From positions 1-64,000 of the forward strand of contig CAIPYE010000014.1 of the NCBI GenBank assembly GCA_903869265.1: DNA of 64,000 nt, in the 5' to 3' direction. A model generated the notes under the pieces. It was not told where the DNA came from. It saw nothing but the letters and a program-made list of their open reading frames with translations, and did no database searches. The translations under genes were made by a program, and so were the position numbers. This document shows positions 1 to 64,000 of the stretch, piece by piece (within the stretch, counting starts at the first letter, position 1; each line of letters begins with the position of its first letter). This DNA is from an uncultured delta proteobacterium. Lineage in GTDB: Bacteria > Desulfobacterota > Desulfobulbia > Desulfobulbales > Desulfurivibrionaceae.

Positions 1-1738
<1,738 letters not shown>

Positions 1739-1760
1739 GACTGATGCTATACCCTGTCTA

Positions 1761-2804
1761 TCAGACGATTTCAATGGTTCCGGGTTTGCCCGCCACCACC
1801 TCGCCGATGATGCCGAAATCCAGGGGGTAATCCCGTTTGCCCAACCGCTCGGCAATGGAGTTGATCCCCTCGGCGGAGGCGGCGATGAGCAGACCGCCCG
1901 AGGTTTGCGGATCAAGCAGGACCATCTCCATGGGGTCCAGCTCCTCCAGGCTGCTTTGCATATGCGGGGCGTAGAAAGCCTTGTTTTTATGGGCCCCCTC
2001 CGGGATGATGCCCATGGACGCATGGTGCAGGGTCTCGGGCAGGATCGGCACGGCCCGCGACTCGATGCGGATGGCCACGCCCGAGGCCAAGGCCATTTCG
2101 TAGAGATGCCCCACCAAGCCGAAGCCGGTGATGTCGGTGCAGGCATGCGCGCCCACGGTCTGCATGAGCTGGGCCGCCTCGCGGTTCAGGGTGGCCATGA
2201 CCTGGGTGATCATGGCCTCGGTGCCTCTTGCGGCCACGCCGCCTTTGAGAGCAGTGGAAAGAATGCCGGTGCCCAGGGGCTTGGTGAGCAGGAGGAGGTC
2301 GCCCACCCGGGCCCCGGCATTGAGGATCACCCGGTTGGGATGCACCACCCCGGTTACGGAGAGCCCGTACTTCAATTCAGGGTCTTCGATGGAGTGCCCG
2401 CCCACCAGCAACGCCCCGGCCTCCTTGATCTTGTCCAGTCCGCCGCGCAAAATCTCTTGCAGGACGGACCTGCCCAACTCCTTGATGGGAAAGGCCACCA
2501 GGTTCATGGCCAGAAGCGGTTTGCCGCCCATGGCGTAGACGTCGGAAAGCGCATTGGCCGCAGCCACCTGCCCGAACTGGTAGGGGTCGTCAACAATGGG
2601 GGTGAAAAAATCCACCGTCTGGATGAGGGCGGTATCGTCGTTGAGACGGTACACCCCGGCATCCTCGCCCGTTGCCGCGCCCGCGATCAGGTTCGCATCG
2701 GTGGGCAGGTCAAGGCCACACAATAATTGGTCCAGGTCCCCCGGACTCAATTTGGCGGCTCAACCAGCGGCTTTGACGGTGCTGGTCAGTTTCAGTTTGG
2801 TCAT
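1761..2804 (-). CDS. selD: Selenide, water dikinase with selenocysteine (UGA at 2760-2762)
   Basis: SelD makes selenophosphate from selenide and ATP for selenoprotein and seleno-tRNA synthesis. Translation from the ATG at 2804 (ribosome site GGAAGGAAC just upstream) gives MTKLKLTSTVKAAG, then UGA, then AAKLSPGDL and a full SelD sequence. The UGA falls exactly at the catalytic Cys/Sec position of the family, with the conserved Lys three residues later (Sec15, Lys18), so reading it as selenocysteine yields a 347-residue protein. Typical SelD motifs follow: VDFFTPIVDDPY, NALSDVYAMGG, GGHSIEDPE, DITGFGLVGHL and DPQTSGGLL. A hairpin begins 7 bases after the UGA. A naive gene caller would start at the ATG at 2750 and lose the active site. 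The DUF3343 gene lies upstream on the same strand. Confidence 0.93.
2725..2752 (-). promoter_or_regulatory. Bacterial SECIS-like hairpin downstream of the selD UGA
   Basis: In the selD mRNA, the bases 11-38 counted from the first base of UGA form AATTG-A-GTCC, a loop GGGGGACCT, then GGAC-CAATT. The two arms are perfectly complementary (5 + 4 base pairs) apart from a single bulged A. The apical loop starts with G residues, as bacterial SECIS loops usually do for SelB binding. Its position immediately 3' of UGA inside the coding sequence fits bacterial SECIS architecture. Confidence 0.8.
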
Positions 2805-3064
2805 TGTTCCTTCCGTAAATTGGGGCGGCGCAAGCCGTCCCTCCGTTTTCCCCATTGTCACGCAGCCGAGCACCGGAGAGGCTGCCGAAAAGGGGATTTG
2901 CACTGTTTGAGGCGAAGCCGAGTTTGCAAAGCCCCGGCAGCATCGAGGAGCACAGGGCATCCCGCCTTAGGCGGGACAAGTGGCGGGGTTGCCCTTTCTT
3001 TGGTTCGTTTCTTTGGGCAAGCAAAGAAATGAACAGAAATAATATTGAAGCACAATCAGAGTTG
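2805..3064. repeat. Non-coding gap with two palindromic repeat-like hairpins
   Basis: No convincing gene lies here. Positions 2960-2976 are a perfect palindrome (TCCCGCCT-T-AGGCGGGA). Positions 3003-3034 form a second inverted repeat, GTTCGTTTCTTTG / CAAAGAAATGAAC around GGCAAG, with one mismatch. The second one resembles the TTTCTTTGGGCAAGCAAAGAAA elements scattered between genes in many proteobacteria. They may be dispersed extragenic repeats or act as a transcription terminator between the DUF3343 gene and selD. Confidence 0.6.
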
Positions 3065-3358
3065 TTACGAATCCACCTTCCACGGTATCTCGCGAAAAAC
3101 CCCCTCCGCTTCCTTACAAAAAATCCGGGCAATGGCGATGTCGGCTGCGGTCAGAATGGCCACAACGTCTGTCAATTTTTGCGGAGAAAAGGTTATGGCC
3201 ATGCCGCAATCCCCGCTGATTTCCCGGGGCACCGGCACCACATCCAGGGGGATGTTGCCAGCTTTCAACAACTGCTCCGCCTTGAGCACGTAGTGGATGG
3301 AAAAAAAAATAGCCACATACGATCCGGTCGGGTGGCACTCCTGAATTGCGGTTTTCAT
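3065..3358 (-). CDS. DUF3343 protein (putative Se/S carrier-like)
   Basis: This 97-residue protein matches the DUF3343 pattern: an N-terminal beta strand (GSYVAIFFSIHYVLKAEQLL), a PVPREIS segment, and a conserved single Cys in GDCGMAITF. The family is described as a putative Se/S carrier and is often found with selenium metabolism or YedF/SirA-like proteins. It lies between gpsA (25 bases upstream) and selD on the same strand, which supports a role in selenium or sulfur trafficking. Two further cysteines (CHPTG and IFCKE) are present. Function is inferred from family and context only. Confidence 0.8.
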   Translation of the reverse strand: MKTAIQECHPTGSYVAIFFSIHYVLKAEQLLKAGNIPLDVVPVPREISGDCGMAITFSPQKLTDVVAILTAADIAIARIFCKEAEGVFREIPWKVDS

Positions 3359-3383
3359 GGGTACACATCCAGACGCAGATACG

Positions 3384-4412
3384 TCAAACCTCTTCCATTT
3401 CCTCTTTCGAATCTCGGCCCAGCAGGGACTGAACCGCTTCGGCGCAGGGCTTATCCTCGTAGATCATGGCATACACCTGCTCCAGAATGGGCATTTCCAC
3501 CCCGATCTTTTTGGCCAGGGCCATGGCGGAGCGGGTGGTTTTCACGCCCTCCGCAACCATCTTCATCTCGGCGAGGATCTGCTGCAAGGTCTTGCCCTGT
3601 CCGAGCTTGAGGCCGACCTGCCGGTTGCGGCTCAGATCCCCGGTGCAGGTAAGAACCAGATCGCCCATGCCCGCCAACCCGGAAAAGGTAAGGGGCTTGG
3701 CGCCCATGGCCACCCCAAGGCGGGTGATCTCGGCCAGCCCGCGGGTGATGAGGGCGGCACGGGTGTTGGTGCCGTAGCCCAGGCCGTCGCAGATGCCAGC
3801 GGCAATGGCGACGATGTTCTTGAGCGCCCCGCCCAGCTCCATGCCGATCACATCGGTGCCTGCGTAGACCCGGAACCGTTCGGTGTGAAAGATATCCTGA
3901 AAAAACCTGGCCCCCTCGATGGTGGGGGCGGCGACCGTCACTGCCGTGGGGATGCCTGCGGCAACCTCCTTGGCAAAGCTCGGCCCGGCCAGCACCCCGA
4001 GCTGTCCGCTGAACCCGGGATTTTCCTTAGCCAGTACCTCGGCCATCACCTGATTCATGGTGCGCAGGGTTTCGTTCTCGATGCCCTTGGTGGCGGAGAT
4101 AATCGCGGCGTTCGGCGCCAGATGGGGGGCAAGGAGGGTGAACACCTCGCGGTAGACATGGGAGGGAACCACCATGACCACCACCGGCTTGCCGGAAACA
4201 GCCTGGGCCAGATCAGCGGTGGGACGCACCGCAGTGGGCAAGGGAAAGCCGGGGAGGTAGGCGGTGTTTTCCCGATCCCGCAGGAGTCCGGCCACATGGT
4301 CCGGCCGATGGGCCCAGAGATCCACGCTGAACCCCTTGTCGCCAAGGAGTTTAGCCAGAGCGGTTCCCCAACTGCCAGCGCCTATGACTGCAATCTTCTC
4401 TGGATGGGTCAT
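3384..4412 (-). CDS. gpsA: Glycerol-3-phosphate dehydrogenase [NAD(P)+]
   Basis: GpsA reduces dihydroxyacetone phosphate to sn-glycerol 3-phosphate for phospholipid synthesis in the cytoplasm. The 342-residue protein begins with the Rossmann motif IAVIGAGSWGTALAKLL, and shows the family signatures SATKGIE, GPSFAKEV, ALKNIVAIAAGICDG (catalytic Lys) and GLAGMGDLVLTC. Length is normal for the family. It is the first gene of a probable minus-strand run gpsA-DUF3343-selD-kinase. The intergenic stretch upstream (4413-4506) separates it from the SIR2 gene. Confidence 0.97.
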   Translation of the reverse strand: MTHPEKIAVIGAGSWGTALAKLLGDKGFSVDLWAHRPDHVAGLLRDRENTAYLPGFPLPTAVRPTADLAQAVSGKPVVVMVVPSHVYREVFTLLAPHLAPNAAIISATKGIENETLRTMNQVMAEVLAKENPGFSGQLGVLAGPSFAKEVAAGIPTAVTVAAPTIEGARFFQDIFHTERFRVYAGTDVIGMELGGALKNIVAIAAGICDGLGYGTNTRAALITRGLAEITRLGVAMGAKPLTFSGLAGMGDLVLTCTGDLSRNRQVGLKLGQGKTLQQILAEMKMVAEGVKTTRSAMALAKKIGVEMPILEQVYAMIYEDKPCAEAVQSLLGRDSKEEMEEV

Positions 4413-4506
4413 GGATTTATCCTGGAAGTATTCGCCGTGTGTCTGTCAGCCGTCGGCAGTGACTATTGCCGGGATCGTATAACGTTGAGCTAACGCGCAC
4501 CGCGCA

Positions 4507-6051
4507 TTATGCCGAATCGTTGTTAAGCTTCTTGTTGTATCTTTCAATTATTTCGTCAATTCGGTGCTTCTGATCATCGGTGCATTTACTGTGTGTTTTT
4601 AGCTTTAGTAACCACTTTTTGTCGGATGGCCTATATTCAGAACGGCCAAATCTAAATTTATGCAGAATTTCATTTATGTCGTCTTCTCGAAGCCATTCAA
4701 TATGCTTAACAAAAATATCCCATGTGCTCCAGCATTTACCAATTTCATTTGGTGAGGACCATCTCAATATCCCAATTATATGATCAAGGCGTTCGTCAAA
4801 AACTTCACTTTCTACTCCGGGCGAAATTTTTAATATATTCAAGAAAGGTTTGTCGGCAGTGTAAAAATCCCAGACACCATCTGATTTGGCACAAGATTTA
4901 ACCACTGCTTTGTGGAAGGCTTCTTTCGTGTCGAAATTTGGGTAGCCGTCTTCATTAACCAGCGATATTACTGATCCAATAATTTGATCAATTTCCCTGT
5001 AAGATATTCTGCTTTCAGGTGATAACAGCTCCCCGCCAAATTCTTTATAGAGAATTTGGTTCTCTAGTACTTCAACCAGAGCTTTAACAGCTTGATTTCT
5101 AGAATCTTTTGTGTTGAATGATTTCAGGAGTTCTTTGCGGGATAGCGTCTTTTTATTAATAATCTTACTCGCGATATTCCTTAGCCTATCTTCAATGTTT
5201 GAATGTTCAACAAAAAATCTTTTAGTAGATTTCTTAAACTCTTTAAATTCATCATGCAAGTCATTAAGAAATTCACCTATATCTGCTTTTATTATATATA
5301 TATTTTTGTTTTCAAATAAGAGTTTTGATTCACTTAAAACACTATCCTTAGTGCTTGAGTGAACAACCATATACGCTGGGGGCTTTTCTTCACCCATATG
5401 GGCATAAACTTCATCATAGATGAAGCCAATATTGGGGTCTGTCAAGCTGTATCCAACAAAAATTGGGGATGCTTCTGAAAAGAGAGTATATATTTTTCTA
5501 TTTAGATACGTGTCTTCCCGTTGAAATTCAAAATATTGGCTCTGCGTTACAACAATGCTACTTGGTCTGCCTACATCTCCATGAATTTTAAATATATTTC
5601 TACCAGTATGAGAAACCTGTGGTCTTTGATCTTTCCTTACGATAACATTTGCTAGCCCATCAAAAATTTCTTCTAATAAATTGTCCCAATTTGTTGTAAC
5701 CAACATATTAGGCGCAAATTCCATAAATCTTTTTTTCCAGTCTGGTTCAGATTTTTCTATTTTTAATGCAATCAGTGACTCGGCGACGACAGCATTAAAT
5801 TTAACATCTGTATATCCTTTATTAATTCGCGCAAATGAACACAATAGCTCTGCTGCTTTTAGTGGATTAGAAACATCGATATCCATTTCATATTCAATTG
5901 TTTCCTTAACTTTTGTCAGCACCGCTTCCCAACTACCATAGCCAAAATTATAAGAAAAACCGGACCCAACCCATAAAAAATAGTTCTCCGAAAAAACGGA
6001 GGATAACAAATTTTGTTTTGCATTATCACTTAATTGATCAATACAGCTCAT
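4507..6051 (-). CDS. SIR2-domain protein, probable NAD-degrading defence protein
   Basis: The 514-residue protein opens with a SIR2-like domain: VGSGFS (about residues 28-33, NAD binding), TTNWDNLLEEIF (119-130), KIHGDV with the candidate catalytic His157, and GYSLTDPNI (200-208). The C-terminal ~280 residues are not recognised. SIR2 proteins of this layout (DSR-like, ThsA-like) deplete NAD+ on phage infection. The gene is far more AT-rich than gpsA and gyrA on either side and stands alone, which suggests horizontal acquisition into a housekeeping locus. No Thoeris TIR partner, Argonaute or HerA gene is adjacent. Defence activity is inferred; the SIR2 fold call is firm. Confidence 0.82.
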   Translation of the reverse strand: MSCIDQLSDNAKQNLLSSVFSENYFLWVGSGFSYNFGYGSWEAVLTKVKETIEYEMDIDVSNPLKAAELLCSFARINKGYTDVKFNAVVAESLIALKIEKSEPDWKKRFMEFAPNMLVTTNWDNLLEEIFDGLANVIVRKDQRPQVSHTGRNIFKIHGDVGRPSSIVVTQSQYFEFQREDTYLNRKIYTLFSEASPIFVGYSLTDPNIGFIYDEVYAHMGEEKPPAYMVVHSSTKDSVLSESKLLFENKNIYIIKADIGEFLNDLHDEFKEFKKSTKRFFVEHSNIEDRLRNIASKIINKKTLSRKELLKSFNTKDSRNQAVKALVEVLENQILYKEFGGELLSPESRISYREIDQIIGSVISLVNEDGYPNFDTKEAFHKAVVKSCAKSDGVWDFYTADKPFLNILKISPGVESEVFDERLDHIIGILRWSSPNEIGKCWSTWDIFVKHIEWLREDDINEILHKFRFGRSEYRPSDKKWLLKLKTHSKCTDDQKHRIDEIIERYNKKLNNDSA

Positions 6052-6112
6052 ACTGTTCCTTGAAAACAGTTCTGGCTTTCACACCGAAAATCATGAAAAC
6101 CAGAACCATATT

Positions 6113-8605
6113 TTATTCCTCAGAAGAGCCTTCCTCGTCTTCACCTTCCTCATCATCGGAAATAATCTCGGCCATGCGGTCAACCGCCATAACCTTTTCA
6201 CCCTCGTCCAGCTTGAAAAGCCTTACCCCCTGGGTGTTGCGGCCAATAACCCGCAGATCGCGCATGGAGATGCGGATGATCTTGCCGCCGTTGGTGATCA
6301 TCATCAGCTCGTCTTCATCGGTCACCTGCATGGCCCCGACCACCAGGCCGTTGCGCTCGCTGGCCTTGATGGCGAAGACCCCCTTGCCGCCGCGCTTGAT
6401 CAACCGGTATTCATCCACCTCGCTCCGCTTGCCGTAGCCGTTTTCCGTGACCACGACCACCGAGGAGCCCTCGTGCACCACATCCACAGAGACCACCTCG
6501 TCGCCCTCGGCCAGGTTGATGCCCTTGACCCCGGTGGCGGTGCGGCCCATGCTGCGGACATTCTGCTCGTTGAAGCGGACCGACATGCCCTTACGGGTCA
6601 CAACCAGAATATCGTTGGCGCCGTTGGTCAGTACCGCGCCGAGAATCTCGTCATCCTCGCGGATGGTGAGGGCGATCTTGCCGCGCCGGATGGGGCGGCG
6701 GAACTCGGAGAGCACGGTTTTCTTGACGATGCCCTTCTTGGTGATCATCATCACATGGCATTCCTCCCCCTCGGCTACATCAAAGGTCGAGACCGGCAGG
6801 ATGGCGGCAACCTTCTCGCCCTCGGTGAGCTCCAGGAGATTGACAATGGCCTTGCCCCTGGCGATACGGCCAGCCTGCGGGATCTCGTACACCTTGCGCC
6901 AGAAGACCTTGCCGTGGTTGGTGAAGAAGAGGAAGGTGTCGTGGGTGGAGGCCGTGTACATGTTGGAGACAAAATCATCCTCGATGGTATTGGCGCCCTT
7001 GACCCCCTTGCCGCCGCGCCGCTGGGAGCGGTAGAGGTCAACCGGGTTGCGCTTGATGTAGCCCTCGTGCGTTACCGTAACCACCATCTCTTCCTGCATG
7101 ATCATGTCTTCCGGCAAGATCTCGTCCGGGGCCTCGATGATCTCGGTGCGCCGCTCATCGCCGTACTGCTCGATGATCTCGGTGAACTCGTCGCGGATGA
7201 TCTTCATCACCAGATGCTGATCAGCCAACACCTGTTTGAACCAGGTGATCTGCCGCATCAGCTCTTCGTATTCGCTGACGATCTTTTCCCGCTCCAACCC
7301 GGTAAGCCGGTGCAACCGCATCTCCAAGATCGACTGGGCCTGGATCTCGGAAAGGGAGAAGCGGGCGATCAGCCCAATCTTGGCTTCCTGCGGGTTGGCG
7401 GATTGCTTGATCAGCTCCACCACCTCGTCGAGGTTGGTGATGGCGATCTTGAGCCCTTCCAGGATATGGGCCTTTTCCTCGGCCTTCTTGAGGTCATAGG
7501 CGGTGCGGCGGTAGACAATGGTCTTCCGGTGCAGGAGGAAGTATTCCAGGATCTGCCGCAGATTCAAAATCTCGGGCCGGTTGTTGACAATGGAAAGCAG
7601 GATGATGCCCATGCTCCGCTGAAGCGGGGTCAACTTGTACAGCTGGTTGATCACCACCTCGGCAATGGCGTCTTTTTTCAGATCAAGCACGATGCGCATG
7701 CCGTGGCGGTCGGACTCGTCGCGCACCTCGGCGATGGTGTCGATCCGTTTTTCTTTTACCAACAAGACGATCTTTTCGATGAGGAACGCCTTGTTCTGCT
7801 GGTAGGGAATCTCGGTGATGATGATGGATTCCCGGCCGTTCTTGTTCTTCTCCACATCGGTCTTGGAGCGCATGAGGATGGAGCCGCGCCCTGTTTCATA
7901 AGCCTCGCGGATTCCGGCCCTCCCGCAGATATAAGCGCCGGTGGGGAGATCAGGACCGGTGATATGGTCCATCAACTGGTTGACCGTGATGTTGGGGTCG
8001 TCGATCATGGCGATGAGGCCGTTCATCACCTCCACCAGGTTATGGGGCGGGATATTGGTGGCCATACCTACGGCAATGCCCGACGAGCCGTTGATCAGCA
8101 GGTTGGGAATCCTGGAGGGGAAAACCACCGGCTCCATATGGGAGTTGTCGTAGGTGGGAATGAAATCAACGGTTTCCTTTTCCAGATCGGCGATGATCTC
8201 CTGGTCGATCTTGGTCATCCGCGCTTCGGTATACCGCATGGCCGCAGGGGAATCACCGTCCACCGAACCAAAGTTACCCTGGCCGTCCACCAGCGGGTAG
8301 CGCATGGAAAAATCCTGGGCCATGCGGACGATGGTGTCGTAGGCCGCAGTATCGCCGTGGGGATGGTATTTACCGATGACATCACCGACAATACGGGCTG
8401 ATTTGAGGTGGGGCCGGTTGTGAAAGTTGCTCAGTTCCCGCATGGCAAAGAGGGCGCGGCGATGCACGGGTTTGAGGCCGTCGCGCACATCCGGTAGAGC
8501 CCGGCCGATGATGACGCTCATGGCGTAATCGAGGTAGGATTTCTTCAGTTCCTTTTCGATGGAAATAGAGGCAATCGGCAATTCTTGGGTCGTTTCTTCC
8601 GACAT
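6113..8605 (-). CDS. gyrA: DNA gyrase subunit A
   Basis: GyrA is the DNA cleaving and rejoining subunit of gyrase, which introduces negative supercoils with GyrB. The 830-residue protein has the N-terminal breakage domain with [14 protein letters not shown], the DNA-linking Tyr125 in MRYTEARM, and the QRRGGKG GyrA box followed by beta-pinwheel repeats. It ends in a very acidic tail ([10 protein letters not shown]). In the quinolone-resistance region [10 protein letters not shown], Thr86 stands where E. coli has Ser83, while the Asp equivalent to Asp87 is kept. The gene lies 206 bases downstream of gyrB. Confidence 0.99.
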
Positions 8606-8700
8606 ATTGAAAATCCTTGTTCAGCAGTTTTTACGGCGGTGGATGGAGACCATCCTGAATGTGTTTCAACCGAGCCATGTTGCAACAAGCCCTTTAAGTT

Positions 8701-8805
8701 CCCTCCCCCTTGGCGGGGGAGGGTTAGGGAGAGGGGGAACTAGCTATCACCTCGGTTGGTTGCAACTCCACCCTCCCCCGTGCCCCCTCCCGTCGAGGGA
8801 GGGGG
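8701..8805. repeat. Pair of GC-rich hairpins between gyrB and gyrA
   Basis: The 206-base gap holds two perfect inverted repeats: CCCTCCCCC (8701-8709) with GGGGGAGGG (8715-8723), and CCCCCTCCC (8783-8791) with GGGAGGGGG (8797-8805). They look like two oppositely oriented copies of one G/C-rich element of the kind dispersed between genes in proteobacteria (REP/BIME-like). Whether they affect gyrA transcription is unknown. Confidence 0.7.
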
Positions 8806-8811
8806 AATATG

Positions 8812-11232
<2,421 letters not shown>

Positions 11233-11367
11233 TTAAAATGGCTCTGTTGCTGGATGCTTATGACTATATTTTGTTGAAATCGCAAAAAAACGATTACAAC
11301 GGTTGCTGCTATTTTACCTTTTTTTTTGTTTCATAAACTTGTGATATTTTTCCTTTTTACGAGTCCT

Positions 11368-12498
11368 TTATATTTTCATCGGCATGATGATGCTTAAAAA
11401 ACCCGGGTCATCATCGCCTTGAATCATACAGGGGCTTTCTTCCGAATTTATATACGCCTTGATGGTGTCACTGGACATAACCTGCAGGGTTTCTATAAAA
11501 TATTTTCCGTTGAAGCCAAGCTTTAAAGGAGAGTCATCGTAGTTGATTATAATTTCATCCTTGGCGCTTCCTATATCCATGCTTTGTGAAGAAAGAATGA
11601 GTTTATTTGTTTTTATATTGAATTGAACGGCGTTATAGCGATCTTCCGTAAACAAATTCATCTTTTTCATTGAATTCATAAATGGTTGTCTACTCAACTC
11701 AATATATTTTTCTTTTTTAATCATATTGATGATATTTTTATAATCCGGAAAATCTCCATTCATCAAACGCACAACGATGATGGAATGGTCTGTTTTTATA
11801 ACTGCCTGTTTTTCTTCAAATGCTATTTTTATCTCTGCCGCCCCTTCTGTGAATTTTCTTATCTCCTGCATACCTTTGCGGGGTATAAGAATGATCTTCT
11901 CCATCTTCAACCCGCTCAGGTCGCTCTCCACGGTTTTTTCACACAGGGAAAGCCGATGACCGTCTGAAGAAACCATACGGAGCATATTCTTACCGTCGTC
12001 AACATCTTTTTCCACCAAAACACCGGTAAGGTTAAATTGGGATTCCCCCTCTTGGGCCACGGAATAAATCGTTTTATCGATGAGCTCTTTTATCCTGTCG
12101 CTTGCGAGGGTGGTGAGCGTGCTTTCATCATATTCAGGGAAAGCAGGGTATTCTTCGCTGGGCATGCCTGCCAGTTTGTAATTCGTTGAATCCGCGCTGA
12201 TTTTAGCCCAATTATTTTCCAGTATTTCTATATGTATTTGATCTGCGTTGGATTCCCGCACTATTTCAAAGAGTTTTTTAGCAGGGAGGGTAATAGACCC
12301 ATGAGAGAGTATTTCCGCCGGGAGGCTGTTTCGGATGCCTATTTCGAGATCCGTTGCGGTAAGAAGAAGGGAGTCTGTTTGTGATTCAATCAGGATATTT
12401 GAGAGAATAGCGATATTTCCCTTTTTACCGGTTACATTTTGCAGGGAAGCAAGGCCTGTTAAAAAATCATCCCGGGAGATATTAAAAATAAGGGACAT
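11368..12498 (-). CDS. dnaN: DNA polymerase III beta sliding clamp
   Basis: The 376-residue protein has the normal length and three-domain layout of the beta clamp that tethers DNA polymerase III to DNA. Recognisable stretches are ILIESQTDSLLLTATDLEIGIR, LPAKKLFEIVRE, YPAFPEYDES, VSSDGHRLSLCEK and the C-terminal FLSIIMPMKI. It heads the dnaN-gyrB-gyrA group. The local sequence is clearly more AT-rich than gyrB. The AT-rich gap directly upstream is the best candidate for an origin. dnaA itself is not in the window. Confidence 0.97.
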   Translation of the reverse strand: MSLIFNISRDDFLTGLASLQNVTGKKGNIAILSNILIESQTDSLLLTATDLEIGIRNSLPAEILSHGSITLPAKKLFEIVRESNADQIHIEILENNWAKISADSTNYKLAGMPSEEYPAFPEYDESTLTTLASDRIKELIDKTIYSVAQEGESQFNLTGVLVEKDVDDGKNMLRMVSSDGHRLSLCEKTVESDLSGLKMEKIILIPRKGMQEIRKFTEGAAEIKIAFEEKQAVIKTDHSIIVVRLMNGDFPDYKNIINMIKKEKYIELSRQPFMNSMKKMNLFTEDRYNAVQFNIKTNKLILSSQSMDIGSAKDEIIINYDDSPLKLGFNGKYFIETLQVMSSDTIKAYINSEESPCMIQGDDDPGFLSIIMPMKI

Positions 12499-12948
12499 AA
12501 TGGGTACCCCACACAGTAGTAGTTGTTTTTTAAGTTTTTAAAAGATTATGGTTATTAGGGTTGTTGATATGTTGATAAACAATATAACACACTGAATAAA
12601 TTATATTTTTTATAAATCAGAGAAGACTGAGAAAAACAGAAAGAAACTAAAAAACAAGTTATCAACAGATTTTAAAAACAGAGTAAACAAATCAGCGGGA
12701 CATAGGGTTGAGAAGGTGTTGAAAAAAGAATATAAAGGCATTCTGTGAATCAAGAGAATAAAACCCCATCAATGTGTTGATTTTATTATAAATAATTAAA
12801 AACAAAACAAACTGCCTGTATTTTAAAAAAACAGCTACAAAAAGATAGTGTAAAATCAAAAAAAATTCAATGATAATAAATAAAAAGATACTGTATTACG
12901 GCAATTTTCTGGCCGAAAAAATAGTCCTATTTATGAGGCTGTCCCTTA
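12499..12948. other. Candidate replication origin region (AT-rich, DnaA-box-like sites)
   Basis: This 450-base gap without a gene is strongly AT-rich and lies at the divergence point between dnaN (minus) and a plus-strand gene. It contains two exact TTATCAACA nonamers in opposite orientation, at 12659-12667 (plus) and 12570-12578 (minus), and a one-mismatch copy at 12562-12570. TTATCAACA differs from the classical DnaA box TTATCCACA by one base. Location next to dnaN-gyrB-gyrA fits a chromosomal origin, but no dnaA is present and the box count is low, so this is a candidate only. The dnaN promoter must also lie here. Confidence 0.45.
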
Positions 12949-14085
12949 GTGAAAAGGATGAATCCCAACCCAATGGAAAATAATAAAAATAAACAATTGA
13001 TATCAGTATGTTATAAGATATTTTCAGCGGCGATCCACAACCGGACGTTTCCGGGGGCTGCCATGGGTGTTGTTTTGGGGCTTCCAGAGAAAAGAGAGCG
13101 GATAATTCAAACGTATGGCCACACCACATATAACCAGGAAAATCCGGTTAATGAGGGCACGGTGTACGACCTTGCCTCACTGACCAAACCCCTGGCCACA
13201 ACCCTGGCTGTGCTTGTGTTGCTGAAAGAGGGGAAGATACAACTCTCCGAAAAGGTCTCGGACATCCTCCCCCAAACAGGAGCGTCCATGCGCGGGATAT
13301 CCATCAAGGATATTCTCAGTCACAGCGCCGGGTTTCCAGCCCACAAGCCTTATTATCTCGAACTTTGCAGGCTGGAGGAGAAAAAAAGAAAGGACGCGCT
13401 TCTTGGTTTGCTTGCCAGGGAACCCTTGGTCTATGAACCAGGCAGTGCATCGATCTACAGCGATTTAGGCTTCATGTTGCTTGGCCTGATTGTGGAAAAG
13501 AAAAGCGGTCAGGAACTCGCCGATTTTTTCAAGGAACAAATTGCGGAGCCAATGGGGGTTGCAAAAGAAATATTTTATTGCAAGGCTGGGCCCCAGGACA
13601 CGGAAAAATGTGCCCCCACGGAAGATTGCCCCCATCGCAAGCGCGTGCTCTGTGGCGAGGTGAGCGATGAAAACGCCCACGCTCTTGGCGGGGTGGCCGG
13701 GCACGCAGGGTTGTGTGGCACCATCAAAGGGGTGTTGGAGATCGGGGTGCATCTACTGGATCAATGGCAGGGGAGAGAGGAGCACCCAAACTACCTTGCA
13801 AACGATCTGCGCCGCTTTTTAACAAGGCAGGATATACCAGGGTCCACCTGGGCCTTGGGCTTTGATACGCCGGCACAGACTGGCTCAAGCGGGGGCAGAT
13901 ATCTGGCGCCCACCAGCGTGGGCCATCTCGGCTTTACCGGCACCTCCCTCTGGATAGACCCGACCCGTGATCTGGTCATGGTCCTGCTCAGCAACCGGGT
14001 CCATCCCAGTCGGGAGAACACCCAAATCAAACAGTTCCGGCCTCTTTTCCATGAAACGATTATGGAAAGCCTTGGCTTGGTCTAA
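12949..14085 (+). CDS. Beta-lactamase-family serine hydrolase
   Basis: The 378-residue protein has the class C beta-lactamase/penicillin-binding-protein-like fold: SLTK (active Ser and Lys), YSDLGF (Tyr motif) and HLGFTGTSLW (third motif). Such proteins hydrolyse esters or peptides; the true substrate cannot be told. No signal peptide is evident, so it is probably cytoplasmic. The start is uncertain: GTG at 12949 and ATGs at 12958 and 12973 are in frame, and an AAGGA stretch at 12954-12958 would best serve the ATG at 12973. A Cys-rich insert (CAPTEDCPHRKRVLC) sits mid-protein. It converges with mtnA 12 bases away. Confidence 0.85.
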   Translation: MKRMNPNPMENNKNKQLISVCYKIFSAAIHNRTFPGAAMGVVLGLPEKRERIIQTYGHTTYNQENPVNEGTVYDLASLTKPLATTLAVLVLLKEGKIQLSEKVSDILPQTGASMRGISIKDILSHSAGFPAHKPYYLELCRLEEKKRKDALLGLLAREPLVYEPGSASIYSDLGFMLLGLIVEKKSGQELADFFKEQIAEPMGVAKEIFYCKAGPQDTEKCAPTEDCPHRKRVLCGEVSDENAHALGGVAGHAGLCGTIKGVLEIGVHLLDQWQGREEHPNYLANDLRRFLTRQDIPGSTWALGFDTPAQTGSSGGRYLAPTSVGHLGFTGTSLWIDPTRDLVMVLLSNRVHPSRENTQIKQFRPLFHETIMESLGLV

Positions 14086-14097
14086 TTCAGATCTTTT

Positions 14098-15204
14098 TTA
14101 CTTGTGCTCCGGGTACAGGCGCAGGATATCCTCTTCACTGGCCTTCATAACCCCGCGTTCGCTGATCAACCCCGTGATGAGACGGGCCTGGGTGACGTCA
14201 AAGCCATAGTTCAACGCGGCTGTATCCTGCGGGGCAATGGCGATGGTGGACATTTCCGCTGCCTCGTTCAATCCCCGGATATGGGTGATCTCCCGCCCGC
14301 TCCGCTGTTCAATGGGTATCTCGGCCAGACCGTCACAAATTTCCCAGTCAAAGGTGGAGGAGGGCAGGGCCACATAAAATGGCACCCCGTTGTCGTGGGC
14401 GGCCAGGGCCTTGAGATAGGTGCCGATCTTGTTTGCCACGTCGCCGCAACGGGTGGTGCGGTCCGTGCCGACGATAACCATATCCACCAGGCCGTGCTGC
14501 ATGAGGTGGCCTCCGGTGTTGTCGGCGATCAGGGTATGGTCCACCCCTTCCTCTTTCAATTCCCAGGCGGTGAGTTTGGCCCCCTGTAGCCAGGGGCGGG
14601 TCTCATCCACCCAGACGTGCACCAGAATGTTATCTGCATGGGCGGCGTAGATGGGGGCGGTGGCGGAACCGTAATCCACAAAGGCCAGCCAGCCCGCATT
14701 GCAGTGGGTGAGGATATTCACCACCGCGCCGTTTTTCTTCCGGCTGATTGCGGCGATGATCTCCTTGCCGTGCTCCCCGATCCTGCGACAGAAATCCGCA
14801 TCCTCATCAGCTATCTCGCAGGCAATGGCAAAAGCCTTGGCCCGTTTTGCCGTGATGGCGGTTTCCTGGGCGATGGCTTCAAGCTGCCGGTTCACAGCCC
14901 AGGCCAGGTTGCTGGCGGTGGGCCGGGTTTTGATCAAATCTTCCGCCGCCTTCTGCATAAACAAGGCAAAGTCATGCTCCGGAGCCCGCAGGGCGGCAAG
15001 GTGCATGCCAAACCCAGCTGTGGCGCCAATGAGCCCGGCCCCCCGCACATGCATCTCCCGGATGGCCGTGCAAACCTCGGCAACCGTGTGCAGCTCTTCG
15101 ATGACAAAGCGGTGGGGCAGATGGCGTTGATCGATGATTTTGACTGTGGCAGGATCTTTATCAGACGGCCAGATGGTTCGGTACGGTTTTCCGGCAACAC
15201 GCAT
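14098..15204 (-). CDS. mtnA: S-methyl-5-thioribose-1-phosphate isomerase
   Basis: MtnA converts methylthioribose 1-phosphate to methylthioribulose 1-phosphate in methionine salvage; eIF-2B-like proteins share the fold. The 368-residue protein shows MHVRGAGLIGATAGFGM, NILTHCNAGWLA with the catalytic Cys, ADNTGGHLM and the GTDRTT segment with downstream NKIGTY. The ATG at 15204 is preceded by GAGG at a good distance and is preferred over a TTG five codons upstream. No other methionine-salvage gene is nearby, so it may act in a partial or alternative 5-methylthioadenosine shunt. Confidence 0.94.
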   Translation of the reverse strand: MRVAGKPYRTIWPSDKDPATVKIIDQRHLPHRFVIEELHTVAEVCTAIREMHVRGAGLIGATAGFGMHLAALRAPEHDFALFMQKAAEDLIKTRPTASNLAWAVNRQLEAIAQETAITAKRAKAFAIACEIADEDADFCRRIGEHGKEIIAAISRKKNGAVVNILTHCNAGWLAFVDYGSATAPIYAAHADNILVHVWVDETRPWLQGAKLTAWELKEEGVDHTLIADNTGGHLMQHGLVDMVIVGTDRTTRCGDVANKIGTYLKALAAHDNGVPFYVALPSSTFDWEICDGLAEIPIEQRSGREITHIRGLNEAAEMSTIAIAPQDTAALNYGFDVTQARLITGLISERGVMKASEEDILRLYPEHK

Positions 15205-15285
15205 ATCTGCCTCAAGCAATTAGAGAAAAAAGGTGAATAAGTAATATGATATGAGACCCATACCAATGGTGGCGTAGATAAGCAG

Positions 15286-15393
15286 TCAAGACGGGCAGTC
15301 GATTTCCCGCTGTTTTTTAAGCATACAAGCAAAGGTCAGACCGGCGACAACAAGGGCGGCAAGGCTGGCAAGGGCATGCAGGTTCATGGGCAT
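15286..15393 (-). CDS. Small single-pass membrane protein (35 aa)
   Basis: An ATG at 15393 preceded by a good ribosome site (TGAGGA) opens a 35-codon frame. The product has one hydrophobic helix (LASLAALVVAGLTFACML, residues 8-25), followed by the basic KKQRE and a DCPS C-terminus. It fills the otherwise empty gap between comF and mtnA. The hydrophobic profile and ribosome site argue for a real small membrane protein. No family is recognised and no function can be given. Confidence 0.5.
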   Translation of the reverse strand: MPMNLHALASLAALVVAGLTFACMLKKQREIDCPS

Positions 15394-15451
15394 TTTTCCT
15401 CAGGTTACTATGACCACAGGGTAAACCGGAATTTTTCTGCTGCCAAGGATT

Positions 15452-16177
15452 TTAGTAATCCTCTTTTACCCTGGCAAGGGTCAGCACCATCACCTCGGAT
15501 GCCCCTGCCTTTTTGAGAACCCTGGCGCATTCGTTCACCGTGGTGCCCGTGGTGAACACATCATCGACGAGAAGAATTTTTTTCCCGGCAAGTCGGTGCG
15601 GTTTCACAACATCAAAGGCGTTTTTAAGATTGGTGCGCCGGGCACCCCCGTTGAAACTGGTCTGCGGCTCGGTTGGCCGGGAACGGATGAGGAGGCTGGC
15701 CGTGACCCGGCTGTCTTTTGGGAAGAAGGCGCGGGCCAGGAGCAGGGCCTGGTTGAAGCCGCGCTCCCGCAGGCGTTTTGGATGCAGCGGCACTGGCACG
15801 ATCCAATCCGCCCCCTCCAGCTCGGCCAGCTGGGGCAGATTGTGGGCAAACCTGGCAAAGCTCGGCAGGCAGGCGGTTTTTCCCTGGTATTTGAAGCGGT
15901 GGATCACCTCTTTCATTGGCTCTTCGTAGAGGAAGAGCGCCCTGGCCCGCGTGAAATGGTTCGGTTTGGCGAGACAGGGTCCGCAGTGATGGTCCCCGCC
16001 TGTTGCTTTGCAATAGACCCTGCCGCAACAAGGGCAGAGCGGGCTTGTGATGTAATGGAGCATCCCCAGGCAGTCCGGGCAAAAGAGCAGGTCCGGCGTG
16101 GGGCCAAGCGGCTTTTCGCAGGCCAGGCAGAACGAAGGCAGCAGGAGGTCGAGGAGGGCTTTAAGGAAGCGCTTCAT
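15452..16177 (-). CDS. comF: ComF-family phosphoribosyltransferase-like protein
   Basis: The 241-residue protein has the ComF/GntX layout: an N-terminal double zinc-ribbon-like region (CLAC, CPDC, CPCC, CGPC) and a type I phosphoribosyltransferase domain with the PRPP loop ILLVDDVFTTGTT. PVPLHPKRLRERGFNQ is the family hallmark. ComF proteins are needed for DNA uptake in competent bacteria and act with ComFA or PriA-like helicases, but the family is also widespread in non-competent species. The start overlaps the end of the NUDIX gene by 17 bases, so the two are co-translated. Confidence 0.93.
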   Translation of the reverse strand: MKRFLKALLDLLLPSFCLACEKPLGPTPDLLFCPDCLGMLHYITSPLCPCCGRVYCKATGGDHHCGPCLAKPNHFTRARALFLYEEPMKEVIHRFKYQGKTACLPSFARFAHNLPQLAELEGADWIVPVPLHPKRLRERGFNQALLLARAFFPKDSRVTASLLIRSRPTEPQTSFNGGARRTNLKNAFDVVKPHRLAGKKILLVDDVFTTGTTVNECARVLKKAGASEVMVLTLARVKEDY

Positions 16178-16673
16178 TTTCGGCCATAAATCTTTTCAGC
16201 ACCATCAGGCCATCCGGGGTAAACTGTTCCGTGGCCGCCAGGGCTTGCACCGCATCCAAGCCCAGGAAAAATCCATCCTCCACCTCTTCGGGCTGGAGGA
16301 CAAACGGGCCTTCTGCCACGCAGGAGAAGACCCTGCCCCAAACCCGGTTGTTGTCGGCTGCATGGTAAAAATCGAAATGGCGGCTGAAAGCAACCTTGCG
16401 CACGCCCAACTCTTCGGCCAGTTCGCGTTTTGCGGAAAGCTCGTAGGATTCCCCGGCCAGGACCACGCCGCCGGTGGCGACATCCAGATAGCCGGGATAG
16501 ATATCCTTGGTCATGGTCCGTTTCTGGACAAAAATTTCTTGGCTCCGGTTAAAGACCAGAATGTAGCAGGCCCGGTGGATGAGGCAGCCCTCCCGCATCA
16601 CCCGCCGGGAAACCTGGGCCACCTCCTGGTTCTGCTCGTCAACAATCAGGACTATTTCATCTGCGGGATTCAT
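16161..16673 (-). CDS. NUDIX hydrolase (YfcD-like)
   Basis: The 170-residue protein has a NUDIX box from GGVVLAGES to AKRELAEELGV, with the G-x5-E-x7-RE-x2-EE-x-G spacing intact. NUDIX enzymes hydrolyse nucleoside diphosphates linked to another moiety. The N-terminus (DEIVLIVDEQNQEVAQVSR) and HRACYILVFN resemble the isopentenyl-diphosphate-isomerase-like YfcD subgroup. Substrate is unknown. It overlaps comF and is transcribed divergently from ftsH, the two starts being 132 bases apart. Confidence 0.92.
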   Translation of the reverse strand: MNPADEIVLIVDEQNQEVAQVSRRVMREGCLIHRACYILVFNRSQEIFVQKRTMTKDIYPGYLDVATGGVVLAGESYELSAKRELAEELGVRKVAFSRHFDFYHAADNNRVWGRVFSCVAEGPFVLQPEEVEDGFFLGLDAVQALAATEQFTPDGLMVLKRFMAENEALP

Positions 16674-16805
16674 TTTCTTAAGGGCCCCGGTCTGCTGCTT
16701 TGCAAAAAAAGTAAAACTCTTATACCATGGAAAGCGAGCCTGGGGCAGGGAAGAAGAATTTTTTCCACTGCCGGACCAGGCTGTAATTCAAAGAACAGGT
16801 TGGTC

Positions 16806-18614
16806 ATGGAAAAAAAATTCCAGTTTTCTCTCAGCTATCTCTTTATCGCCCTAGCCATCTTTATACTCCTCCAGAACTGGCTTTCGCCGGATATCAACAA
16901 TGTTTCCTACAGCCAGTTCAAGACGCATGTGGCGGAAAAAAAGATCAATTCCGTGGTCATTTCCTCAACCCTGCTCAAGGGGTATGAAAAGGTCGAGAGC
17001 GACAAGAAGGAGCCGATGTTTCCCAAGGCTCTCTATGTGACCCCGCGCATCGACGATCGTAACCTTGTGGAATTTCTTGAAAAATATAATGTGGATATCA
17101 TCGCTGCCAACGAGAACACCTTTCTGCGCACCCTGTTGTCCTGGGTTCTGCCCACCCTGTTTTTTGTCGGAATCTGGATGTTCCTGATGAAGCGTATGGG
17201 CCAGGGCGCCGGCGGCATGATGACTCTGGGCAAGTCCAAGGCCAAGATCATTGCCCAGACCGATCTTGGGGTCAACTTTGAGTCGGTGGCGGGCCAGGAG
17301 GAGGCCAAGGTGGAGCTGGCCGAGGTGATCGAGTTTCTAAAAACCCCGGAAAAATTCACCCGGTTGGGCGCCAAGATTCCCAAGGGCATCCTTTTGGTCG
17401 GCCCTCCGGGCACGGGCAAGACCCTGCTGGCCAAGGCGGTGGCAGGGGAGTCCGGGGTGCCGTTTTTTTCCATCAGCGGCTCGGATTTTATCGAGATGTT
17501 CGTGGGGTTGGGCGCTGCCAGGGTGCGCGATCTCTTTGAGCAGGCCAACGCCAAGGCGCCCTGCATCGTGTTCATCGACGAGCTGGATTCCCTGGGTAAG
17601 GCCAGGGGCAGCGGCATGATGGGCGGCCACGATGAGCGGGAACAAACCCTCAACCAGCTGCTGGCCGAGATGGACGGCTTTGAGGTGAACAAGGGGGTGG
17701 TGATCCTCGCCGCCACCAATCGGCCCGAGATTTTGGATCCGGCCCTGCTCAGGCCTGGCCGCTTTGACCGGCACATTCTGGTGGACCGGCCCGACCTCAA
17801 GGAGCGGGTGGCCATTCTGGCGGTGCATGCCAAGGGAATCAAGCTGGACCTTGAGGTAGATCTGGAGATCATTGCCCGCCGCACCCCGGGGTTTACCGGG
17901 GCGGACCTGGCCAATCTGGTCAACGAGGCGACCTTGCTCGCGGTGCGCAAGGGCAAGGAGCAGGTGGAGGGTACGGAGTTTGAAGAGGCCATCGACAGGA
18001 TCGTTGCCGGCCTGGAGAAGAAAAACCGGGTGCTCAACGAGACGGAGAAGAAGACTGTGGCCTACCACGAAACCGGGCACGCCCTGGTGGCCACCTTCCG
18101 CAAGACCGCGGAAAAGGTACACAAGATCAGCATCGTGCCCCGCGGCATCGGCGCCCTGGGTTACACCATGCAGCTGCCCACCGAGGACCGGTTTCTCATG
18201 TCCAAAACCGAGCTGCTGGAAAAAATCGACGTGCTACTGGGGGGCAGGGGTGCGGAAAAGATTGTCTTCGACGAGATCACCACCGGCGCCCAGAACGATC
18301 TGCAGCGGGCCACGGACATCGCCCGCAGCATGGTAACCATGTACGGGATGAATGAAAAATTAGGCCAGGTCACCTATCTGCAACAGGCAAACCAGTTTCT
18401 GCAGCAGGGATTGTTCCAGCAGAAGGAGTTCAGTGACCAGACCGCATTGCTCATCGACGAGGAGGTGCGCAAGATCATCGACGAACGCATGGTTGGAGTG
18501 AAAGAAACCCTGGTTGAACATCGCGAGCTTCTGGAAAAGATCGCGAAAGTGCTGCTCGAAAAAGAGGCCCTGGACGATGAGGAGTTCAAGGCGCTGCTTG
18601 GGGAAGGGGTCTGA
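16806..18614 (+). CDS. ftsH: ATP-dependent zinc metalloprotease FtsH
   Basis: FtsH is a membrane-bound hexameric AAA+ protease that degrades misfolded membrane and short-lived cytoplasmic proteins. The 602-residue protein has two N-terminal membrane helices (about 10-27 and 98-117) flanking a small periplasmic domain. The AAA domain carries Walker A GPPGTGKT (199-206), Walker B FIDELD and the second region of homology, and the protease site is HETGH (421-425). Upstream in-frame sequence overlaps comF and the NUDIX gene antisense and is not part of the gene. The ATG at 16806 gives the standard FtsH N-terminus. The C-terminus is short for the family. Confidence 0.97.
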
Positions 18615-18625
18615 TCAGCGCAAGC

Positions 18626-19120
18626 CTACCTCGCCATTCCCGCCAGCACCTTTTTCACCACATTGCCGTCCGCGCTCTTGCCGAAATGCTTCATGATCGG
18701 GCCCATGGCCTGCATGGGGCTCTTGAACTGGGCAAGATCGATGTTTGCCTTGGCCCAGGCGGAGATCTCTTCTTCCGATGCCATCTTGGGCAGGTATGCC
18801 TCCAGAATCTCAAGGTACTCGGAGGTCGTTTCTTTTTTGTATTCCAGAGTCTGCCGTTCCGACTTGCACAACCCCATGATCAGGCTGATGATGTCGTCGT
18901 CGGTGATCTCGTCGTCCCGCTTGGCCCTTGTGCTCTTTTTGCCGCTCTCCAGGGTGATGGGTATGGTGATCTTGGTGGGGAATTCGCTGATGATGATCCG
19001 CAGGGCGCCCTTGACCGTTTCGTTTTTGCTCAGCATGGCACCCTTCAGGTCGCTTTTCAGTTTGGCCAGCAAGATCATGCCCATGGCTGCGTCCCAGCCG
19101 TATTTGCTCTCTGTGCTCAT
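18626..19120 (-). CDS. GatB/YqeY-domain protein
   Basis: The 164-residue protein matches the YqeY family: LLAKLKSDLKGAMLSKNE at the start, EYLEILEAYLPK in the middle, and a C-terminal MGPIMKHFGKSADGNVVKKVL typical of the GatB/YqeY tRNA-binding domain. Stand-alone YqeY proteins have no settled function, though the domain binds tRNA acceptor arms in GatB. The ATG at 19120 has a good ribosome site (GAGGAAA). It converges with ftsH. Confidence 0.9.
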   Translation of the reverse strand: MSTESKYGWDAAMGMILLAKLKSDLKGAMLSKNETVKGALRIIISEFPTKITIPITLESGKKSTRAKRDDEITDDDIISLIMGLCKSERQTLEYKKETTSEYLEILEAYLPKMASEEEISAWAKANIDLAQFKSPMQAMGPIMKHFGKSADGNVVKKVLAGMAR

Positions 19121-19132
19121 GAAGTTTCCTCG

Positions 19133-19418
19133 TTAATTTTTACAGATAAAATCAGCGCCGACCGGGGCCGAACCGAGACAGTCGATGACGGTATTTTTTC
19201 CGCATCGGAAAGCTTGGCGCCGAGGCGAATCATATGCGTGACGTACTTTTCCATTCCCAGTTGCTTTTATTGCCGAGCGCCTGGCAGATGCGGGATTTGT
19301 AGTGGCACTCCTGGCAGCGGCTGTTGATGAGTACGGCGCACTGTTCATTTTCGGCAAAGGCAAATCCGCTGTCAAGGCAGAGCAGGAGCAGGAAGATGAT
19401 AAGGCTGAAAGTTTTCAT
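19133..19418 (-). pseudogene. Frameshifted small exported c-type cytochrome
   Basis: The first frame (ATG at 19418) encodes a signal peptide (IIFLLLLCLDSGFAFA) and a CQECH heme motif, then hits a stop at 19230-19232 after WEWKSTSRI. Just downstream the other frames restore cytochrome-like sequence in order: HMIRLGAKLSDAEK, then NTVIDCLGSAPVGADFICKN ending at 19133. Two single-base losses explain this, one near 19235 and one in a run of six A (seven would restore frame). The rebuilt protein would be a monoheme cytochrome of about 95 residues with a WxxT...R-M-x-R-x-GA pattern. Either the gene is decayed or the assembly has homopolymer errors. Confidence 0.7.
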
Positions 19419-19432
19419 GGTGGTTTTTTTGC

Positions 19433-19639
19433 TTAATGGAATTTCAAGGCCAGAATCAGGCCAAGGATCAGGAGTAGGGGGCCGTTGGCGACATAGACCA
19501 CATAGACCACGGGGTATCTGGAACCGAGCATCTCCTTGAGCCGGGTCCGGTTGCAGAGCCTGGGAATCCAGAAAGCCACGGAGATGGAGAGCCCCACAAT
19601 GGTGAGGACAAGCCCGGTGCTGGCAAGAAAGGTGTGCAT
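19433..19639 (-). CDS. Small two-helix membrane protein (68 aa)
   Basis: The product has two hydrophobic segments, about residues 8-26 (TGLVLTIVGLSISVAFWIP) and 48-66 (VYVANGPLLLILGLILAL), separated by a short basic loop (RLCNRTRLKEM). A GGGAG-like ribosome site precedes the ATG at 19639. It lies 14 bases upstream of the broken cytochrome gene and downstream of the 75-residue gene, all on the minus strand, so it may belong to the same small operon. No family is recognised. Confidence 0.6.
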   Translation of the reverse strand: MHTFLASTGLVLTIVGLSISVAFWIPRLCNRTRLKEMLGSRYPVVYVVYVANGPLLLILGLILALKFH

Positions 19640-19654
19640 GGCGCGCTCCCAGGC

Positions 19655-19882
19655 CTATTCCGTTTCAATTTCGGCGATGCGGTTGGTGATGATGGTCTGG
19701 CAGGCGGCAGCCCTTGCCATGCCTTGTTCGTTGCCCTTCTGCTCATAGTACATCTGGCTGAGCTCCAGGGATTCCAGGGCAAGTCTCAGATTTTTTAGCT
19801 GCGCTTTGGGCGGATCTGTTCGCCAGAGGGCGATGGTTTCATTAGCGTGGTCTTCGTTGTTGATATTCATAGCGCTTTGCAT
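19655..19882 (-). CDS. Small helical protein of unknown function (75 aa)
   Basis: The sequence is predicted to be alpha-helical and soluble (KNLRLALESLELSQMYYEQKGNEQGMARAAACQTIITNRIAEIE). The start may be the ATG at 19882 or the one at 19870. It precedes two small genes for a membrane protein and a cytochrome on the same strand with 15-base spacing. Nothing in the sequence indicates a function. Confidence 0.5.
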   Translation of the reverse strand: MQSAMNINNEDHANETIALWRTDPPKAQLKNLRLALESLELSQMYYEQKGNEQGMARAAACQTIITNRIAEIETE

Positions 19883-19910
19883 TGTACAGCTTTTTGTTGT
19901 TTGCGGAAAT

Positions 19911-19959
19911 CGTAAAAAATACCCCCTGAAAACCGGGGAGGGAGGAGGTTTTCAGGGGG
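19911..19959 (-). terminator. Rho-independent terminator after the rubredoxin gene
   Basis: On the minus strand a perfect 13-base stem, CCCCCTGAAAACC (19947-19959) with GGTTTTCAGGGGG (19922-19934), closes a 12-base loop and is followed by TATTTTTTACG. It lies 35 bases beyond the rubredoxin stop codon. Confidence 0.9.
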
Positions 19960-19993
19960 CGGGGTTGAGCGCTGGTGTCGCGGCTCGGGACGC

Positions 19994-20152
19994 TTACACC
20001 TTATAAAAACTTTCCTTTTCCGCCCCGCATTTTGGGCAGACCCAGTCGTCGGGCAGGTCGGCAAAGGCGGTGCCTGCCTCGATGCCGTGTTCGTAATCAC
20101 CTTCCGCCGGGTCGTAGACATAACCGCAAGGGCATTCATACTTGTCCATCAT
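19994..20152 (-). CDS. Rubredoxin with a C-x-C-G first iron-binding knuckle
   Basis: Rubredoxin is a small mononuclear iron electron carrier of anaerobes, often serving oxygen or superoxide reductases. The 52-residue frame starts at 20152 (or the adjacent ATG at 20149) behind AGGAG. It contains YVYDPAEGD, the typical [17 protein letters not shown] and an aromatic core. The second knuckle CPKCG is normal, but the first is CPCG (Cys7 and Cys9), with one residue between the cysteines where CxxCG is usual. The sequence is clearly intact, so this is a variant knuckle. It is the last gene before a strong terminator, 37 bases after the 108-residue zinc-ribbon-like gene. Confidence 0.93.
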
Positions 20153-20189
20153 AATCTCCTGTTGGGTTCTCTGATACTCATTGGGCGGA

Positions 20190-20516
20190 TCAGTCCATGG
20201 TTTCCATGTCCCTGCCGCAGCATTTCGGAATCTCGCTCTCTTTTTTCACATTCATGTACTTGTTGCAGACTAAACAGTAATAGGTGCTGTCCGCCGGGGC
20301 CTTCAGGTCCGACCACTGGGTTATGCCGCCGGGAACCCCCTCGATGAGGAAGCGGGCCAGGTTTTCCTTGCTGGGGATGTACTCGCCTATGGGCACCAGT
20401 TTTTTGTTTTCCCGCAGGCAGTCCACAATAATCCGCCAGAGCAGTTCCATGGCCGCAGTTTCCTGGGCATTTCCAGGCTTGAACTCTACAACGTTTCTAT
20501 CAACACTGATATCCAT
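20190..20516 (-). CDS. Unknown protein with C-terminal rubredoxin/zinc-ribbon-like Cys cluster
   Basis: The 108-residue protein has an alpha-helical N-terminal part ([23 protein letters not shown]) and a C-terminal metal-binding-like segment with [10 protein letters not shown] and a later KCCGRDME. The four cysteines suggest a zinc or iron site. It is placed directly upstream of rubredoxin on the same strand (37-base gap) and is probably co-transcribed, so it may be a redox partner. No named family is recognised. Confidence 0.7.
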
Positions 20517-20669
20517 GAGCTCTCCTTCTCACAAGGTAAATGATAATTTTTACTATAATAAGCGTGGGGGGAAAAATCTACGGGAAAAAAAGCAAGGGAG
20601 AATTTTTTATGATGGTCTTGCAAAACAGCCGGTCCGCCGGGGAAAACAGGGATGACGGCCTCTTCGGAA

Positions 20670-22376
20670 CTATTTTGGTGGGGGGCCGTCTTGGCGAGGG
20701 GCCTTCTTTTCTTCCTTGTTTTCGTACATGGCCTGGTCTGCCCGGCGGATCAGTTCGTCGATGGAGCAGGGCGCCAGATGTTCATAGCGGCCCACCCCGA
20801 CACTGAGGGACAGCGGGTATTGCCGGGGGGTCAGTCTGTTGGCTTTTTCAATATTTTCGTTCAGGCGGCGGAGGATGGTTTCCTCGTTGCCCAGCGCCGA
20901 GTTGTCCGTGCAGAGGATGACAAATTCGTCTCCCCCCAGTCGTGCGACAACATCGGCCAGCCGGAAGGTATCCCCAAGCAGGGTCGCGGTTTCAACGAGG
21001 GCCTGGTCGCCCACGGTATGGCCGAGAGAGTCGTTGATCCATTTCATCTGGTCAAAATCAGCATAGACGAGCAGGAGATCGGTTTTGTCGCGTGCGCTGA
21101 TCTTGATCAGCTTGTCAGCCAAGGTCATGAAGCCGCGGCGGTTGAGAAGGCCGGTAAGCTCATCGGTCAGGGCGGATTCCCGCAGCTTTTCTTCCATTTT
21201 TCTGCGTTCGGTGATATCGGCGAATGCGACCACCGCGCCCAGGAGTTCATAGTCTTCCACAATAGGGGTGGAGGTGTAGCGGACAGGGAAACCAGCGCCG
21301 TCCTTTCGCCAGAAGGTTTCGGTGCCTTTCCGGACAATGCCGTCCTGGCTGGCTGCGTAAATCGAACATTCTTCCAGGGGATATGCCGCTCTATCCTGTC
21401 GGTGGAAATGGATGATTTCATGCAGGTTGCCGCCTATCAGTTCATGCTGTTCATAGCCAAGCATGGCAAGGGCTGCCGGGTTGACAAAGGTGACGCGGTT
21501 TTGGCTGTCAAGGCCGACGATCCCTTCGCCAACGGCGTTGAGGATGCGTTCCTGCTGGCGGCGCAACAGTTCAACTTCCTGCGTTGCCGTGATTTTTTCA
21601 GTGAGATCCCGCATGATGGCGATGATAAAGGCGTGCGACTCATCGTTGCTGGGAAGAAAATGGATGGTGACCATTTTGCCGTTGAGCAGGATGGGCGCGG
21701 TTTCGTCGATGATCAGAGGGGTTTGGCCAGGGGTGTGCAGGAGGGTGCGCAAGCGTTCCCGGTCTTTCCCGCTGAAAAGATCAAAAAAACTGGAGGCCAG
21801 GAGGTGTTCTTCCCGCAGGTCGCACAGCGCAAGAGCGGCGGCGTTGGCATGGAAAATCGTGCCGTCCAAAGTGAATTCCATCACTCCTTCGGGCATGCTG
21901 TTGAAGATAATCTCATAGTGCCGCTTGGAAAACAGCAGCTCCGTGGTGATATGACGTTTGTACAGATCTTCGGCCCCGAGGATTCGGCCCTGCAATTCGT
22001 GGAGGGTGCCGTTGTCGATATGCTCGATGACCTTGGCGATATGTGCCTCGGTGTTCTTGAATGGTCCTTTGGCGATGCAGGCATCGGCTCCGAGGCGGAG
22101 GATATTGGTTTCATCCTCAAGCACCGTGGCTGAGTAGATGATGATATGGAGCTGCTTCAGCTCGGTTCGGCTGCGGATAACCTGGCAGAGTTTTTCCCCG
22201 TTGATGTTGGGCATGATCAGGTCGGTAAAAACGATGTCCGGCTTTACTTTTTTGAGAATCTCCAGGGCCACAAGCCCGTCTTCGGCAGGGATCACCTCAT
22301 GGCCCTGTTTTTTCAGGAATTCCACCAGCAGCTTCAAGACAACCGGGTGGTTATCCACAACCAGAATTGTTTTCAT
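20670..22376 (-). CDS. Response regulator with two PAS domains and GGDEF output
   Basis: The 568-residue protein starts at the ATG at 22376, giving a receiver domain (TILVVDNHPVVLKLL; phospho-Asp in VFTDLIMPNING). Two PAS domains follow (SMPEGVMEFTLDGTIFHAN and AVGEGIVGLDSQNRVTFVN), the second with a PAC motif. A GGDEF domain with RLGGDEFVIL closes the protein. An RLAD inhibitory I-site lies five residues before GGDEF, so product feedback is expected. It should make cyclic di-GMP under phosphorylation and ligand control. Upstream in-frame codons to 22493 lack a domain and are not included. The C-terminus is basic and Pro-rich (KKAPRQDGPPPK). Confidence 0.94.
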   Translation of the reverse strand: MKTILVVDNHPVVLKLLVEFLKKQGHEVIPAEDGLVALEILKKVKPDIVFTDLIMPNINGEKLCQVIRSRTELKQLHIIIYSATVLEDETNILRLGADACIAKGPFKNTEAHIAKVIEHIDNGTLHELQGRILGAEDLYKRHITTELLFSKRHYEIIFNSMPEGVMEFTLDGTIFHANAAALALCDLREEHLLASSFFDLFSGKDRERLRTLLHTPGQTPLIIDETAPILLNGKMVTIHFLPSNDESHAFIIAIMRDLTEKITATQEVELLRRQQERILNAVGEGIVGLDSQNRVTFVNPAALAMLGYEQHELIGGNLHEIIHFHRQDRAAYPLEECSIYAASQDGIVRKGTETFWRKDGAGFPVRYTSTPIVEDYELLGAVVAFADITERRKMEEKLRESALTDELTGLLNRRGFMTLADKLIKISARDKTDLLLVYADFDQMKWINDSLGHTVGDQALVETATLLGDTFRLADVVARLGGDEFVILCTDNSALGNEETILRRLNENIEKANRLTPRQYPLSLSVGVGRYEHLAPCSIDELIRRADQAMYENKEEKKAPRQDGPPPK

Positions 22377-22508
22377 GGGGTTTCGGTATCCAGTATCCGC
22401 AAGGTTTATCTGCCGGGCAGCAACGCATTTTATAATGGAAAAGCGGCAAAATTCAAGGGGTTTGATCTCCTCCGGACGCAGAAGACAGAGCACTCGGTAT
22501 GCTGGGCA

Positions 22509-22904
22509 TCAATGGCCCTGGAGGGCCAGGAGGATATCCACACCAACCGCGGCAATGGAGAGAACAAAGATGAACAGGTAGTTGAGGTTTTCCTTGGATT
22601 TGATGATGGAGGAGAGCACATAGGCGATGAGCGCCCGGTCTTCGCTGGTAATGTCGCTGCCGCCCTGAATTTTTTCCAGCAGCCGGTTGGCGCGGATGGC
22701 GTTCTTGCGTTTCTCGGAGATATGGTAGCGGTAGGCGAAAAAGAAGATGTAGCCGATGACCCCGAAATACCAGACCGGCCGCAGGAGAGAGGGGATAAAG
22801 GTGTTGATGATGGTTACGAGCCGAAAGGCCACGGCGGACAGCAGGCCGATCACGAGAAAGAGGTAAACGACAAAGGAGGGCACGGTTTTTGGTACGGTGG
22901 TCAT
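22509..22904 (-). CDS. Membrane protein of unknown function (131 aa)
   Basis: Three hydrophobic segments are seen: VYLFLVIGLLSAVAFRLV (13-30), VWYFGVIGYIFFFAY (44-58) and YLFIFVLSIAAVGVDILLAL (109-128). Between the last two is a charged stretch (YHISEKRKNAIRANRLLEKI) and an EDRALIAYVLSSI helix. The layout resembles uncharacterised small inner membrane proteins. It lies between the GGDEF protein and the hemerythrin gene on the same strand. No function can be assigned. Confidence 0.7.
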   Translation of the reverse strand: MTTVPKTVPSFVVYLFLVIGLLSAVAFRLVTIINTFIPSLLRPVWYFGVIGYIFFFAYRYHISEKRKNAIRANRLLEKIQGGSDITSEDRALIAYVLSSIIKSKENLNYLFIFVLSIAAVGVDILLALQGH

Positions 22905-22953
22905 GGCTGGATATTCCGAATCAGTGGTTTAAGGAGGGGAAAGCCTACTCCGT

Positions 22954-23394
22954 TTAGGTTGCAGTGTTGTCGGCCCCGGGTGGCGGTGAATCCGCGGGCT
23001 CGCCCGGTTTTTTGGCTGGCGCTATCCGGGAATCCTCGGTCAGGATATGTTCCAGCACCCAGGCGTTCATCAGCCGCTTGAATTTGTACACCAAGGTATC
23101 CAAATTGCCGCTGTGTTTCATGATCCCGTTCATTTCGGCGATGATTCCCTCGTGCAGTTTTTTGTGTTCTTCATACTGCGGGTAGCCAAGTTGAAGCATG
23201 TACTCTTCTTCGTGCTGGAAGTGGGTTTTCACATAGTCGTAGAGGGCGACAATGGCTCCCTTGATCCGGACCAGTTTTTCTCCGCTGCTGGAAAAGGCGG
23301 CGACATCGTTGGCCAGTTCAATCAGCCGCTGGTGTTCGGCGTCGATCATGCTGTTGCCGATGCTGTATTTGGCGTTCCAGATAAATTCGCTCAT
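22954..23394 (-). CDS. Bacteriohemerythrin
   Basis: Hemerythrins bind O2 at a di-iron centre and serve as oxygen sensors, scavengers or carriers. The 146-residue protein begins MSEFIWNAKYSIGNSMIDAEHQ and shows the ligand pattern H...E: DAEHQRLIELAN, THFQHEEEYM, EEHKKLH and an LEHILTEDS helix. The ATG at 23394 gives the standard hemerythrin N-terminus; upstream codons to 23463 are not needed. The C-terminal ~20 residues (Pro-rich, PGEPADSPPPGADN) are an odd tail. In an anaerobe it probably protects against or senses oxygen. Confidence 0.93.
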   Translation of the reverse strand: MSEFIWNAKYSIGNSMIDAEHQRLIELANDVAAFSSSGEKLVRIKGAIVALYDYVKTHFQHEEEYMLQLGYPQYEEHKKLHEGIIAEMNGIMKHSGNLDTLVYKFKRLMNAWVLEHILTEDSRIAPAKKPGEPADSPPPGADNTAT

Positions 23395-23396
23395 GA

Positions 23397-25889
<2,493 letters not shown>

Positions 25890-25943
25890 AGTATACTGAA
25901 ACGGCAAGGGCTTTTCTCAACACGGCATACAGGAGGAAGCACC

Positions 25944-26312
25944 ATGAAAAAGATTGTGCTGCTGATGGTAATCGCGCTGCTCTTTTTGGGCGCGGGGTCG
26001 GCCTTGGCCAATAAGGCGACTGTCCGTCTGGAAGCTCCGGCGAATGCAAGGCAAGGGGAGAAAATCACAATCACCCTTTTTGTCACGCACAGCGCCAACA
26101 ATTTTTTCCATCACACAAAAATGGTGAATCTCATCATCAATGGCCAGGAGGCGGCTCGCTGGGAATTCAGCGGGATGAATCTTCCGGAGGCAGCCGAGTT
26201 CAGCCGCACCTTCGAGTATGTGCTGACCGGGCCAATTACCCTTGAATCGGCGGCATTCTGCAATATGCATGGCAGCGGCAATACGGCAACGGCGACTGTG
26301 GGTCTGCAATAG
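25944..26312 (+). CDS. Exported desulfoferrodoxin/superoxide-reductase-like domain protein
   Basis: A signal peptide (residues 1-22, LLMVIALLFLGAGSALA) is followed by a single beta-rich domain. The pattern of His49 in VTHS, His56-His57, and CNMHG (Cys106, His109) matches the iron ligands of the neelaredoxin/superoxide reductase centre, where CNxHG is characteristic. The family reduces superoxide to peroxide without releasing O2. Unlike classical enzymes it carries an export signal, so it would act in the periplasm. A 61-residue membrane protein follows after 39 bases. SoxZ-like folds are an alternative reading. Catalytic activity is unproven. Confidence 0.65.
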   Translation: MKKIVLLMVIALLFLGAGSALANKATVRLEAPANARQGEKITITLFVTHSANNFFHHTKMVNLIINGQEAARWEFSGMNLPEAAEFSRTFEYVLTGPITLESAAFCNMHGSGNTATATVGLQ

Positions 26313-26351
26313 TTTCGGCTGGTGTTTTCAGCATTCTGAGGGGGGCTTGGT

Positions 26352-26537
26352 ATGGAGACTGGCGGAATGTCCCTGGTGCAGATTCTCGGGGTCATCAATT
26401 TTATGCTGCTCATGTTTCAGCTGTTTTCCGGCCAACATTGGATCCAGGTCAAAATCGGCATCCACCGCAAGGTCGGCCTGGCGCTTGTTGCCACGGCAAG
26501 TCTGCATGGATTCTTAGCGATTCTGACCGCCAATTGA
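26352..26537 (+). CDS. Tiny membrane protein with His in transmembrane helices (61 aa)
   Basis: The protein has two hydrophobic helices (VQILGVINFMLLMFQLFSG and VGLALVATASLHGFLAILTA) joined by QHWIQVKIGIHRKVG. Histidines lie at the membrane edge (HWIQ, IHRK) and in helix two (LHGF), a pattern seen in b-type heme proteins of the DUF4405/cytochrome b561 kind, although this is half their size. Its coupling to the exported SOR-like gene 39 bases upstream suggests it could pass electrons to that protein. This is inference; heme binding is not shown. Confidence 0.55.
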   Translation: METGGMSLVQILGVINFMLLMFQLFSGQHWIQVKIGIHRKVGLALVATASLHGFLAILTAN

Positions 26538-26556
26538 AAAGACAAGGCAGCCGCTC

Positions 26557-27909
26557 CTATGCCCGGATCAAGGAGAGCAGCTCCTCTGTCTTCGCGGCCA
26601 GCAGAGCCGGATCACCCTTGCTTTCCACATTGAGGCGCAGAACTGGCTCGGTGTTTGAGCTGCGGATGTTGAAGCGAAAGTTCTCTGCAGTAAAACTCAA
26701 GCCATCGGTGTAATCCTTCTCCCCTGGAGTTTCGGCATAAAACTCCTCCACCCTGGCAATCACCGCCGCAGGGTCCGCCACCCGGTTGTTGATCTCGCCG
26801 CTCACCGGAAAAGCGGACTGCATCTCCCGCACCAGATGGGAGAGCGGTTGGCCGCTTCTGGAGAGAATCTCGGCCACCAGCAGCCAGGGGATCATGCCGG
26901 AGTCGCAGTAGGCAAAGTCGCGGAAGTAGTGGTGGGCGCTCATCTCTCCGCCGTACACCGCATCCTCGGCCCGCATCCTTTCCTTGATAAAGGCGTGGCC
27001 GGTCTTGCTCATTACCGCAATCCCGCCCGCCTGCCGGACGATCTCCCGGGTGTTCCACACCAACCGCGGGTCGTGGATGATCTTCGCCCCTGGGTGCTTG
27101 GCCAGCATGGCCTGGGCCAGCAACCCCACCAGGTAGTAGCCCTCGATAAAGCCTCCCTGTTCGTCAAAGAAAAAGCAGCGGTCAAAATCGCCGTCCCAGG
27201 CAAGGCCGAAATCCGCCCCGTGTTCCCGCACTGCTTGGGCTGTGACCTCCCGGTTTTCCGGGAGCAGCGGGTTGGGTACCCCATTGGGAAAGGAGCCGTC
27301 CGGCTCCCACTGCAAGCGGATAAACTCGAAGGGCAGCTCTGCGGCCAAGCGGTCGATCACCGGTCCGGCGCAGCCGTTTCCCGCATTGACCACGATCTTG
27401 AGCGGCTTCAAACCTGATGTGTCGAGATAGCCCAGCAGGTGCTTGAGATAGGCGGGCTTGTTGTCCAGATGGGTCAGGGTGCCGGGGCTGCTCGCCGTCA
27501 CCCGGTGCCCGGTTGCGGCCAGCCGTTCGATCTCCCGCAGGCCGGTGTCCCCGGAGATGGGCCTCGCCCCCTGCCGCACCAGCTTCATGCCGTTGTAATC
27601 CGCCGGGTTGTGGCTGGCGGTGACGATGACCCCGCCGTCCACCGCAAGATGGGCGGCGGCGAAGTAGATCTCCTCGGTGCCGACCATCCCCAGATCCACC
27701 ACATCCACCCCGGCCGCAAGAAAGCCTTCGGTCAGAGCCTTGGCCAGCGCAGGGCTGGAGAGTCGGATGTCGTGGCCGATGGCCACTTTTTTCGGGGTAA
27801 ACTGGGCGCTGTAGGCCTGGCCAATGTTAAAGGCCATGGAGTCGTTGAGTTCATCGGGCACCCGGCCGCGGATGTCGTAGGCCTTGAAGCAGGGGAGAAG
27901 AGAGGTCAT
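26557..27909 (-). CDS. Phosphomannomutase/phosphoglucomutase
   Basis: This alpha-D-phosphohexomutase interconverts hexose 1- and 6-phosphates for LPS and exopolysaccharide precursors. The 450-residue protein has the active-site Ser motif [14 protein letters not shown], the Mg loop [11 protein letters not shown], the sugar-binding GEMSAHHYF and the phosphate-binding RSSNTEP. It resembles the bifunctional AlgC/ManB type in length and layout. The start at the ATG 27909 gives [16 protein letters not shown]; upstream codons are not conserved. It is divergently transcribed from the YkgJ-like gene 73 bases away. Confidence 0.95.
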
Positions 27910-27982
27910 GGGCGGATGTCTTTGAAGGAATGGTCGTTTTCTGGTAGATTGCTTCTTTTCAACACAACAAGGACAATTGATC

Positions 27983-28576
27983 ATGGAAGCCTCGATTCTG
28001 CAACCGGAACTTGCCGCGAAAATCGCCGATCTGTACGACCGCATGGAAAAGGCCTACGACCTCGTGGCCCAACAGCTGGATTTCACCTGTAATGGCTGCC
28101 CGGATAACTGCTGCGACTCCTATTTTCAGCACCATACCTATGTGGAGTGGGCCTATCTTTGGCTGGGGTTGATGGAGCTTGCGCCGGAGCGGCGGGCGGC
28201 CATGGAGAGCCGGGCCGCCGCCTACGCCGCCGCCTGCGACAAGGCATTGGCCAGGGGCGAACGACCCCAGCTCATGTGCCCGCTCAACGAAAAGGGGCGC
28301 TGCGGCCTCTATCTCCATCGGCTGATGATCTGCCGGATGCACGGGGTGCCGTCCAGCCTTACTTTTCCCAATGGCAAGATGCAGAAATTTCCCGGCTGTT
28401 TTCGGTGCCAGGAAATCGTGGGGGATAGGCAGGCGGTGCCCACGGTGGAGCGGGCTTCCCTGTTCCGGGAGCTGGCGGCGCTTGAGCAGACGTTGCTCGG
28501 GGAGCAGCAGGGTCAACAGCCCAAGGTCAAGAAGACCATCGCGGAGATGATCCTGATAGGGCCGCCCAGATTGTAA
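27983..28576 (+). CDS. Cysteine-rich protein, YkgJ-like putative metal-binding
   Basis: The 197-residue protein has an N-terminal cysteine cluster, [15 protein letters not shown], followed by [32 protein letters not shown] and FPGCFRCQE. These spacings resemble YkgJ/UPF0153 (CxxCxxxCC) proteins, which are thought to bind zinc or iron-sulfur centres. The function is not known. A TTG at 27977 is an alternative start, but the ATG has AAGGAC at about nine bases. A hairpin with GGATTT/AAATCC arms follows the stop (28608-28640) and may end transcription. Confidence 0.75.
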
Positions 28577-28645
28577 GGTTTTCAGGCCTTCGATGCTTCA
28601 GGCGGATTTGAGTAAATCCTGAAGGGGTGAACCGATCAGGCAAAA

Positions 28646-28711
28646 TCTTAACATGGAGGTCACCGGCCTGCGCGGCTTTTCGCGCAGGTCCGGTGGACCG
28701 CAGGGTTAGCC
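28646..28711 (-). mobile_element. Integron attC recombination site
   Basis: Read on the minus strand the 66-base site has all attC features. R'' is GGCTAAC (28705-28711) and R' is GTTAAGA (28646-28652), with conserved AAC and GTT. The L boxes GGTCCACC and GGTGACC differ by one extra base, and the inner stem ACCGG-A-CCTGCGCG pairs with CGCGCAGG-CCGGT leaving one extra A. These two extra-helical bases and the unpaired spacers between R and L (CCTGC against CTCCAT) match canonical attC bottom-strand structure. A short variable loop (AAAAGC) closes the stem. R'' starts 10 bases after the cassette gene stop codon. Confidence 0.85.
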
Positions 28712-29421
28712 ATCGGCGGCTCAAATATGCGGTTGTAGATCACGGTAGATTTTCTCGACGTTCTTCAGTGAAGTATCTATGAAGGGGAGAACTGACATCC
28801 CGTTTTCCTTGAAGCGGAAGTCCACCCAAGTAATGACTTGGGTCTGAGCCACATTATTCGGGACGGGCATTTGGGTTCTCGGGTCGATAGGCACGCCCAT
28901 GACGTTGACACCGCCACCAAACGTCACGCCCGGCCCCCAAGAAACAGCCCCTCCATCCCGTGAAACAGTTACTTGCCGTGATTCCGTTCTGGTTTGCTCG
29001 ACTAGGTCTTGGTGCTTGTTGTCATTGTTCAATCGATTGAACTGACCAAGCCACGGGTCACGGTATGGCTGAACACTTTCTAGGATGCCGCAGACGACCG
29101 CGCTTGTTGTTTGAAGGCCAGGATAGTCTCGACCTAAGGCTTGATTGAAGTCGGCAGCAGTAGCCCGAATAGGAAAGTAGAGCCTGTCGGGTGATTTCGC
29201 CGACGGACAATGCGTTTCAAAAATGTCATGCGCAAGATAGTCGAGGCAAGAGCGGAGATTCTCAAAGATGTTCTTGATATCGACCTTCAAATCTTTGCGC
29301 ACCTGCTTGTCGTGAAGCGATGCGTCGTATGCCCGCTTGAGATCGGCGAACACGGTTTGAGATTTTCGCAGCAGTGCTTCAATGCTAGACGCGCGTTCCA
29401 TCTGTGGTCTCCGATGGCTAA
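28652..29421 (-). mobile_element. Solitary integron gene cassette (770 bases)
   Basis: The cassette runs from the TT of GTTAGCC upstream of the gene (29416-29422) to the G of the attC R' box (28652). The start of the cassette, TTAGCC, is the exact complement of its own R'' GGCTAAC, as expected for a circularised cassette; the complementarity extends to 12 bases (29411-29422 with 28705-28716). There is one gene and one attC, and neither a neighbouring attC nor an integrase is visible. Flanking sequence reads TTTTAATG / TTAAGATTTT, which would rejoin into one uninterrupted target after excision. Confidence 0.8.
28721..29401 (-). CDS. Integron cassette protein of unknown function (226 aa)
   Basis: The start ATG at 29401 lies 14 bases inside the cassette boundary, typical of cassette genes. 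The N-terminal half is helical, with NLRSCLDYLAHDIFETH resembling a segment in several HEPN-like or hypothetical proteins. The middle has FNRLNNDNKHQDLV, also common in that group. The C-terminal half is beta-rich and Gly-rich (GPGVTFGGGVNVMGVP). No catalytic motif is certain, as the Arg-to-His spacing does not fit the HEPN R-x4-6-H motif. It has no promoter of its own in view. Confidence 0.75.
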   Translation of the reverse strand: MERASSIEALLRKSQTVFADLKRAYDASLHDKQVRKDLKVDIKNIFENLRSCLDYLAHDIFETHCPSAKSPDRLYFPIRATAADFNQALGRDYPGLQTTSAVVCGILESVQPYRDPWLGQFNRLNNDNKHQDLVEQTRTESRQVTVSRDGGAVSWGPGVTFGGGVNVMGVPIDPRTQMPVPNNVAQTQVITWVDFRFKENGMSVLPFIDTSLKNVEKIYRDLQPHI

Positions 29422-29533
29422 CATTAAAATTATCCGGATTTTCGTTTTTGATACTTTTTCGCTATTTCCTTACAAAACGTCGAGAAGCCGGTTTGTTCAG
29501 GAAGGCGAGTAAACGCCCGGCGCATGGAAGCGC

Positions 29534-30877
29534 TTACTTTTCCCGCAGCAGTTCGGCGATCTGGAAGGCCAGCTCCAGGCTCTGCTCGGCGTTCAGGCGC
29601 GGATCGCAGTTGGTCAGGTAGTTTTGGGCCAGATGGTGGTCGAGAATCTTTCTCCCCCCGCCGGTGCATTCGGTCACGTTTTCCCCGGTCATTTCAAAAT
29701 GGATGCCCCCGGGCACTGTGCCCTCGGCCCAGTGAATCTCGAAAAAGGAGCGGATCTCGCTCATGATTTCGTCAAAATTTCTGGTTTTGTGGCCGCTCGC
29801 CGCAGTGTAGGTGTTGCCGTGCATGGGATCGCAGCTCCAGACCAGGTTGAAGCCCTCCTCTTTCATGGCGCGGGCCAGACCGGGCAGGCTACCGCCGATT
29901 TTTGTCGCGCCGAAGCGGGTGATCAGGGTGAGCCGTCCCGGCTCGTTGTCCGGGTTGAGGATGGAGACCAGCTTTTTCACATCATCAAGATCGTGGTTGG
30001 GGCCGATCTTGACGCCGATGGGGTTATGCACCCCCCGGAAGAACTCCACATGCGCCCCGTCGATCTGGCGGGTGCGTTCGCCGATCCACAACATATGGGC
30101 CGAGCAGTCGTACCAGTCGCCGGTGGTTGAATCCTGGCGGGTCAGGGCCTGCTCGTAGCCCAGGAGCAGCGCTTCGTGGGAGGTGAAAAAGCTGGCTTGG
30201 TTGAGTTGGGGGATGTCGGTGTCGATACCCACGATGCGCATGAAGTTGATGGCTTGGTCGATCTGGCGGGCCAGTTTATCGTAGAGCTGCCCTTGGGGGG
30301 AGCGGCCCACGAACTCGTTGTTCCAGGAATGCACCCGCTCCAAAGAGGCATAGCCGCCCATGGTGAAGGCGCGCAGGATGTTCATGGTGGCGCAGGCCAG
30401 ATGATAGCCCTTCAGCATCCGCTGCGGGTCGGGCCGCCGGGCCTCGGGGGTCGGATCGATGGCATTGACCATGTCGCCCCGGTAGCTGGGCATCTCCACG
30501 CCGTCTACCATCTCGGTGTCGGCGGAGCGGGGCTTGGCGTACTGTCCGGCCATGCGGCCCACCTTGATTACCGGCTTGCCGCCCGCGTAGCTCATGATTA
30601 TCGCCATCTGCAGGATAACCTTCAAAAGCTCCCGGATGGAGGGGGCGGTGCACATGGAAAATTCCTCGGCGCAGTCGCCGCCCTGGAGCAGAAAGGCATT
30701 GCCTTCGGCGGCCATGGCCAGTTGTTTCTTCAGGGTGCGGATCTCTCCGGCAAAGACCAGGGGAGGCAGCTTGGAGATGGTCTGCACTGTCTCGGCAAAT
30801 TCTTGTTTGTCCGGCCAGTTGGGCTGCTGCAGGGCGGTGAAATTCTGCCAGCTTGTCTTGCTCCAGGGCTGTGTCAT
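29534..30877 (-). CDS. 3-deoxy-7-phosphoheptulonate synthase, class II
   Basis: This enzyme condenses phosphoenolpyruvate and erythrose 4-phosphate in the first step of the shikimate pathway. The 447-residue protein shows the class II (plant-type) sequence: FLLQGGDCAEEFS, KVGRMAGQYAKPRS, SYRGDMVN, SHEALLLGYEQALTR, MLWIGERTRQIDGAHVEF and GGIHFEMTGENVTECTGG. Mn-binding Cys and Glu positions are kept. The N-terminus is short, lacking extra regulatory helices of the mycobacterial enzyme. It is preceded by a 153-base gap before the HsdR-N gene. Confidence 0.96.
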   Translation of the reverse strand: MTQPWSKTSWQNFTALQQPNWPDKQEFAETVQTISKLPPLVFAGEIRTLKKQLAMAAEGNAFLLQGGDCAEEFSMCTAPSIRELLKVILQMAIIMSYAGGKPVIKVGRMAGQYAKPRSADTEMVDGVEMPSYRGDMVNAIDPTPEARRPDPQRMLKGYHLACATMNILRAFTMGGYASLERVHSWNNEFVGRSPQGQLYDKLARQIDQAINFMRIVGIDTDIPQLNQASFFTSHEALLLGYEQALTRQDSTTGDWYDCSAHMLWIGERTRQIDGAHVEFFRGVHNPIGVKIGPNHDLDDVKKLVSILNPDNEPGRLTLITRFGATKIGGSLPGLARAMKEEGFNLVWSCDPMHGNTYTAASGHKTRNFDEIMSEIRSFFEIHWAEGTVPGGIHFEMTGENVTECTGGGRKILDHHLAQNYLTNCDPRLNAEQSLELAFQIAELLREK

Positions 30878-31030
30878 GGTGCTGTCTCCAGTGATAACTT
30901 TGAGCCACGAAATCCACGAAAATTTTTATGGGTTCGCAGGTCGGGGCCGGTTTTTTTCGTATTAAGCCCCTCCCTTGACGGGTGTATAGACCGGGGACAT
31001 GGGTACACCTGTTCGGGGAGAGGGGGTTTT

Positions 31031-31606
31031 TCAGCCTTCTTTCGCCCCTGGCAACGCGCAGGGACCGCCGGCGCAGCAGGTCTCCACATCAAAGGCGTTC
31101 AAAATCCTCAATTCCGGTTCCCGCCGCTTCGGGGCAACGGGGCTGAAATCCAGGCCGGGCAGCATATTCAGAACCGCCTCTCTGGTGGGGACGGCTTCAA
31201 GCCCGGTGGCCACCACCTTGCCGGTTCTCGCGTCCAGCAGTTCGGCGTCCTCGCCGTTGGTCACCACGACCAGGGGGATCATTTGGCTCTCTTCCAGTAC
31301 TCTGGCTGCGGCAATGGCCGGACGCTCCCTGGTTACCAGCGAACCAGGGCCGTAGCGGAGCACCATTACCAGCTGGTCCGCAATCCTCACCACGATATCG
31401 ATCTTCGAGACCACGAACTGGTGGGCGAACAGGGTTTCAATCCTGCGCCGCATGGTCAGCTCGCTTTTGGCAAACCCCCGTTCTTCCACGAGCAGCCGGG
31501 CCAGTTTTTGGCGGTAGCGCTCGTCGTCGGTGTCCACCAGCGGTTCGCCGGTGACGTAATCGCTGAGGCTGCCGTAGATCATGTGGTGCGAAGGGATGTC
31601 TGCCAT
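31031..31606 (-). CDS. HsdR N-terminal-domain protein (stand-alone)
   Basis: The 191-residue protein resembles the type I restriction enzyme R subunit N-terminal nuclease-like domain (PF13588): YVTGEPLVDTDDERYRQKLARLLVEERGFAKSEL, DIVVRIADQLVMVLRYG and a beta-rich end. It is a short stand-alone version, with no motor domain and no HsdM or HsdS nearby, so it is not a restriction system. A Cys-rich C-terminus (ETCCAGGPCALPG) is unusual. In related sulfate reducers such proteins are found next to corrinoid methyltransferase genes, as here. Its job is unknown. The ATG at 31606 is preferred over codons to 31627. Confidence 0.8.
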   Translation of the reverse strand: MADIPSHHMIYGSLSDYVTGEPLVDTDDERYRQKLARLLVEERGFAKSELTMRRRIETLFAHQFVVSKIDIVVRIADQLVMVLRYGPGSLVTRERPAIAAARVLEESQMIPLVVVTNGEDAELLDARTGKVVATGLEAVPTREAVLNMLPGLDFSPVAPKRREPELRILNAFDVETCCAGGPCALPGAKEG

Positions 31607-31623
31607 AATTTTCCATACCCCAA

Positions 31624-31655
31624 ACAAAAAAAGAGGAGGCCGTAGCCCCCTCTTT
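31624..31655 (-). terminator. Rho-independent terminator with UACG tetraloop
   Basis: On the minus strand AAAGAGGGGGC pairs with GCCTCCTCTTT (one G-U pair) around a TACG loop and is followed by a run of T. It lies between the methyltransferase stop codon and the HsdR-N start. A second hairpin, AAAGGCCG/CGGCCTTT (about 31659-31692), precedes it. Confidence 0.9.
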
Positions 31656-31707
31656 GAGAAAGGCCGTCCCGAATTCGAGAAAGCGGCCTTTATATACTAC
31701 CGCTTTT

Positions 31708-32598
31708 TTACAGAGTCAGCCAGGACTCACTGAACACGTTCTGGCCGGAGAGAACCTTATAGGTTTTATAGTGCTCCAGCGCGGTGCCGGTCAACCCTGC
31801 GGGATCGGGGTCGTTGCCGTCCATCATATTGTGGACCATATCCACCAGATCCTGGCGTTCGCCCTTGCAGATAGCCATGAGCTCGGTGTCGTAGGAGTTG
31901 ACGATGGCGGTGGTGATCCCGTGCTTCATCAGCATGATGAGGTAGGTGCGGTCCAGGTACTTGCGCAGATGCTCGGCCACGCCGTTGGAAACATTGGACA
32001 GACCCACGGTGGAGCCGGCGCCAGGGGCGATCTCCTGCAGCATGGACATGAACTCGAGGCCGGAGGCGATCTGGTCGGCGCCCAGGGTGATGGGGGTGCC
32101 GATCGGGTCGAAGAGCATTTTTTCGTTGGGGATGCCTGCCTCGGCCAGAGCCATCATCAGGTCAACGGCCATGGCGGCGCGCTCGTTGGAGTCGCGGGGC
32201 ATGCCGTCCGGACCCCAGAGCAGGGCGATAACATTGCAGCCTGCTTCGGCGGCAACGGGGATGAGCTTCTGCATTCGCTCGGGCTGGGCGGAGATGGAGT
32301 TCATGATCGCGGCTTCGCGGTTTTTCACCACCTTGAACCCGGCGGCCATGGCGTCGGTGTTGGTGGTGTCCAGACAGAGGGGCAGAGAGCTGGCCGCTTC
32401 TACGGTCTGCACAACCCAAGGCATCAGCTCGATCCCGTCCTTGCGGGCCGGTCCGATGTTGAGATCCAGGTAGGAGGCGCCGGCGGCGGACTCTTCCTTG
32501 GCCATCTCCTGAACCGGGCCAGGATTCCGCTCTTTCATGGCGGTGCCGCTTCTTTTACCCATGATGTTGATGCTTTCCGCGATGGCTGCTACCTTCAT
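31708..32598 (-). CDS. acsE: Methyltetrahydrofolate:corrinoid methyltransferase (AcsE/MtrH-like)
   Basis: The 296-residue protein is a dihydropteroate-synthase-like TIM barrel of the AcsE family that moves the methyl of methyltetrahydrofolate to a corrinoid iron-sulfur protein. Signs are ESINIMGKRSG, the DLNIGP motif, LDTTNTDAMAAG, MNSISAQPERM and LDRTYLIMLMKHGITTAIVN. The CODH/ACS genes are not in the window, but an AcsV-like activator lies at 40558-42489, so the pathway is probably active in CO2 fixation or acetyl-CoA oxidation. A ribosome site GGGAGAAAACA precedes the ATG. A terminator follows 52 bases after the stop. Confidence 0.85.
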   Translation of the reverse strand: MKVAAIAESINIMGKRSGTAMKERNPGPVQEMAKEESAAGASYLDLNIGPARKDGIELMPWVVQTVEAASSLPLCLDTTNTDAMAAGFKVVKNREAAIMNSISAQPERMQKLIPVAAEAGCNVIALLWGPDGMPRDSNERAAMAVDLMMALAEAGIPNEKMLFDPIGTPITLGADQIASGLEFMSMLQEIAPGAGSTVGLSNVSNGVAEHLRKYLDRTYLIMLMKHGITTAIVNSYDTELMAICKGERQDLVDMVHNMMDGNDPDPAGLTGTALEHYKTYKVLSGQNVFSESWLTL

Positions 32599-32907
32599 TG
32601 TTTTCTCCCGTGCTGTGGTTTCAATCGTAACTATTTCTACCGCTCCCGACGGAAACGGCGGTTTTCCTGCGTGTTAAGAGTGCATGGTAACGTGGGAAAA
32701 TAGCGTTTTACAAAACGGATGTCAACAGGCAACAGGGTGAAGTGGTGTAAAAAAGTGCCGGATTGGCGCGGAAATCGGTGGATATACCTATCGGAAGGAG
32801 GCTTTTCCATCGTTGTTAATCTTGCCCGTTAGCCCGTCGAATCACAAACAAAACTTTTATGCAGACGTGGCTGGAATGACCTAATCGGTCGACAGCTCCC
32901 GGCTGTG
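32599..32907. other. Intergenic gap between methyltransferase and HD-GYP genes
   Basis: No gene, RNA or repeat was recognised in these 309 bases apart from a small inverted repeat (ACAGC-CGGGA-GCTGT, near 32894-32908) next to the HD-GYP stop. The promoter of the methyltransferase gene must lie here. Confidence 0.5.
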
Positions 32908-34050
32908 CTATCTTTTACAGCTTTCAACGGCATCCGCCTCTAAGGAAAAGACTTTGGTGATAGCCTCCTCAATGGCAACGGTGCGTGAAAACCAGAGGCG
33001 GAAGCACTGCGCTTCAAGGCCCCAGTCTTCATTGGCTTGTTCCAGTATCCCACGGACGTGTCCCAGAAAAACCTCGAGCTCTTTCTCGTTGTTTGCTTCG
33101 GCGTAGATCATATAATCGCAGTGTTTTTGGAACATCATGATGGAAGCAGTGTATTTATCCCGGGGCAATGCGTGGAGAGCAACGGTTTCCTTAAGCCGCA
33201 GGCCTATCTCGTCATGCACTTGGTTTGCCACAATAAAACCTATTTTCTGCTGGAATCTACTGAAGTCCTTGAAGTTGATGAGCAACAGAATATATCCTGC
33301 GGTGGCAGCCTCCCCAAGATATTGCAGGTCGTCCAGCACCAGGAGATAGCGGTAGCTGTAAAGTTCGCTCAGGGTGTCGCGAAAAAAGGTATCACGTCGG
33401 AAATGTTCTACTTCCTCCATAAATCCGGCAGTCGGGTAGAGCGGCACATGTTCCATAATCAGAGAAACTTCCAGTTGGTGCAGGGCATCGACTACTTCCC
33501 TGTCAAGATGATGATCCTGTGCCTCCATGTGTAGAATCTTCAGGGCCGTTTTGGGCGGGAGCGATTTTTTGTACGGCCGTTTGGCTGTAAGCGCTTCAAA
33601 AACGTCGGCAACCGCGGTAATGCGGGAAAGAGGGTCAATATCCGCAGCCAAAAGCCCCTGCGGGTATCCGCTGCCATCGAGACGTTCGTGGTGACGGAGG
33701 ATTATGTTGGTGATTCGGTCATCCCCCAGTCTTTTTGCAAAGAATTTGGCGCCGATGAGCGGGTGAAACTCCATAATCCGCCGATCCTGGTCATTAAAGA
33801 GATCGGGTTTGAGCAAGATATCATCGGGAATCCCGGTCTTGCCAATATCATGGACAAGGCCAGCCAGTTCGAGAATTTCCAGTTCTTCCGAGCCGAGCCC
33901 CATTGCCTCCCCAATCCGCCGGGATATTCTGGCAACCCGGATTGTATGTTCATGGGTTGGATAGTCGCGATTTGCCAAGACCTCACCCATGACCTCGAAG
34001 AGATCTTTGATAAGCGCGTTCTTGTCTTCCGGCAAGACTGGGCTCATCAA
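32908..34050 (-). CDS. HD-GYP phosphodiesterase fused to a degenerate GGDEF-like domain
   Basis: The N-terminal ~190 residues are an HD-GYP domain with HDIGKTGIP and HHERLDGSGYP, which hydrolyses cyclic di-GMP using metal-bound water. The C-terminal part (about 230-360) looks like a decayed GGDEF fold: LLLINFKDFSRFQQKIGFIVANQVHDEIGLRL parallels the D-x-D-H-F-K-x-I-N-D helix, but the GGDEF signature is replaced by the sequence around QKHCDYMIY. A sensory input is absent. The gene ends upstream of and is almost fused (2 bases) to the PAS-GGDEF gene, putting degrading and synthesising enzymes in one operon. Confidence 0.9.
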   Translation of the reverse strand: MMSPVLPEDKNALIKDLFEVMGEVLANRDYPTHEHTIRVARISRRIGEAMGLGSEELEILELAGLVHDIGKTGIPDDILLKPDLFNDQDRRIMEFHPLIGAKFFAKRLGDDRITNIILRHHERLDGSGYPQGLLAADIDPLSRITAVADVFEALTAKRPYKKSLPPKTALKILHMEAQDHHLDREVVDALHQLEVSLIMEHVPLYPTAGFMEEVEHFRRDTFFRDTLSELYSYRYLLVLDDLQYLGEAATAGYILLLINFKDFSRFQQKIGFIVANQVHDEIGLRLKETVALHALPRDKYTASIMMFQKHCDYMIYAEANNEKELEVFLGHVRGILEQANEDWGLEAQCFRLWFSRTVAIEEAITKVFSLEADAVESCKR

Positions 34051-34052
34051 CC

Positions 34053-35030
34053 TTACCTTGCCCCTTCGCGCAAAGCCTTGTTACGGGCTTTCATGGCGTA
34101 CATTTCTTTATCGGCAATCTTGAAGAGCGTGTTGATATCGGCGCTATCCTGAGGATACACGCTCATGCCAATGCTGAATTGGATGTTGATCTGAAATTTA
34201 TCGCAGACAATCTCCGTGCCTATTTGCTCGAGGATTTTCTTTTTCAATGCGTCGACATCGGCACGGGAGCCGACATGAAAGAGGCCGACAAACTCATCGC
34301 CGCCGAATCTGGCGATGATGTCTTCCCGGCGCAGGGTCTTTTTAAGATCTCTGGCAACCCGTTTTAAGACATGGTCGCCTGCCTCGTGGCCGTATTTGTC
34401 ATTAATTTGCTTGAAGCCGTCCAGATCGATGTAGACCAAGACCAGCGTCCAGTCCATCCGCGCAGCCTCGGCCATGCTGTGGGTGAGATGTTCTAAAAAA
34501 AGTGATCTGTTGGCAAGGCCGGTGAGTGGGTCATGGTCCGCCAGATGTTTGATCTTTTCCTGTAATGCTTTCAGGTCGGAAATATCCCGGTTGCTGCCCC
34601 GAACCCCGATATTTTCTCCAGCGCTGTTAAATACCGCCCGACAGACATGATGAATCCATTTTGTTTCTCCGTCCCTAGAGCGGATCTTGAATTCCAGCGG
34701 TTCAACCTTGCCGTTTTCGGCCATGGTGTGCCGGTGCTCCTTCCACTGCTGCCAGTCATCGGAAACAATAATCTCTTGGAGCAGCTTGGGATCTTGGTAA
34801 AAATCCGTGGGGGTATATCCGGTTATGCTTTCGCAAGAGGGGGAGACATACTTGTAATTTCCGGCACCATCCTGCCAATATTCCCAGTCATAGGCAAATT
34901 CGGAAATGACAAACAGGGCTTCCTCCTGGCTGAGAAACGACTCTTCGACCACCCGGAGTTTTTCGATCATTGCCTGAAGTTCCGCGATGGATGACCGGAC
35001 CTGATTTTTGTGTATCTCAAACGGTTTCAT
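34053..35030 (-). CDS. PAS-GGDEF diguanylate cyclase
   Basis: The 325-residue protein starts at the ATG 35030 behind AGGGGGA. A coiled N-terminus leads to a PAS domain (YDWEYWQDGAGNYKYVSPSCESITGYTP) with a PAC motif, and a GGDEF domain with IDLDGFKQINDKYGHEAGD and RFGGDEFVGLF. An RRED I-site lies five residues before GGDEF. It should make c-di-GMP in response to a PAS ligand. It is the upstream gene of a pair with the HD-GYP gene, two bases apart. Confidence 0.95.
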   Translation of the reverse strand: MKPFEIHKNQVRSSIAELQAMIEKLRVVEESFLSQEEALFVISEFAYDWEYWQDGAGNYKYVSPSCESITGYTPTDFYQDPKLLQEIIVSDDWQQWKEHRHTMAENGKVEPLEFKIRSRDGETKWIHHVCRAVFNSAGENIGVRGSNRDISDLKALQEKIKHLADHDPLTGLANRSLFLEHLTHSMAEAARMDWTLVLVYIDLDGFKQINDKYGHEAGDHVLKRVARDLKKTLRREDIIARFGGDEFVGLFHVGSRADVDALKKKILEQIGTEIVCDKFQINIQFSIGMSVYPQDSADINTLFKIADKEMYAMKARNKALREGAR

Positions 35031-35224
35031 CTTGTTTTCCCCCTGATTCAGTTTTTTCAGTCTCCACATTTTTGTCTGTCGAAGACAAGCTGCGGCAGGC
35101 GGTTGTGCCATGGAGGAGTTCGATGGCGCTGTCTGCAAATCTTAAATGAGAACCATTGCTGACAACATAAAATAAACGATGAAACGATACAAGGATACCC
35201 CCGGCTTCGCCTTCCGAAAGGGAC

Positions 35225-36061
35225 CTATTTCTTTTTTTCCGCGACAATCAGCTTGAGCAATTCAAAAATATCCATGGGCGAGGTGTTGTTGGCCGCGGCA
35301 ATATCCTTGATGGTCATGGTTTCGCTGGCTGTGGTGTTGTGGCTGGCAAACCCCGAACGGATCGCTTCTCCGTTCAGATCGTACTCGCGGCAGATATCGG
35401 CCAGCGGGCGTTGACCGAAACCTCCGGGCGGGTTGCTCGGCAGGCTCTTGATCTGTCCGGGTTGTGCCGGCGGCAGCATGGCCTCATACAACGCTTTGGG
35501 ACTCAGATTGTTCATTTTGGCGATTTCGGCGATGGACTGGCTCGGATCGGTGACGAGGATTTTTGTTTTAGCCAGGCGGGTCAGGCTGGCATCCAGATCC
35601 AGCTCCACCTTTTTGTTGAAAGTGACCAGCGAGGAGAGTTCGGCATGGCCGTAAGGCGGCTCGCCATATTTTTTGGCCCCGGCCTCCTTGATCTGGTCGC
35701 TGATTTGGATGATGGTGGAAAACGGAGGCAGTTCAAGATAGGTGCCCAGAGTAAACGCCAGACAGAGGATGAGGGCGAGGGTGAAGTCCGTGGTAATGAT
35801 CCGCAGTTTTGCCGCCCGGTTTTTCAGATAGGCGATAATGGGACCCCAGTTGTAAAAGGTGTGCAGGCAGATGGCGATCAGGAAAAGAATGCCCAGATTG
35901 ACATGGAGGCTGCCCCACTGGGTTTTGTTCAAGCCCCATAACCGCCAGTCCGACCAGTAGGCCACCCGCCCCTGGGGGACGAGGTAGAGAATGACGCTGG
36001 TCAACATCTCCAGGACAAAAGAGACCAGGGCGGTGAGGGAGGCAATTTTGCGTATGTTCAT
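35225..36061 (-). CDS. DUF4405 membrane protein with repeated C-terminal helical domain
   Basis: The N-terminal ~130 residues have four membrane helices with His-containing segments (LHVNLGILFLIAICLHTFYNWGPI), characteristic of DUF4405, a cytochrome-b561-like fold predicted to bind heme. The remaining ~150 residues are soluble and contain two similar Ser/Asn-rich motifs, IAEIAKMNNLSPKALYEAMLP and IKDIAAANNTSPMDIFELLKL, which look like duplicated short helical binding repeats, with LADICREYDLNGEAIRSGF between them. The ATG at 36061 gives the standard start. It is preceded by a 44-codon membrane-protein gene. Redox role inferred from the fold only. Confidence 0.8.
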   Translation of the reverse strand: MNIRKIASLTALVSFVLEMLTSVILYLVPQGRVAYWSDWRLWGLNKTQWGSLHVNLGILFLIAICLHTFYNWGPIIAYLKNRAAKLRIITTDFTLALILCLAFTLGTYLELPPFSTIIQISDQIKEAGAKKYGEPPYGHAELSSLVTFNKKVELDLDASLTRLAKTKILVTDPSQSIAEIAKMNNLSPKALYEAMLPPAQPGQIKSLPSNPPGGFGQRPLADICREYDLNGEAIRSGFASHNTTASETMTIKDIAAANNTSPMDIFELLKLIVAEKKK

Positions 36062-36149
36062 TGGGCGTCTTCGTTTGGTTATTGTTTTCAATGCACTATT
36101 GTCTGTTCGTTGTATGGCCCGGATTAACGCCATCAGGACCCGGTCGCTT

Positions 36150-36284
36150 TTATTCTTCCCGGTCTTCCGGTTCTTTCAGAAAATTGATCAGGAACTGGAC
36201 CAGAAAGACGAAGAGAAAAACAACGAGGAAAACAGCGAGCCAGTCGAGCAGGCCGCTTATATGCCGGAGCATCCAATGCACCAT
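36150..36284 (-). CDS. Small single-pass membrane protein (44 aa)
   Basis: The ATG at 36284 follows the histidine kinase stop codon after a single base (TAACATG), and the kinase end supplies AAGGGTTG as a ribosome site, so coupling is likely. The product has one helix (LLDWLAVFLVVFLFVFLVQFLINFL, residues 12-36) and a charged tail (KEPEDREE). It is too short for standard gene callers. The context between a PAS kinase and DUF4405 protein suggests a membrane accessory role, but no family is recognised. Confidence 0.6.
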   Translation of the reverse strand: MVHWMLRHISGLLDWLAVFLVVFLFVFLVQFLINFLKEPEDREE

Positions 36285-36285
36285 G

Positions 36286-37359
36286 TTACTTCAACCCTTG
36301 CGCTGGGTTTGGTAATGTAACAGAGAAGACAGCGCCTCTTCCTGGGCTATTTTTAAAGCTGATTTTTCCATTATGACATTCCAGAATGCTTTTTGCTATG
36401 GCAAGTCCGAGTCCGGAGCCTTTGGTGTCATGGACCCCCCGGTGAAAAGGCTCAAAGATATGGGGGATGTGTTCTTCGCTTATTCCTGGACCATCGTCGG
36501 CCACTTCCAGCGTTGTGCCATTTTTTTCACGAAGAATTGAAACGTTGATTTTCTCGTGGGTGTCACAGTAGCGGATAGCGTTTTCGATCAGGTTTGAAAT
36601 GACGCGCTGGATCATGAGGATATCCGCAGAAACCGGGCAGGTTTCTCCCGGTTTCTGGTTAAAAGTAAGAAGAATTTCTTTTTTTTCTCTTTCAATTTCC
36701 AGGTTCCTGAGGACAGTGCCCACCAGCGTGGCAAGATCAAAGTGTGTGTACTGGGGAGCACATTCCTTCTGCTCCAACCGGGAAAAAACCAGAAAACCAT
36801 CAATGAGTTCTTCCTGATTTTTCAAATTATCGGAAACCACCTCCAGATATTGTCTCTGCTTGTCATTTATCTTCCCGGTCTTTCCCTGTAAAATTCGCTC
36901 AATAAAGCCCGCTGAAGAGACAATGGGGTTTTTCATGTCATGGGCAAACATGGAAAGCATGTTTGCCCGCTCTCTTTTCAGTTTGTTTGCCTGGGTAATG
37001 TCCCGAAAAAGCCCCACCCCTCCCAAGAAAACGCCCTGTTCGTCGATCAGGGGCACGGTAGTCACCAGCACATCGATTTCACGGCCGTCTTTCCTGATGA
37101 TCTTCGTCTCGCTCGCAACAGTTCCCTGCCGTTTTTCAAAGGTGTTTTCGTACACAGGACAGGCGTGGGTGTTTGTGGTGCCATGCAGCAATTCAGAGTG
37201 GGGTTTCCCGAGAACCTCATCCTGGCGGTAACCGGTAATTTCCGCGGCTTCCTTGTTGAAATCAATGATGATTCCTTCGGTGTTCACAACAGAGTAGCCG
37301 ACCGGCAGATTATTTTTTATAATTTGCAAAATAAGCGCCTGATCCATAGTGTTTGGCAT
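36286..37359 (-). CDS. PAS-domain sensor histidine kinase
   Basis: The 357-residue cytoplasmic kinase has a PAS domain (NNLPVGYSVVNTEGIIIDFNKEA, with a conserved HACPVYENTF loop), a PAC motif (GGVGLFRDITQ), a HisKA domain with MFAHDMKNPI (phospho-His) and an HATPase with N box NLIENAIRYC, DDGPGI and GSGLGLAIAKSI. The ATG at 37359 has AGAGG at six bases and is preferred over the one at 37365. No membrane segment is present. It lies head-to-head with the universal stress gene. No response regulator is adjacent. Confidence 0.95.
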   Translation of the reverse strand: MPNTMDQALILQIIKNNLPVGYSVVNTEGIIIDFNKEAAEITGYRQDEVLGKPHSELLHGTTNTHACPVYENTFEKRQGTVASETKIIRKDGREIDVLVTTVPLIDEQGVFLGGVGLFRDITQANKLKRERANMLSMFAHDMKNPIVSSAGFIERILQGKTGKINDKQRQYLEVVSDNLKNQEELIDGFLVFSRLEQKECAPQYTHFDLATLVGTVLRNLEIEREKKEILLTFNQKPGETCPVSADILMIQRVISNLIENAIRYCDTHEKINVSILREKNGTTLEVADDGPGISEEHIPHIFEPFHRGVHDTKGSGLGLAIAKSILECHNGKISFKNSPGRGAVFSVTLPNPAQGLK

Positions 37360-37453
37360 GGGCATCCTCTAGAAAAAGGTCATAATCGGGATGATTTTTT
37401 GATATACTTTACAAAAAAGAGCTTTCGAACCCTCGATAGAGGTACTGCGTGTG

Positions 37454-38392
37454 ATGCGTAAAATCCTTGTCGCAGTTGAAAATACCGTATATTACCGGAA
37501 AATTCCCCAATATCTTCGCAGCCTTTTCAGCGGCCAACACGATGTGGTTTTTTATTTTCATACCGTAGTCCACCATTACGGAAGCCAGGCGTCCGCCGAA
37601 TTGCTTGATCCACAGGATATTCTTGCAACTCTTGGCAACACCGAGAGAAAGAAGTTTTCCGGATGCAAAACCTATCTGCGCGAGCTGAAGGAAGAGTTTG
37701 TCAAACATGGCTTTGCAGAGAACCAGATAGAAACCGAAGTAAGCATCTCCTCGAGCGGGGTGGCGAACCAGATCATTCATACAGCCATCCACGGAAAATT
37801 TGATGCCATAGTCATGGGGAAAAAAAATCTGGGCCTCCTTGAAAAAGTCGTGTTGGGAAGCATTTCTTCCAATATTCTCGCCCAAAATGATCGCATCCCT
37901 GTCTGGGTGGTCAATGGTAACATCCAATCCGATAAAGTCCTGGTTCCGGTCGATTGCAGTCCTCACACCCTCGACGCCACAGATCATCTGGGCTTCATTT
38001 TAAAAAATAACCCCGTGGTGGATATAACCCTGTTCCATTCATGCTCCATGTTGGCCCAGGAGAAAATTTATCCCAAAGATCTTTTTTATGAAAAATGGGG
38101 CAAGGAGTGGGTGGACCAACACCTGCAAGGGGATGCGGATGGCCATTTTCATTTCCATGCCCCAGAGCAGATTCTGCGGGAACACGGTTTTCCCATGGAG
38201 CGGGTACATCGCCTGCAAACCGACAGTGGCATTGAACCGGGCCAGCAGATTGTTCGCTTGGTAAAGCACGAGGGGTACGGCACCGTGGTCATGGGCCGCC
38301 GCCATAAAGACATAAGCAAAGGCATCTTCCAGGGGGTGTCTGATCGGGTGCTGGCCAATGTGAGCGATGTGGCGCTCTGGGTTGTTGGCTAG
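37454..38392 (+). CDS. Universal stress protein, tandem UspA domains
   Basis: The 312-residue protein carries two UspA-like domains, the first from RKILVAVEN and the second from KVLVPVDCSPHTLDA. Nucleotide-binding loop motifs G-x2-G-x9-G(S/T) are visible, such as MGKKNLGLLEKVVLGSISSNI and MGRRHKDISKGIFQGVSDRV. Such proteins sense or buffer stress and bind ATP. GTG at 37451 is an alternative start one codon earlier. It is divergent from the PAS kinase. Confidence 0.9.
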   Translation: MRKILVAVENTVYYRKIPQYLRSLFSGQHDVVFYFHTVVHHYGSQASAELLDPQDILATLGNTERKKFSGCKTYLRELKEEFVKHGFAENQIETEVSISSSGVANQIIHTAIHGKFDAIVMGKKNLGLLEKVVLGSISSNILAQNDRIPVWVVNGNIQSDKVLVPVDCSPHTLDATDHLGFILKNNPVVDITLFHSCSMLAQEKIYPKDLFYEKWGKEWVDQHLQGDADGHFHFHAPEQILREHGFPMERVHRLQTDSGIEPGQQIVRLVKHEGYGTVVMGRRHKDISKGIFQGVSDRVLANVSDVALWVVG

Positions 38393-38484
38393 AAAAAATA
38401 TCTGAGACGCGCGTCCCTTTGTATCTTTGGTTCTGAGTTCCATAAGAGGCAGGGTGGGTTTGTTGACGGGAACCGAAACGGGCC

Positions 38485-38507
38485 GGGCCGGCAGTATCTG
38501 CCGGCCC
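38485..38507. repeat. Perfect GC-rich hairpin 3' of two convergent genes
   Basis: GGGCCGGCAG (38485-38494) pairs perfectly with CTGCCGGCCC (38498-38507) around TAT. It lies between the ends of the Usp gene and the Gly/Met-rich exported protein and probably acts as a bidirectional terminator, although T runs are weak. Confidence 0.55.
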
Positions 38508-38526
38508 AAGGGTGAAGAGGCTGCCT

Positions 38527-38937
38527 CTATCTGCGGCCGCCACCACCGCCTCGCCCGGAGCCCCCGCCCATGCCGGCGCCGGAGCCCATGCTTCCCCCAC
38601 CCATACCTGAGCCCGATCCCATACTTCCACTCCCCATGCCGGATCCGTTGCCCATGCCCTGGCCGTTTTTCTGGCCGGATCCGTCACGCGGGGCATTCTC
38701 CGGCTGGCCCATGACTTTTTGTTTTTCCTCCGGGCTCATTTTTTGCACCCGGTTCTGCCATTCATTCTGGAAGGCGTTCCGTTCTTCCACCGTGGCCTGT
38801 TTCATACTGCCGCGCTTTGCCGCCAACTCCTCGGTGGTCATGGCGCTGTAGTCGGTGGCTGCCCAGGCCAGGGTGGCGGCGCTGAGCAGGGAGAACGCCA
38901 GGATGGCGCCGAGCTTTTTAGATCCGGTATTTCTCAT
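38527..38937 (-). CDS. Exported protein with Gly-Met-Ser low-complexity tail (136 aa)
   Basis: A signal peptide (residues 1-26, LGAILAFSLLSAATLAWAA) is followed by DYSAMTTEELAAKRGSMKQATVEERNAF and EWQNRVQKMSPEEKQKVM, a helical segment like DUF1104 exported proteins. From about residue 80 the sequence becomes almost pure Gly/Ser/Met (GMGSGSMGSGSGMGGGSM), ending in GGR repeats. The tail may act as a flexible linker or copper-binding Met cluster. The next gene is also an exported, low-complexity protein. Function unknown. Confidence 0.75.
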   Translation of the reverse strand: MRNTGSKKLGAILAFSLLSAATLAWAATDYSAMTTEELAAKRGSMKQATVEERNAFQNEWQNRVQKMSPEEKQKVMGQPENAPRDGSGQKNGQGMGNGSGMGSGSMGSGSGMGGGSMGSGAGMGGGSGRGGGGGRR

Positions 38938-38962
38938 GTCTGATGCCTCCGTTTTGGATAAT

Positions 38963-39001
38963 AGAAAAGAGACCTGCCAGGTATTTCAAACCCGGCAGGT
39001 C
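38963..39001 (-). terminator. Rho-independent terminator after the 87-residue exported gene
   Basis: On the minus strand GACCTGCC (38994-39001) pairs with GGCAGGTC (38971-38978) around a 15-base loop, then TCTTTTCT follows. It lies 10 bases past the stop at 39011. Confidence 0.85.
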
Positions 39002-39010
39002 AGGGTTGTG

Positions 39011-39274
39011 CTATTGCGCGGTGGTCGTGTTCAGGCGTGATCCGTCCTGAAGGCCTCTCCCGTTGCTGGGACGAGTGGTAGAGCCGTTGGTGGTTGTGCC
39101 GGTTGTCGAAAAGGTGCCGTCGCGGCGCTGTGAGTCTGCCGGGCGGGTGGCGCTGGATGTTCCGGTCCCACGACTAGCTCCGCCATTGCCTCTGCCCGCA
39201 GCGAAAACTTCGCCCACGCAGAGTGCTGCCACAATTGCCACTACTGCTGCCGATGTGATGATCCGTGATTTCAT
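39011..39274 (-). CDS. Exported Ser/Thr/Gly-rich small protein (87 aa)
   Basis: A signal peptide (residues 1-25, TSAAVVAIVAALCVGEVFA) is followed by a low-complexity, basic, Ser/Thr/Gly-rich mature part with TSSATRPADSQRRDGTFS, and TTTNGSTTRPSNGR. It has no Cys pairs or fold motif and is probably disordered. It lies upstream of the Gly/Met-rich exported gene with a terminator between them. No function is inferable. Confidence 0.65.
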   Translation of the reverse strand: MKSRIITSAAVVAIVAALCVGEVFAAGRGNGGASRGTGTSSATRPADSQRRDGTFSTTGTTTNGSTTRPSNGRGLQDGSRLNTTTAQ

Positions 39275-39553
39275 GACTTTGATTCTCCTTAGCGTTTTTC
39301 AAGTGTGTAGGCAGCGTGAGATGGAGAGCACGCTGTCCGGAATTATACTCTGTGCAGCCAGTAATTCACGAATCATGCCATTGCCTGCGGGCAGGGGGGC
39401 ATTCCCCTGAATCAGCGTGGATAATTTCAGGCTTGGCCATTGACGATCTGTCGGGCCAGGGGGGGGCTAATCTTGAGTAAAATGTATCCATTCGAAGAGT
39501 AGCATATGGATAGTTTTTGCGCAGCGTGGCACTTTGTCGCGGCAAGACCTCAG

Positions 39554-39569
39554 GGTTTCACGTGAAACG
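39554..39569 (+). promoter_or_regulatory. parS-like ParB-binding site
   Basis: The sequence GGTTTCACGTGAAACG matches the parS consensus TGTTTCACGTGAAACA at all 14 central bases (GTTTCACGTGAAAC, 39555-39568), with differences only at the outermost pair. parS sites load ParB for chromosome segregation and cluster near the replication origin. parA and parB are not in this window, so the site is assigned from its palindrome and from the likely origin-proximal setting. Confidence 0.75.
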
Positions 39570-39667
39570 TGTAAGAAATCAACAGGGAGCAGGCAAGCTG
39601 TCGACAGGAAGGTGAGGAGGACGAGCCTCAGTCCGGTCAAGGAATTTCGGGGAGAGCACGGATGGAA

Positions 39668-39718
39668 TCAACAGGTTTTCAACAGCCAATCAACGGAAAG
39701 CGAACAATTTTTCAACAG
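39668..39718 (+). repeat. Helically spaced TCAACAG repeats beside parS
   Basis: TCAACAG occurs at 39668-39674, 39679-39685 and 39712-39718, with a TCAACGG variant at 39690-39696, and a further copy at 39579-39585. The starts 39668, 39679, 39690 and 39712 are 11, 11 and 22 bases apart, close to one helical turn. TTTTCAACAG resembles a degenerate DnaA box. They may bind a replication or segregation protein. Confidence 0.6.
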
Positions 39719-39735
39719 GTGTTTTGGGGGGAGAA

Positions 39736-40554
39736 TCAACCGGGCAACTGTGCGGGGCGCAGCCATTTTTTCAAAAGCAGACGGGTGCAGTCGCCCACCA
39801 GGCGCGGGGTGTTGTCGGCAGAGGATCGGGTCGGTGCAGGGGGTGTTTCCGACTCGCTCTGGATTGCCACGGCCTCGGTCAGATAGTGGAGATGCCAGCC
39901 AGCCTGTCGCGCCCGCAGGCAATAATCCGCATCGGCGTAGTGTGCGGCAAAGCCTTCGTCCAGGATGCCGATGTCTTCCACCACCTCCCTCCGGATCACC
40001 AAACAGGTGTCCAAAAGCCATTGGGCCTCGAAGGAACGCAGATGATCCTGCTCCAGAAGCAAATGCTGTTTGAGGATCAGCGGCGCGGTTGCGAGCAGTC
40101 GCCCCAGGGGAGTGTGCAGGCAGAGAATCGTGGCCAGTGAAGGGGCGGAGCGCACCGAAGGCTGGACCATGCCCAGGGTGTCAACAATCCGGGGTGCGGC
40201 AATGCCCGCTTCCGGGGTTTCATCGAGAAAGCGGATCAGGGTGGCCAGGCAGCCGGGCTGCGGGCGGAGGGTTTCATCCCAGAAAGAGAAATAGCGGGCT
40301 GCGGCCAGGCGGCAGACGTGGTTGCGGGCCTTGGCCGGGTGGTCGGCCCCGCTGTTTTCCAAAATGGTGATCTCCGGGAAAGCCCTTTCCAGCCGGGCAA
40401 GGGCGGGATGCTCCGGCTGGCTGGCCACGACGATGATCTCCAAGGCCACCTGATCGGCAAGGGCCAGGAGCGTGTCCAGAAAGGGGAAAAGCCCTTCGGG
40501 CTGGGCCGGGTTGTGGATCAGGCAGACTGCCAGGTCGGGTTCTATGTCTTCCAT
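39736..40554 (-). CDS. Family 2 glycosyltransferase
   Basis: The 272-residue protein resembles rhamnosyltransferase-like GT2 enzymes: LEIIVVASQPEHPALARLERAFPEITILEN, GADHPAKARNHVCRLAAARYFSFWDETLRP, VRREVVEDIGILDEGFAAHYADADYCLRARQAGW and YLTEAVAIQSES. The usual D-x-D metal motif is represented by WDET. It would transfer a sugar from a nucleotide-sugar donor to a cell-envelope acceptor. It starts 3 bases after the AcsV-like gene, so it is in an unexpected co-operon with a redox protein. No LPS cluster is seen nearby. Confidence 0.85.
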   Translation of the reverse strand: MEDIEPDLAVCLIHNPAQPEGLFPFLDTLLALADQVALEIIVVASQPEHPALARLERAFPEITILENSGADHPAKARNHVCRLAAARYFSFWDETLRPQPGCLATLIRFLDETPEAGIAAPRIVDTLGMVQPSVRSAPSLATILCLHTPLGRLLATAPLILKQHLLLEQDHLRSFEAQWLLDTCLVIRREVVEDIGILDEGFAAHYADADYCLRARQAGWHLHYLTEAVAIQSESETPPAPTRSSADNTPRLVGDCTRLLLKKWLRPAQLPG

Positions 40555-40557
40555 AAC

Positions 40558-42489
40558 TTACTGCCGCGGCAGCTTGTCCCGCACCGTGGGGAAAAGCGCC
40601 ATATCGGTGTGGGGCAGGAAGAGCGAGGCCATGTAGTGGTTCATAAACTGTCCGCTCTCCGAAAGCTCCAGGTTGGTCATCAGCGAGCTGACCATCATCC
40701 GTTCCCTAAAGCGGACATGGTCGGTGAGGCTGATCTGGCAGCCGAGCATGGAGGCGTTGCCCAGATAATAGAACTTGTCACGGTCGATGTCCGGCAGCAG
40801 ACCGATGCAGATCGCCTGTTCCAAATCGATGTAAGCCCCGAAATTGCCCGCCATGATCACCCGGTCGAGATCACCGAAGGTCATGCCCACGGATTCCAGC
40901 AGGGTAACGTAGCCCGCGTACATGGCGCCCTTGGCCCGGGTCAGGTTGTCCATATCCACCTCGGTGATGGCGATGTCCTCGCCCATGAGGGTGTCCTTGG
41001 ACCAGGCCAGGACATACTCGTAGCCGTCGATTCCTTCCCGGATGCGGGGATGATCCAGGGTGCGGTTGAATTTTCCCTGCTGGTCGATGACTCCGGCCTC
41101 CAGCAGCTCGGCCACGATGGCGATGAGCCCGGAGCCGCAGATGCCGCAGGGCTTGATCCGGTCGATGGTGATGATCATCGGTTCAAGCGTTTCGGGGTGG
41201 ATGTGGAAGTTCTCAATGGCTCCGGCATTGGCCCGCATCCCGTGGCGGATGCCGCCACCCTCAAAGGCAGGGCCGGCAGAGCAGGCGGCGCAGACCATCC
41301 ACTCCTCGTTGCCCACCACGATCTCGCCGTTGGTGCCGATGTCGATGAACAGGGTGAGCAACGGGCTCTTATACATCTGACAGGCATGGACCCCGGCGAT
41401 GATGTCGCCGCCCACGTAGCTGGCCACCGAGGGGTAGAGGAAGAGGCGCACCGAAGGGTGGGCGTGGATGCCCAAGGCTGCGGCGCGGGTCAGGGGGAAA
41501 TGGCTGCAGGTCGGCACATAGGGCGACTCGCGCAAATATTTTGGGTTTAGGCCCAGGAGCAGGTGGCTCATGATGGTGTTGCCCGCAGCCATGATGTAGC
41601 TGATGTTGCTGGGGCTGATCATCACCTTTTTGCACACCGTTTCGATTACCGAATTGATGGTGCGGACCACCTTTTCTTGCAGCCCCTTGAGCCCGCCGGG
41701 GCGTTGGGAATAGATGATTCGGGAGATGACGTCCTCGCCGCAGCCGATCTGGTCGTTGTAGGCCGAGGCCTCGGCGATTACCTCGCCGGAATTGAGATCG
41801 ATCAATACCCCGCACACCGTGGTGGTGCCGATGTCCACCGCCAAGCCGTAGAGATTGCCCGTGGTGTCGCCCGGCTCCAAGGCGATGATCCGGTCCGGCT
41901 CCTCGGCCCTTTTACCGCGCAGCATGATCGCCGTCACCTGCCAGTTGGCCTCCCGCAGGATGACGGGCAATTCCATCAACAGCTCCGGGTGGTCGTAGGT
42001 GGGTTCGGCACAGTCATGGCATTTTTTCTTGATACCCCGCATCAACCGCTGGAGGTCGGGGACATTGTCTTCCAGGGTTGGCGGCTCCAGGGTGAGGAAG
42101 CGTTTCTCCACCGGCGGCGCCACCTGCCAGGTGCCGATGAGGTGGTCAAGCGAACGGGCGGAGATGGAGCGGGTGGTCTTGGGTTTGGCCTTGAGGGATT
42201 TGCCGTCCTTGCTGGTAGCGGCGGGGATGAAGACCACCAGATCCTGAATGACCGAAGACTGGCAGGCCAGACGGAAGCCTTCCGCGTGCTCCTCGTCCTT
42301 GAGCTGCATGGCCTTGTTGGCGGCAACCTCGCCCTGCTCGATCTTAACCTTGCACTTGCCGCAGACCCCGTCGCCGCCGCAGGAAGCCTGGATAAAGACC
42401 CCGGCCTTGGCCGCGGCGCTCAACAGGTTTTCGCCGTCATCCACCTCGATGGTGACGTTGTCGGGCAGGAAGGTAACGGTGTTTTTCAT
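40558..42489 (-). CDS. acsV: Reductive activator of corrinoid proteins (RACE/AcsV-like)
   Basis: The 643-residue protein begins with a plant-type [2Fe-2S] ferredoxin domain with Cys37, Cys43, Cys46 and Cys76 (ASCGGDGVCGKCK and ACQ), followed by a linker and an ASKHA-like ATPase domain (LAVDIGTTTVCGVLIDL, MAAGNTIMSHLLLGL, DIGTNGEIVVGN, AGNFGAYIDLEQAICIGLLPD). This is the layout of RACE proteins which use ATP to reduce inactive Co(II) corrinoids. The AcsE-like methyltransferase at 31708 supports a role in reactivating the corrinoid iron-sulfur protein. The start has an internal methionine at the canonical position. The gene is divergent from the ferredoxin-nitroreductase gene. Confidence 0.9.
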   Translation of the reverse strand: MKNTVTFLPDNVTIEVDDGENLLSAAAKAGVFIQASCGGDGVCGKCKVKIEQGEVAANKAMQLKDEEHAEGFRLACQSSVIQDLVVFIPAATSKDGKSLKAKPKTTRSISARSLDHLIGTWQVAPPVEKRFLTLEPPTLEDNVPDLQRLMRGIKKKCHDCAEPTYDHPELLMELPVILREANWQVTAIMLRGKRAEEPDRIIALEPGDTTGNLYGLAVDIGTTTVCGVLIDLNSGEVIAEASAYNDQIGCGEDVISRIIYSQRPGGLKGLQEKVVRTINSVIETVCKKVMISPSNISYIMAAGNTIMSHLLLGLNPKYLRESPYVPTCSHFPLTRAAALGIHAHPSVRLFLYPSVASYVGGDIIAGVHACQMYKSPLLTLFIDIGTNGEIVVGNEEWMVCAACSAGPAFEGGGIRHGMRANAGAIENFHIHPETLEPMIITIDRIKPCGICGSGLIAIVAELLEAGVIDQQGKFNRTLDHPRIREGIDGYEYVLAWSKDTLMGEDIAITEVDMDNLTRAKGAMYAGYVTLLESVGMTFGDLDRVIMAGNFGAYIDLEQAICIGLLPDIDRDKFYYLGNASMLGCQISLTDHVRFRERMMVSSLMTNLELSESGQFMNHYMASLFLPHTDMALFPTVRDKLPRQ

Positions 42490-42787
42490 GGATCTCCGGT
42501 CTCCGGGGAAATATTGACAATGGATGTGATTGCCTCAAAGATAGCAGGAAGGCGGGGCTTGTCAAGCATCCTTTCCACGACTTTTCAGGAGAAGCCTTGG
42601 GAGCCTTCTTTCCGCCCGCAGGGATTCGGCTTGCTGTGGCTTGCGGGCGGAAATGTGGAAATAACCTCCCGATAGTCCGAGTGAATTGTCTTGGCAGTCC
42701 GCGGGAAAATGCGCTAAGAAGTTGTTATGTTCTAACCTGTGTTCAAGGCTCTGCCGAAAAAATCCTGACTACGAGAGGAGGCCCACC
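42490..42787. other. Divergent promoter gap with a long hairpin (42609-42653)
   Basis: Two genes start outward from this 298-base gap. It contains a perfect 12-base inverted repeat, TTTCCGCCCGCA (42609-42620) and TGCGGGCGGAAA (42642-42653), with a 21-base loop. This could be an operator or a dispersed repeat. No other feature was recognised. Confidence 0.55.
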
Positions 42788-43609
42788 ATGCTTGACTTTC
42801 GCATCGACGAGGAACGCTGCATCCAGTGCGGTGAATGTGTGCTTGAGTGTCCGGCGGGCGTGATCGCCATGGATGCTTATCCGGAAATGACCAATGAAGC
42901 CGGGTGTTTTCAGTGTCAGCACTGCCTGGCCGTCTGTCCCACCGCAGCGGTTTCGATCCTCGGCAAGGATCCCGACGCGAGCGCCGAGTTGAAAGGCAAC
43001 TTGCCGGACCCGGCACACCTGGCGACCCTGATCAAGGGTAGGCGGGCGGTGCGCCGCTACCGCGACAAGGATTTGGCTCCGGAGCTGATCGACCATCTGC
43101 TGGAGGTTTCCTGCCATGCGCCCACCGGGGTCAATGCTCGGTCGGTGCTTTTTACCGTGGTCAGGGAGCGGGGTGTGATGAACCGGCTTCGGGAGCACCT
43201 GATGGACCGCCTCGCCAAAGCGAAGGATGGCGGCGGGCTGCCGGAAGGCTTGGCTGGCAAGTACCTCGGCTGGACGGTCAGCGCCTGGCAGGAGAAGGGT
43301 ACGGATATTTTGTTTCGGGGAGCCCCGCATCTGCTCATCACCAGCGCCCCGGCAGATGCGCCCTGTCCGGTTCAGGATACCCACATCGCCCTGACCACCT
43401 TCCAGCTGCTCGCCCATGCCCACGGGATTGGCACGGTCTGGGACGGCATCTGCATGATGGCCCTTGGTGTCTGCCCCGAGGTGGTCGGCAAGTTGGGCAT
43501 CCCAGAAAATCATACCCTGGGCTATGCCATTGCCTTTGGCGAGCCGGCGGTGGAATACCAGCGAACCGTGCAGCGGGGTCCGGCCTTGGTGAATGTGGTG
43601 AAGTGGTGA
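42788..43609 (+). CDS. Ferredoxin-nitroreductase fusion protein
   Basis: The 273-residue protein joins an N-terminal 2[4Fe-4S] ferredoxin (CIQCGECVLECP and CFQCQHCLAVCP) to a nitroreductase-like flavin domain (GRRAVRRYRDKDLAPELIDHLLEVSCHAPTGVNARS, GIGTVWDGICMMAL). Such fusions are common in anaerobes and move electrons from ferredoxin to an FMN-dependent reduction of unknown natural substrate. The ATG at 42788 follows the strong ribosome site GAGGAGG. A sulfite-oxidase-family gene follows 61 bases later on the same strand, so they may form an operon. Confidence 0.92.
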   Translation: MLDFRIDEERCIQCGECVLECPAGVIAMDAYPEMTNEAGCFQCQHCLAVCPTAAVSILGKDPDASAELKGNLPDPAHLATLIKGRRAVRRYRDKDLAPELIDHLLEVSCHAPTGVNARSVLFTVVRERGVMNRLREHLMDRLAKAKDGGGLPEGLAGKYLGWTVSAWQEKGTDILFRGAPHLLITSAPADAPCPVQDTHIALTTFQLLAHAHGIGTVWDGICMMALGVCPEVVGKLGIPENHTLGYAIAFGEPAVEYQRTVQRGPALVNVVKW

Positions 43610-43670
43610 CTTCAGATTCTGGGCAGGGCTGGTTAAGCGGGGAAAAAAACAAACAGGCAGGAGAAAGATC

Positions 43671-44705
43671 ATGGAGAAAAAGATGCGGGTGATGACCGAA
43701 AATCCTCGTAATGCCGAAACCCCGGTGGAATTCTTGCGCTCTTGGATTACGGCCAATCCGGTCTTTTTCGATCGCAACCAGGGCCAGATTCCGGCCGAGC
43801 CGATCCCGCTTGCCGAGTGGGAGCTGACGGTGGAGGGGGAAGTGGAGCGGGTGCTGAGTTTTCGCTTTGCGGAAATCATCCGGCTGCCCAAGGCCATCGT
43901 TGCCAATACTCTGGAGTGCTCGGGCAATAGCCGGTCACTGCTGGCGGAAAAAGCCTCGGGCAACCCCTGGACCATCGGCGGGGTGGGCAATGCAGTTTGG
44001 GGCGGAATCTGGCTGCGGGAACTGCTCGACAAGGCGGGGCTCAAAAAAACTGCCCACCATGTAGCATTCGAGGGGTGGGAGGGTTCCGCCAAGGTCAAGT
44101 TCATCCGCAGCATTCCCGTGGATAAGGCCATGTCCTCCACTTTGCTGGCCTATGAAATGAACGGCGAGCCGCTGCCGCTCAAGCACGGCTATCCGTTACG
44201 GGCCTTGGCCTTGGGCTGGACCGGGGCCAATTGTGTCAAGTGGCTGACAAAGATTACGGTGCTGCCCGAGCCCTATAAAGGTTTTTTCATGGACAATGTG
44301 TACCGGGTATTCCCTGATGGGCAGGAACCCGCCAGCGGGGAGGTGGTAACCGGCTTGAAGCTCAAATCCATCATCACCCAGCCCCTGGCCGAGGAAAACC
44401 TACCCTCCGGACCGGTGGTTATCCTGGGCAGCGCCTACGCCGGAGAGGGCCGGGTGCAGGGGGTCGAGGTTTCCGTGGACGGAGGGCAAACCTGGCACGG
44501 CGCCGAATGCCTCGGGCCGGACGAGCCCTATGCCTGGCGGCAATGGCAGTATGTCTGGCAGGCGGAAGCACCGGGGCGATATACCATCATGGCCCGGGCC
44601 ACGGCAACGGATGGCGCGCAGCAACCGCTCACAGCCGAAATGAACAAACTTGGGTATGGCAACAACGGCGTCCGGGAACATGCGGTTTCCGTGGTGATCG
44701 GCTAG
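43671..44705 (+). CDS. Sulfite-oxidase-family molybdopterin protein
   Basis: The 344-residue protein has an oxidoreductase molybdopterin domain (PIPLAEWELTVEGEVERVLSF, NTLECSGNSRS with candidate molybdenum ligand Cys83) and a C-terminal Mo-co dimerisation domain (GVEVSVDGGQTWHGAECL, AWRQWQYVWQAEAPGRYTIMARATD-like end). The LKHGYPLRALALGWTGANCVKWLTKI stretch is typical. It lacks an obvious signal peptide, so it is predicted cytoplasmic, unlike periplasmic SorA or MsrP. Substrate is uncertain: sulfite is possible but unproven. It lies behind the ferredoxin-nitroreductase gene. Confidence 0.9.
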   Translation: MEKKMRVMTENPRNAETPVEFLRSWITANPVFFDRNQGQIPAEPIPLAEWELTVEGEVERVLSFRFAEIIRLPKAIVANTLECSGNSRSLLAEKASGNPWTIGGVGNAVWGGIWLRELLDKAGLKKTAHHVAFEGWEGSAKVKFIRSIPVDKAMSSTLLAYEMNGEPLPLKHGYPLRALALGWTGANCVKWLTKITVLPEPYKGFFMDNVYRVFPDGQEPASGEVVTGLKLKSIITQPLAEENLPSGPVVILGSAYAGEGRVQGVEVSVDGGQTWHGAECLGPDEPYAWRQWQYVWQAEAPGRYTIMARATATDGAQQPLTAEMNKLGYGNNGVREHAVSVVIG

Positions 44706-44795
44706 CGGCCTGGCGACCGTTGTCTTTCCGAAGGAAAACCGGAATAGGGGAAGAATAAAGTGTTGCGTCCTTGACTCCAGAGTCTTGCAAAAGAA

Positions 44796-45747
44796 TTACT
44801 CCTCTTGCGCGAGCCCAAAGAAACGCGCAGCCTTTTCGGCTAAACTGATCCCCTCGGTTTTCTGAATGGTGGCGCTGATGTGTTCGAGGCTATGGTCGGT
44901 GCCTTGCAGCCATTGAATGATGTATTTCCCGCCCGAACTTTCGAACATCGCTTTTGAGGTTGCCTCGGATTTGTAATCGATGTTGGTCACCCCCTTGGCG
45001 CCCTTGCCCCCGGCTGGCGGGACATTGGCGTCTTCGGCGCCGTGAATGGCGAGGATGGTTTTCCCCCGGGCTGCAGGGCAAACAGGCGCCTCCGCCATCA
45101 TTCCGCCGGCAAAGGAGATTGCCGAGTGATACAAATTGGTTTCGCACATGATGGTTTGCGTCATCATCGCGCCGTTGGAATGGCCGAGGCCATAAACGCG
45201 GTCAGGGTTGACCCCGTATTTCTGCGCAAGATAATGAACAGCGCCGGAAATATAGCCCACATCATCCACCTTGTTCCGGTAAGGTTCGCCGCAACATCCG
45301 TTTCCCGCGTTCCATGTTCCATGCCTTCATTTTTCCAGGAAGCCTGGGCGCGGCATCCGTGCCATTGAGATAGGCGACAATAAAGCCGTATTTTTCGGCA
45401 ACGCCATCCATCTTCAGATGGTCTTGAATGTACTGTGCATTGCCGCCTCCTCCGTGCAGAGCAACGACCATGCTGCGTTGTCCTTGCGGCGGCAGGTGTG
45501 ATGGGACGTAGAGGATCATGTCGCGGCCATGAAAACTGTCCTGCCCGACATTTTCAGAGTGTGCGCCAAGGTCCTCTTCGCCGACCTTCAATGCAGCGTT
45601 TCCCCTTTTGTTCGCCATCATCTCCCGCAACGCCTGCAGCCGATGCCCCGGGCCATCGGAATCCTGTGCGTATGCCGGCAGGGAAAGCATAGCGGCAAGC
45701 GCAACACAAATGGCGGGAGAATAAAGAGAACAGTGAAATGCTTTCAT
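44796..45747 (-). pseudogene. Exported PHB-depolymerase/LpqC-like esterase, frameshifted
   Basis: The first part (ATG at 45747) has a signal peptide and an alpha/beta-hydrolase fold with LYVPSHLPPQGQRSMVVALHGGGG, then goes out of frame after KMKAWNMERG. The second part (44796-45269) continues with DDVGYISGAVHYLAQKYG, the GHSNG nucleophile elbow (Ser active site), an ILAIHGAEDANVPPAGG segment and TDHSLEHI for the catalytic His. Skipping seven bases restores AWNAGNGCCGEPYRNKVDDVG, the family CCG motif. The seven bases are a tandem copy (see the repeat at 45310). The gene is therefore inactivated or phase variable. Confidence 0.8.
45310..45323. repeat. 7-base tandem duplication in the esterase gene
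   Basis: TTCCATG occurs twice in direct succession (45310-45316 and 45317-45323). It reads CATGGAA twice on the coding strand. Removing one copy restores the open frame across AWN-AGNGCCG. Confidence 0.85.
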
Positions 45748-45858
45748 GACTACCTAATTTCTCCCTTGTGGTCATTAGTTTTTCAGACGACACTGGCGTC
45801 CGGGAACATCCCGGGATCAACCGTCTCGGGATAGAAGGTTTTTTGGCCTGAGGTGGAT

Positions 45859-46845
45859 CTACACTATTGCAAGCGGGTTGGGTGGTGTTGGCTGCTCCTG
45901 CTGTAGAAACCACTGCTGCAGTTGGTTGAGAAAGGCGGTTTTCAGGTCGCCCAGCGCCTTGGCGGGGTCCGGCAGACTCTGTTCGCTTTGGCGGACGGCT
46001 GTATCCATGGCCGTGGTTGCCAGAGTTTTGGCAAAGGGGGTCAGTTTCGGATGGTCGGTGAGGAGCTGTTCCATGTGGGGCAGCATCTGTCGGGCGGCCC
46101 GCTCCTCGGGCGGTAAGGCTGGCAGGGTCGGCGGCTCGGCGTTCACCCCTGCCGCCGGTAGCGGTTTGGGCTCCATCCTCCGGGCGAACAATCCATCCAT
46201 CTCTTTTGCTTTCATTTCATCCAGGGTCTTGAGAATCTGCTGCCAGCGCGCTTCAAGCACCGTGGCGTAATCCGGCTCTCCGCTTTGTTCTGTTCCCAAC
46301 TTATCGTAGAGATCCTTGAGTTTCAGGTCTTTGAGATCGGCCATGGCCGGCAGGGGCGAGTGGCTGCTGAGCCGGGTTTGGCTAACGGTTTGTCTGCTGA
46401 ACGAGGCGGAAAGCGAGGAGACCGAGCCCATGGGCATGTTGCCGAAATCCATGGCCTTTGTTATGGCTCCCTGCTGATCGCCGGAAAAAAAGGTGGAGGC
46501 AATGGAGGTCAGTTCGGTCACCAGCCTGGTGATGTCGGCAAGCTCCTGCTCATTGAGGTCGCCCTGCACCGAGATACCCAGGGCTTTGGCAGAGGTAGAG
46601 CTGCTGGCATAATTCACTCCAGAGGAGGTGGGGGAAAACCAGCCGACTGCCTGGGTGTATTGGTAATTCTGGCTCAGGCCCGAGAGGGTGACCTGATCGC
46701 CTTCCGCAGTGGTCAGGGAGAAAGAGGTCGACTGGGCCTGGGCAAGGGTCTGCTCGAAGGCGCTCTTGCCGGAGCGGGCGGAATACAGGGATTGGTAGTC
46801 GTTGCTTGCGGCTGGTCCCTGGCTGGACTGGGCTGGAATGTTCAT
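45859..46845 (-). CDS. Unknown protein with low-complexity N-terminus (328 aa)
   Basis: From the ATG at 46845 the protein starts MNIPAQSSQGPAASNDYQSLYSARSG, Ser/Thr/Gln-rich and hydrophilic. The middle has LNEQELADITRLVTELTSIASTFFSGDQ and SVSSLSASFSRQTVSQTRL. The C-terminal half is helical and charged, with LEARWQQILKTLDEMKAKEMDGLF, and a Pro-rich hinge (PKPLPAAGVNAEPPTLPALPPEE). It has no signal peptide or membrane helix. It resembles uncharacterised DUF5610-type proteins in general style. No function can be given. Confidence 0.6.
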   Translation of the reverse strand: MNIPAQSSQGPAASNDYQSLYSARSGKSAFEQTLAQAQSTSFSLTTAEGDQVTLSGLSQNYQYTQAVGWFSPTSSGVNYASSSTSAKALGISVQGDLNEQELADITRLVTELTSIASTFFSGDQQGAITKAMDFGNMPMGSVSSLSASFSRQTVSQTRLSSHSPLPAMADLKDLKLKDLYDKLGTEQSGEPDYATVLEARWQQILKTLDEMKAKEMDGLFARRMEPKPLPAAGVNAEPPTLPALPPEERAARQMLPHMEQLLTDHPKLTPFAKTLATTAMDTAVRQSEQSLPDPAKALGDLKTAFLNQLQQWFLQQEQPTPPNPLAIV

Positions 46846-47067
46846 CGGTAAGCTCTCGGTACTGGTTGCGGTGTGACATGGCGGATGGAAAGTGCGCACG
46901 TGTTACTGTGCTTTTCGGGAGGTTCGTTGACAAACTTGAGGGGAAAGGCGGGCGGTTTTTGCGGAAGAACGGAGTAGTAGAGTGTGGTAAAAAACGTATA
47001 ACGTCAAGACGCCCTGGATGGCCTCTGTCACTGATGTAGCGGAGACGGAGCAGGATATCTCCTTGTT

Positions 47068-47523
47068 TCAATGGGCAATGCGGGCGTTTTTCATCATTTT
47101 GTATCCGGCGGTCCGGCTGGGTTGCGGCGGGATATTGCGCGTTTCGAGTTGCTTGACCACGAAGGCAAAGGCTGCCTCTTTTTCCGCCGCACTCCACCAG
47201 CCGGGGGATGAGAGGATAAAGCGTTTATTGCTGCCCTGGAGCACCAGGGTGCCTTCCACTTCGCCAATCTCAACCCTGGTTATTTCGTCCCAGCGGATGT
47301 GCCATTTGCCAAACGATGACTGGTGGGTGAGGCCATGTGCGTCGATGTCGAAGCTGCCCGCACTCAGCACCGCATACACCCCAAAGAGCGAAGCAAGCGC
47401 TAACCCCGTGCCCGGCAAATAGAGCTGATCCAGGAAGGCGGCAATCATGCCGAGAGCACAGAGCACAAGCCAGGCCCAGCCGAGGAGCCGGTATGAGCGC
47501 ATTTCGATGTGATACGTATGCAT
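47068..47523 (-). CDS. PH-like domain membrane protein (151 aa)
   Basis: Two N-terminal membrane helices (LLGWAWLVLCALGMIAAF and LYLPGTGLALASLFGVYAVL) are followed by a compact beta-rich domain, GSFDIDAHGLTHQSSFGKWHIRWDEITRVEIGEVEGTLVLQGSNKRFIL, that matches the bacterial PH-like (bPH_2) pattern. Such proteins are small membrane-anchored modules of unknown function. The start at the ATG at 47523 is preferred over a GTG four codons earlier. Confidence 0.75.
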   Translation of the reverse strand: MHTYHIEMRSYRLLGWAWLVLCALGMIAAFLDQLYLPGTGLALASLFGVYAVLSAGSFDIDAHGLTHQSSFGKWHIRWDEITRVEIGEVEGTLVLQGSNKRFILSSPGWWSAAEKEAAFAFVVKQLETRNIPPQPSRTAGYKMMKNARIAH

Positions 47524-47829
47524 GATGGCAGGCACTTAATTCGACTCCGGCAGAGCTTGTTGCCTGCTATTCAGAAAGACACGACCAGACCCAAAGCTAC
47601 CGAGCAATCATTCCATGTGCCTAACAGATTGTCAATGTTGAAAAAAACGGAGTGTTAAATGGTGTGGGAGTGTTGCCGGGAGATGCGGTCGGTCAGGACC
47701 TTGGCAGGATAGCCAAGGTCTGGCAAAAGGAGGGTGGCGGACCGCACTGTGAGGCCCGATCTTGGTGGATGTGCTCAAATGGTGGTTATCGTCTGCGTCT
47801 TCGGCCTGGTTTCGTGTCGCCGGTGAACT
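47524..47829. other. Non-coding gap with a nested two-stem RNA-like element (47684-47746)
   Basis: An outer stem TGCGGTC (47684-47690) pairs with GACCGCA (47740-47746) and encloses a 9-base hairpin GACCTTGGC (47697-47705) with GCCAAGGTC (47712-47720). It lies 3' of the diguanylate cyclase gene and 5' of the PH-like gene (minus strand). It could be a structured 3' end, a terminator or a regulatory RNA. No family was recognised. Confidence 0.5.
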
Positions 47830-48831
47830 TCAACGACAACTGGAAGAAGTTCCTGTTGCAGATCGCAGTGGTCGTCCAAATTCCGACACAAGGCGGAACG
47901 CTTCCCGGTCGAATTGGGAGATGGTCAGATGGATCGAGGTATCCGGGCGAATGTCCTGACGGGGTTCTGACTTGTGATGCAGGACGACATTTTTTCCAAA
48001 ATGTTTCGCTTGATACAGCGCTTTGTCGGCGCACTTGAATAACTCCTTGCTGCTCAAGGCGTCGTCGGGATAGGTGGCGACTCCTCCGCTGACCGTCAGG
48101 CGTATTTCACTGGTTTCAACAACAAACATTTCCCTGTTGATTTTGGTGCGTATTCTTTCCGCCAGCTCCAGGGCCTCATTTTTGTCGGTCTCGGGCAGGA
48201 GGATGACGAACTCATCCCCGCCGAAACGGGCGGCAGTGTCAAAGGAGCGGATGTTCTGCGCGAGGATGCTGCCGATATGCTGCAGCATCCTGTCGCCGGC
48301 CAGATGGCCATGGCGATCGTTGATTTCCTTGAAGCAATCCAAGTCCAGCACGAGGACGGAAAGCTTGGTGTGGTATCGTTCCGCTCGGCTGAATTCCAGG
48401 TTAAAAGCGGTTTCCAGGGTCTGCTTGTTGTGGAGGCCGGTGAGAAAATCGAACTGCCTCTCAACGTGCAAGGCTTCAAATTCATGCGCCTCGATGAGCT
48501 TGGGAAAGTGGATCCCTTTGCCGTGCAGAGAAAAATAATCGCAGACCGTAACGGAAAGCGCCACAGGCCGCGCGAGCGAGGCGGACATCACCCGGTGGTG
48601 GTCAACGATGCCCTTCCAGGAGAGCTCCGCTTCCTCGTAACCGAAAGCGCGGTGCATGAGTAGTTCCAGGATGACCTTGCAGGCCACGGTTCCCTCTTGC
48701 TGCACAAGGAAATTCAGGCTGTCCAGGAGGCCTTCCTCTTGGGGTTGGTTTTGCAAGGTGGTGAGCACCTTCTTTTTGATGCTGTTTTCGGAATCTGATT
48801 TCAGAACTTTTTTGGGTATCTTTTCCCCCAT
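47830..48831 (-). CDS. GGDEF diguanylate cyclase (333 aa)
   Basis: The N-terminal ~140 residues are helical with no named domain (LLDSLNFLVQQEGTVACKVILELLMHRAFGYEEAELSW). The C-terminal GGDEF domain has LDLDCFKEINDRHGHLAGDRML and RFGGDEFVILLPETDK, with an RSFD I-site five residues before GGDEF. It should make c-di-GMP and be product-inhibited. It is preceded by a small 47-codon gene, with the two reading in the same frame and orientation. Confidence 0.95.
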   Translation of the reverse strand: MGEKIPKKVLKSDSENSIKKKVLTTLQNQPQEEGLLDSLNFLVQQEGTVACKVILELLMHRAFGYEEAELSWKGIVDHHRVMSASLARPVALSVTVCDYFSLHGKGIHFPKLIEAHEFEALHVERQFDFLTGLHNKQTLETAFNLEFSRAERYHTKLSVLVLDLDCFKEINDRHGHLAGDRMLQHIGSILAQNIRSFDTAARFGGDEFVILLPETDKNEALELAERIRTKINREMFVVETSEIRLTVSGGVATYPDDALSSKELFKCADKALYQAKHFGKNVVLHHKSEPRQDIRPDTSIHLTISQFDREAFRLVSEFGRPLRSATGTSSSCR

Positions 48832-48864
48832 TTTTGGTCTCCCTGGGCCCTTAATCTCTAAATA

Positions 48865-49008
48865 TCAGCAACAGGAGCGTGAGTCGGGCATACGCATGCC
48901 GGGAAAATCCGCACAACATTCCTGGATCAGAACCAGTCTGGCGCGCAACGGCATTCTAAAATAAACGGGGCTGAGCATCAGGATGCTCACAATGTTTCGG
49001 AGTGTCAT
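48865..49008 (-). CDS. Small Cys-pair protein (47 aa)
   Basis: An ATG at 49008 is preceded by a very strong ribosome site, AAGGAGG at nine bases. The product begins with a short hydrophobic stretch (NIVSILMLSPVYF), then a basic middle, and ends with two Cys pairs (QECCADFPGMRMPDSRSCC). It lies immediately upstream of the diguanylate cyclase on the same strand. The strong ribosome site and the Cys pairs argue for translation, but no homologue is known to me. Confidence 0.45.
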   Translation of the reverse strand: MTLRNIVSILMLSPVYFRMPLRARLVLIQECCADFPGMRMPDSRSCC

Positions 49009-49350
49009 GGTGGGTGCCTCCTTTTTGGTTGATCTGCTAACTCATGTAGCAACAACTGGGCCACGGCATTTGAGAAGAATTTTTTTTTAGCATTTCCGGC
49101 ATATTGCTTGGCATAAAAAGAATTGTTACCAAAAATTCTGGAAATAAATGGGTGAAAGTTGGGGATTTCACCATATTAGGGGAAGGGGGTTGGGGAAAAA
49201 GCTAGGGACGGTTTTGACTGCCTAGAAAACAAGAGCAGGATGGCGAAAAATCCACAAAATTTCTGGAATAGCATCCATATTTTCCGCTGAGGCAGGCATC
49301 CCCGCCAACCTCATATTGACAAAAACAGCAGACCGGGTCATTCTCATTCC
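49009..49350. other. Intergenic region between diguanylate cyclase operon and nitrilase fusion
   Basis: These 342 bases have no credible gene. A TTGACA hexamer occurs near 49316, some 35 bases before the fusion gene ATG, with CATTCT at 17 bases spacing, so it may be a promoter leaving a short leader. No repeat or structured RNA was recognised. Confidence 0.4.
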
Positions 49351-50634
49351 ATGAAAAATACCAGCGAAACCACCTCTGTCCGTTACCATGCCGGCTTTCT
49401 CCAGTTTGACGTGCAGCTGGCCGAGCCGGAGGCGAATCTGGCTGCGCTCAGGGCGGGCTTGGCTCGTTTGGCCCCCAGCGGTCCTGGCATCATCGTGCTG
49501 CCCGAGCTGTGGAGCTGCGGCTTTGCCTACGAGCGGCTCCAGCATTTCGCCCTGCAGACGGTGGAGGTGTTGGAGGAGATGCAGCGGCTGGCCGGGCAGT
49601 ACTCCATTCATCTGGCCGGGTCTCTGCCCGAGGAGGTGCTCACCGAGGTTGGCGGCGCTATCTATAATACCCTGTACATCGTAGGGCCCGATGGGGTTGC
49701 CGGGTCGATGCGCAAGCAGCACTTGTTTGCGCCCATGGCCGAGGATCGCTATTTCACCGCCGGAGACAATCCCCAGCCGGTGGATACCGGGCTTGGTCCG
49801 GTGGCCGGGTTGGTTTGTTACGACCTCCGTTTCCCGGAGTTGGCCAAGAGTCAAACTGCCAAAGGCGGGGGGTTGCTGGTGGTGAGTGCCCAATGGCCCG
49901 AGGCCCGGCGGGAGCAGTGGCGGACCCTGACCATGGCGCGGGCCATCGAAAACCAGATTTTTGTCGTGGCCTGCAACCGGTGCGGCATTACCGGGAAAAC
50001 CGAGTTCGGCGGCCATTCCCTGGTCATCGGGCCGGATGGCGCGGTGCTGGCCGAGGGTGGAGCCGGAGAAGAGTCCGCCTGGGTCGGGATAGATCCGGCC
50101 CGGATGCAGGAGCTGCGGCAGCGCTTCAACACCGTGGGTCCGACCCCGCACCGGTTTTATGATCAGGACAAGATCATGGAGCTTGGGGAGCTGGCCGCAC
50201 TGACAGCCAGGTACCGGGCGGTGGGCCGCAAGGTGGTATTCACCAACGGCTGTTTCGACATCCTGCATCAGGGGCATGTCACCTATCTGGAGCAGGCCCG
50301 CAGGGAAGGCGATTGCCTGGTGGTCGGGGTCAACAGCGACGCCTCGGTGCGGGCTTTGGGCAAGGGGGATGGTCGGCCGGTGAACAACGAGCAGAGCCGG
50401 GCCAGGATTCTCGCCGCCTTGGGCTGCGTGGACCATGTGGTGATCTTTGCCGAGGAAACGCCGCAAAACCTTATCGCCACCCTGATGCCGGAGGTTTTGG
50501 TCAAGGGCGGCGACTGGCCGGTGGAAAAGATTGTCGGTGGAACCGAGGTGCTGGGTGCAGGCGGCCGGGTGCTCTCCATTCCCTTGGTGGAAAACTATTC
50601 CACCACCTCCCTTATTAAAAAAATCCGCTCCTAA
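49351..50634 (+). CDS. Nitrilase-family amidase fused to heptose-1-phosphate adenylyltransferase
   Basis: The 427-residue protein has two complete enzyme domains. Residues 1-270 form a carbon-nitrogen hydrolase with the Glu52 (VLPELWS), Lys122 (RKQHLF) and Cys156 (VCYDLRFPE) triad. Residues about 275-427 form a nucleotidyltransferase of the RfaE2/HldE C-terminal type with VFTNGCFDILHQGHVTYLEQA (HxGH loop, 306-309), VNSDASVRALGKGDGRPV and GGDWPVEKIVGG. The C-terminal part should make ADP-heptose for LPS. The amidase part resembles omega-amidase/NIT2-type repair enzymes. The stretch between them is short and in frame, with no stop or shift. Confidence 0.93.
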   Translation: MKNTSETTSVRYHAGFLQFDVQLAEPEANLAALRAGLARLAPSGPGIIVLPELWSCGFAYERLQHFALQTVEVLEEMQRLAGQYSIHLAGSLPEEVLTEVGGAIYNTLYIVGPDGVAGSMRKQHLFAPMAEDRYFTAGDNPQPVDTGLGPVAGLVCYDLRFPELAKSQTAKGGGLLVVSAQWPEARREQWRTLTMARAIENQIFVVACNRCGITGKTEFGGHSLVIGPDGAVLAEGGAGEESAWVGIDPARMQELRQRFNTVGPTPHRFYDQDKIMELGELAALTARYRAVGRKVVFTNGCFDILHQGHVTYLEQARREGDCLVVGVNSDASVRALGKGDGRPVNNEQSRARILAALGCVDHVVIFAEETPQNLIATLMPEVLVKGGDWPVEKIVGGTEVLGAGGRVLSIPLVENYSTTSLIKKIRS

Positions 50635-50661
50635 CAAGTCAGCATTTGGCTCGGACAGGTG

Positions 50662-50732
50662 CTTCGACAGGCTCAGCACGAGCGGACTTTTTTACGTTAT
50701 GAGAACAACCGTTCGCCCTGAGCCTGTCGAAG
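50662..50732. repeat. Dispersed inverted repeat (CTTCGACAGGCTCAG type)
   Basis: CTTCGACAGGCTCAGCACG followed by AGCGG (50662-50685) and CCGTTCGCC followed by CTGAGCCTGTCGAAG (50709-50732) are near-perfect inverted copies. This element is widely scattered in many bacterial genomes. It lies past the fusion gene stop and may terminate transcription. Confidence 0.8.
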
Positions 50733-50750
50733 GGCCGTTGTTAGCAACCT

Positions 50751-51254
50751 CTAGTGTTCCGGGCAGAACAACTCCTTAATACCCTCCGGCAGCTCTTCCG
50801 GCAAGACCCCTATCTCTTTGGCAAAGGCGTCCAGTTCCTCCCTGGTGCAGTTGAGGCAGGACTGCCGCAGCCCTGCCCGGACCTCGTCTGCCTCCTGACG
50901 CAGGAAACAGCGCAAGGCTTCGGCAATCTCGAGGCGCAGCGCTGTCTCTATTTCCAACTCCTGTCGGACGCAGAACTTTCCCAGCCGTTCCCAATTGAAG
51001 ATGCACCGTTTCAACCCCCGGTAGATGGTGGCGTCCCGGTTTTCCGGGTTGAGATCCCGGAGCAGGATTTCCCGGTAACGGGCCACAGCCTGTTGGCGCA
51101 AGCGATCCAGCTCTTTTTGGCTCAAGGTGAGTTGCGGCCCTGCCGGATCTTCGCAGAGGTAATACAGGGAGCTGTGGAAGGCAATTTCCGGAATCTCCCC
51201 GGAATGACGAACAATGAGCAGCTCTTCCGCGAGCAAGCTTTCGGTCTCGGTCAT
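50751..51254 (-). CDS. Conserved unknown protein (167 aa)
   Basis: From the ATG at 51254 (AAAGGTT upstream) the protein reads MTETESLLAEELLIVRHSGEIPEIAFHSSLYYLCEDP. The middle is helical and basic (QKELDRLRQQAVARYREILLRDLNPENRDATIYRGLKR). The C-terminal part has Cys residues (CFLRQEAD, SCLNCTREELDAF, LFCPEH) that could bind a metal. Neighbours are the fusion gene (convergent) and the FlgO-like locus (divergent). Function unknown. Confidence 0.7.
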   Translation of the reverse strand: MTETESLLAEELLIVRHSGEIPEIAFHSSLYYLCEDPAGPQLTLSQKELDRLRQQAVARYREILLRDLNPENRDATIYRGLKRCIFNWERLGKFCVRQELEIETALRLEIAEALRCFLRQEADEVRAGLRQSCLNCTREELDAFAKEIGVLPEELPEGIKELFCPEH

Positions 51255-51562
51255 GGCCCAACCTTTAAGCGAAGGGCGGAAAAAAATTATGCCAAGAGGC
51301 GTTTTGATTTTCCGCAAGATATAGCTTCTCTGGCCGGCCAACATACCACATGTTGTTGCCAGTAAGCGAACCGGGCTCCGGCAGGCACGATCCGGACACC
51401 CAGAAAGCCTCTATCCTCTCAATCTGCAACGCATTTTTTGTTAAAGACAAAGTGTTATCCAACCGATGATTAAAGACAAACCGGGAACTCTTTTCCGCTT
51501 AGGGCGTCCGACGGCACGGCGGCGGTGAACCGGTGCCACATAATAAAGGAGAACGGCGACAT
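51255..51562. other. Divergent promoter region before the FlgO-like locus
   Basis: These 308 bases contain no convincing gene; only short, weak frames are seen. Promoters for the conserved unknown (minus) and the FlgO-like gene (plus) must lie here. No sigma-54 or other specific promoter motif was recognised. Confidence 0.4.
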
Positions 51563-52264
51563 ATGCAATTCCCAAGGAAACAACAAAGCCCTGGCTGGCC
51601 GACCCCTTCTTCCCTGGCGAAAATAGCGGTGCTGGTTCTGCTGGTTTTGCCGGGCCAGGCCGCGGCCTTCTGGCCCTTCAGCCAGGAGGCGTCCCCGAAA
51701 CCAAAAGTGGAAGCCGTTGCCCCGGCGGCGCCAGCGCTCACGGTAAACGAAGCCGCTGCCTTGCGCACCGAGATACAGGGGTTGGCCAACGAGCTGTTCC
51801 GCAATCTGGCGGATGCTGACCCGGAAAACGGTGATCTGGGCAAGGGTGTGCTGGTCTGCACCTTTGTCGAGCTGAAAAAATTGTCCCGCACCTCGTCATT
51901 GGGGCGGTATGTGGCGGAACAGTTGATGAACGAGATGCAGCAGCACCATTACGAGGTGGTGGAGATTCGGAAAAGCCAAGCGATCCTGCTCCAGGAAAAG
52001 CGCGGCGAGTTCGGCCTTTCCCGCAACCCAACCGAGGTCAGCCAGGCGGTGGCGGTGGGAGCAATGCTCACCGGCACCTACACTCCCAGTAAGGACAGCA
52101 TTGTCATCAACGCCAGGATCATCGACAACCGGAGCGCCAAGCTCCTCTCCTCGGCCACAGCGATCATTCCGAGAAATCAACTGGCCGAGCAGCTGCTGGC
52201 TGACACCGCTTCGGTTCGGGAGGCAAAACCGGAGCCGCTCTATCTGAAAAAATTGGAATTATGA
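51563..52264 (+). CDS. FlgO-domain exported protein, first of three
   Basis: The 233-residue protein has a signal peptide or anchor (LAKIAVLVLLVLPGQAAAF, about residues 19-37) and a Pro/Ala-rich linker. The rest matches the FlgO family: LANELFRNLADADPENGDLGKGVLVCTFVELKKLSRTSSLGRYVAEQLMNEMQ, then EVVEIRKSQAILLQ and VGAMLTGTYTPSKDSIVINARIIDN. FlgO is an outer-membrane motility lipoprotein in Vibrio, yet no flagellar gene is present here. A hairpin (52346-52375) follows. It opens a four-gene same-strand set to 55754. Confidence 0.85.
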   Translation: MQFPRKQQSPGWPTPSSLAKIAVLVLLVLPGQAAAFWPFSQEASPKPKVEAVAPAAPALTVNEAAALRTEIQGLANELFRNLADADPENGDLGKGVLVCTFVELKKLSRTSSLGRYVAEQLMNEMQQHHYEVVEIRKSQAILLQEKRGEFGLSRNPTEVSQAVAVGAMLTGTYTPSKDSIVINARIIDNRSAKLLSSATAIIPRNQLAEQLLADTASVREAKPEPLYLKKLEL

Positions 52265-52455
52265 TGGACTTGCACGACGGGAAAAAAGTCATAGGTCCGA
52301 ACACACGATAAGACGGTACAGCAGCGAAGCGGCGAAGTAATAACCGTTGAAATCGCGGTGTTCTGCGATTTCAACAATTGTGATACGATATCCCCAGAAG
52401 TGCAAAAAACTGGGCTTTTCATGGAAAGAGAGCACAACGGTTCAGGGAGGAGAGG
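52265..52455. other. Gap with a perfect 11-base hairpin (52346-52375)
   Basis: GTTGAAATCGC (52346-52356) pairs with GCGATTTCAAC (52365-52375) around GGTGTTCT. It lies between two FlgO-like genes and may attenuate or terminate transcription, although no T run follows. Confidence 0.6.
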
Positions 52456-53226
52456 ATGAATAAGGGAAGGAGAGAAGCAATACTCTGTTGCTTGGGGCTG
52501 GTTCTGTTTGCCGGGACGGCGTGTGTGAGTGCTAAGTCTGAAAGCAAGATGACGGATGCCACCTATACGCCAGCGGCAGAAGCTCCGAGTCAGGCTGCTG
52601 CCCCCGGCATAGTGGCTAATGTGCCGAAAGACAAGGGCAGCGTTCCGCCTCCGATGGAAGTGGTGCGCAGGGTGCCGACCAAATACAACGTTTATCAGTA
52701 CATGCCGGACACCTCGAAAACCCTGGGCACGGAAATTCTCCTGTCGGAAATGTCCAAGGAAGTGGCCGGGAAGGTGTTCTATGAGATGCAGGCGGAAGGC
52801 GAAAAGAATTTCACCGCCAAGATCGCGGTGGTCAATGCCGTACCCCTTTCCGATCTCAAGCGTGACACCGAGTTTGGTCGGGTCATGGGCGAATACCTGC
52901 TTACCGATTTGGCGGACCGCGGCCTCAAGGTGACAGAGCTTCGCCTGGGCAAGGACATCACCATTCTTCCCCAGACCGGAGAGTTCATCCTTTCCCAGAA
53001 CATCGGCGAGCTGGCCAACAAAACCCCAGAACTCGAGTATGTTGTGGTGACCACCTTTGCCAATACCCGCAAGACCCTGATCGTCCAAGGCCGTCTGGTG
53101 CGGCTTGCCGATGGGGCGGTCAAGACCTCCTGGCGTTATTCGATGCCGCTCAACCGGGAACTGCTTGGCCTGTTCCAGCCTGCGGAAGCACCCTATAAAA
53201 TTGCCGTGAAGGGCATTGGCCGGTAA
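52456..53226 (+). CDS. FlgO-domain exported protein, second of three
   Basis: The 256-residue protein has an N-terminal hydrophobic signal (ILCCLGLVLFAGTACVSA) with a possible lipobox Cys, and an Ala/Pro-rich linker. A FlgO-like domain follows: TAKIAVVNAVPLSDLKRDTEFGRVMGEYLLTDLADRGLKVTELRLGKDITILPQTGEF and YVVVTTFANTRKTLIVQGRLVRLADG. A GRREAILCC start is typical of secreted proteins. The gene is 14 bases before the third member of the set, so the two are surely co-transcribed. Confidence 0.82.
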   Translation: MNKGRREAILCCLGLVLFAGTACVSAKSESKMTDATYTPAAEAPSQAAAPGIVANVPKDKGSVPPPMEVVRRVPTKYNVYQYMPDTSKTLGTEILLSEMSKEVAGKVFYEMQAEGEKNFTAKIAVVNAVPLSDLKRDTEFGRVMGEYLLTDLADRGLKVTELRLGKDITILPQTGEFILSQNIGELANKTPELEYVVVTTFANTRKTLIVQGRLVRLADGAVKTSWRYSMPLNRELLGLFQPAEAPYKIAVKGIGR

Positions 53227-53240
53227 GAGGAGCATCGCGC

Positions 53241-53762
53241 ATGAAGATATCCGGAGCCGTGAAAAAAATCGTTTTTACGACGCAGGTTGTGCTGCTTGTG
53301 CTACTCTGCGCCTTCTGGACAACCGGGGCCAGGGCCACGGAAAAAGAGGATGAGGGCGTGGGCGGCCCGAAAAACTATTCCTCGCTCACCGGCTTGGTGG
53401 CCATGGTTGGCAGCGACGCCATGGAGCACCTGCATGGTTTTTTTGCCGCCGAGCCGGTGGCGATAGAGCCTTTTATCGTGCTCAGTGAATTTTCCACCAG
53501 GCAGAGGATTTCCCTGCTTGGCGCGACCCTGGCCGAACAAATGGCTGCGGTGATCAGCAATGAGTCGCTGGCCGTGTGGCGGCCCGCGACGGCAGGAGAG
53601 AATGAACAGCGGGTTTCCGGGGTTCTTCAGGAAGTGGACGGGTATCTGCGCATCCATATTCTCGCGGCCAATACCAGGGGCGATCGCCGTTCCTATGTGG
53701 TGAATGTCGAGATGTCGGAACCCATTTATCGGGCGCTCCATAGCTATGTCTATATGCAGTAA
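53241..53762 (+). CDS. FlgO-like exported protein, third of three
   Basis: The 173-residue protein has a signal peptide (VVLLVLLCAFWTTGARA) and a shorter domain with weak likeness to the FlgO fold: VLSEFSTRQRISLLGATLAEQMAAVISNESLAVWRP, followed by GVLQEVDGYLRIHILAANTRGDRRSYVVNVEMSEPIY. The pattern of helix plus NTRG strand parallels that of the second member. It lies 14 bases after that gene and 33 bases before the large membrane protein. Confidence 0.7.
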   Translation: MKISGAVKKIVFTTQVVLLVLLCAFWTTGARATEKEDEGVGGPKNYSSLTGLVAMVGSDAMEHLHGFFAAEPVAIEPFIVLSEFSTRQRISLLGATLAEQMAAVISNESLAVWRPATAGENEQRVSGVLQEVDGYLRIHILAANTRGDRRSYVVNVEMSEPIYRALHSYVYMQ

Positions 53763-53795
53763 GCAATTGTGTGAGCCGTTCACACGGGTGACGTT

Positions 53796-55754
53796 ATGGC
53801 AGAAGAAAAATCAAGTCTTGAAATAGACGACTGGCTTACCGATCTGGCGGAAGACAAGCCTGCCCCGGCGGAAGAATCTCCGGGCGAGCTGGATCAGTCC
53901 GACATCGATTCCCTGCTGGGCGGAGGAGCGGCGGCCAGTGGCCCGTCTCCTGATGATGGTGGAGAGCTGGATCAGTCCGATATCGACGCCCTTCTGGGCG
54001 GTGGAGGCTCTGCTGCCCCAGCTTCCGCCGCAGGCGGAGGTGGCGAGGGTTTCGCCGAGCTTGACCAATCCGATATCGATTCCCTGCTTGGCGGCGGGGA
54101 AGGGCCTGCGGTAGCGGCTGCGCCTGCGGCAAGCGATGATTTTGATTTGGACCAGTCGGATATTGATGGTCTTTTTGCCAGCGCGGGAGACAAAAAAGAC
54201 TCGGGCGAACCAGCTCTGGCCGATGGTATGGGCGCTCCCAGCAAGGATGATCTGGACAGTCTTTTTTCCGATCTCGGCGGCGAAGATTCAAGTCAACCGG
54301 AAACGGTGACTTTTGCCGAAGTGGCCCAGGACGGAGGCGGAAAAGCGGGGACTGCCGCCCCAGGAGAAGATAGTTTCAGTTTGCCGGATGATGGCGGGTT
54401 CAATGAGGATGAGTTTGATTTTGGCGACCTGCCCGATATTCCCGATGAAGCAACAAATGCCAGTGGCAAAGCGCCGCAGGGAGGCATGGGCGAAGAAGAT
54501 ATTTTTGCTTCGGCCTCTCCAGCTGCCGCTATGCCGGATTTTCTCGCGGAGGCCACTATGGATAACAGTCGGGGAAAGCCCCCTGCTTCGGGCTCAGATC
54601 ACCCCTTTGCCCCGCCACCTAAAGCCGGGAAGACAAAAGGCATGGCTGTCGCGGCCTTTTGCCTCATCCTGCTGCTGGGGGGCGGGGGGTATTTTTACAT
54701 GAAAAACAAGAAGGGCGTGATGCCGGTTCCCGTGGCGCCGGTCGTCCAGGAGAAGCCCGCCGCCGCCCCGGAAGGGCCGCCGGTTGTCGCCGCGCCCGTT
54801 GGCCCGCCCAATGTGGCGCCGGTGGCCAGCGAGTCCCGCTGGCGCATGACAAAACCCAACGAGGCTCTGCCCATCGAGCTTTCCGGCTCGGATGAAAACA
54901 ACGATCCCCTGAAATTTGAAATTGTGACCCCCCCCAAGTTCGGCAGGCTCTCCGGCGATCTGCCCAAGGTCACCTATCTGCCCAACAAGGATTTCCCGGG
55001 GGAAGACAGCTTTGAATTCCGCGTTTCCGACGGGCAGCTGACCAGCGCCCCGGCCAAGGCTGTGGTCATGGGTCCGGAGGAAGTCAAGCCGGTGGTGGCG
55101 GAAGCCGCTGCGCCGCCGGAGGAGAAACCGGTGGTGGCGGCGAAGAATATGCACCTCAAGACCCTGAGCACCGCGCCGCTCACCATTAACTGGAAAAAGA
55201 TTTGGGCTGGTGCCAACACGGAGCCTTTTGACGCCAAGGTGTCGGTGGAAATTCTCGGCGGGCCGCCCCTGCGTGGCGCCCTGCACCGTCTCGACCGCAG
55301 TCGGCATCTCTATGAGCCGAACAGGTATTTCGGCGGCAAGGAGGAGGTGCGGTACCGGTTCAAGGCAGCAGGGGTTTTCTCCAAGACCGCGAAACTGACC
55401 ATCACGGTTAAGCCCAACGACAAGCCCCCCGTACTGGCCCTGAGACCGGTGGCTGATTCGTACAAGGTGGGGGAAAGCGTGGTGCTTGACGCAGGGCTTA
55501 CCAAAGATGATTCTCCTGGCGGCGTGCGGTTTAACTGGGAGCAGGTGGCTGGCCCGTCGGTGCAGATGGAGAAGCTCCATGGGGAAGGTTCGGCGGTGTC
55601 CTTTGTGGTGCCCTCTTCCTTTCGCTCGGAGCAGAAAACAAGGATCGTCATCCGGGTGACAGCCACGGACCCAGGCGGCCAGCGGACAAGCAAAGAGATC
55701 GGCATTACCCCTGTATCCAAGCGGCAAACAGCCCTGTGGGGGATTTCCGAATAA
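53796..55754 (+). CDS. Membrane protein with repeated LDQSDIDSLL peptides and periplasmic Ig-like domains
   Basis: The 652-residue protein has an acidic cytoplasmic part with near-exact copies of LDQSDIDSLLGGG at residues 32-44, 58-70 and 89-101, a variant at 118-127 (LDQSDIDGLF) and a degenerate SKDDLDSLF at 149-157. A single membrane helix (about 283-302) follows. The periplasmic part has a cadherin-like/Ig-like domain (VTYLPNKDFPGEDSFEFRVSDG), a middle beta domain and a PKD-like end (GVRFNWEQVAGPSVQM). LDQSDIDSLL resembles the FliM N-terminal CheY-binding peptide LSQDEIDALL, so these may be binding sites for a response-regulator-type protein. A terminator follows. Confidence 0.85.
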   Translation: MAEEKSSLEIDDWLTDLAEDKPAPAEESPGELDQSDIDSLLGGGAAASGPSPDDGGELDQSDIDALLGGGGSAAPASAAGGGGEGFAELDQSDIDSLLGGGEGPAVAAAPAASDDFDLDQSDIDGLFASAGDKKDSGEPALADGMGAPSKDDLDSLFSDLGGEDSSQPETVTFAEVAQDGGGKAGTAAPGEDSFSLPDDGGFNEDEFDFGDLPDIPDEATNASGKAPQGGMGEEDIFASASPAAAMPDFLAEATMDNSRGKPPASGSDHPFAPPPKAGKTKGMAVAAFCLILLLGGGGYFYMKNKKGVMPVPVAPVVQEKPAAAPEGPPVVAAPVGPPNVAPVASESRWRMTKPNEALPIELSGSDENNDPLKFEIVTPPKFGRLSGDLPKVTYLPNKDFPGEDSFEFRVSDGQLTSAPAKAVVMGPEEVKPVVAEAAAPPEEKPVVAAKNMHLKTLSTAPLTINWKKIWAGANTEPFDAKVSVEILGGPPLRGALHRLDRSRHLYEPNRYFGGKEEVRYRFKAAGVFSKTAKLTITVKPNDKPPVLALRPVADSYKVGESVVLDAGLTKDDSPGGVRFNWEQVAGPSVQMEKLHGEGSAVSFVVPSSFRSEQKTRIVIRVTATDPGGQRTSKEIGITPVSKRQTALWGISE

Positions 55755-55780
55755 TTTTTCTTGTATTCTCGGTTTAAAAA

Positions 55781-55810
55781 GGCCTGCTTGCACAAAGCGG
55801 GCCTTTTTTT
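55781..55810 (+). terminator. Rho-independent terminator of the FlgO-like locus
   Basis: GGCCTGCTT pairs with AAGCGGGCC (one G-U pair) around GCACA, followed by seven T residues. It closes the 51563-55754 operon-like set, 26 bases past the last stop. Confidence 0.93.
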
Positions 55811-55904
55811 GTGGCAAGAGTTTGTCAAGATCCTGGTCAATGGTGTATATATTTTCATCGGGGCAACGCTCTGTTGTCCGACAGTTGACCATGGGAGGCG
55901 GATT

Positions 55905-57062
55905 GTGAACTGTCCAAAATGCGGCCATGCGCAAGCTGGCGAGAAAGAATGCGAACGGTGCGGGGTAATCTTTGCCCGGCTCCAGAAAAAGGAAGAGGAC
56001 AAGGAGCTGCCGAGCCAGGGCGAAGTGGAGACCGCTCCCGTCGCACCGCCGAAGGCGTCATCTGGGTTTGGAGGCTGGGTCTTTGCCGTGCTGATTGGGG
56101 TGTTGGCGGGCTGGTATGTGTTTGCGCCGAAACAGTTGCCAGCGCCGGATGGTGGGCAGCCTGCGGTTGTTTCTTCCGCCGAGCAGGAGGGGAAAAGCGC
56201 TGTGCAGCAGTCGATGCCGCAGCAAGGGGGGTCGAATCAGGACGGCCTTGCCGGAAAACTGGCCGCCGCCTTTCCGGCTGGCAGCCCAGTGGAGCAGGCC
56301 CGCAATGCCACGGTTTATATTAAGACCCCCTGGGGGAGCGGCTCGGGTTTTTTTGTCACGGCCAACGGCTACATCGTCACCAACCGGCATGTGGTGGAAG
56401 TTGACGCCACCCAGCGCAAGGCGCTGAAGGACGACGTGGACAAGATGGCTGCTGAGTTGGAGCGGGACCAGCGGAACAGGGAGGTGCTGGAAAGACAGCT
56501 TGCCAGCATCCGGGACGTCGGGGTGCGGCGGCAGGTGGAAGAGTCGCTGCAGAAGGGACGGGAGGCGCGGGAGAAATACAGCGCCCTGCGTCAGGAGAAA
56601 ATCGATCGGTTGCAGCGGATCGAACGGTCCTCATGGAGTTCCGATATCAAGGTTGTCCTGATCGACGGCAGCGAATTAGCCGTGCAAACTCTCAAGATGA
56701 GCGACCGTGCCGATCTGGCCCTGCTCTCGGTGGATTGCTACAACGCGCCTTTTATCCGGCCAGTAACGGACAATCACCATTTTGGCCAAGGCCAGAAGGT
56801 CTATTCCATCGGCAACCCCATGGGGTTACGGCATACCGTGACCAGCGGGATCATTTCCGGCTACCGGGAGCACAAGGGGAGGAATTTCATCCAGACCGAT
56901 GCCCCGATCAACCCTGGCAACAGCGGCGGGCCGCTGATTGACGAGCAGGGCGGACTCATCGGCATCAACACCATGGTTCTCCGCGACGCCCAGGGAATCG
57001 GCTTTGCCGTGCCTTTCCAGGAGGTCAAGGCGGAATTCGGCCAGTATCTGGGGGAGATGTGA
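55905..57062 (+). CDS. Zinc-ribbon, membrane-anchored trypsin-like (HtrA-type) protease
   Basis: From the GTG at 55905 (GGGAGGCG upstream) the 385-residue protein begins with a zinc ribbon of four cysteines (CPKC and CERC, residues 3-19), then a membrane helix (WVFAVLIGVLAGWYVF), a Gln-rich linker and a chymotrypsin-fold protease. His is in VTNRHVVEV, Asp in DRADLALL and Ser in NPGNSGGPL. A coiled region (KMAAELERDQRNREVLERQLASIRD) is inserted between the His and Asp motifs. No PDZ domain is present. Its GAGATGTGA end overlaps the hslO start (GTG at 57059), so the two are coupled. Confidence 0.88.
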   Translation: MNCPKCGHAQAGEKECERCGVIFARLQKKEEDKELPSQGEVETAPVAPPKASSGFGGWVFAVLIGVLAGWYVFAPKQLPAPDGGQPAVVSSAEQEGKSAVQQSMPQQGGSNQDGLAGKLAAAFPAGSPVEQARNATVYIKTPWGSGSGFFVTANGYIVTNRHVVEVDATQRKALKDDVDKMAAELERDQRNREVLERQLASIRDVGVRRQVEESLQKGREAREKYSALRQEKIDRLQRIERSSWSSDIKVVLIDGSELAVQTLKMSDRADLALLSVDCYNAPFIRPVTDNHHFGQGQKVYSIGNPMGLRHTVTSGIISGYREHKGRNFIQTDAPINPGNSGGPLIDEQGGLIGINTMVLRDAQGIGFAVPFQEVKAEFGQYLGEM

Positions 57063-57976
57063 GACAGTCAACTGACGGGCGCACCCGGTTTTTGCTGGGC
57101 GACAAAGCCGTGCGCGGCGTGCTGGTGCGGGGCACCGATTTGGTCAACGAGATGCAGACCAGGCACGGGCTTGGGTTGCTGGAAACCCTGGTGCTGGGGC
57201 ATGGTTGTCTGGCCGCGACCCTGCTGGCCACAAGCCTGAAAGGGGACAAGGATCGGCTTGCCCTGCGGGTTGAGTGTTCCGGCCCGATCAAGGGGCTGGT
57301 GGCAGAGGGTAACGCTGCGGGCGAGGTGCGCGGCTACCTGCGGCAGAACCCGATTCCCCTGGAAAAGCCCCTGGAATCGTTCGACCTGGCCCCGTTTTTC
57401 GGAGCGGGATTTCTCTCGGTGAGCACCCATCTGGAAGGCGGTAGCCAGCCGTTTACCGGCACTATCATGCTGGAGCACGGCAACCTGGCTCTGGATCTCA
57501 GCCAGTATTTCCAGACTTCGGAGCAGACCCCCACCGCCATAGCGCTGAGCATCCAGTTCGACAGCGATGGCCTGCCGGTTGGCGCTGGCGGTCTGTTGCT
57601 GCAGGCCATGCCCGGGGTTGAGCCTGTTCTGATGGGGGAATTGGAGGAATGCTTTGCGGGGTTGCCTTCCTTGGGGAGTTATTTTTCCGAAGGCGGCGGA
57701 GCGGAGGGCTTGCTTGCGGAACAGTTCGGCGCTTTTCAGCCGGAAATCCTTACCACCACGACGGTTGCCTTTGCCTGCCCCTGCTCCAAAGAAAATATCT
57801 CCGCCCGCCTCCTGACCCTGCCGGAAGAGGATCTCGATGAGTTGCGCAGCGGCCCGTTTCCCGTGGAGACCTGCTGCCATTACTGCAATACCACCTATCT
57901 TTTTAATCGAGAGGAGATGGAAGGGCGTGGTTGGAAAGACAAGGGGGGGAAACGTTCTTTCAGCAGGCACCCTTGA
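57059..57976 (+). CDS. hslO: Redox-regulated chaperone Hsp33
   Basis: Hsp33 protects proteins from oxidative unfolding. The 305-residue protein contains the zinc-binding redox switch CPCS (CxC) and CCHYCN (CxxC) near its C-terminus, and typical motifs [34 protein letters not shown] and [13 protein letters not shown]. The GTG start overlaps the last bases of the protease gene by 4, so translation is probably coupled. The gene converges with rpe and overlaps its end by 17 bases. Confidence 0.96.
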
Positions 57977-58616
57977 GTTCGGTTATCACCTTGGCATAGT
58001 CTTTCTGACCAAACACGGCGGAACCGGCCACGAAGATATTGGCCCCGGCTGCGGCAATGGGTCCGATGGTCTTCGGGCTCACTCCGCCGTCCACCTCGAT
58101 GCCCACGCTCAGCCCCCGATCGTCGATCATCTTTTTAAGCTGCTTGATCTTGGCCAGGGAGCTTTCGATGAACGACTGTCCGCCAAAGCCGGGGTTGACA
58201 GTCATCAGCATGACCAGATCCAGATCGGGCAGGATCTCCTCCAGGCTGGTGAGCGGGGTGGCCGGGTTGAGCACCGCTCCTGCCTTCTTGCCCAGCTCCT
58301 TGATGCGGTGGATGGTCCGGTGCAGGTGATAGCCGGTTTCCACATGCACCGTGATCCAATCCGCCCCGGCATTGGCAAAATCCTCGAGATAGCGGTCGGC
58401 GTTTTCAATCATCAGGTGGACATCCAGCGGCAGGTCGGTGATCTTGCGCACCGCTTTGACCACCAAGGGGCCGATGGTGATGTTGGGCACGAAATGGCCG
58501 TCCATTACGTCGATGTGGATCACGTCCGCGCCACCCTTGGCCACAGCGGTTATTTCTTCTCCCAGCCGGGCGAAATCCGCGGAAAGGATGGAGGGGGCGA
58601 TCATGGTTTTGAGCAT
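57960..58616 (-). CDS. rpe: Ribulose-phosphate 3-epimerase
   Basis: Rpe interconverts ribulose 5-phosphate and xylulose 5-phosphate in the pentose phosphate pathway. The 218-residue TIM barrel shows [53 protein letters not shown] and [10 protein letters not shown]. The ATG at 58616 lies just one base past the stop of the M16 peptidase gene, so translation may be coupled; the MIAPS ATG at 58604 is another possibility. Confidence 0.97.
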
Positions 58617-58617
58617 A

Positions 58618-61455
58618 TTATTCACCGATCTCTTCTGAAGGAATGTCTGAAGGAGTGGCCGCGGGGGCAACCTCGGGCTGCGCTTGAGGCGTTTCTTGGG
58701 GAGTCTCCTGGGGTTCTTGAGGCTCCGGAGCCGAAAGAAGGGGGGCGGCCGCCCCTACGGTAACCTGCACATAGTTATTAGGCCGGATATATTTACGTCC
58801 CATGGCCAGGACGGTTTGGGCATCGACCTGTTCGATGGCATGCACATACCGGTTGCCGAAATCCTGTCCCAAGCCGTAGGTTTCGTTCAGGGCCATTTCC
58901 AAGGCCTGATTGCCGCGGGTCTGCAATCCCAGCTCGTAATTGGAGATCAGGACGTTTTTGGCCTTGGCCAGCTCTTCCTCGCTGAGCACCTCTTCCATCA
59001 CCCGATAGAGCTGTTGCCAGACCGCCTTGATAGCCTCGTCCTTCTTGTCCGGGCTGGTGCCGATGTAGATGCCAAACGAGCCGGTGTCCAACCCCAGCAG
59101 CGAGAAGGATGAAAGGCTGTAGGCCAGGCTCTGCTTGTCGCGCAGCTCGGTGAACAACCTGCCGCTCTGGCCGGAAAGGGCGGTGTCCAGCACCTCCAGG
59201 CCGTAGCGGTCTTCGCTGCTCAGGGTGGTGCCGACAAAACCGATGATGATATGCACCTGCTGCTTGTCCCGGGCAATGTTGACAATGTCCGGGCCTGAGG
59301 GCACATCGGGGGGCAGAGCGGTTTCCTCGATCAGCGGTTTTTCCGGCGGGCTTGAATGCCAGACGGAAAAAAGCTGCTCCACCGAATCCCTGACCTTTTC
59401 CGCATCCACGTCGCCTGCCACGGCCAGAACCAGGGCTTCGGGCCTGGCGTGCTCTTGGTACAACCGTTTGAGGTCGGCCACGGTGATGTTGCGGATGACA
59501 GCTTCGTCGCCCTGGGTATTGAGGCCATAGGGATGGTCCATGAACAAGCGTTTGTTGAATTCCCTGAAGGCCAGACTGGGGAGAGAGTCTTCCTGATTCT
59601 TGAGATGGGAGAGCAGTTCCGGCCGGATTTTCTCGGCCTCTGCCGGAGAGAAGGCGGGGGTAATGAGCACATCCCGGACCAGGGTCAACCCCTCCTTGGT
59701 GAAGCGGGATAAAAAGTCGCCTTTTACCCCGAAGGTGTTTTTGCCGTTGAAGCCGCCAAGAGATCCGGCCATATTGGCCACTTTCCTGGCCAGTTTCTCC
59801 GTGCCCAGCTGTTCCGTTCCCTTGGGCAGCAGCTCGCTGATAAAAGCGAAGGCGCCGTTGGTGGTCGCGGTCTCGCCGCGGAGCCCGCCGGGCAGGACGG
59901 CTCGGATGGAAATGGTGGGCACGTCATGACTTTCCCGGACCAGAAGCCGGATGCCGTTTTTCAGGACAAAACGATGGACGTCGGTCAGGTAGGCGTCGCT
60001 TATCTGCGAGGCGGGTTGGCCCAGCTTGGCGGCCGCCTCGGCCCTGGTGATAATCTGGGCCAGTTGCGCCTGCTTCAGGCTGAGGGCGCTGCCAAGCGGG
60101 GCAATAGTGCCCACGGTGAGATGCTCTCCCTTGAGGTAGAAGGCGGCAACCCGTTGGATGTCCTCCTTGCTCACCGCCCGGACCCGCTCGAGATATTTGT
60201 CCTCGCGAGGGTCGCCGGTCAGGAACTCGAAAGAGCCCAAGACCCTGGCCTGGCCTTCGGCCCGCTCCAAGTTGAAGATGAAATCACTTTCCAGATTGCG
60301 TTTTGCCCGGTCAAGCTCCTCATCGCTCACCTTGCTGTATTTCATCCGAAAGATCTCGGTGAGGGTTTCTTCGAGGGCGGGTGCGACCTTGTCCGCGTCC
60401 AGGGTGGCGGTGAATTCCAGCAACCCCGGGTCGCGTGGGGTAAAGGCCGAGCCGTCGATGCGATACACCAGCCCCTTGTCGTTACGCAGCCGGGTATAGA
60501 GGCGGGAGGTTTCGCCGCTGCCAAGAATGCTGGTCATGACATCGAGAACGGCAGCATCCTGCCCTTTGAACGAAGAGCCCGGAAAGGCCAGGGCCATCTG
60601 GGTCTGGTTGACGTCTTCGGTCAGGGCAAAGAAGCGGGTTGCCTTCTGGACAGGTTCCTTGGCAAGGATGGGAGACGGGGCATCGTTTTTGGGCAGATCC
60701 CCCATCAGCGTGTTCACCGTGTCCATCACCTGCTGTACCCGGACATCACCCACCACCACCACGGTGAAATTGCCGGGGTAATAATGTTTTTTCATGTAGT
60801 GGAGGATGTCGTCGCGGCTGATGTCGGTGACGCTTTTCGCTGTGCCGCTGATGGGCAGCCGGTAGGGATGTACCGTGTAGGCATGGGCCATGAGCTCCTG
60901 AAACAAGGCGATATTGGCCCGGTCCTTGCGCATGCGGATCTCTTCCAGCACCACCTTTTTTTCCCGCTCCAGTTCCCCTCCATCGAAATTCGAGTGCAGC
61001 ACTGCGTCGGTGAGCACCTCCAAGGCATCCGCCCAGTTCCGGGAAGAGAGGGTGGCGTGGTAGACCGTGTATTCATAGGAGGTGTAGGCGTTGATCTGAC
61101 CGCCCACCGCCTCGATGGACCCGGCCACCTCGCCGGGTCCGCGGGTGGGGGTGCCCTTGAAGATCATGTGCTCGATGAGATGGGTGATGCCCGCCTCATG
61201 CTTATCCTCGTAGACGCTCCCAGCTTTGACCCAGATCTGCACCGTGGCCACCTTGGTGCCGGGGGTCTCCTTGACCAAAATGGTCAGGCCGTTGGCGAGT
61301 TTATTTTTGTGCAAATGGGGGGCGAGTTCAACAGCTTCAACATAGGTGGAGGTCATGGTTATACACAGGAGAAAAAGGAAGAAAAAGAGTCGGTGCAGCC
61401 GGTGGCAGAACCCGGTTGTGCGCCGTGCGTCTGGCTGATGTGTGGGGCAGGTCAT
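58618..61455 (-). CDS. M16-family zinc peptidase, double-domain, exported
   Basis: The 945-residue protein has a signal sequence ([20 protein letters not shown]) and two M16 halves. The first carries the inverse zinc motif HLIEH, with downstream Glu in [11 protein letters not shown], and the second half lacks that site and is structural. Family signs include [27 protein letters not shown] and a HGINT-like end. It probably degrades small periplasmic peptides. The Glu/Pro/Gln-rich C-terminal tail ([20 protein letters not shown]) is odd. The ATG at 61455 was chosen because the signal follows; ATGs at 61551 and 61356 are alternatives. Confidence 0.93.
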
Positions 61456-61573
61456 GGTCTTTGGCCGAGGGGTTGTAACAAGCGGCGGAAGTGTATTATT
61501 GTCTGGCACACGCAAGCCGGTGTTTTTATGTTGTCTGAGCAGTGTAAACATCTACGGATTCTGCGTCAAGAGA

Positions 61574-62371
61574 TCAGGCAGCCCCAGCGCATTTTCGCCG
61601 GAAGAACAGGATGAGCAGGGCGGTGGCAATCATCAGGCTGCTCAGCAACTGACCCATGGTAAGCACATTGAAGAGAAAGCCGAGCTGAACGTCGGGCTGG
61701 CGAAAGAGTTCGACCACGGTGCGGAAGATTCCGTAGAACAGGAGAAACAGGGCCAGGAGCGAGCCGGTGGGCCAGCGGTGTTTCCAGTATTGGTTTTTTA
61801 AAAGCCAGAGCAGGGAGAAGAGCACGATCCCTTCAAGAAACGCTTCATAGAGCTGGGAGGGGTGGCGCGGGATTGGTCCGCCCGCCGGAAAGACCATGGC
61901 CCAGGGGACATCGCTCATCCGGCCATAGAGTTCGCCGTTGATGAAGTTGCCGATTCGTCCTAACCCCAGACCGATGGGGGTGGTGATGATGTAGACATCC
62001 GCGTTCTCCCAGAAGGGCAACCCTGTGAAGCGGCAGAAGAGCAGACCGCCCAGCAGCATGCCCACCAGCGCCCCGTGAAAGGACATACCGCCCTGCCAGG
62101 TGGCCAGGATATCCTGGGGGTTTGCCAGATAATAGCTGGGGTTGTAGAACAGGACATACCCCAACCGGGCGCCCAGCACCAGGCTGAGGATCAGCACCAG
62201 GTTAAGATTTTCAAAATGCTTGGCCAGTACGGTGAGGTTGTATCGCTTGATCTGATGGCGGACCAGCTGATAGGAGGCGATAAAGCCCAGGACATACATG
62301 AGGCCGTACCAGCGGACCTGGAGGGGGCCAAGGTGGAGGAGGACAGGGTCGATCTCAGGATAAGGAAGCAT
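61574..62371 (-). CDS. lgt: Prolipoprotein diacylglyceryl transferase
   Basis: Lgt adds diacylglyceryl to the lipobox cysteine of prelipoproteins in the inner membrane. The 265-residue protein starts at the ATG 62371 and has multiple membrane helices, with the signature GRIGNFINGELYGR, a RHPSQLYEAFLEG motif and MSFHGALVGMLLGG (the last a variant of HGG). Length and layout are standard. It faces the radical SAM gene head-to-head, leaving 122 bases between starts. Confidence 0.95.
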   Translation of the reverse strand: MLPYPEIDPVLLHLGPLQVRWYGLMYVLGFIASYQLVRHQIKRYNLTVLAKHFENLNLVLILSLVLGARLGYVLFYNPSYYLANPQDILATWQGGMSFHGALVGMLLGGLLFCRFTGLPFWENADVYIITTPIGLGLGRIGNFINGELYGRMSDVPWAMVFPAGGPIPRHPSQLYEAFLEGIVLFSLLWLLKNQYWKHRWPTGSLLALFLLFYGIFRTVVELFRQPDVQLGFLFNVLTMGQLLSSLMIATALLILFFRRKCAGAA

Positions 62372-62493
62372 GATGGGCGGCACAAGGTTAGAAGGTATAA
62401 GGGAAAAACAGGCCAGTGACGGGAGCGCAAAAAACCGGTAGTATGGCACCGTTTCGTGTCCCGCTACTCTAACCGTTCCCGGCAGGTGAGACA

Positions 62494-64000
62494 ATGCAAA
62501 TCAGCCTGATCACCCTCAATGCCCGTTACTCCCATTCCTGCCCGGCGTTGTTCCATGTGCGCAACGCCCTGGCGCAGGCCATGCCGGGAAGCCGGCTGCT
62601 GCTGCGCCAGTTCACCATCAACGATCCCTATTACCAGACCCTGGTCCGGATCACCTCCGACCAGCCCCAGGCCATCTGTTTTTCCGTGTATATCTGGAAC
62701 GCCGAGTACACCATGCGGCTGGTTGGTGACCTGCACCGGATTCTACCCAAAGTCCTGATCATCCTGGGCGGACCGGAGGCAACCTTCATGGCGGTGGAAA
62801 GTCTGCCCGCGGGTTGTACCGTGGTCCGGGGCGAGGTGGAGGGGTTGGGGGATGATTTTTTCCGTGATCTGGCGGCCGGGATCCTGCAGGCCGAATACCT
62901 GGCCGCCAGCGGCCCCTTGTTTGCCATGCCGTACCGGGAATCCGATTTTGCACCGCATCTTGAAAACCGCAATATCTACTACGAATCATCCCGTGGCTGC
63001 CCGTTTTCGTGCAGCTACTGTCTCTCCTCGGTGGGGCAGGGGGTGCGGTATCGGGAGCTGGGCGAGGTGGAACGGGATCTGGCCCAAATCCTTAGCCATG
63101 GCCCGAAGATTATCCGTTTCGTGGACCGGACCTTCAACGCCTTGCCCGAGCGGGCCCTGGCCATCTGGCGCTGGCTCCTTGCCCAACCGGGCGAGACCCT
63201 CTTTCATTTCGAGATCGCCCCGGATCTGTTCAGCGAAGAGATGCTCTCCTTTCTGGCCGAGGTGCCCCAAGGCCGCTTCCAGTTTGAAATCGGCTTGCAG
63301 TCCACCAACCCAGCCACCCTGGAGGCGGTGAACCGGAGGATGGATTTGGCCAGGGCTGGGGAGAACATCCGTCGTCTGGTGGCCGCAGGCAACATCCACC
63401 TGCATCTTGACCTGATCCTCGGGCTTCCCTGTGAAACCGAGGCAACTTTCCGCACCTCGCTGAACGAGGCCTTTGCCATGGCACCCCACCATCTCCAGAT
63501 GGGGTTGCTCAAGGTTTTGCCAGGCACCGCGATCAGTCGGGCCGCGGAGGAATTTGGCCTCGTCAGCTCGGCCACCCCTCCTTATTCGGTGCTGGCCACC
63601 CGCTGGCTGGACCATGCGGACCTGCGCCGACTTTTTTGGCTGGGTGAGTGTTTGGAGGGTTTTTACAACAACCGGTTTTTTCGGAACATCTTGGAGTACA
63701 TCAGAAAAACAGGAGAGGAGCCCTTCGGTTTTTTTGCGCAACTGCTCACCATCTGCCAGGGGGCGGATTTTTTCGCCTTGGCGAAAACTCAGGAGTTCAT
63801 GACCAGGATGTTGGTTGAGCTTGCCCAGGATAGGACGGATGGCGAGCTGTTTTGCGAACTGGTGCGGTTTGACTGGCTGGTGAGCGGGCAGCGGCTGTCG
63901 GCGCCATTGCTGGATGCGGAGTCGTCCAAGGAGATCAGGGATCACCTCTGGCGCCGTCTGCCGGAAGAGCTGCCGCCCCATTATGCCCGGTTGACCAGAA
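62494..64000 (+). CDS. B12-binding-domain radical SAM protein (DUF4080-type), C-terminus outside window
   Basis: The visible 502 residues start at the ATG 62494 behind AGGTGAG. A Rossmann B12-binding-like domain (MQISLITLNARYSHSCPALFHVRNA, IWNAEYTMRLVGDLHRI, ILGGPEATF) is followed by a radical SAM core with the CxxxCxxC cluster motif RGCPFSCSYCLSS, and GNIHLHLDLILGLPCETEATF. A C-terminal segment of DUF4080 type (WLDHADLRRLFWLGECLEGFYNN) begins. The family performs radical methylation or ring-forming chemistry of unknown substrate; this protein runs past the window edge. Confidence 0.9.
   Translation, partial: MQISLITLNARYSHSCPALFHVRNALAQAMPGSRLLLRQFTINDPYYQTLVRITSDQPQAICFSVYIWNAEYTMRLVGDLHRILPKVLIILGGPEATFMAVESLPAGCTVVRGEVEGLGDDFFRDLAAGILQAEYLAASGPLFAMPYRESDFAPHLENRNIYYESSRGCPFSCSYCLSSVGQGVRYRELGEVERDLAQILSHGPKIIRFVDRTFNALPERALAIWRWLLAQPGETLFHFEIAPDLFSEEMLSFLAEVPQGRFQFEIGLQSTNPATLEAVNRRMDLARAGENIRRLVAAGNIHLHLDLILGLPCETEATFRTSLNEAFAMAPHHLQMGLLKVLPGTAISRAAEEFGLVSSATPPYSVLATRWLDHADLRRLFWLGECLEGFYNNRFFRNILEYIRKTGEEPFGFFAQLLTICQGADFFALAKTQEFMTRMLVELAQDRTDGELFCELVRFDWLVSGQRLSAPLLDAESSKEIRDHLWRRLPEELPPHYARLTR

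Follow-up and report, generated by a model that had tools for sequence, protein, structure and literature searches.

The window, that is, the whole stretch of 64,000 nucleotides analysed here, belongs to a genome of 2.8 Mb in 17 contigs, whose nearest named relatives are Desulfobulbaceae/Desulfurivibrio MAGs. It contains a four-gene operon in the order flgO1-flgO2-orf3-rep (Table 1), with rep as the last gene. An alternative start of flgO1, a GTG at 51533, is possible. FlgO1 and FlgO2 scored 122.7 and 86.4 bits against the FlgO family PF17680 (Pfam cut-off 22.6), and FlgO1 matched the FlgO-domain chains 9yfg/9yds in the PDB (E 3.5e-11). Judged by its LFAGTAC segment, FlgO2 is a probable lipoprotein, and 32 of 53 flgO2 orthologues carry a lipobox-like site. 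The original prediction placed three FlgO-like proteins upstream of rep, which applied to these two but not to the third. Orf3 lacked the FlgO domain in Pfam, had no family match in Pfam or NCBIfam and retrieved nothing when its profile was searched against PDB sequences. Its AlphaFold model (pLDDT 82) was matched best by the C-terminal domain of LpoB in Foldseek (probability 1.00); the model thus appears to share the LpoB/TolB-N/GNA1162 fold, although identity is only about 10% and the TM-score only 0.43-0.53. Beyond partial tandem-95 and PKD-like matches, NCBIfam offered no family for the proteins of the operon.

Table 1. Coordinates of the operon, its neighbour and the features of Rep in the window.
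Feature	Position	Strand	Basis or remark
DUF7826 protein gene	50751-51344	-	divergent from operon
flgO1, exported FlgO-domain protein, 233 aa from ATG	51563..52264	+	Pfam FlgO E=1.1e-35
flgO2, FlgO-domain protein	52456..53226	+	Pfam FlgO E=1.9e-24
orf3, exported protein, 173 aa, LpoB/TolB-N-like fold (model)	53241..53762	+	AlphaFold and Foldseek
rep, membrane protein: FliM_N-like peptide array and periplasmic cadherin-like domains	53796..55754	+	ATG start, 652 aa
Motif 1, LDQSDIDSLL, aa 32-41	53889..53918	+	predicted helix 34-41
Motif 2, LDQSDIDALL, aa 58-67	53967..53996	+	predicted helix 60-67
Motif 3, LDQSDIDSLL, aa 89-98	54060..54089	+	predicted helix 91-98
Motif 4, LDQSDIDGLF, aa 118-127	54147..54176	+	predicted helix 121-124
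Motif 5, degenerate, PSKDDLDSLF, aa 148-157	54237..54266	+	sequence
Single transmembrane helix, about aa 283-301	54642..54698	+	predicted helix 284-301; hydrophobic peak at 283
Periplasmic domain 1, Big_9/cadherin-like, aa 339-423	54810..55064	+	Pfam Big_9 E=6e-15; pLDDT >90
Periplasmic domain 2, cadherin-like, about aa 450-540	55143..55415	+	structure model
Periplasmic domain 3, cadherin/PKD-like, about aa 550-640	55443..55715	+	Pfam Cadherin_4, weak PKD; structure model
Terminator-like stem-loop, then T-run	55786..55802	+	consensus scan only

Rep agrees with the original prediction of a one-helix membrane protein with five repeats, comprising four copies of LDQSDID[SAG]L[LF] and a degenerate fifth. 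Three near-identical peptides had been named; all are present, but the second reads DALL, not DSLL. The first 282 residues are acidic and predicted to be mostly disordered. AlphaFold modelling with 48 orthologues gave low confidence throughout this tail save for local rises at short helices, and the helices predicted there are the motifs themselves, an arrangement that fits a peptide that folds on binding. Two further short peptides are conserved in the tail (window 53823-54446), namely IDDWLxDL (aa 10-17) and F-x-F-x-D-x-PDIPDE (around aa 200-217), and are likely to be additional docking sites. The part beyond the membrane helix was modelled as three tandem, confident beta-sandwiches that matched cadherin repeats in a structure search, in keeping with the Ig-like and PKD-like periplasmic domains expected originally. 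The terminator anticipated at the end of the operon has its counterpart in a stem-loop found by consensus scan. In Pfam searches, the middle (CheC-like) and SpoA C-terminal domains of FliM were absent from Rep; a true FliM is encoded elsewhere in the genome.

Two other observations were made in the window. The intergenic region at 50640-50760 contains a palindromic repeat of the type CTTCGACAGGCTCAG...CTGAGCCTGTCGAAG, spotted by eye. Between gpsA-like and gyrA-like genes lies a SIR2-like gene (4510-6051, minus strand) with a GC3 of 0.30 against about 0.7 nearby; its product matches anti-phage ThsA/PDC-S25 models, and it is probably a horizontally acquired defence gene.

The Rep peptides and the CheY contacts of FliM

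A strict motif was defined as Q-x-x-[IVLM]-D-x-L-[LF]. The Rep tail of the window contains four copies (0.0015 expected by shuffling), and the 48 aligned orthologue tails contain 213, with 1-8 per protein (0.14 in shuffled tails). Every one of these 48 tails carries at least one copy, as the original prediction required of relatives. The peptide is thus kept across orthologues, with linkers and copy number variable; the counterpart of motif 5 reads PSQEEMDxLF. When 58 genomes were searched for the strict pattern at the DNA level, matches fell in rep genes throughout and at one site elsewhere, and the reversed-pattern control gave 0. The single outside match, in G055, falls within an unrelated frame, MNPENPPEATLDQADIDALIRSY, and was attributed to chance. 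The shuffling and reversed-pattern controls exclude chance for the Rep motifs.

The CheY contacts in the E. coli FliM-CheY complex are D3, S4/D4, L6, Q8, I11, D12, L14 and D16, to which a Vibrio model based on 1F4V adds L15 (PMC3774744, Table 3). Rep conserves the equivalents of L6, Q8, I11, D12, L14 and L15. In a survey anchored on I-D-x-L-[LF] alone (n=197 copies), the Q8 position was Gln in 193 and the L6 position Leu, Ile or Val in 176. The positions matching FliM 9, 10 and 13 vary and are the loosest in the core; position 10, acidic in FliM, is often Asn in Rep, with [DE] only partly kept. Within the core, the residues kept in Rep are, by alignment, those that touch CheY in FliM, and most others drift, except for position 7, which has no listed contact and is mostly Asp. 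At the level of sequence, then, the likeness to FliM can be followed residue by residue and is specific to the positions that contact CheY, which bears out the original naming of the FliM CheY-binding motif as the nearest known peptide.

The window genome is flagellated. It has fliM and fliN, and flhA, flhF, flhG, fliA and cheY were recognised by sequence on a contig other than that of the window; the earlier remark that no flagellar genes are visible is therefore correct for the window but not for the genome. The N-terminus of its FliM is MEQILSQDEVDALLKG. The CheY of the flagellar cluster adjoins fliA, flhF and flhG and keeps the FliM-binding residues I95, Y106, V108, K109, F111, K119 and K122. 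The numbering of the E. coli CheY reference sequence used for this comparison agrees with the table of PMC3774744. The pocket is intact in six relatives as well (7/7 with the window genome), and among four genomes with the other FliM type (see below) no pocket-type CheY was found within about 19 kb of fliM. The CheY of the chemotaxis cluster on contig 6 was set aside as a partner, its pocket residues being lost (K119I, V108K).

A profile built from 50 motifs was searched against all PDB sequences. The FliM N-terminus ranked second (E=0.039), which supports the reading of the Rep peptides as FliM_N-type. The top match was a segment, EPSQADLDALLS, of the polyketide-synthase fusion construct 2n5d (E=0.002), which we take to be, probably, a docking helix. 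Since this segment outscored FliM, peptides of this type may dock onto other partners, and the pattern also occurs outside CheY ligands. Convergence could accordingly account for the resemblance to FliM_N, with the motif binding a different partner (FliN, a polar organiser, a further receiver domain or some unknown protein), and receiver domains are indeed abundant in the genome (22 matches to one CheY at E<=1e-10). We consider this explanation credible but unlikely, as the conservation sits on the CheY-contact positions and the system occurs beside a canonical FliM and an E. coli-like CheY.

One further protein near cheY was noted. It is encoded in the flagellar cluster by the gene following cheY, at positions 173371-174243 of contig C4 in genome G000 (L143), and has one helix and an acidic cytoplasmic tail, in which the segment NWGEDWESAF loosely resembles the conserved DDWLDDL start of Rep. 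This protein may be FliL-like.

Conservation of the operon and association with FliM type

In a scan of named genome contigs from Desulfobulbales and neighbours, the order flgO1-flgO2-orf3-rep was found at 49 of 55 loci, most exceptions stopping at a contig edge or representing missed calls. The same order recurred nearly without exception in a separate set of loci from relatives, which overlaps the scan in many genomes. The four genes thus co-occur as originally proposed; one genome (G022) has flgO1, flgO2 and rep but no orf3. Among cultivated relatives, Desulfurivibrio sp. AMeS2 (L124) possesses the operon. Outside the order, orf3 had no match among 394 genomes of the phylum, and for these genomes we discarded the idea that it had spread to other orders. 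Plasmid records returned Ig-like matches only.

The operon was not found together with genes for chemotaxis or type IV pili, a co-localisation that the original prediction had proposed to look for. The operon is flanked by the DUF7826 gene upstream and by rpe and an M16 peptidase gene downstream, and this site is ancestral and vertically inherited. The distance of the operon from flagellar and chemotaxis genes counts against docking of CheY by Rep. The DUF7826 gene stands beside the operon in 18 examined related loci from several families; it is possibly a functional neighbour or simply part of the ancestral synteny.

The association with FliM was assessed in 160 genomes of the order that were at least 90% complete, with FliM divided into two score classes. 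orf3 was present in 44 of 48 genomes with a high-class FliM, in none of 77 with a low-class FliM and in 1 of 35 without FliM; conversely, 44 of the 45 orf3-bearing genomes have FliM, and they are phylogenetically clustered. The Fisher P of 1.6e-29 for this association is inflated and does not constitute independent evidence. Given one ancestral locus and vertical descent, the association is close to a single phylogenetic event and largely a clade-level contrast, and descent alone could yield most of the pattern. All 16 high-class FliMs sampled read LSQDEVDALL. Among 24 low-class FliMs sampled, the N-terminus was readable in 23; Q8 was replaced by Lys or Arg in all of these and D12 by Ala, Ser or Thr in 22. 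In genomes with type-B FliM (e.g. L174-L197), N-termini of the form ILSKxEIADLL were seen, without the CheY-contacting Gln and Asp, which suggests that this half of the order has a different CheY-switch interaction.

Three genomes with a high-class FliM (G031, G035 and G041) have neither orf3 nor a clear rep operon, so that the operon is not essential for flagella; in G022, the fourth high-class genome of this kind, orf3 alone is missing. Cases of loss are few. orf3 is missing from FliM-less G054, and both FliM and orf3 appear to be missing from G166, in families that otherwise have them. In G175, a 93%-complete draft in which no FliM was found, orf3 is kept and the rep frame is broken. The frameshift (L121/L157) falls after the membrane helix but ahead of periplasmic domain 1 and may reflect a pseudogene or a sequencing error.

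FlgO copies typically number 4, 1 and 0 per genome in the high-class, low-class and FliM-less groups, respectively, with exceptions, and two of the four copies are often found no more than about 20 kb from fliM. In genome G000 (C4:197228-199347; L144), a second cluster comprising two FlgO proteins and a third lipoprotein is located approximately 13 kb from fliM, and several relatives show a similar spacing.

That FlgO copy number follows the flagellum type would also be expected if the operon encoded a structural variant of a flagellar ring or disk, comparable to the H-ring, whose peptides serve to bring in or position the C-ring or export gear and take no part in signalling. Two FlgO proteins, a protein of LpoB-like fold and a membrane protein with cadherin domains would suit such an envelope scaffold, and in Vibrio FlgO is an H-ring lipoprotein (PMC7990780). 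We regard a purely structural role as distinctly improbable, however, since a second FlgO pair is already present near fliM and the occurrence of 1-8 peptides with CheY-contact residues would be left unexplained. A non-flagellar, clade-specific envelope structure that is co-inherited with one flagellum type, such as a regulator of peptidoglycan synthases, would accord with the descent from a single locus, with LpoB, itself a peptidoglycan-synthase regulator, as best match of the Orf3 fold and with the orf3 gene of G175, broken rep frame aside, but is very hard to reconcile with a motif that matches FliM, with FlgO counts that drop to none or to weak matches in nearly all FliM-less genomes and with the absence of orf3 from G054 and apparently, together with FliM, from G166. 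Because the system accompanies flagella, there is no need to invoke gliding or an envelope structure unconnected with them, as considered in the original prediction.

Proposed function and comparison with known systems

On balance, we slightly favour the view that the operon encodes a flagellum-associated envelope assembly in which the Rep tail docks CheY~P via its FliM_N-type peptides. FlgO1, FlgO2 and Orf3 would occupy the periplasm or be located at the outer membrane. Rep would span the inner membrane once and reach these proteins with its three cadherin-like domains, exposing the long, acidic, disordered tail and its several peptides on the cytoplasmic side. An orientation with the tail inside is suggested by the lack of an N-terminal signal peptide, the acidity of the tail (mean net charge -75) and the cadherin-type domains; the charge flanking the membrane helix (2.5 vs 1.8 K+R) favours it only mildly. 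Each peptide would form a short helix that docks onto phosphorylated CheY in its alpha4-beta5-alpha5 groove. Many weak sites on a flexible tail might then raise the local level of CheY~P, buffer it or pass it on to FliM, so that the assembly would concentrate or buffer CheY~P near the motor, in competition or cooperation with FliM.

In the known cases, CheY~P diffuses to the motor, where each FliM (or FliY) captures it with a single short peptide, and CheZ, whose C-terminus carries a similar CheY-binding peptide, uses it to remove CheY~P. If the proposed function is correct, Rep provides an additional means by which CheY~P is retained, buffered or supplied close to the motor. We tentatively suggest, without committing to it, that the system represents a new class of accessory to the flagellum, a multivalent array in the inner membrane that docks CheY~P, connects by its periplasmic cadherin-like domains with the FlgO/LpoB-fold proteins in the outer envelope and sets the local supply of CheY~P at the motor; such an array may couple this supply to the state of the envelope or motor. 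The flagellum-linked operon spans much of a bacterial order, and the Rep motifs would provide a natural library of more than 200 variants of a CheY-binding peptide.

The FliM_N peptide and the FlgO domain are already known. In the literature searched, we found no description of the flgO1-flgO2-orf3-rep operon, nor of a separate transmembrane protein in a conserved FlgO operon that bears as many as eight FliM_N-like peptides. With FliM_N, and also the N-terminus of FliY, the Rep peptides share the contact residues L-x-Q-x-x-I-D-x-L-L and the predicted form of a short helix in a flexible segment. They differ in being located off the C-ring protein, membrane-anchored and present in 1-8 copies per tail, in a protein that has neither the FliM middle nor the SpoA domain and in which position 10 is not strictly acidic. 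The Vibrio H-ring (FlgO, FlgP, FlgT) and the Campylobacter disks likewise combine FlgO-family exported proteins, flagellated genomes and a probable envelope scaffold, whereas the Rep operon stands away from flagellar genes and includes a third protein of LpoB-like fold; the portions of the sources consulted report no transmembrane cadherin-domain protein with a CheY-peptide tail for these structures. Campylobacter PflB, which has TPR repeats instead of cadherin-like domains and for which the consulted portion of the source describes no CheY-peptide tail, resembles the proposed Rep assembly in that this single-helix disk protein is an inner-membrane-anchored flagellar scaffold.
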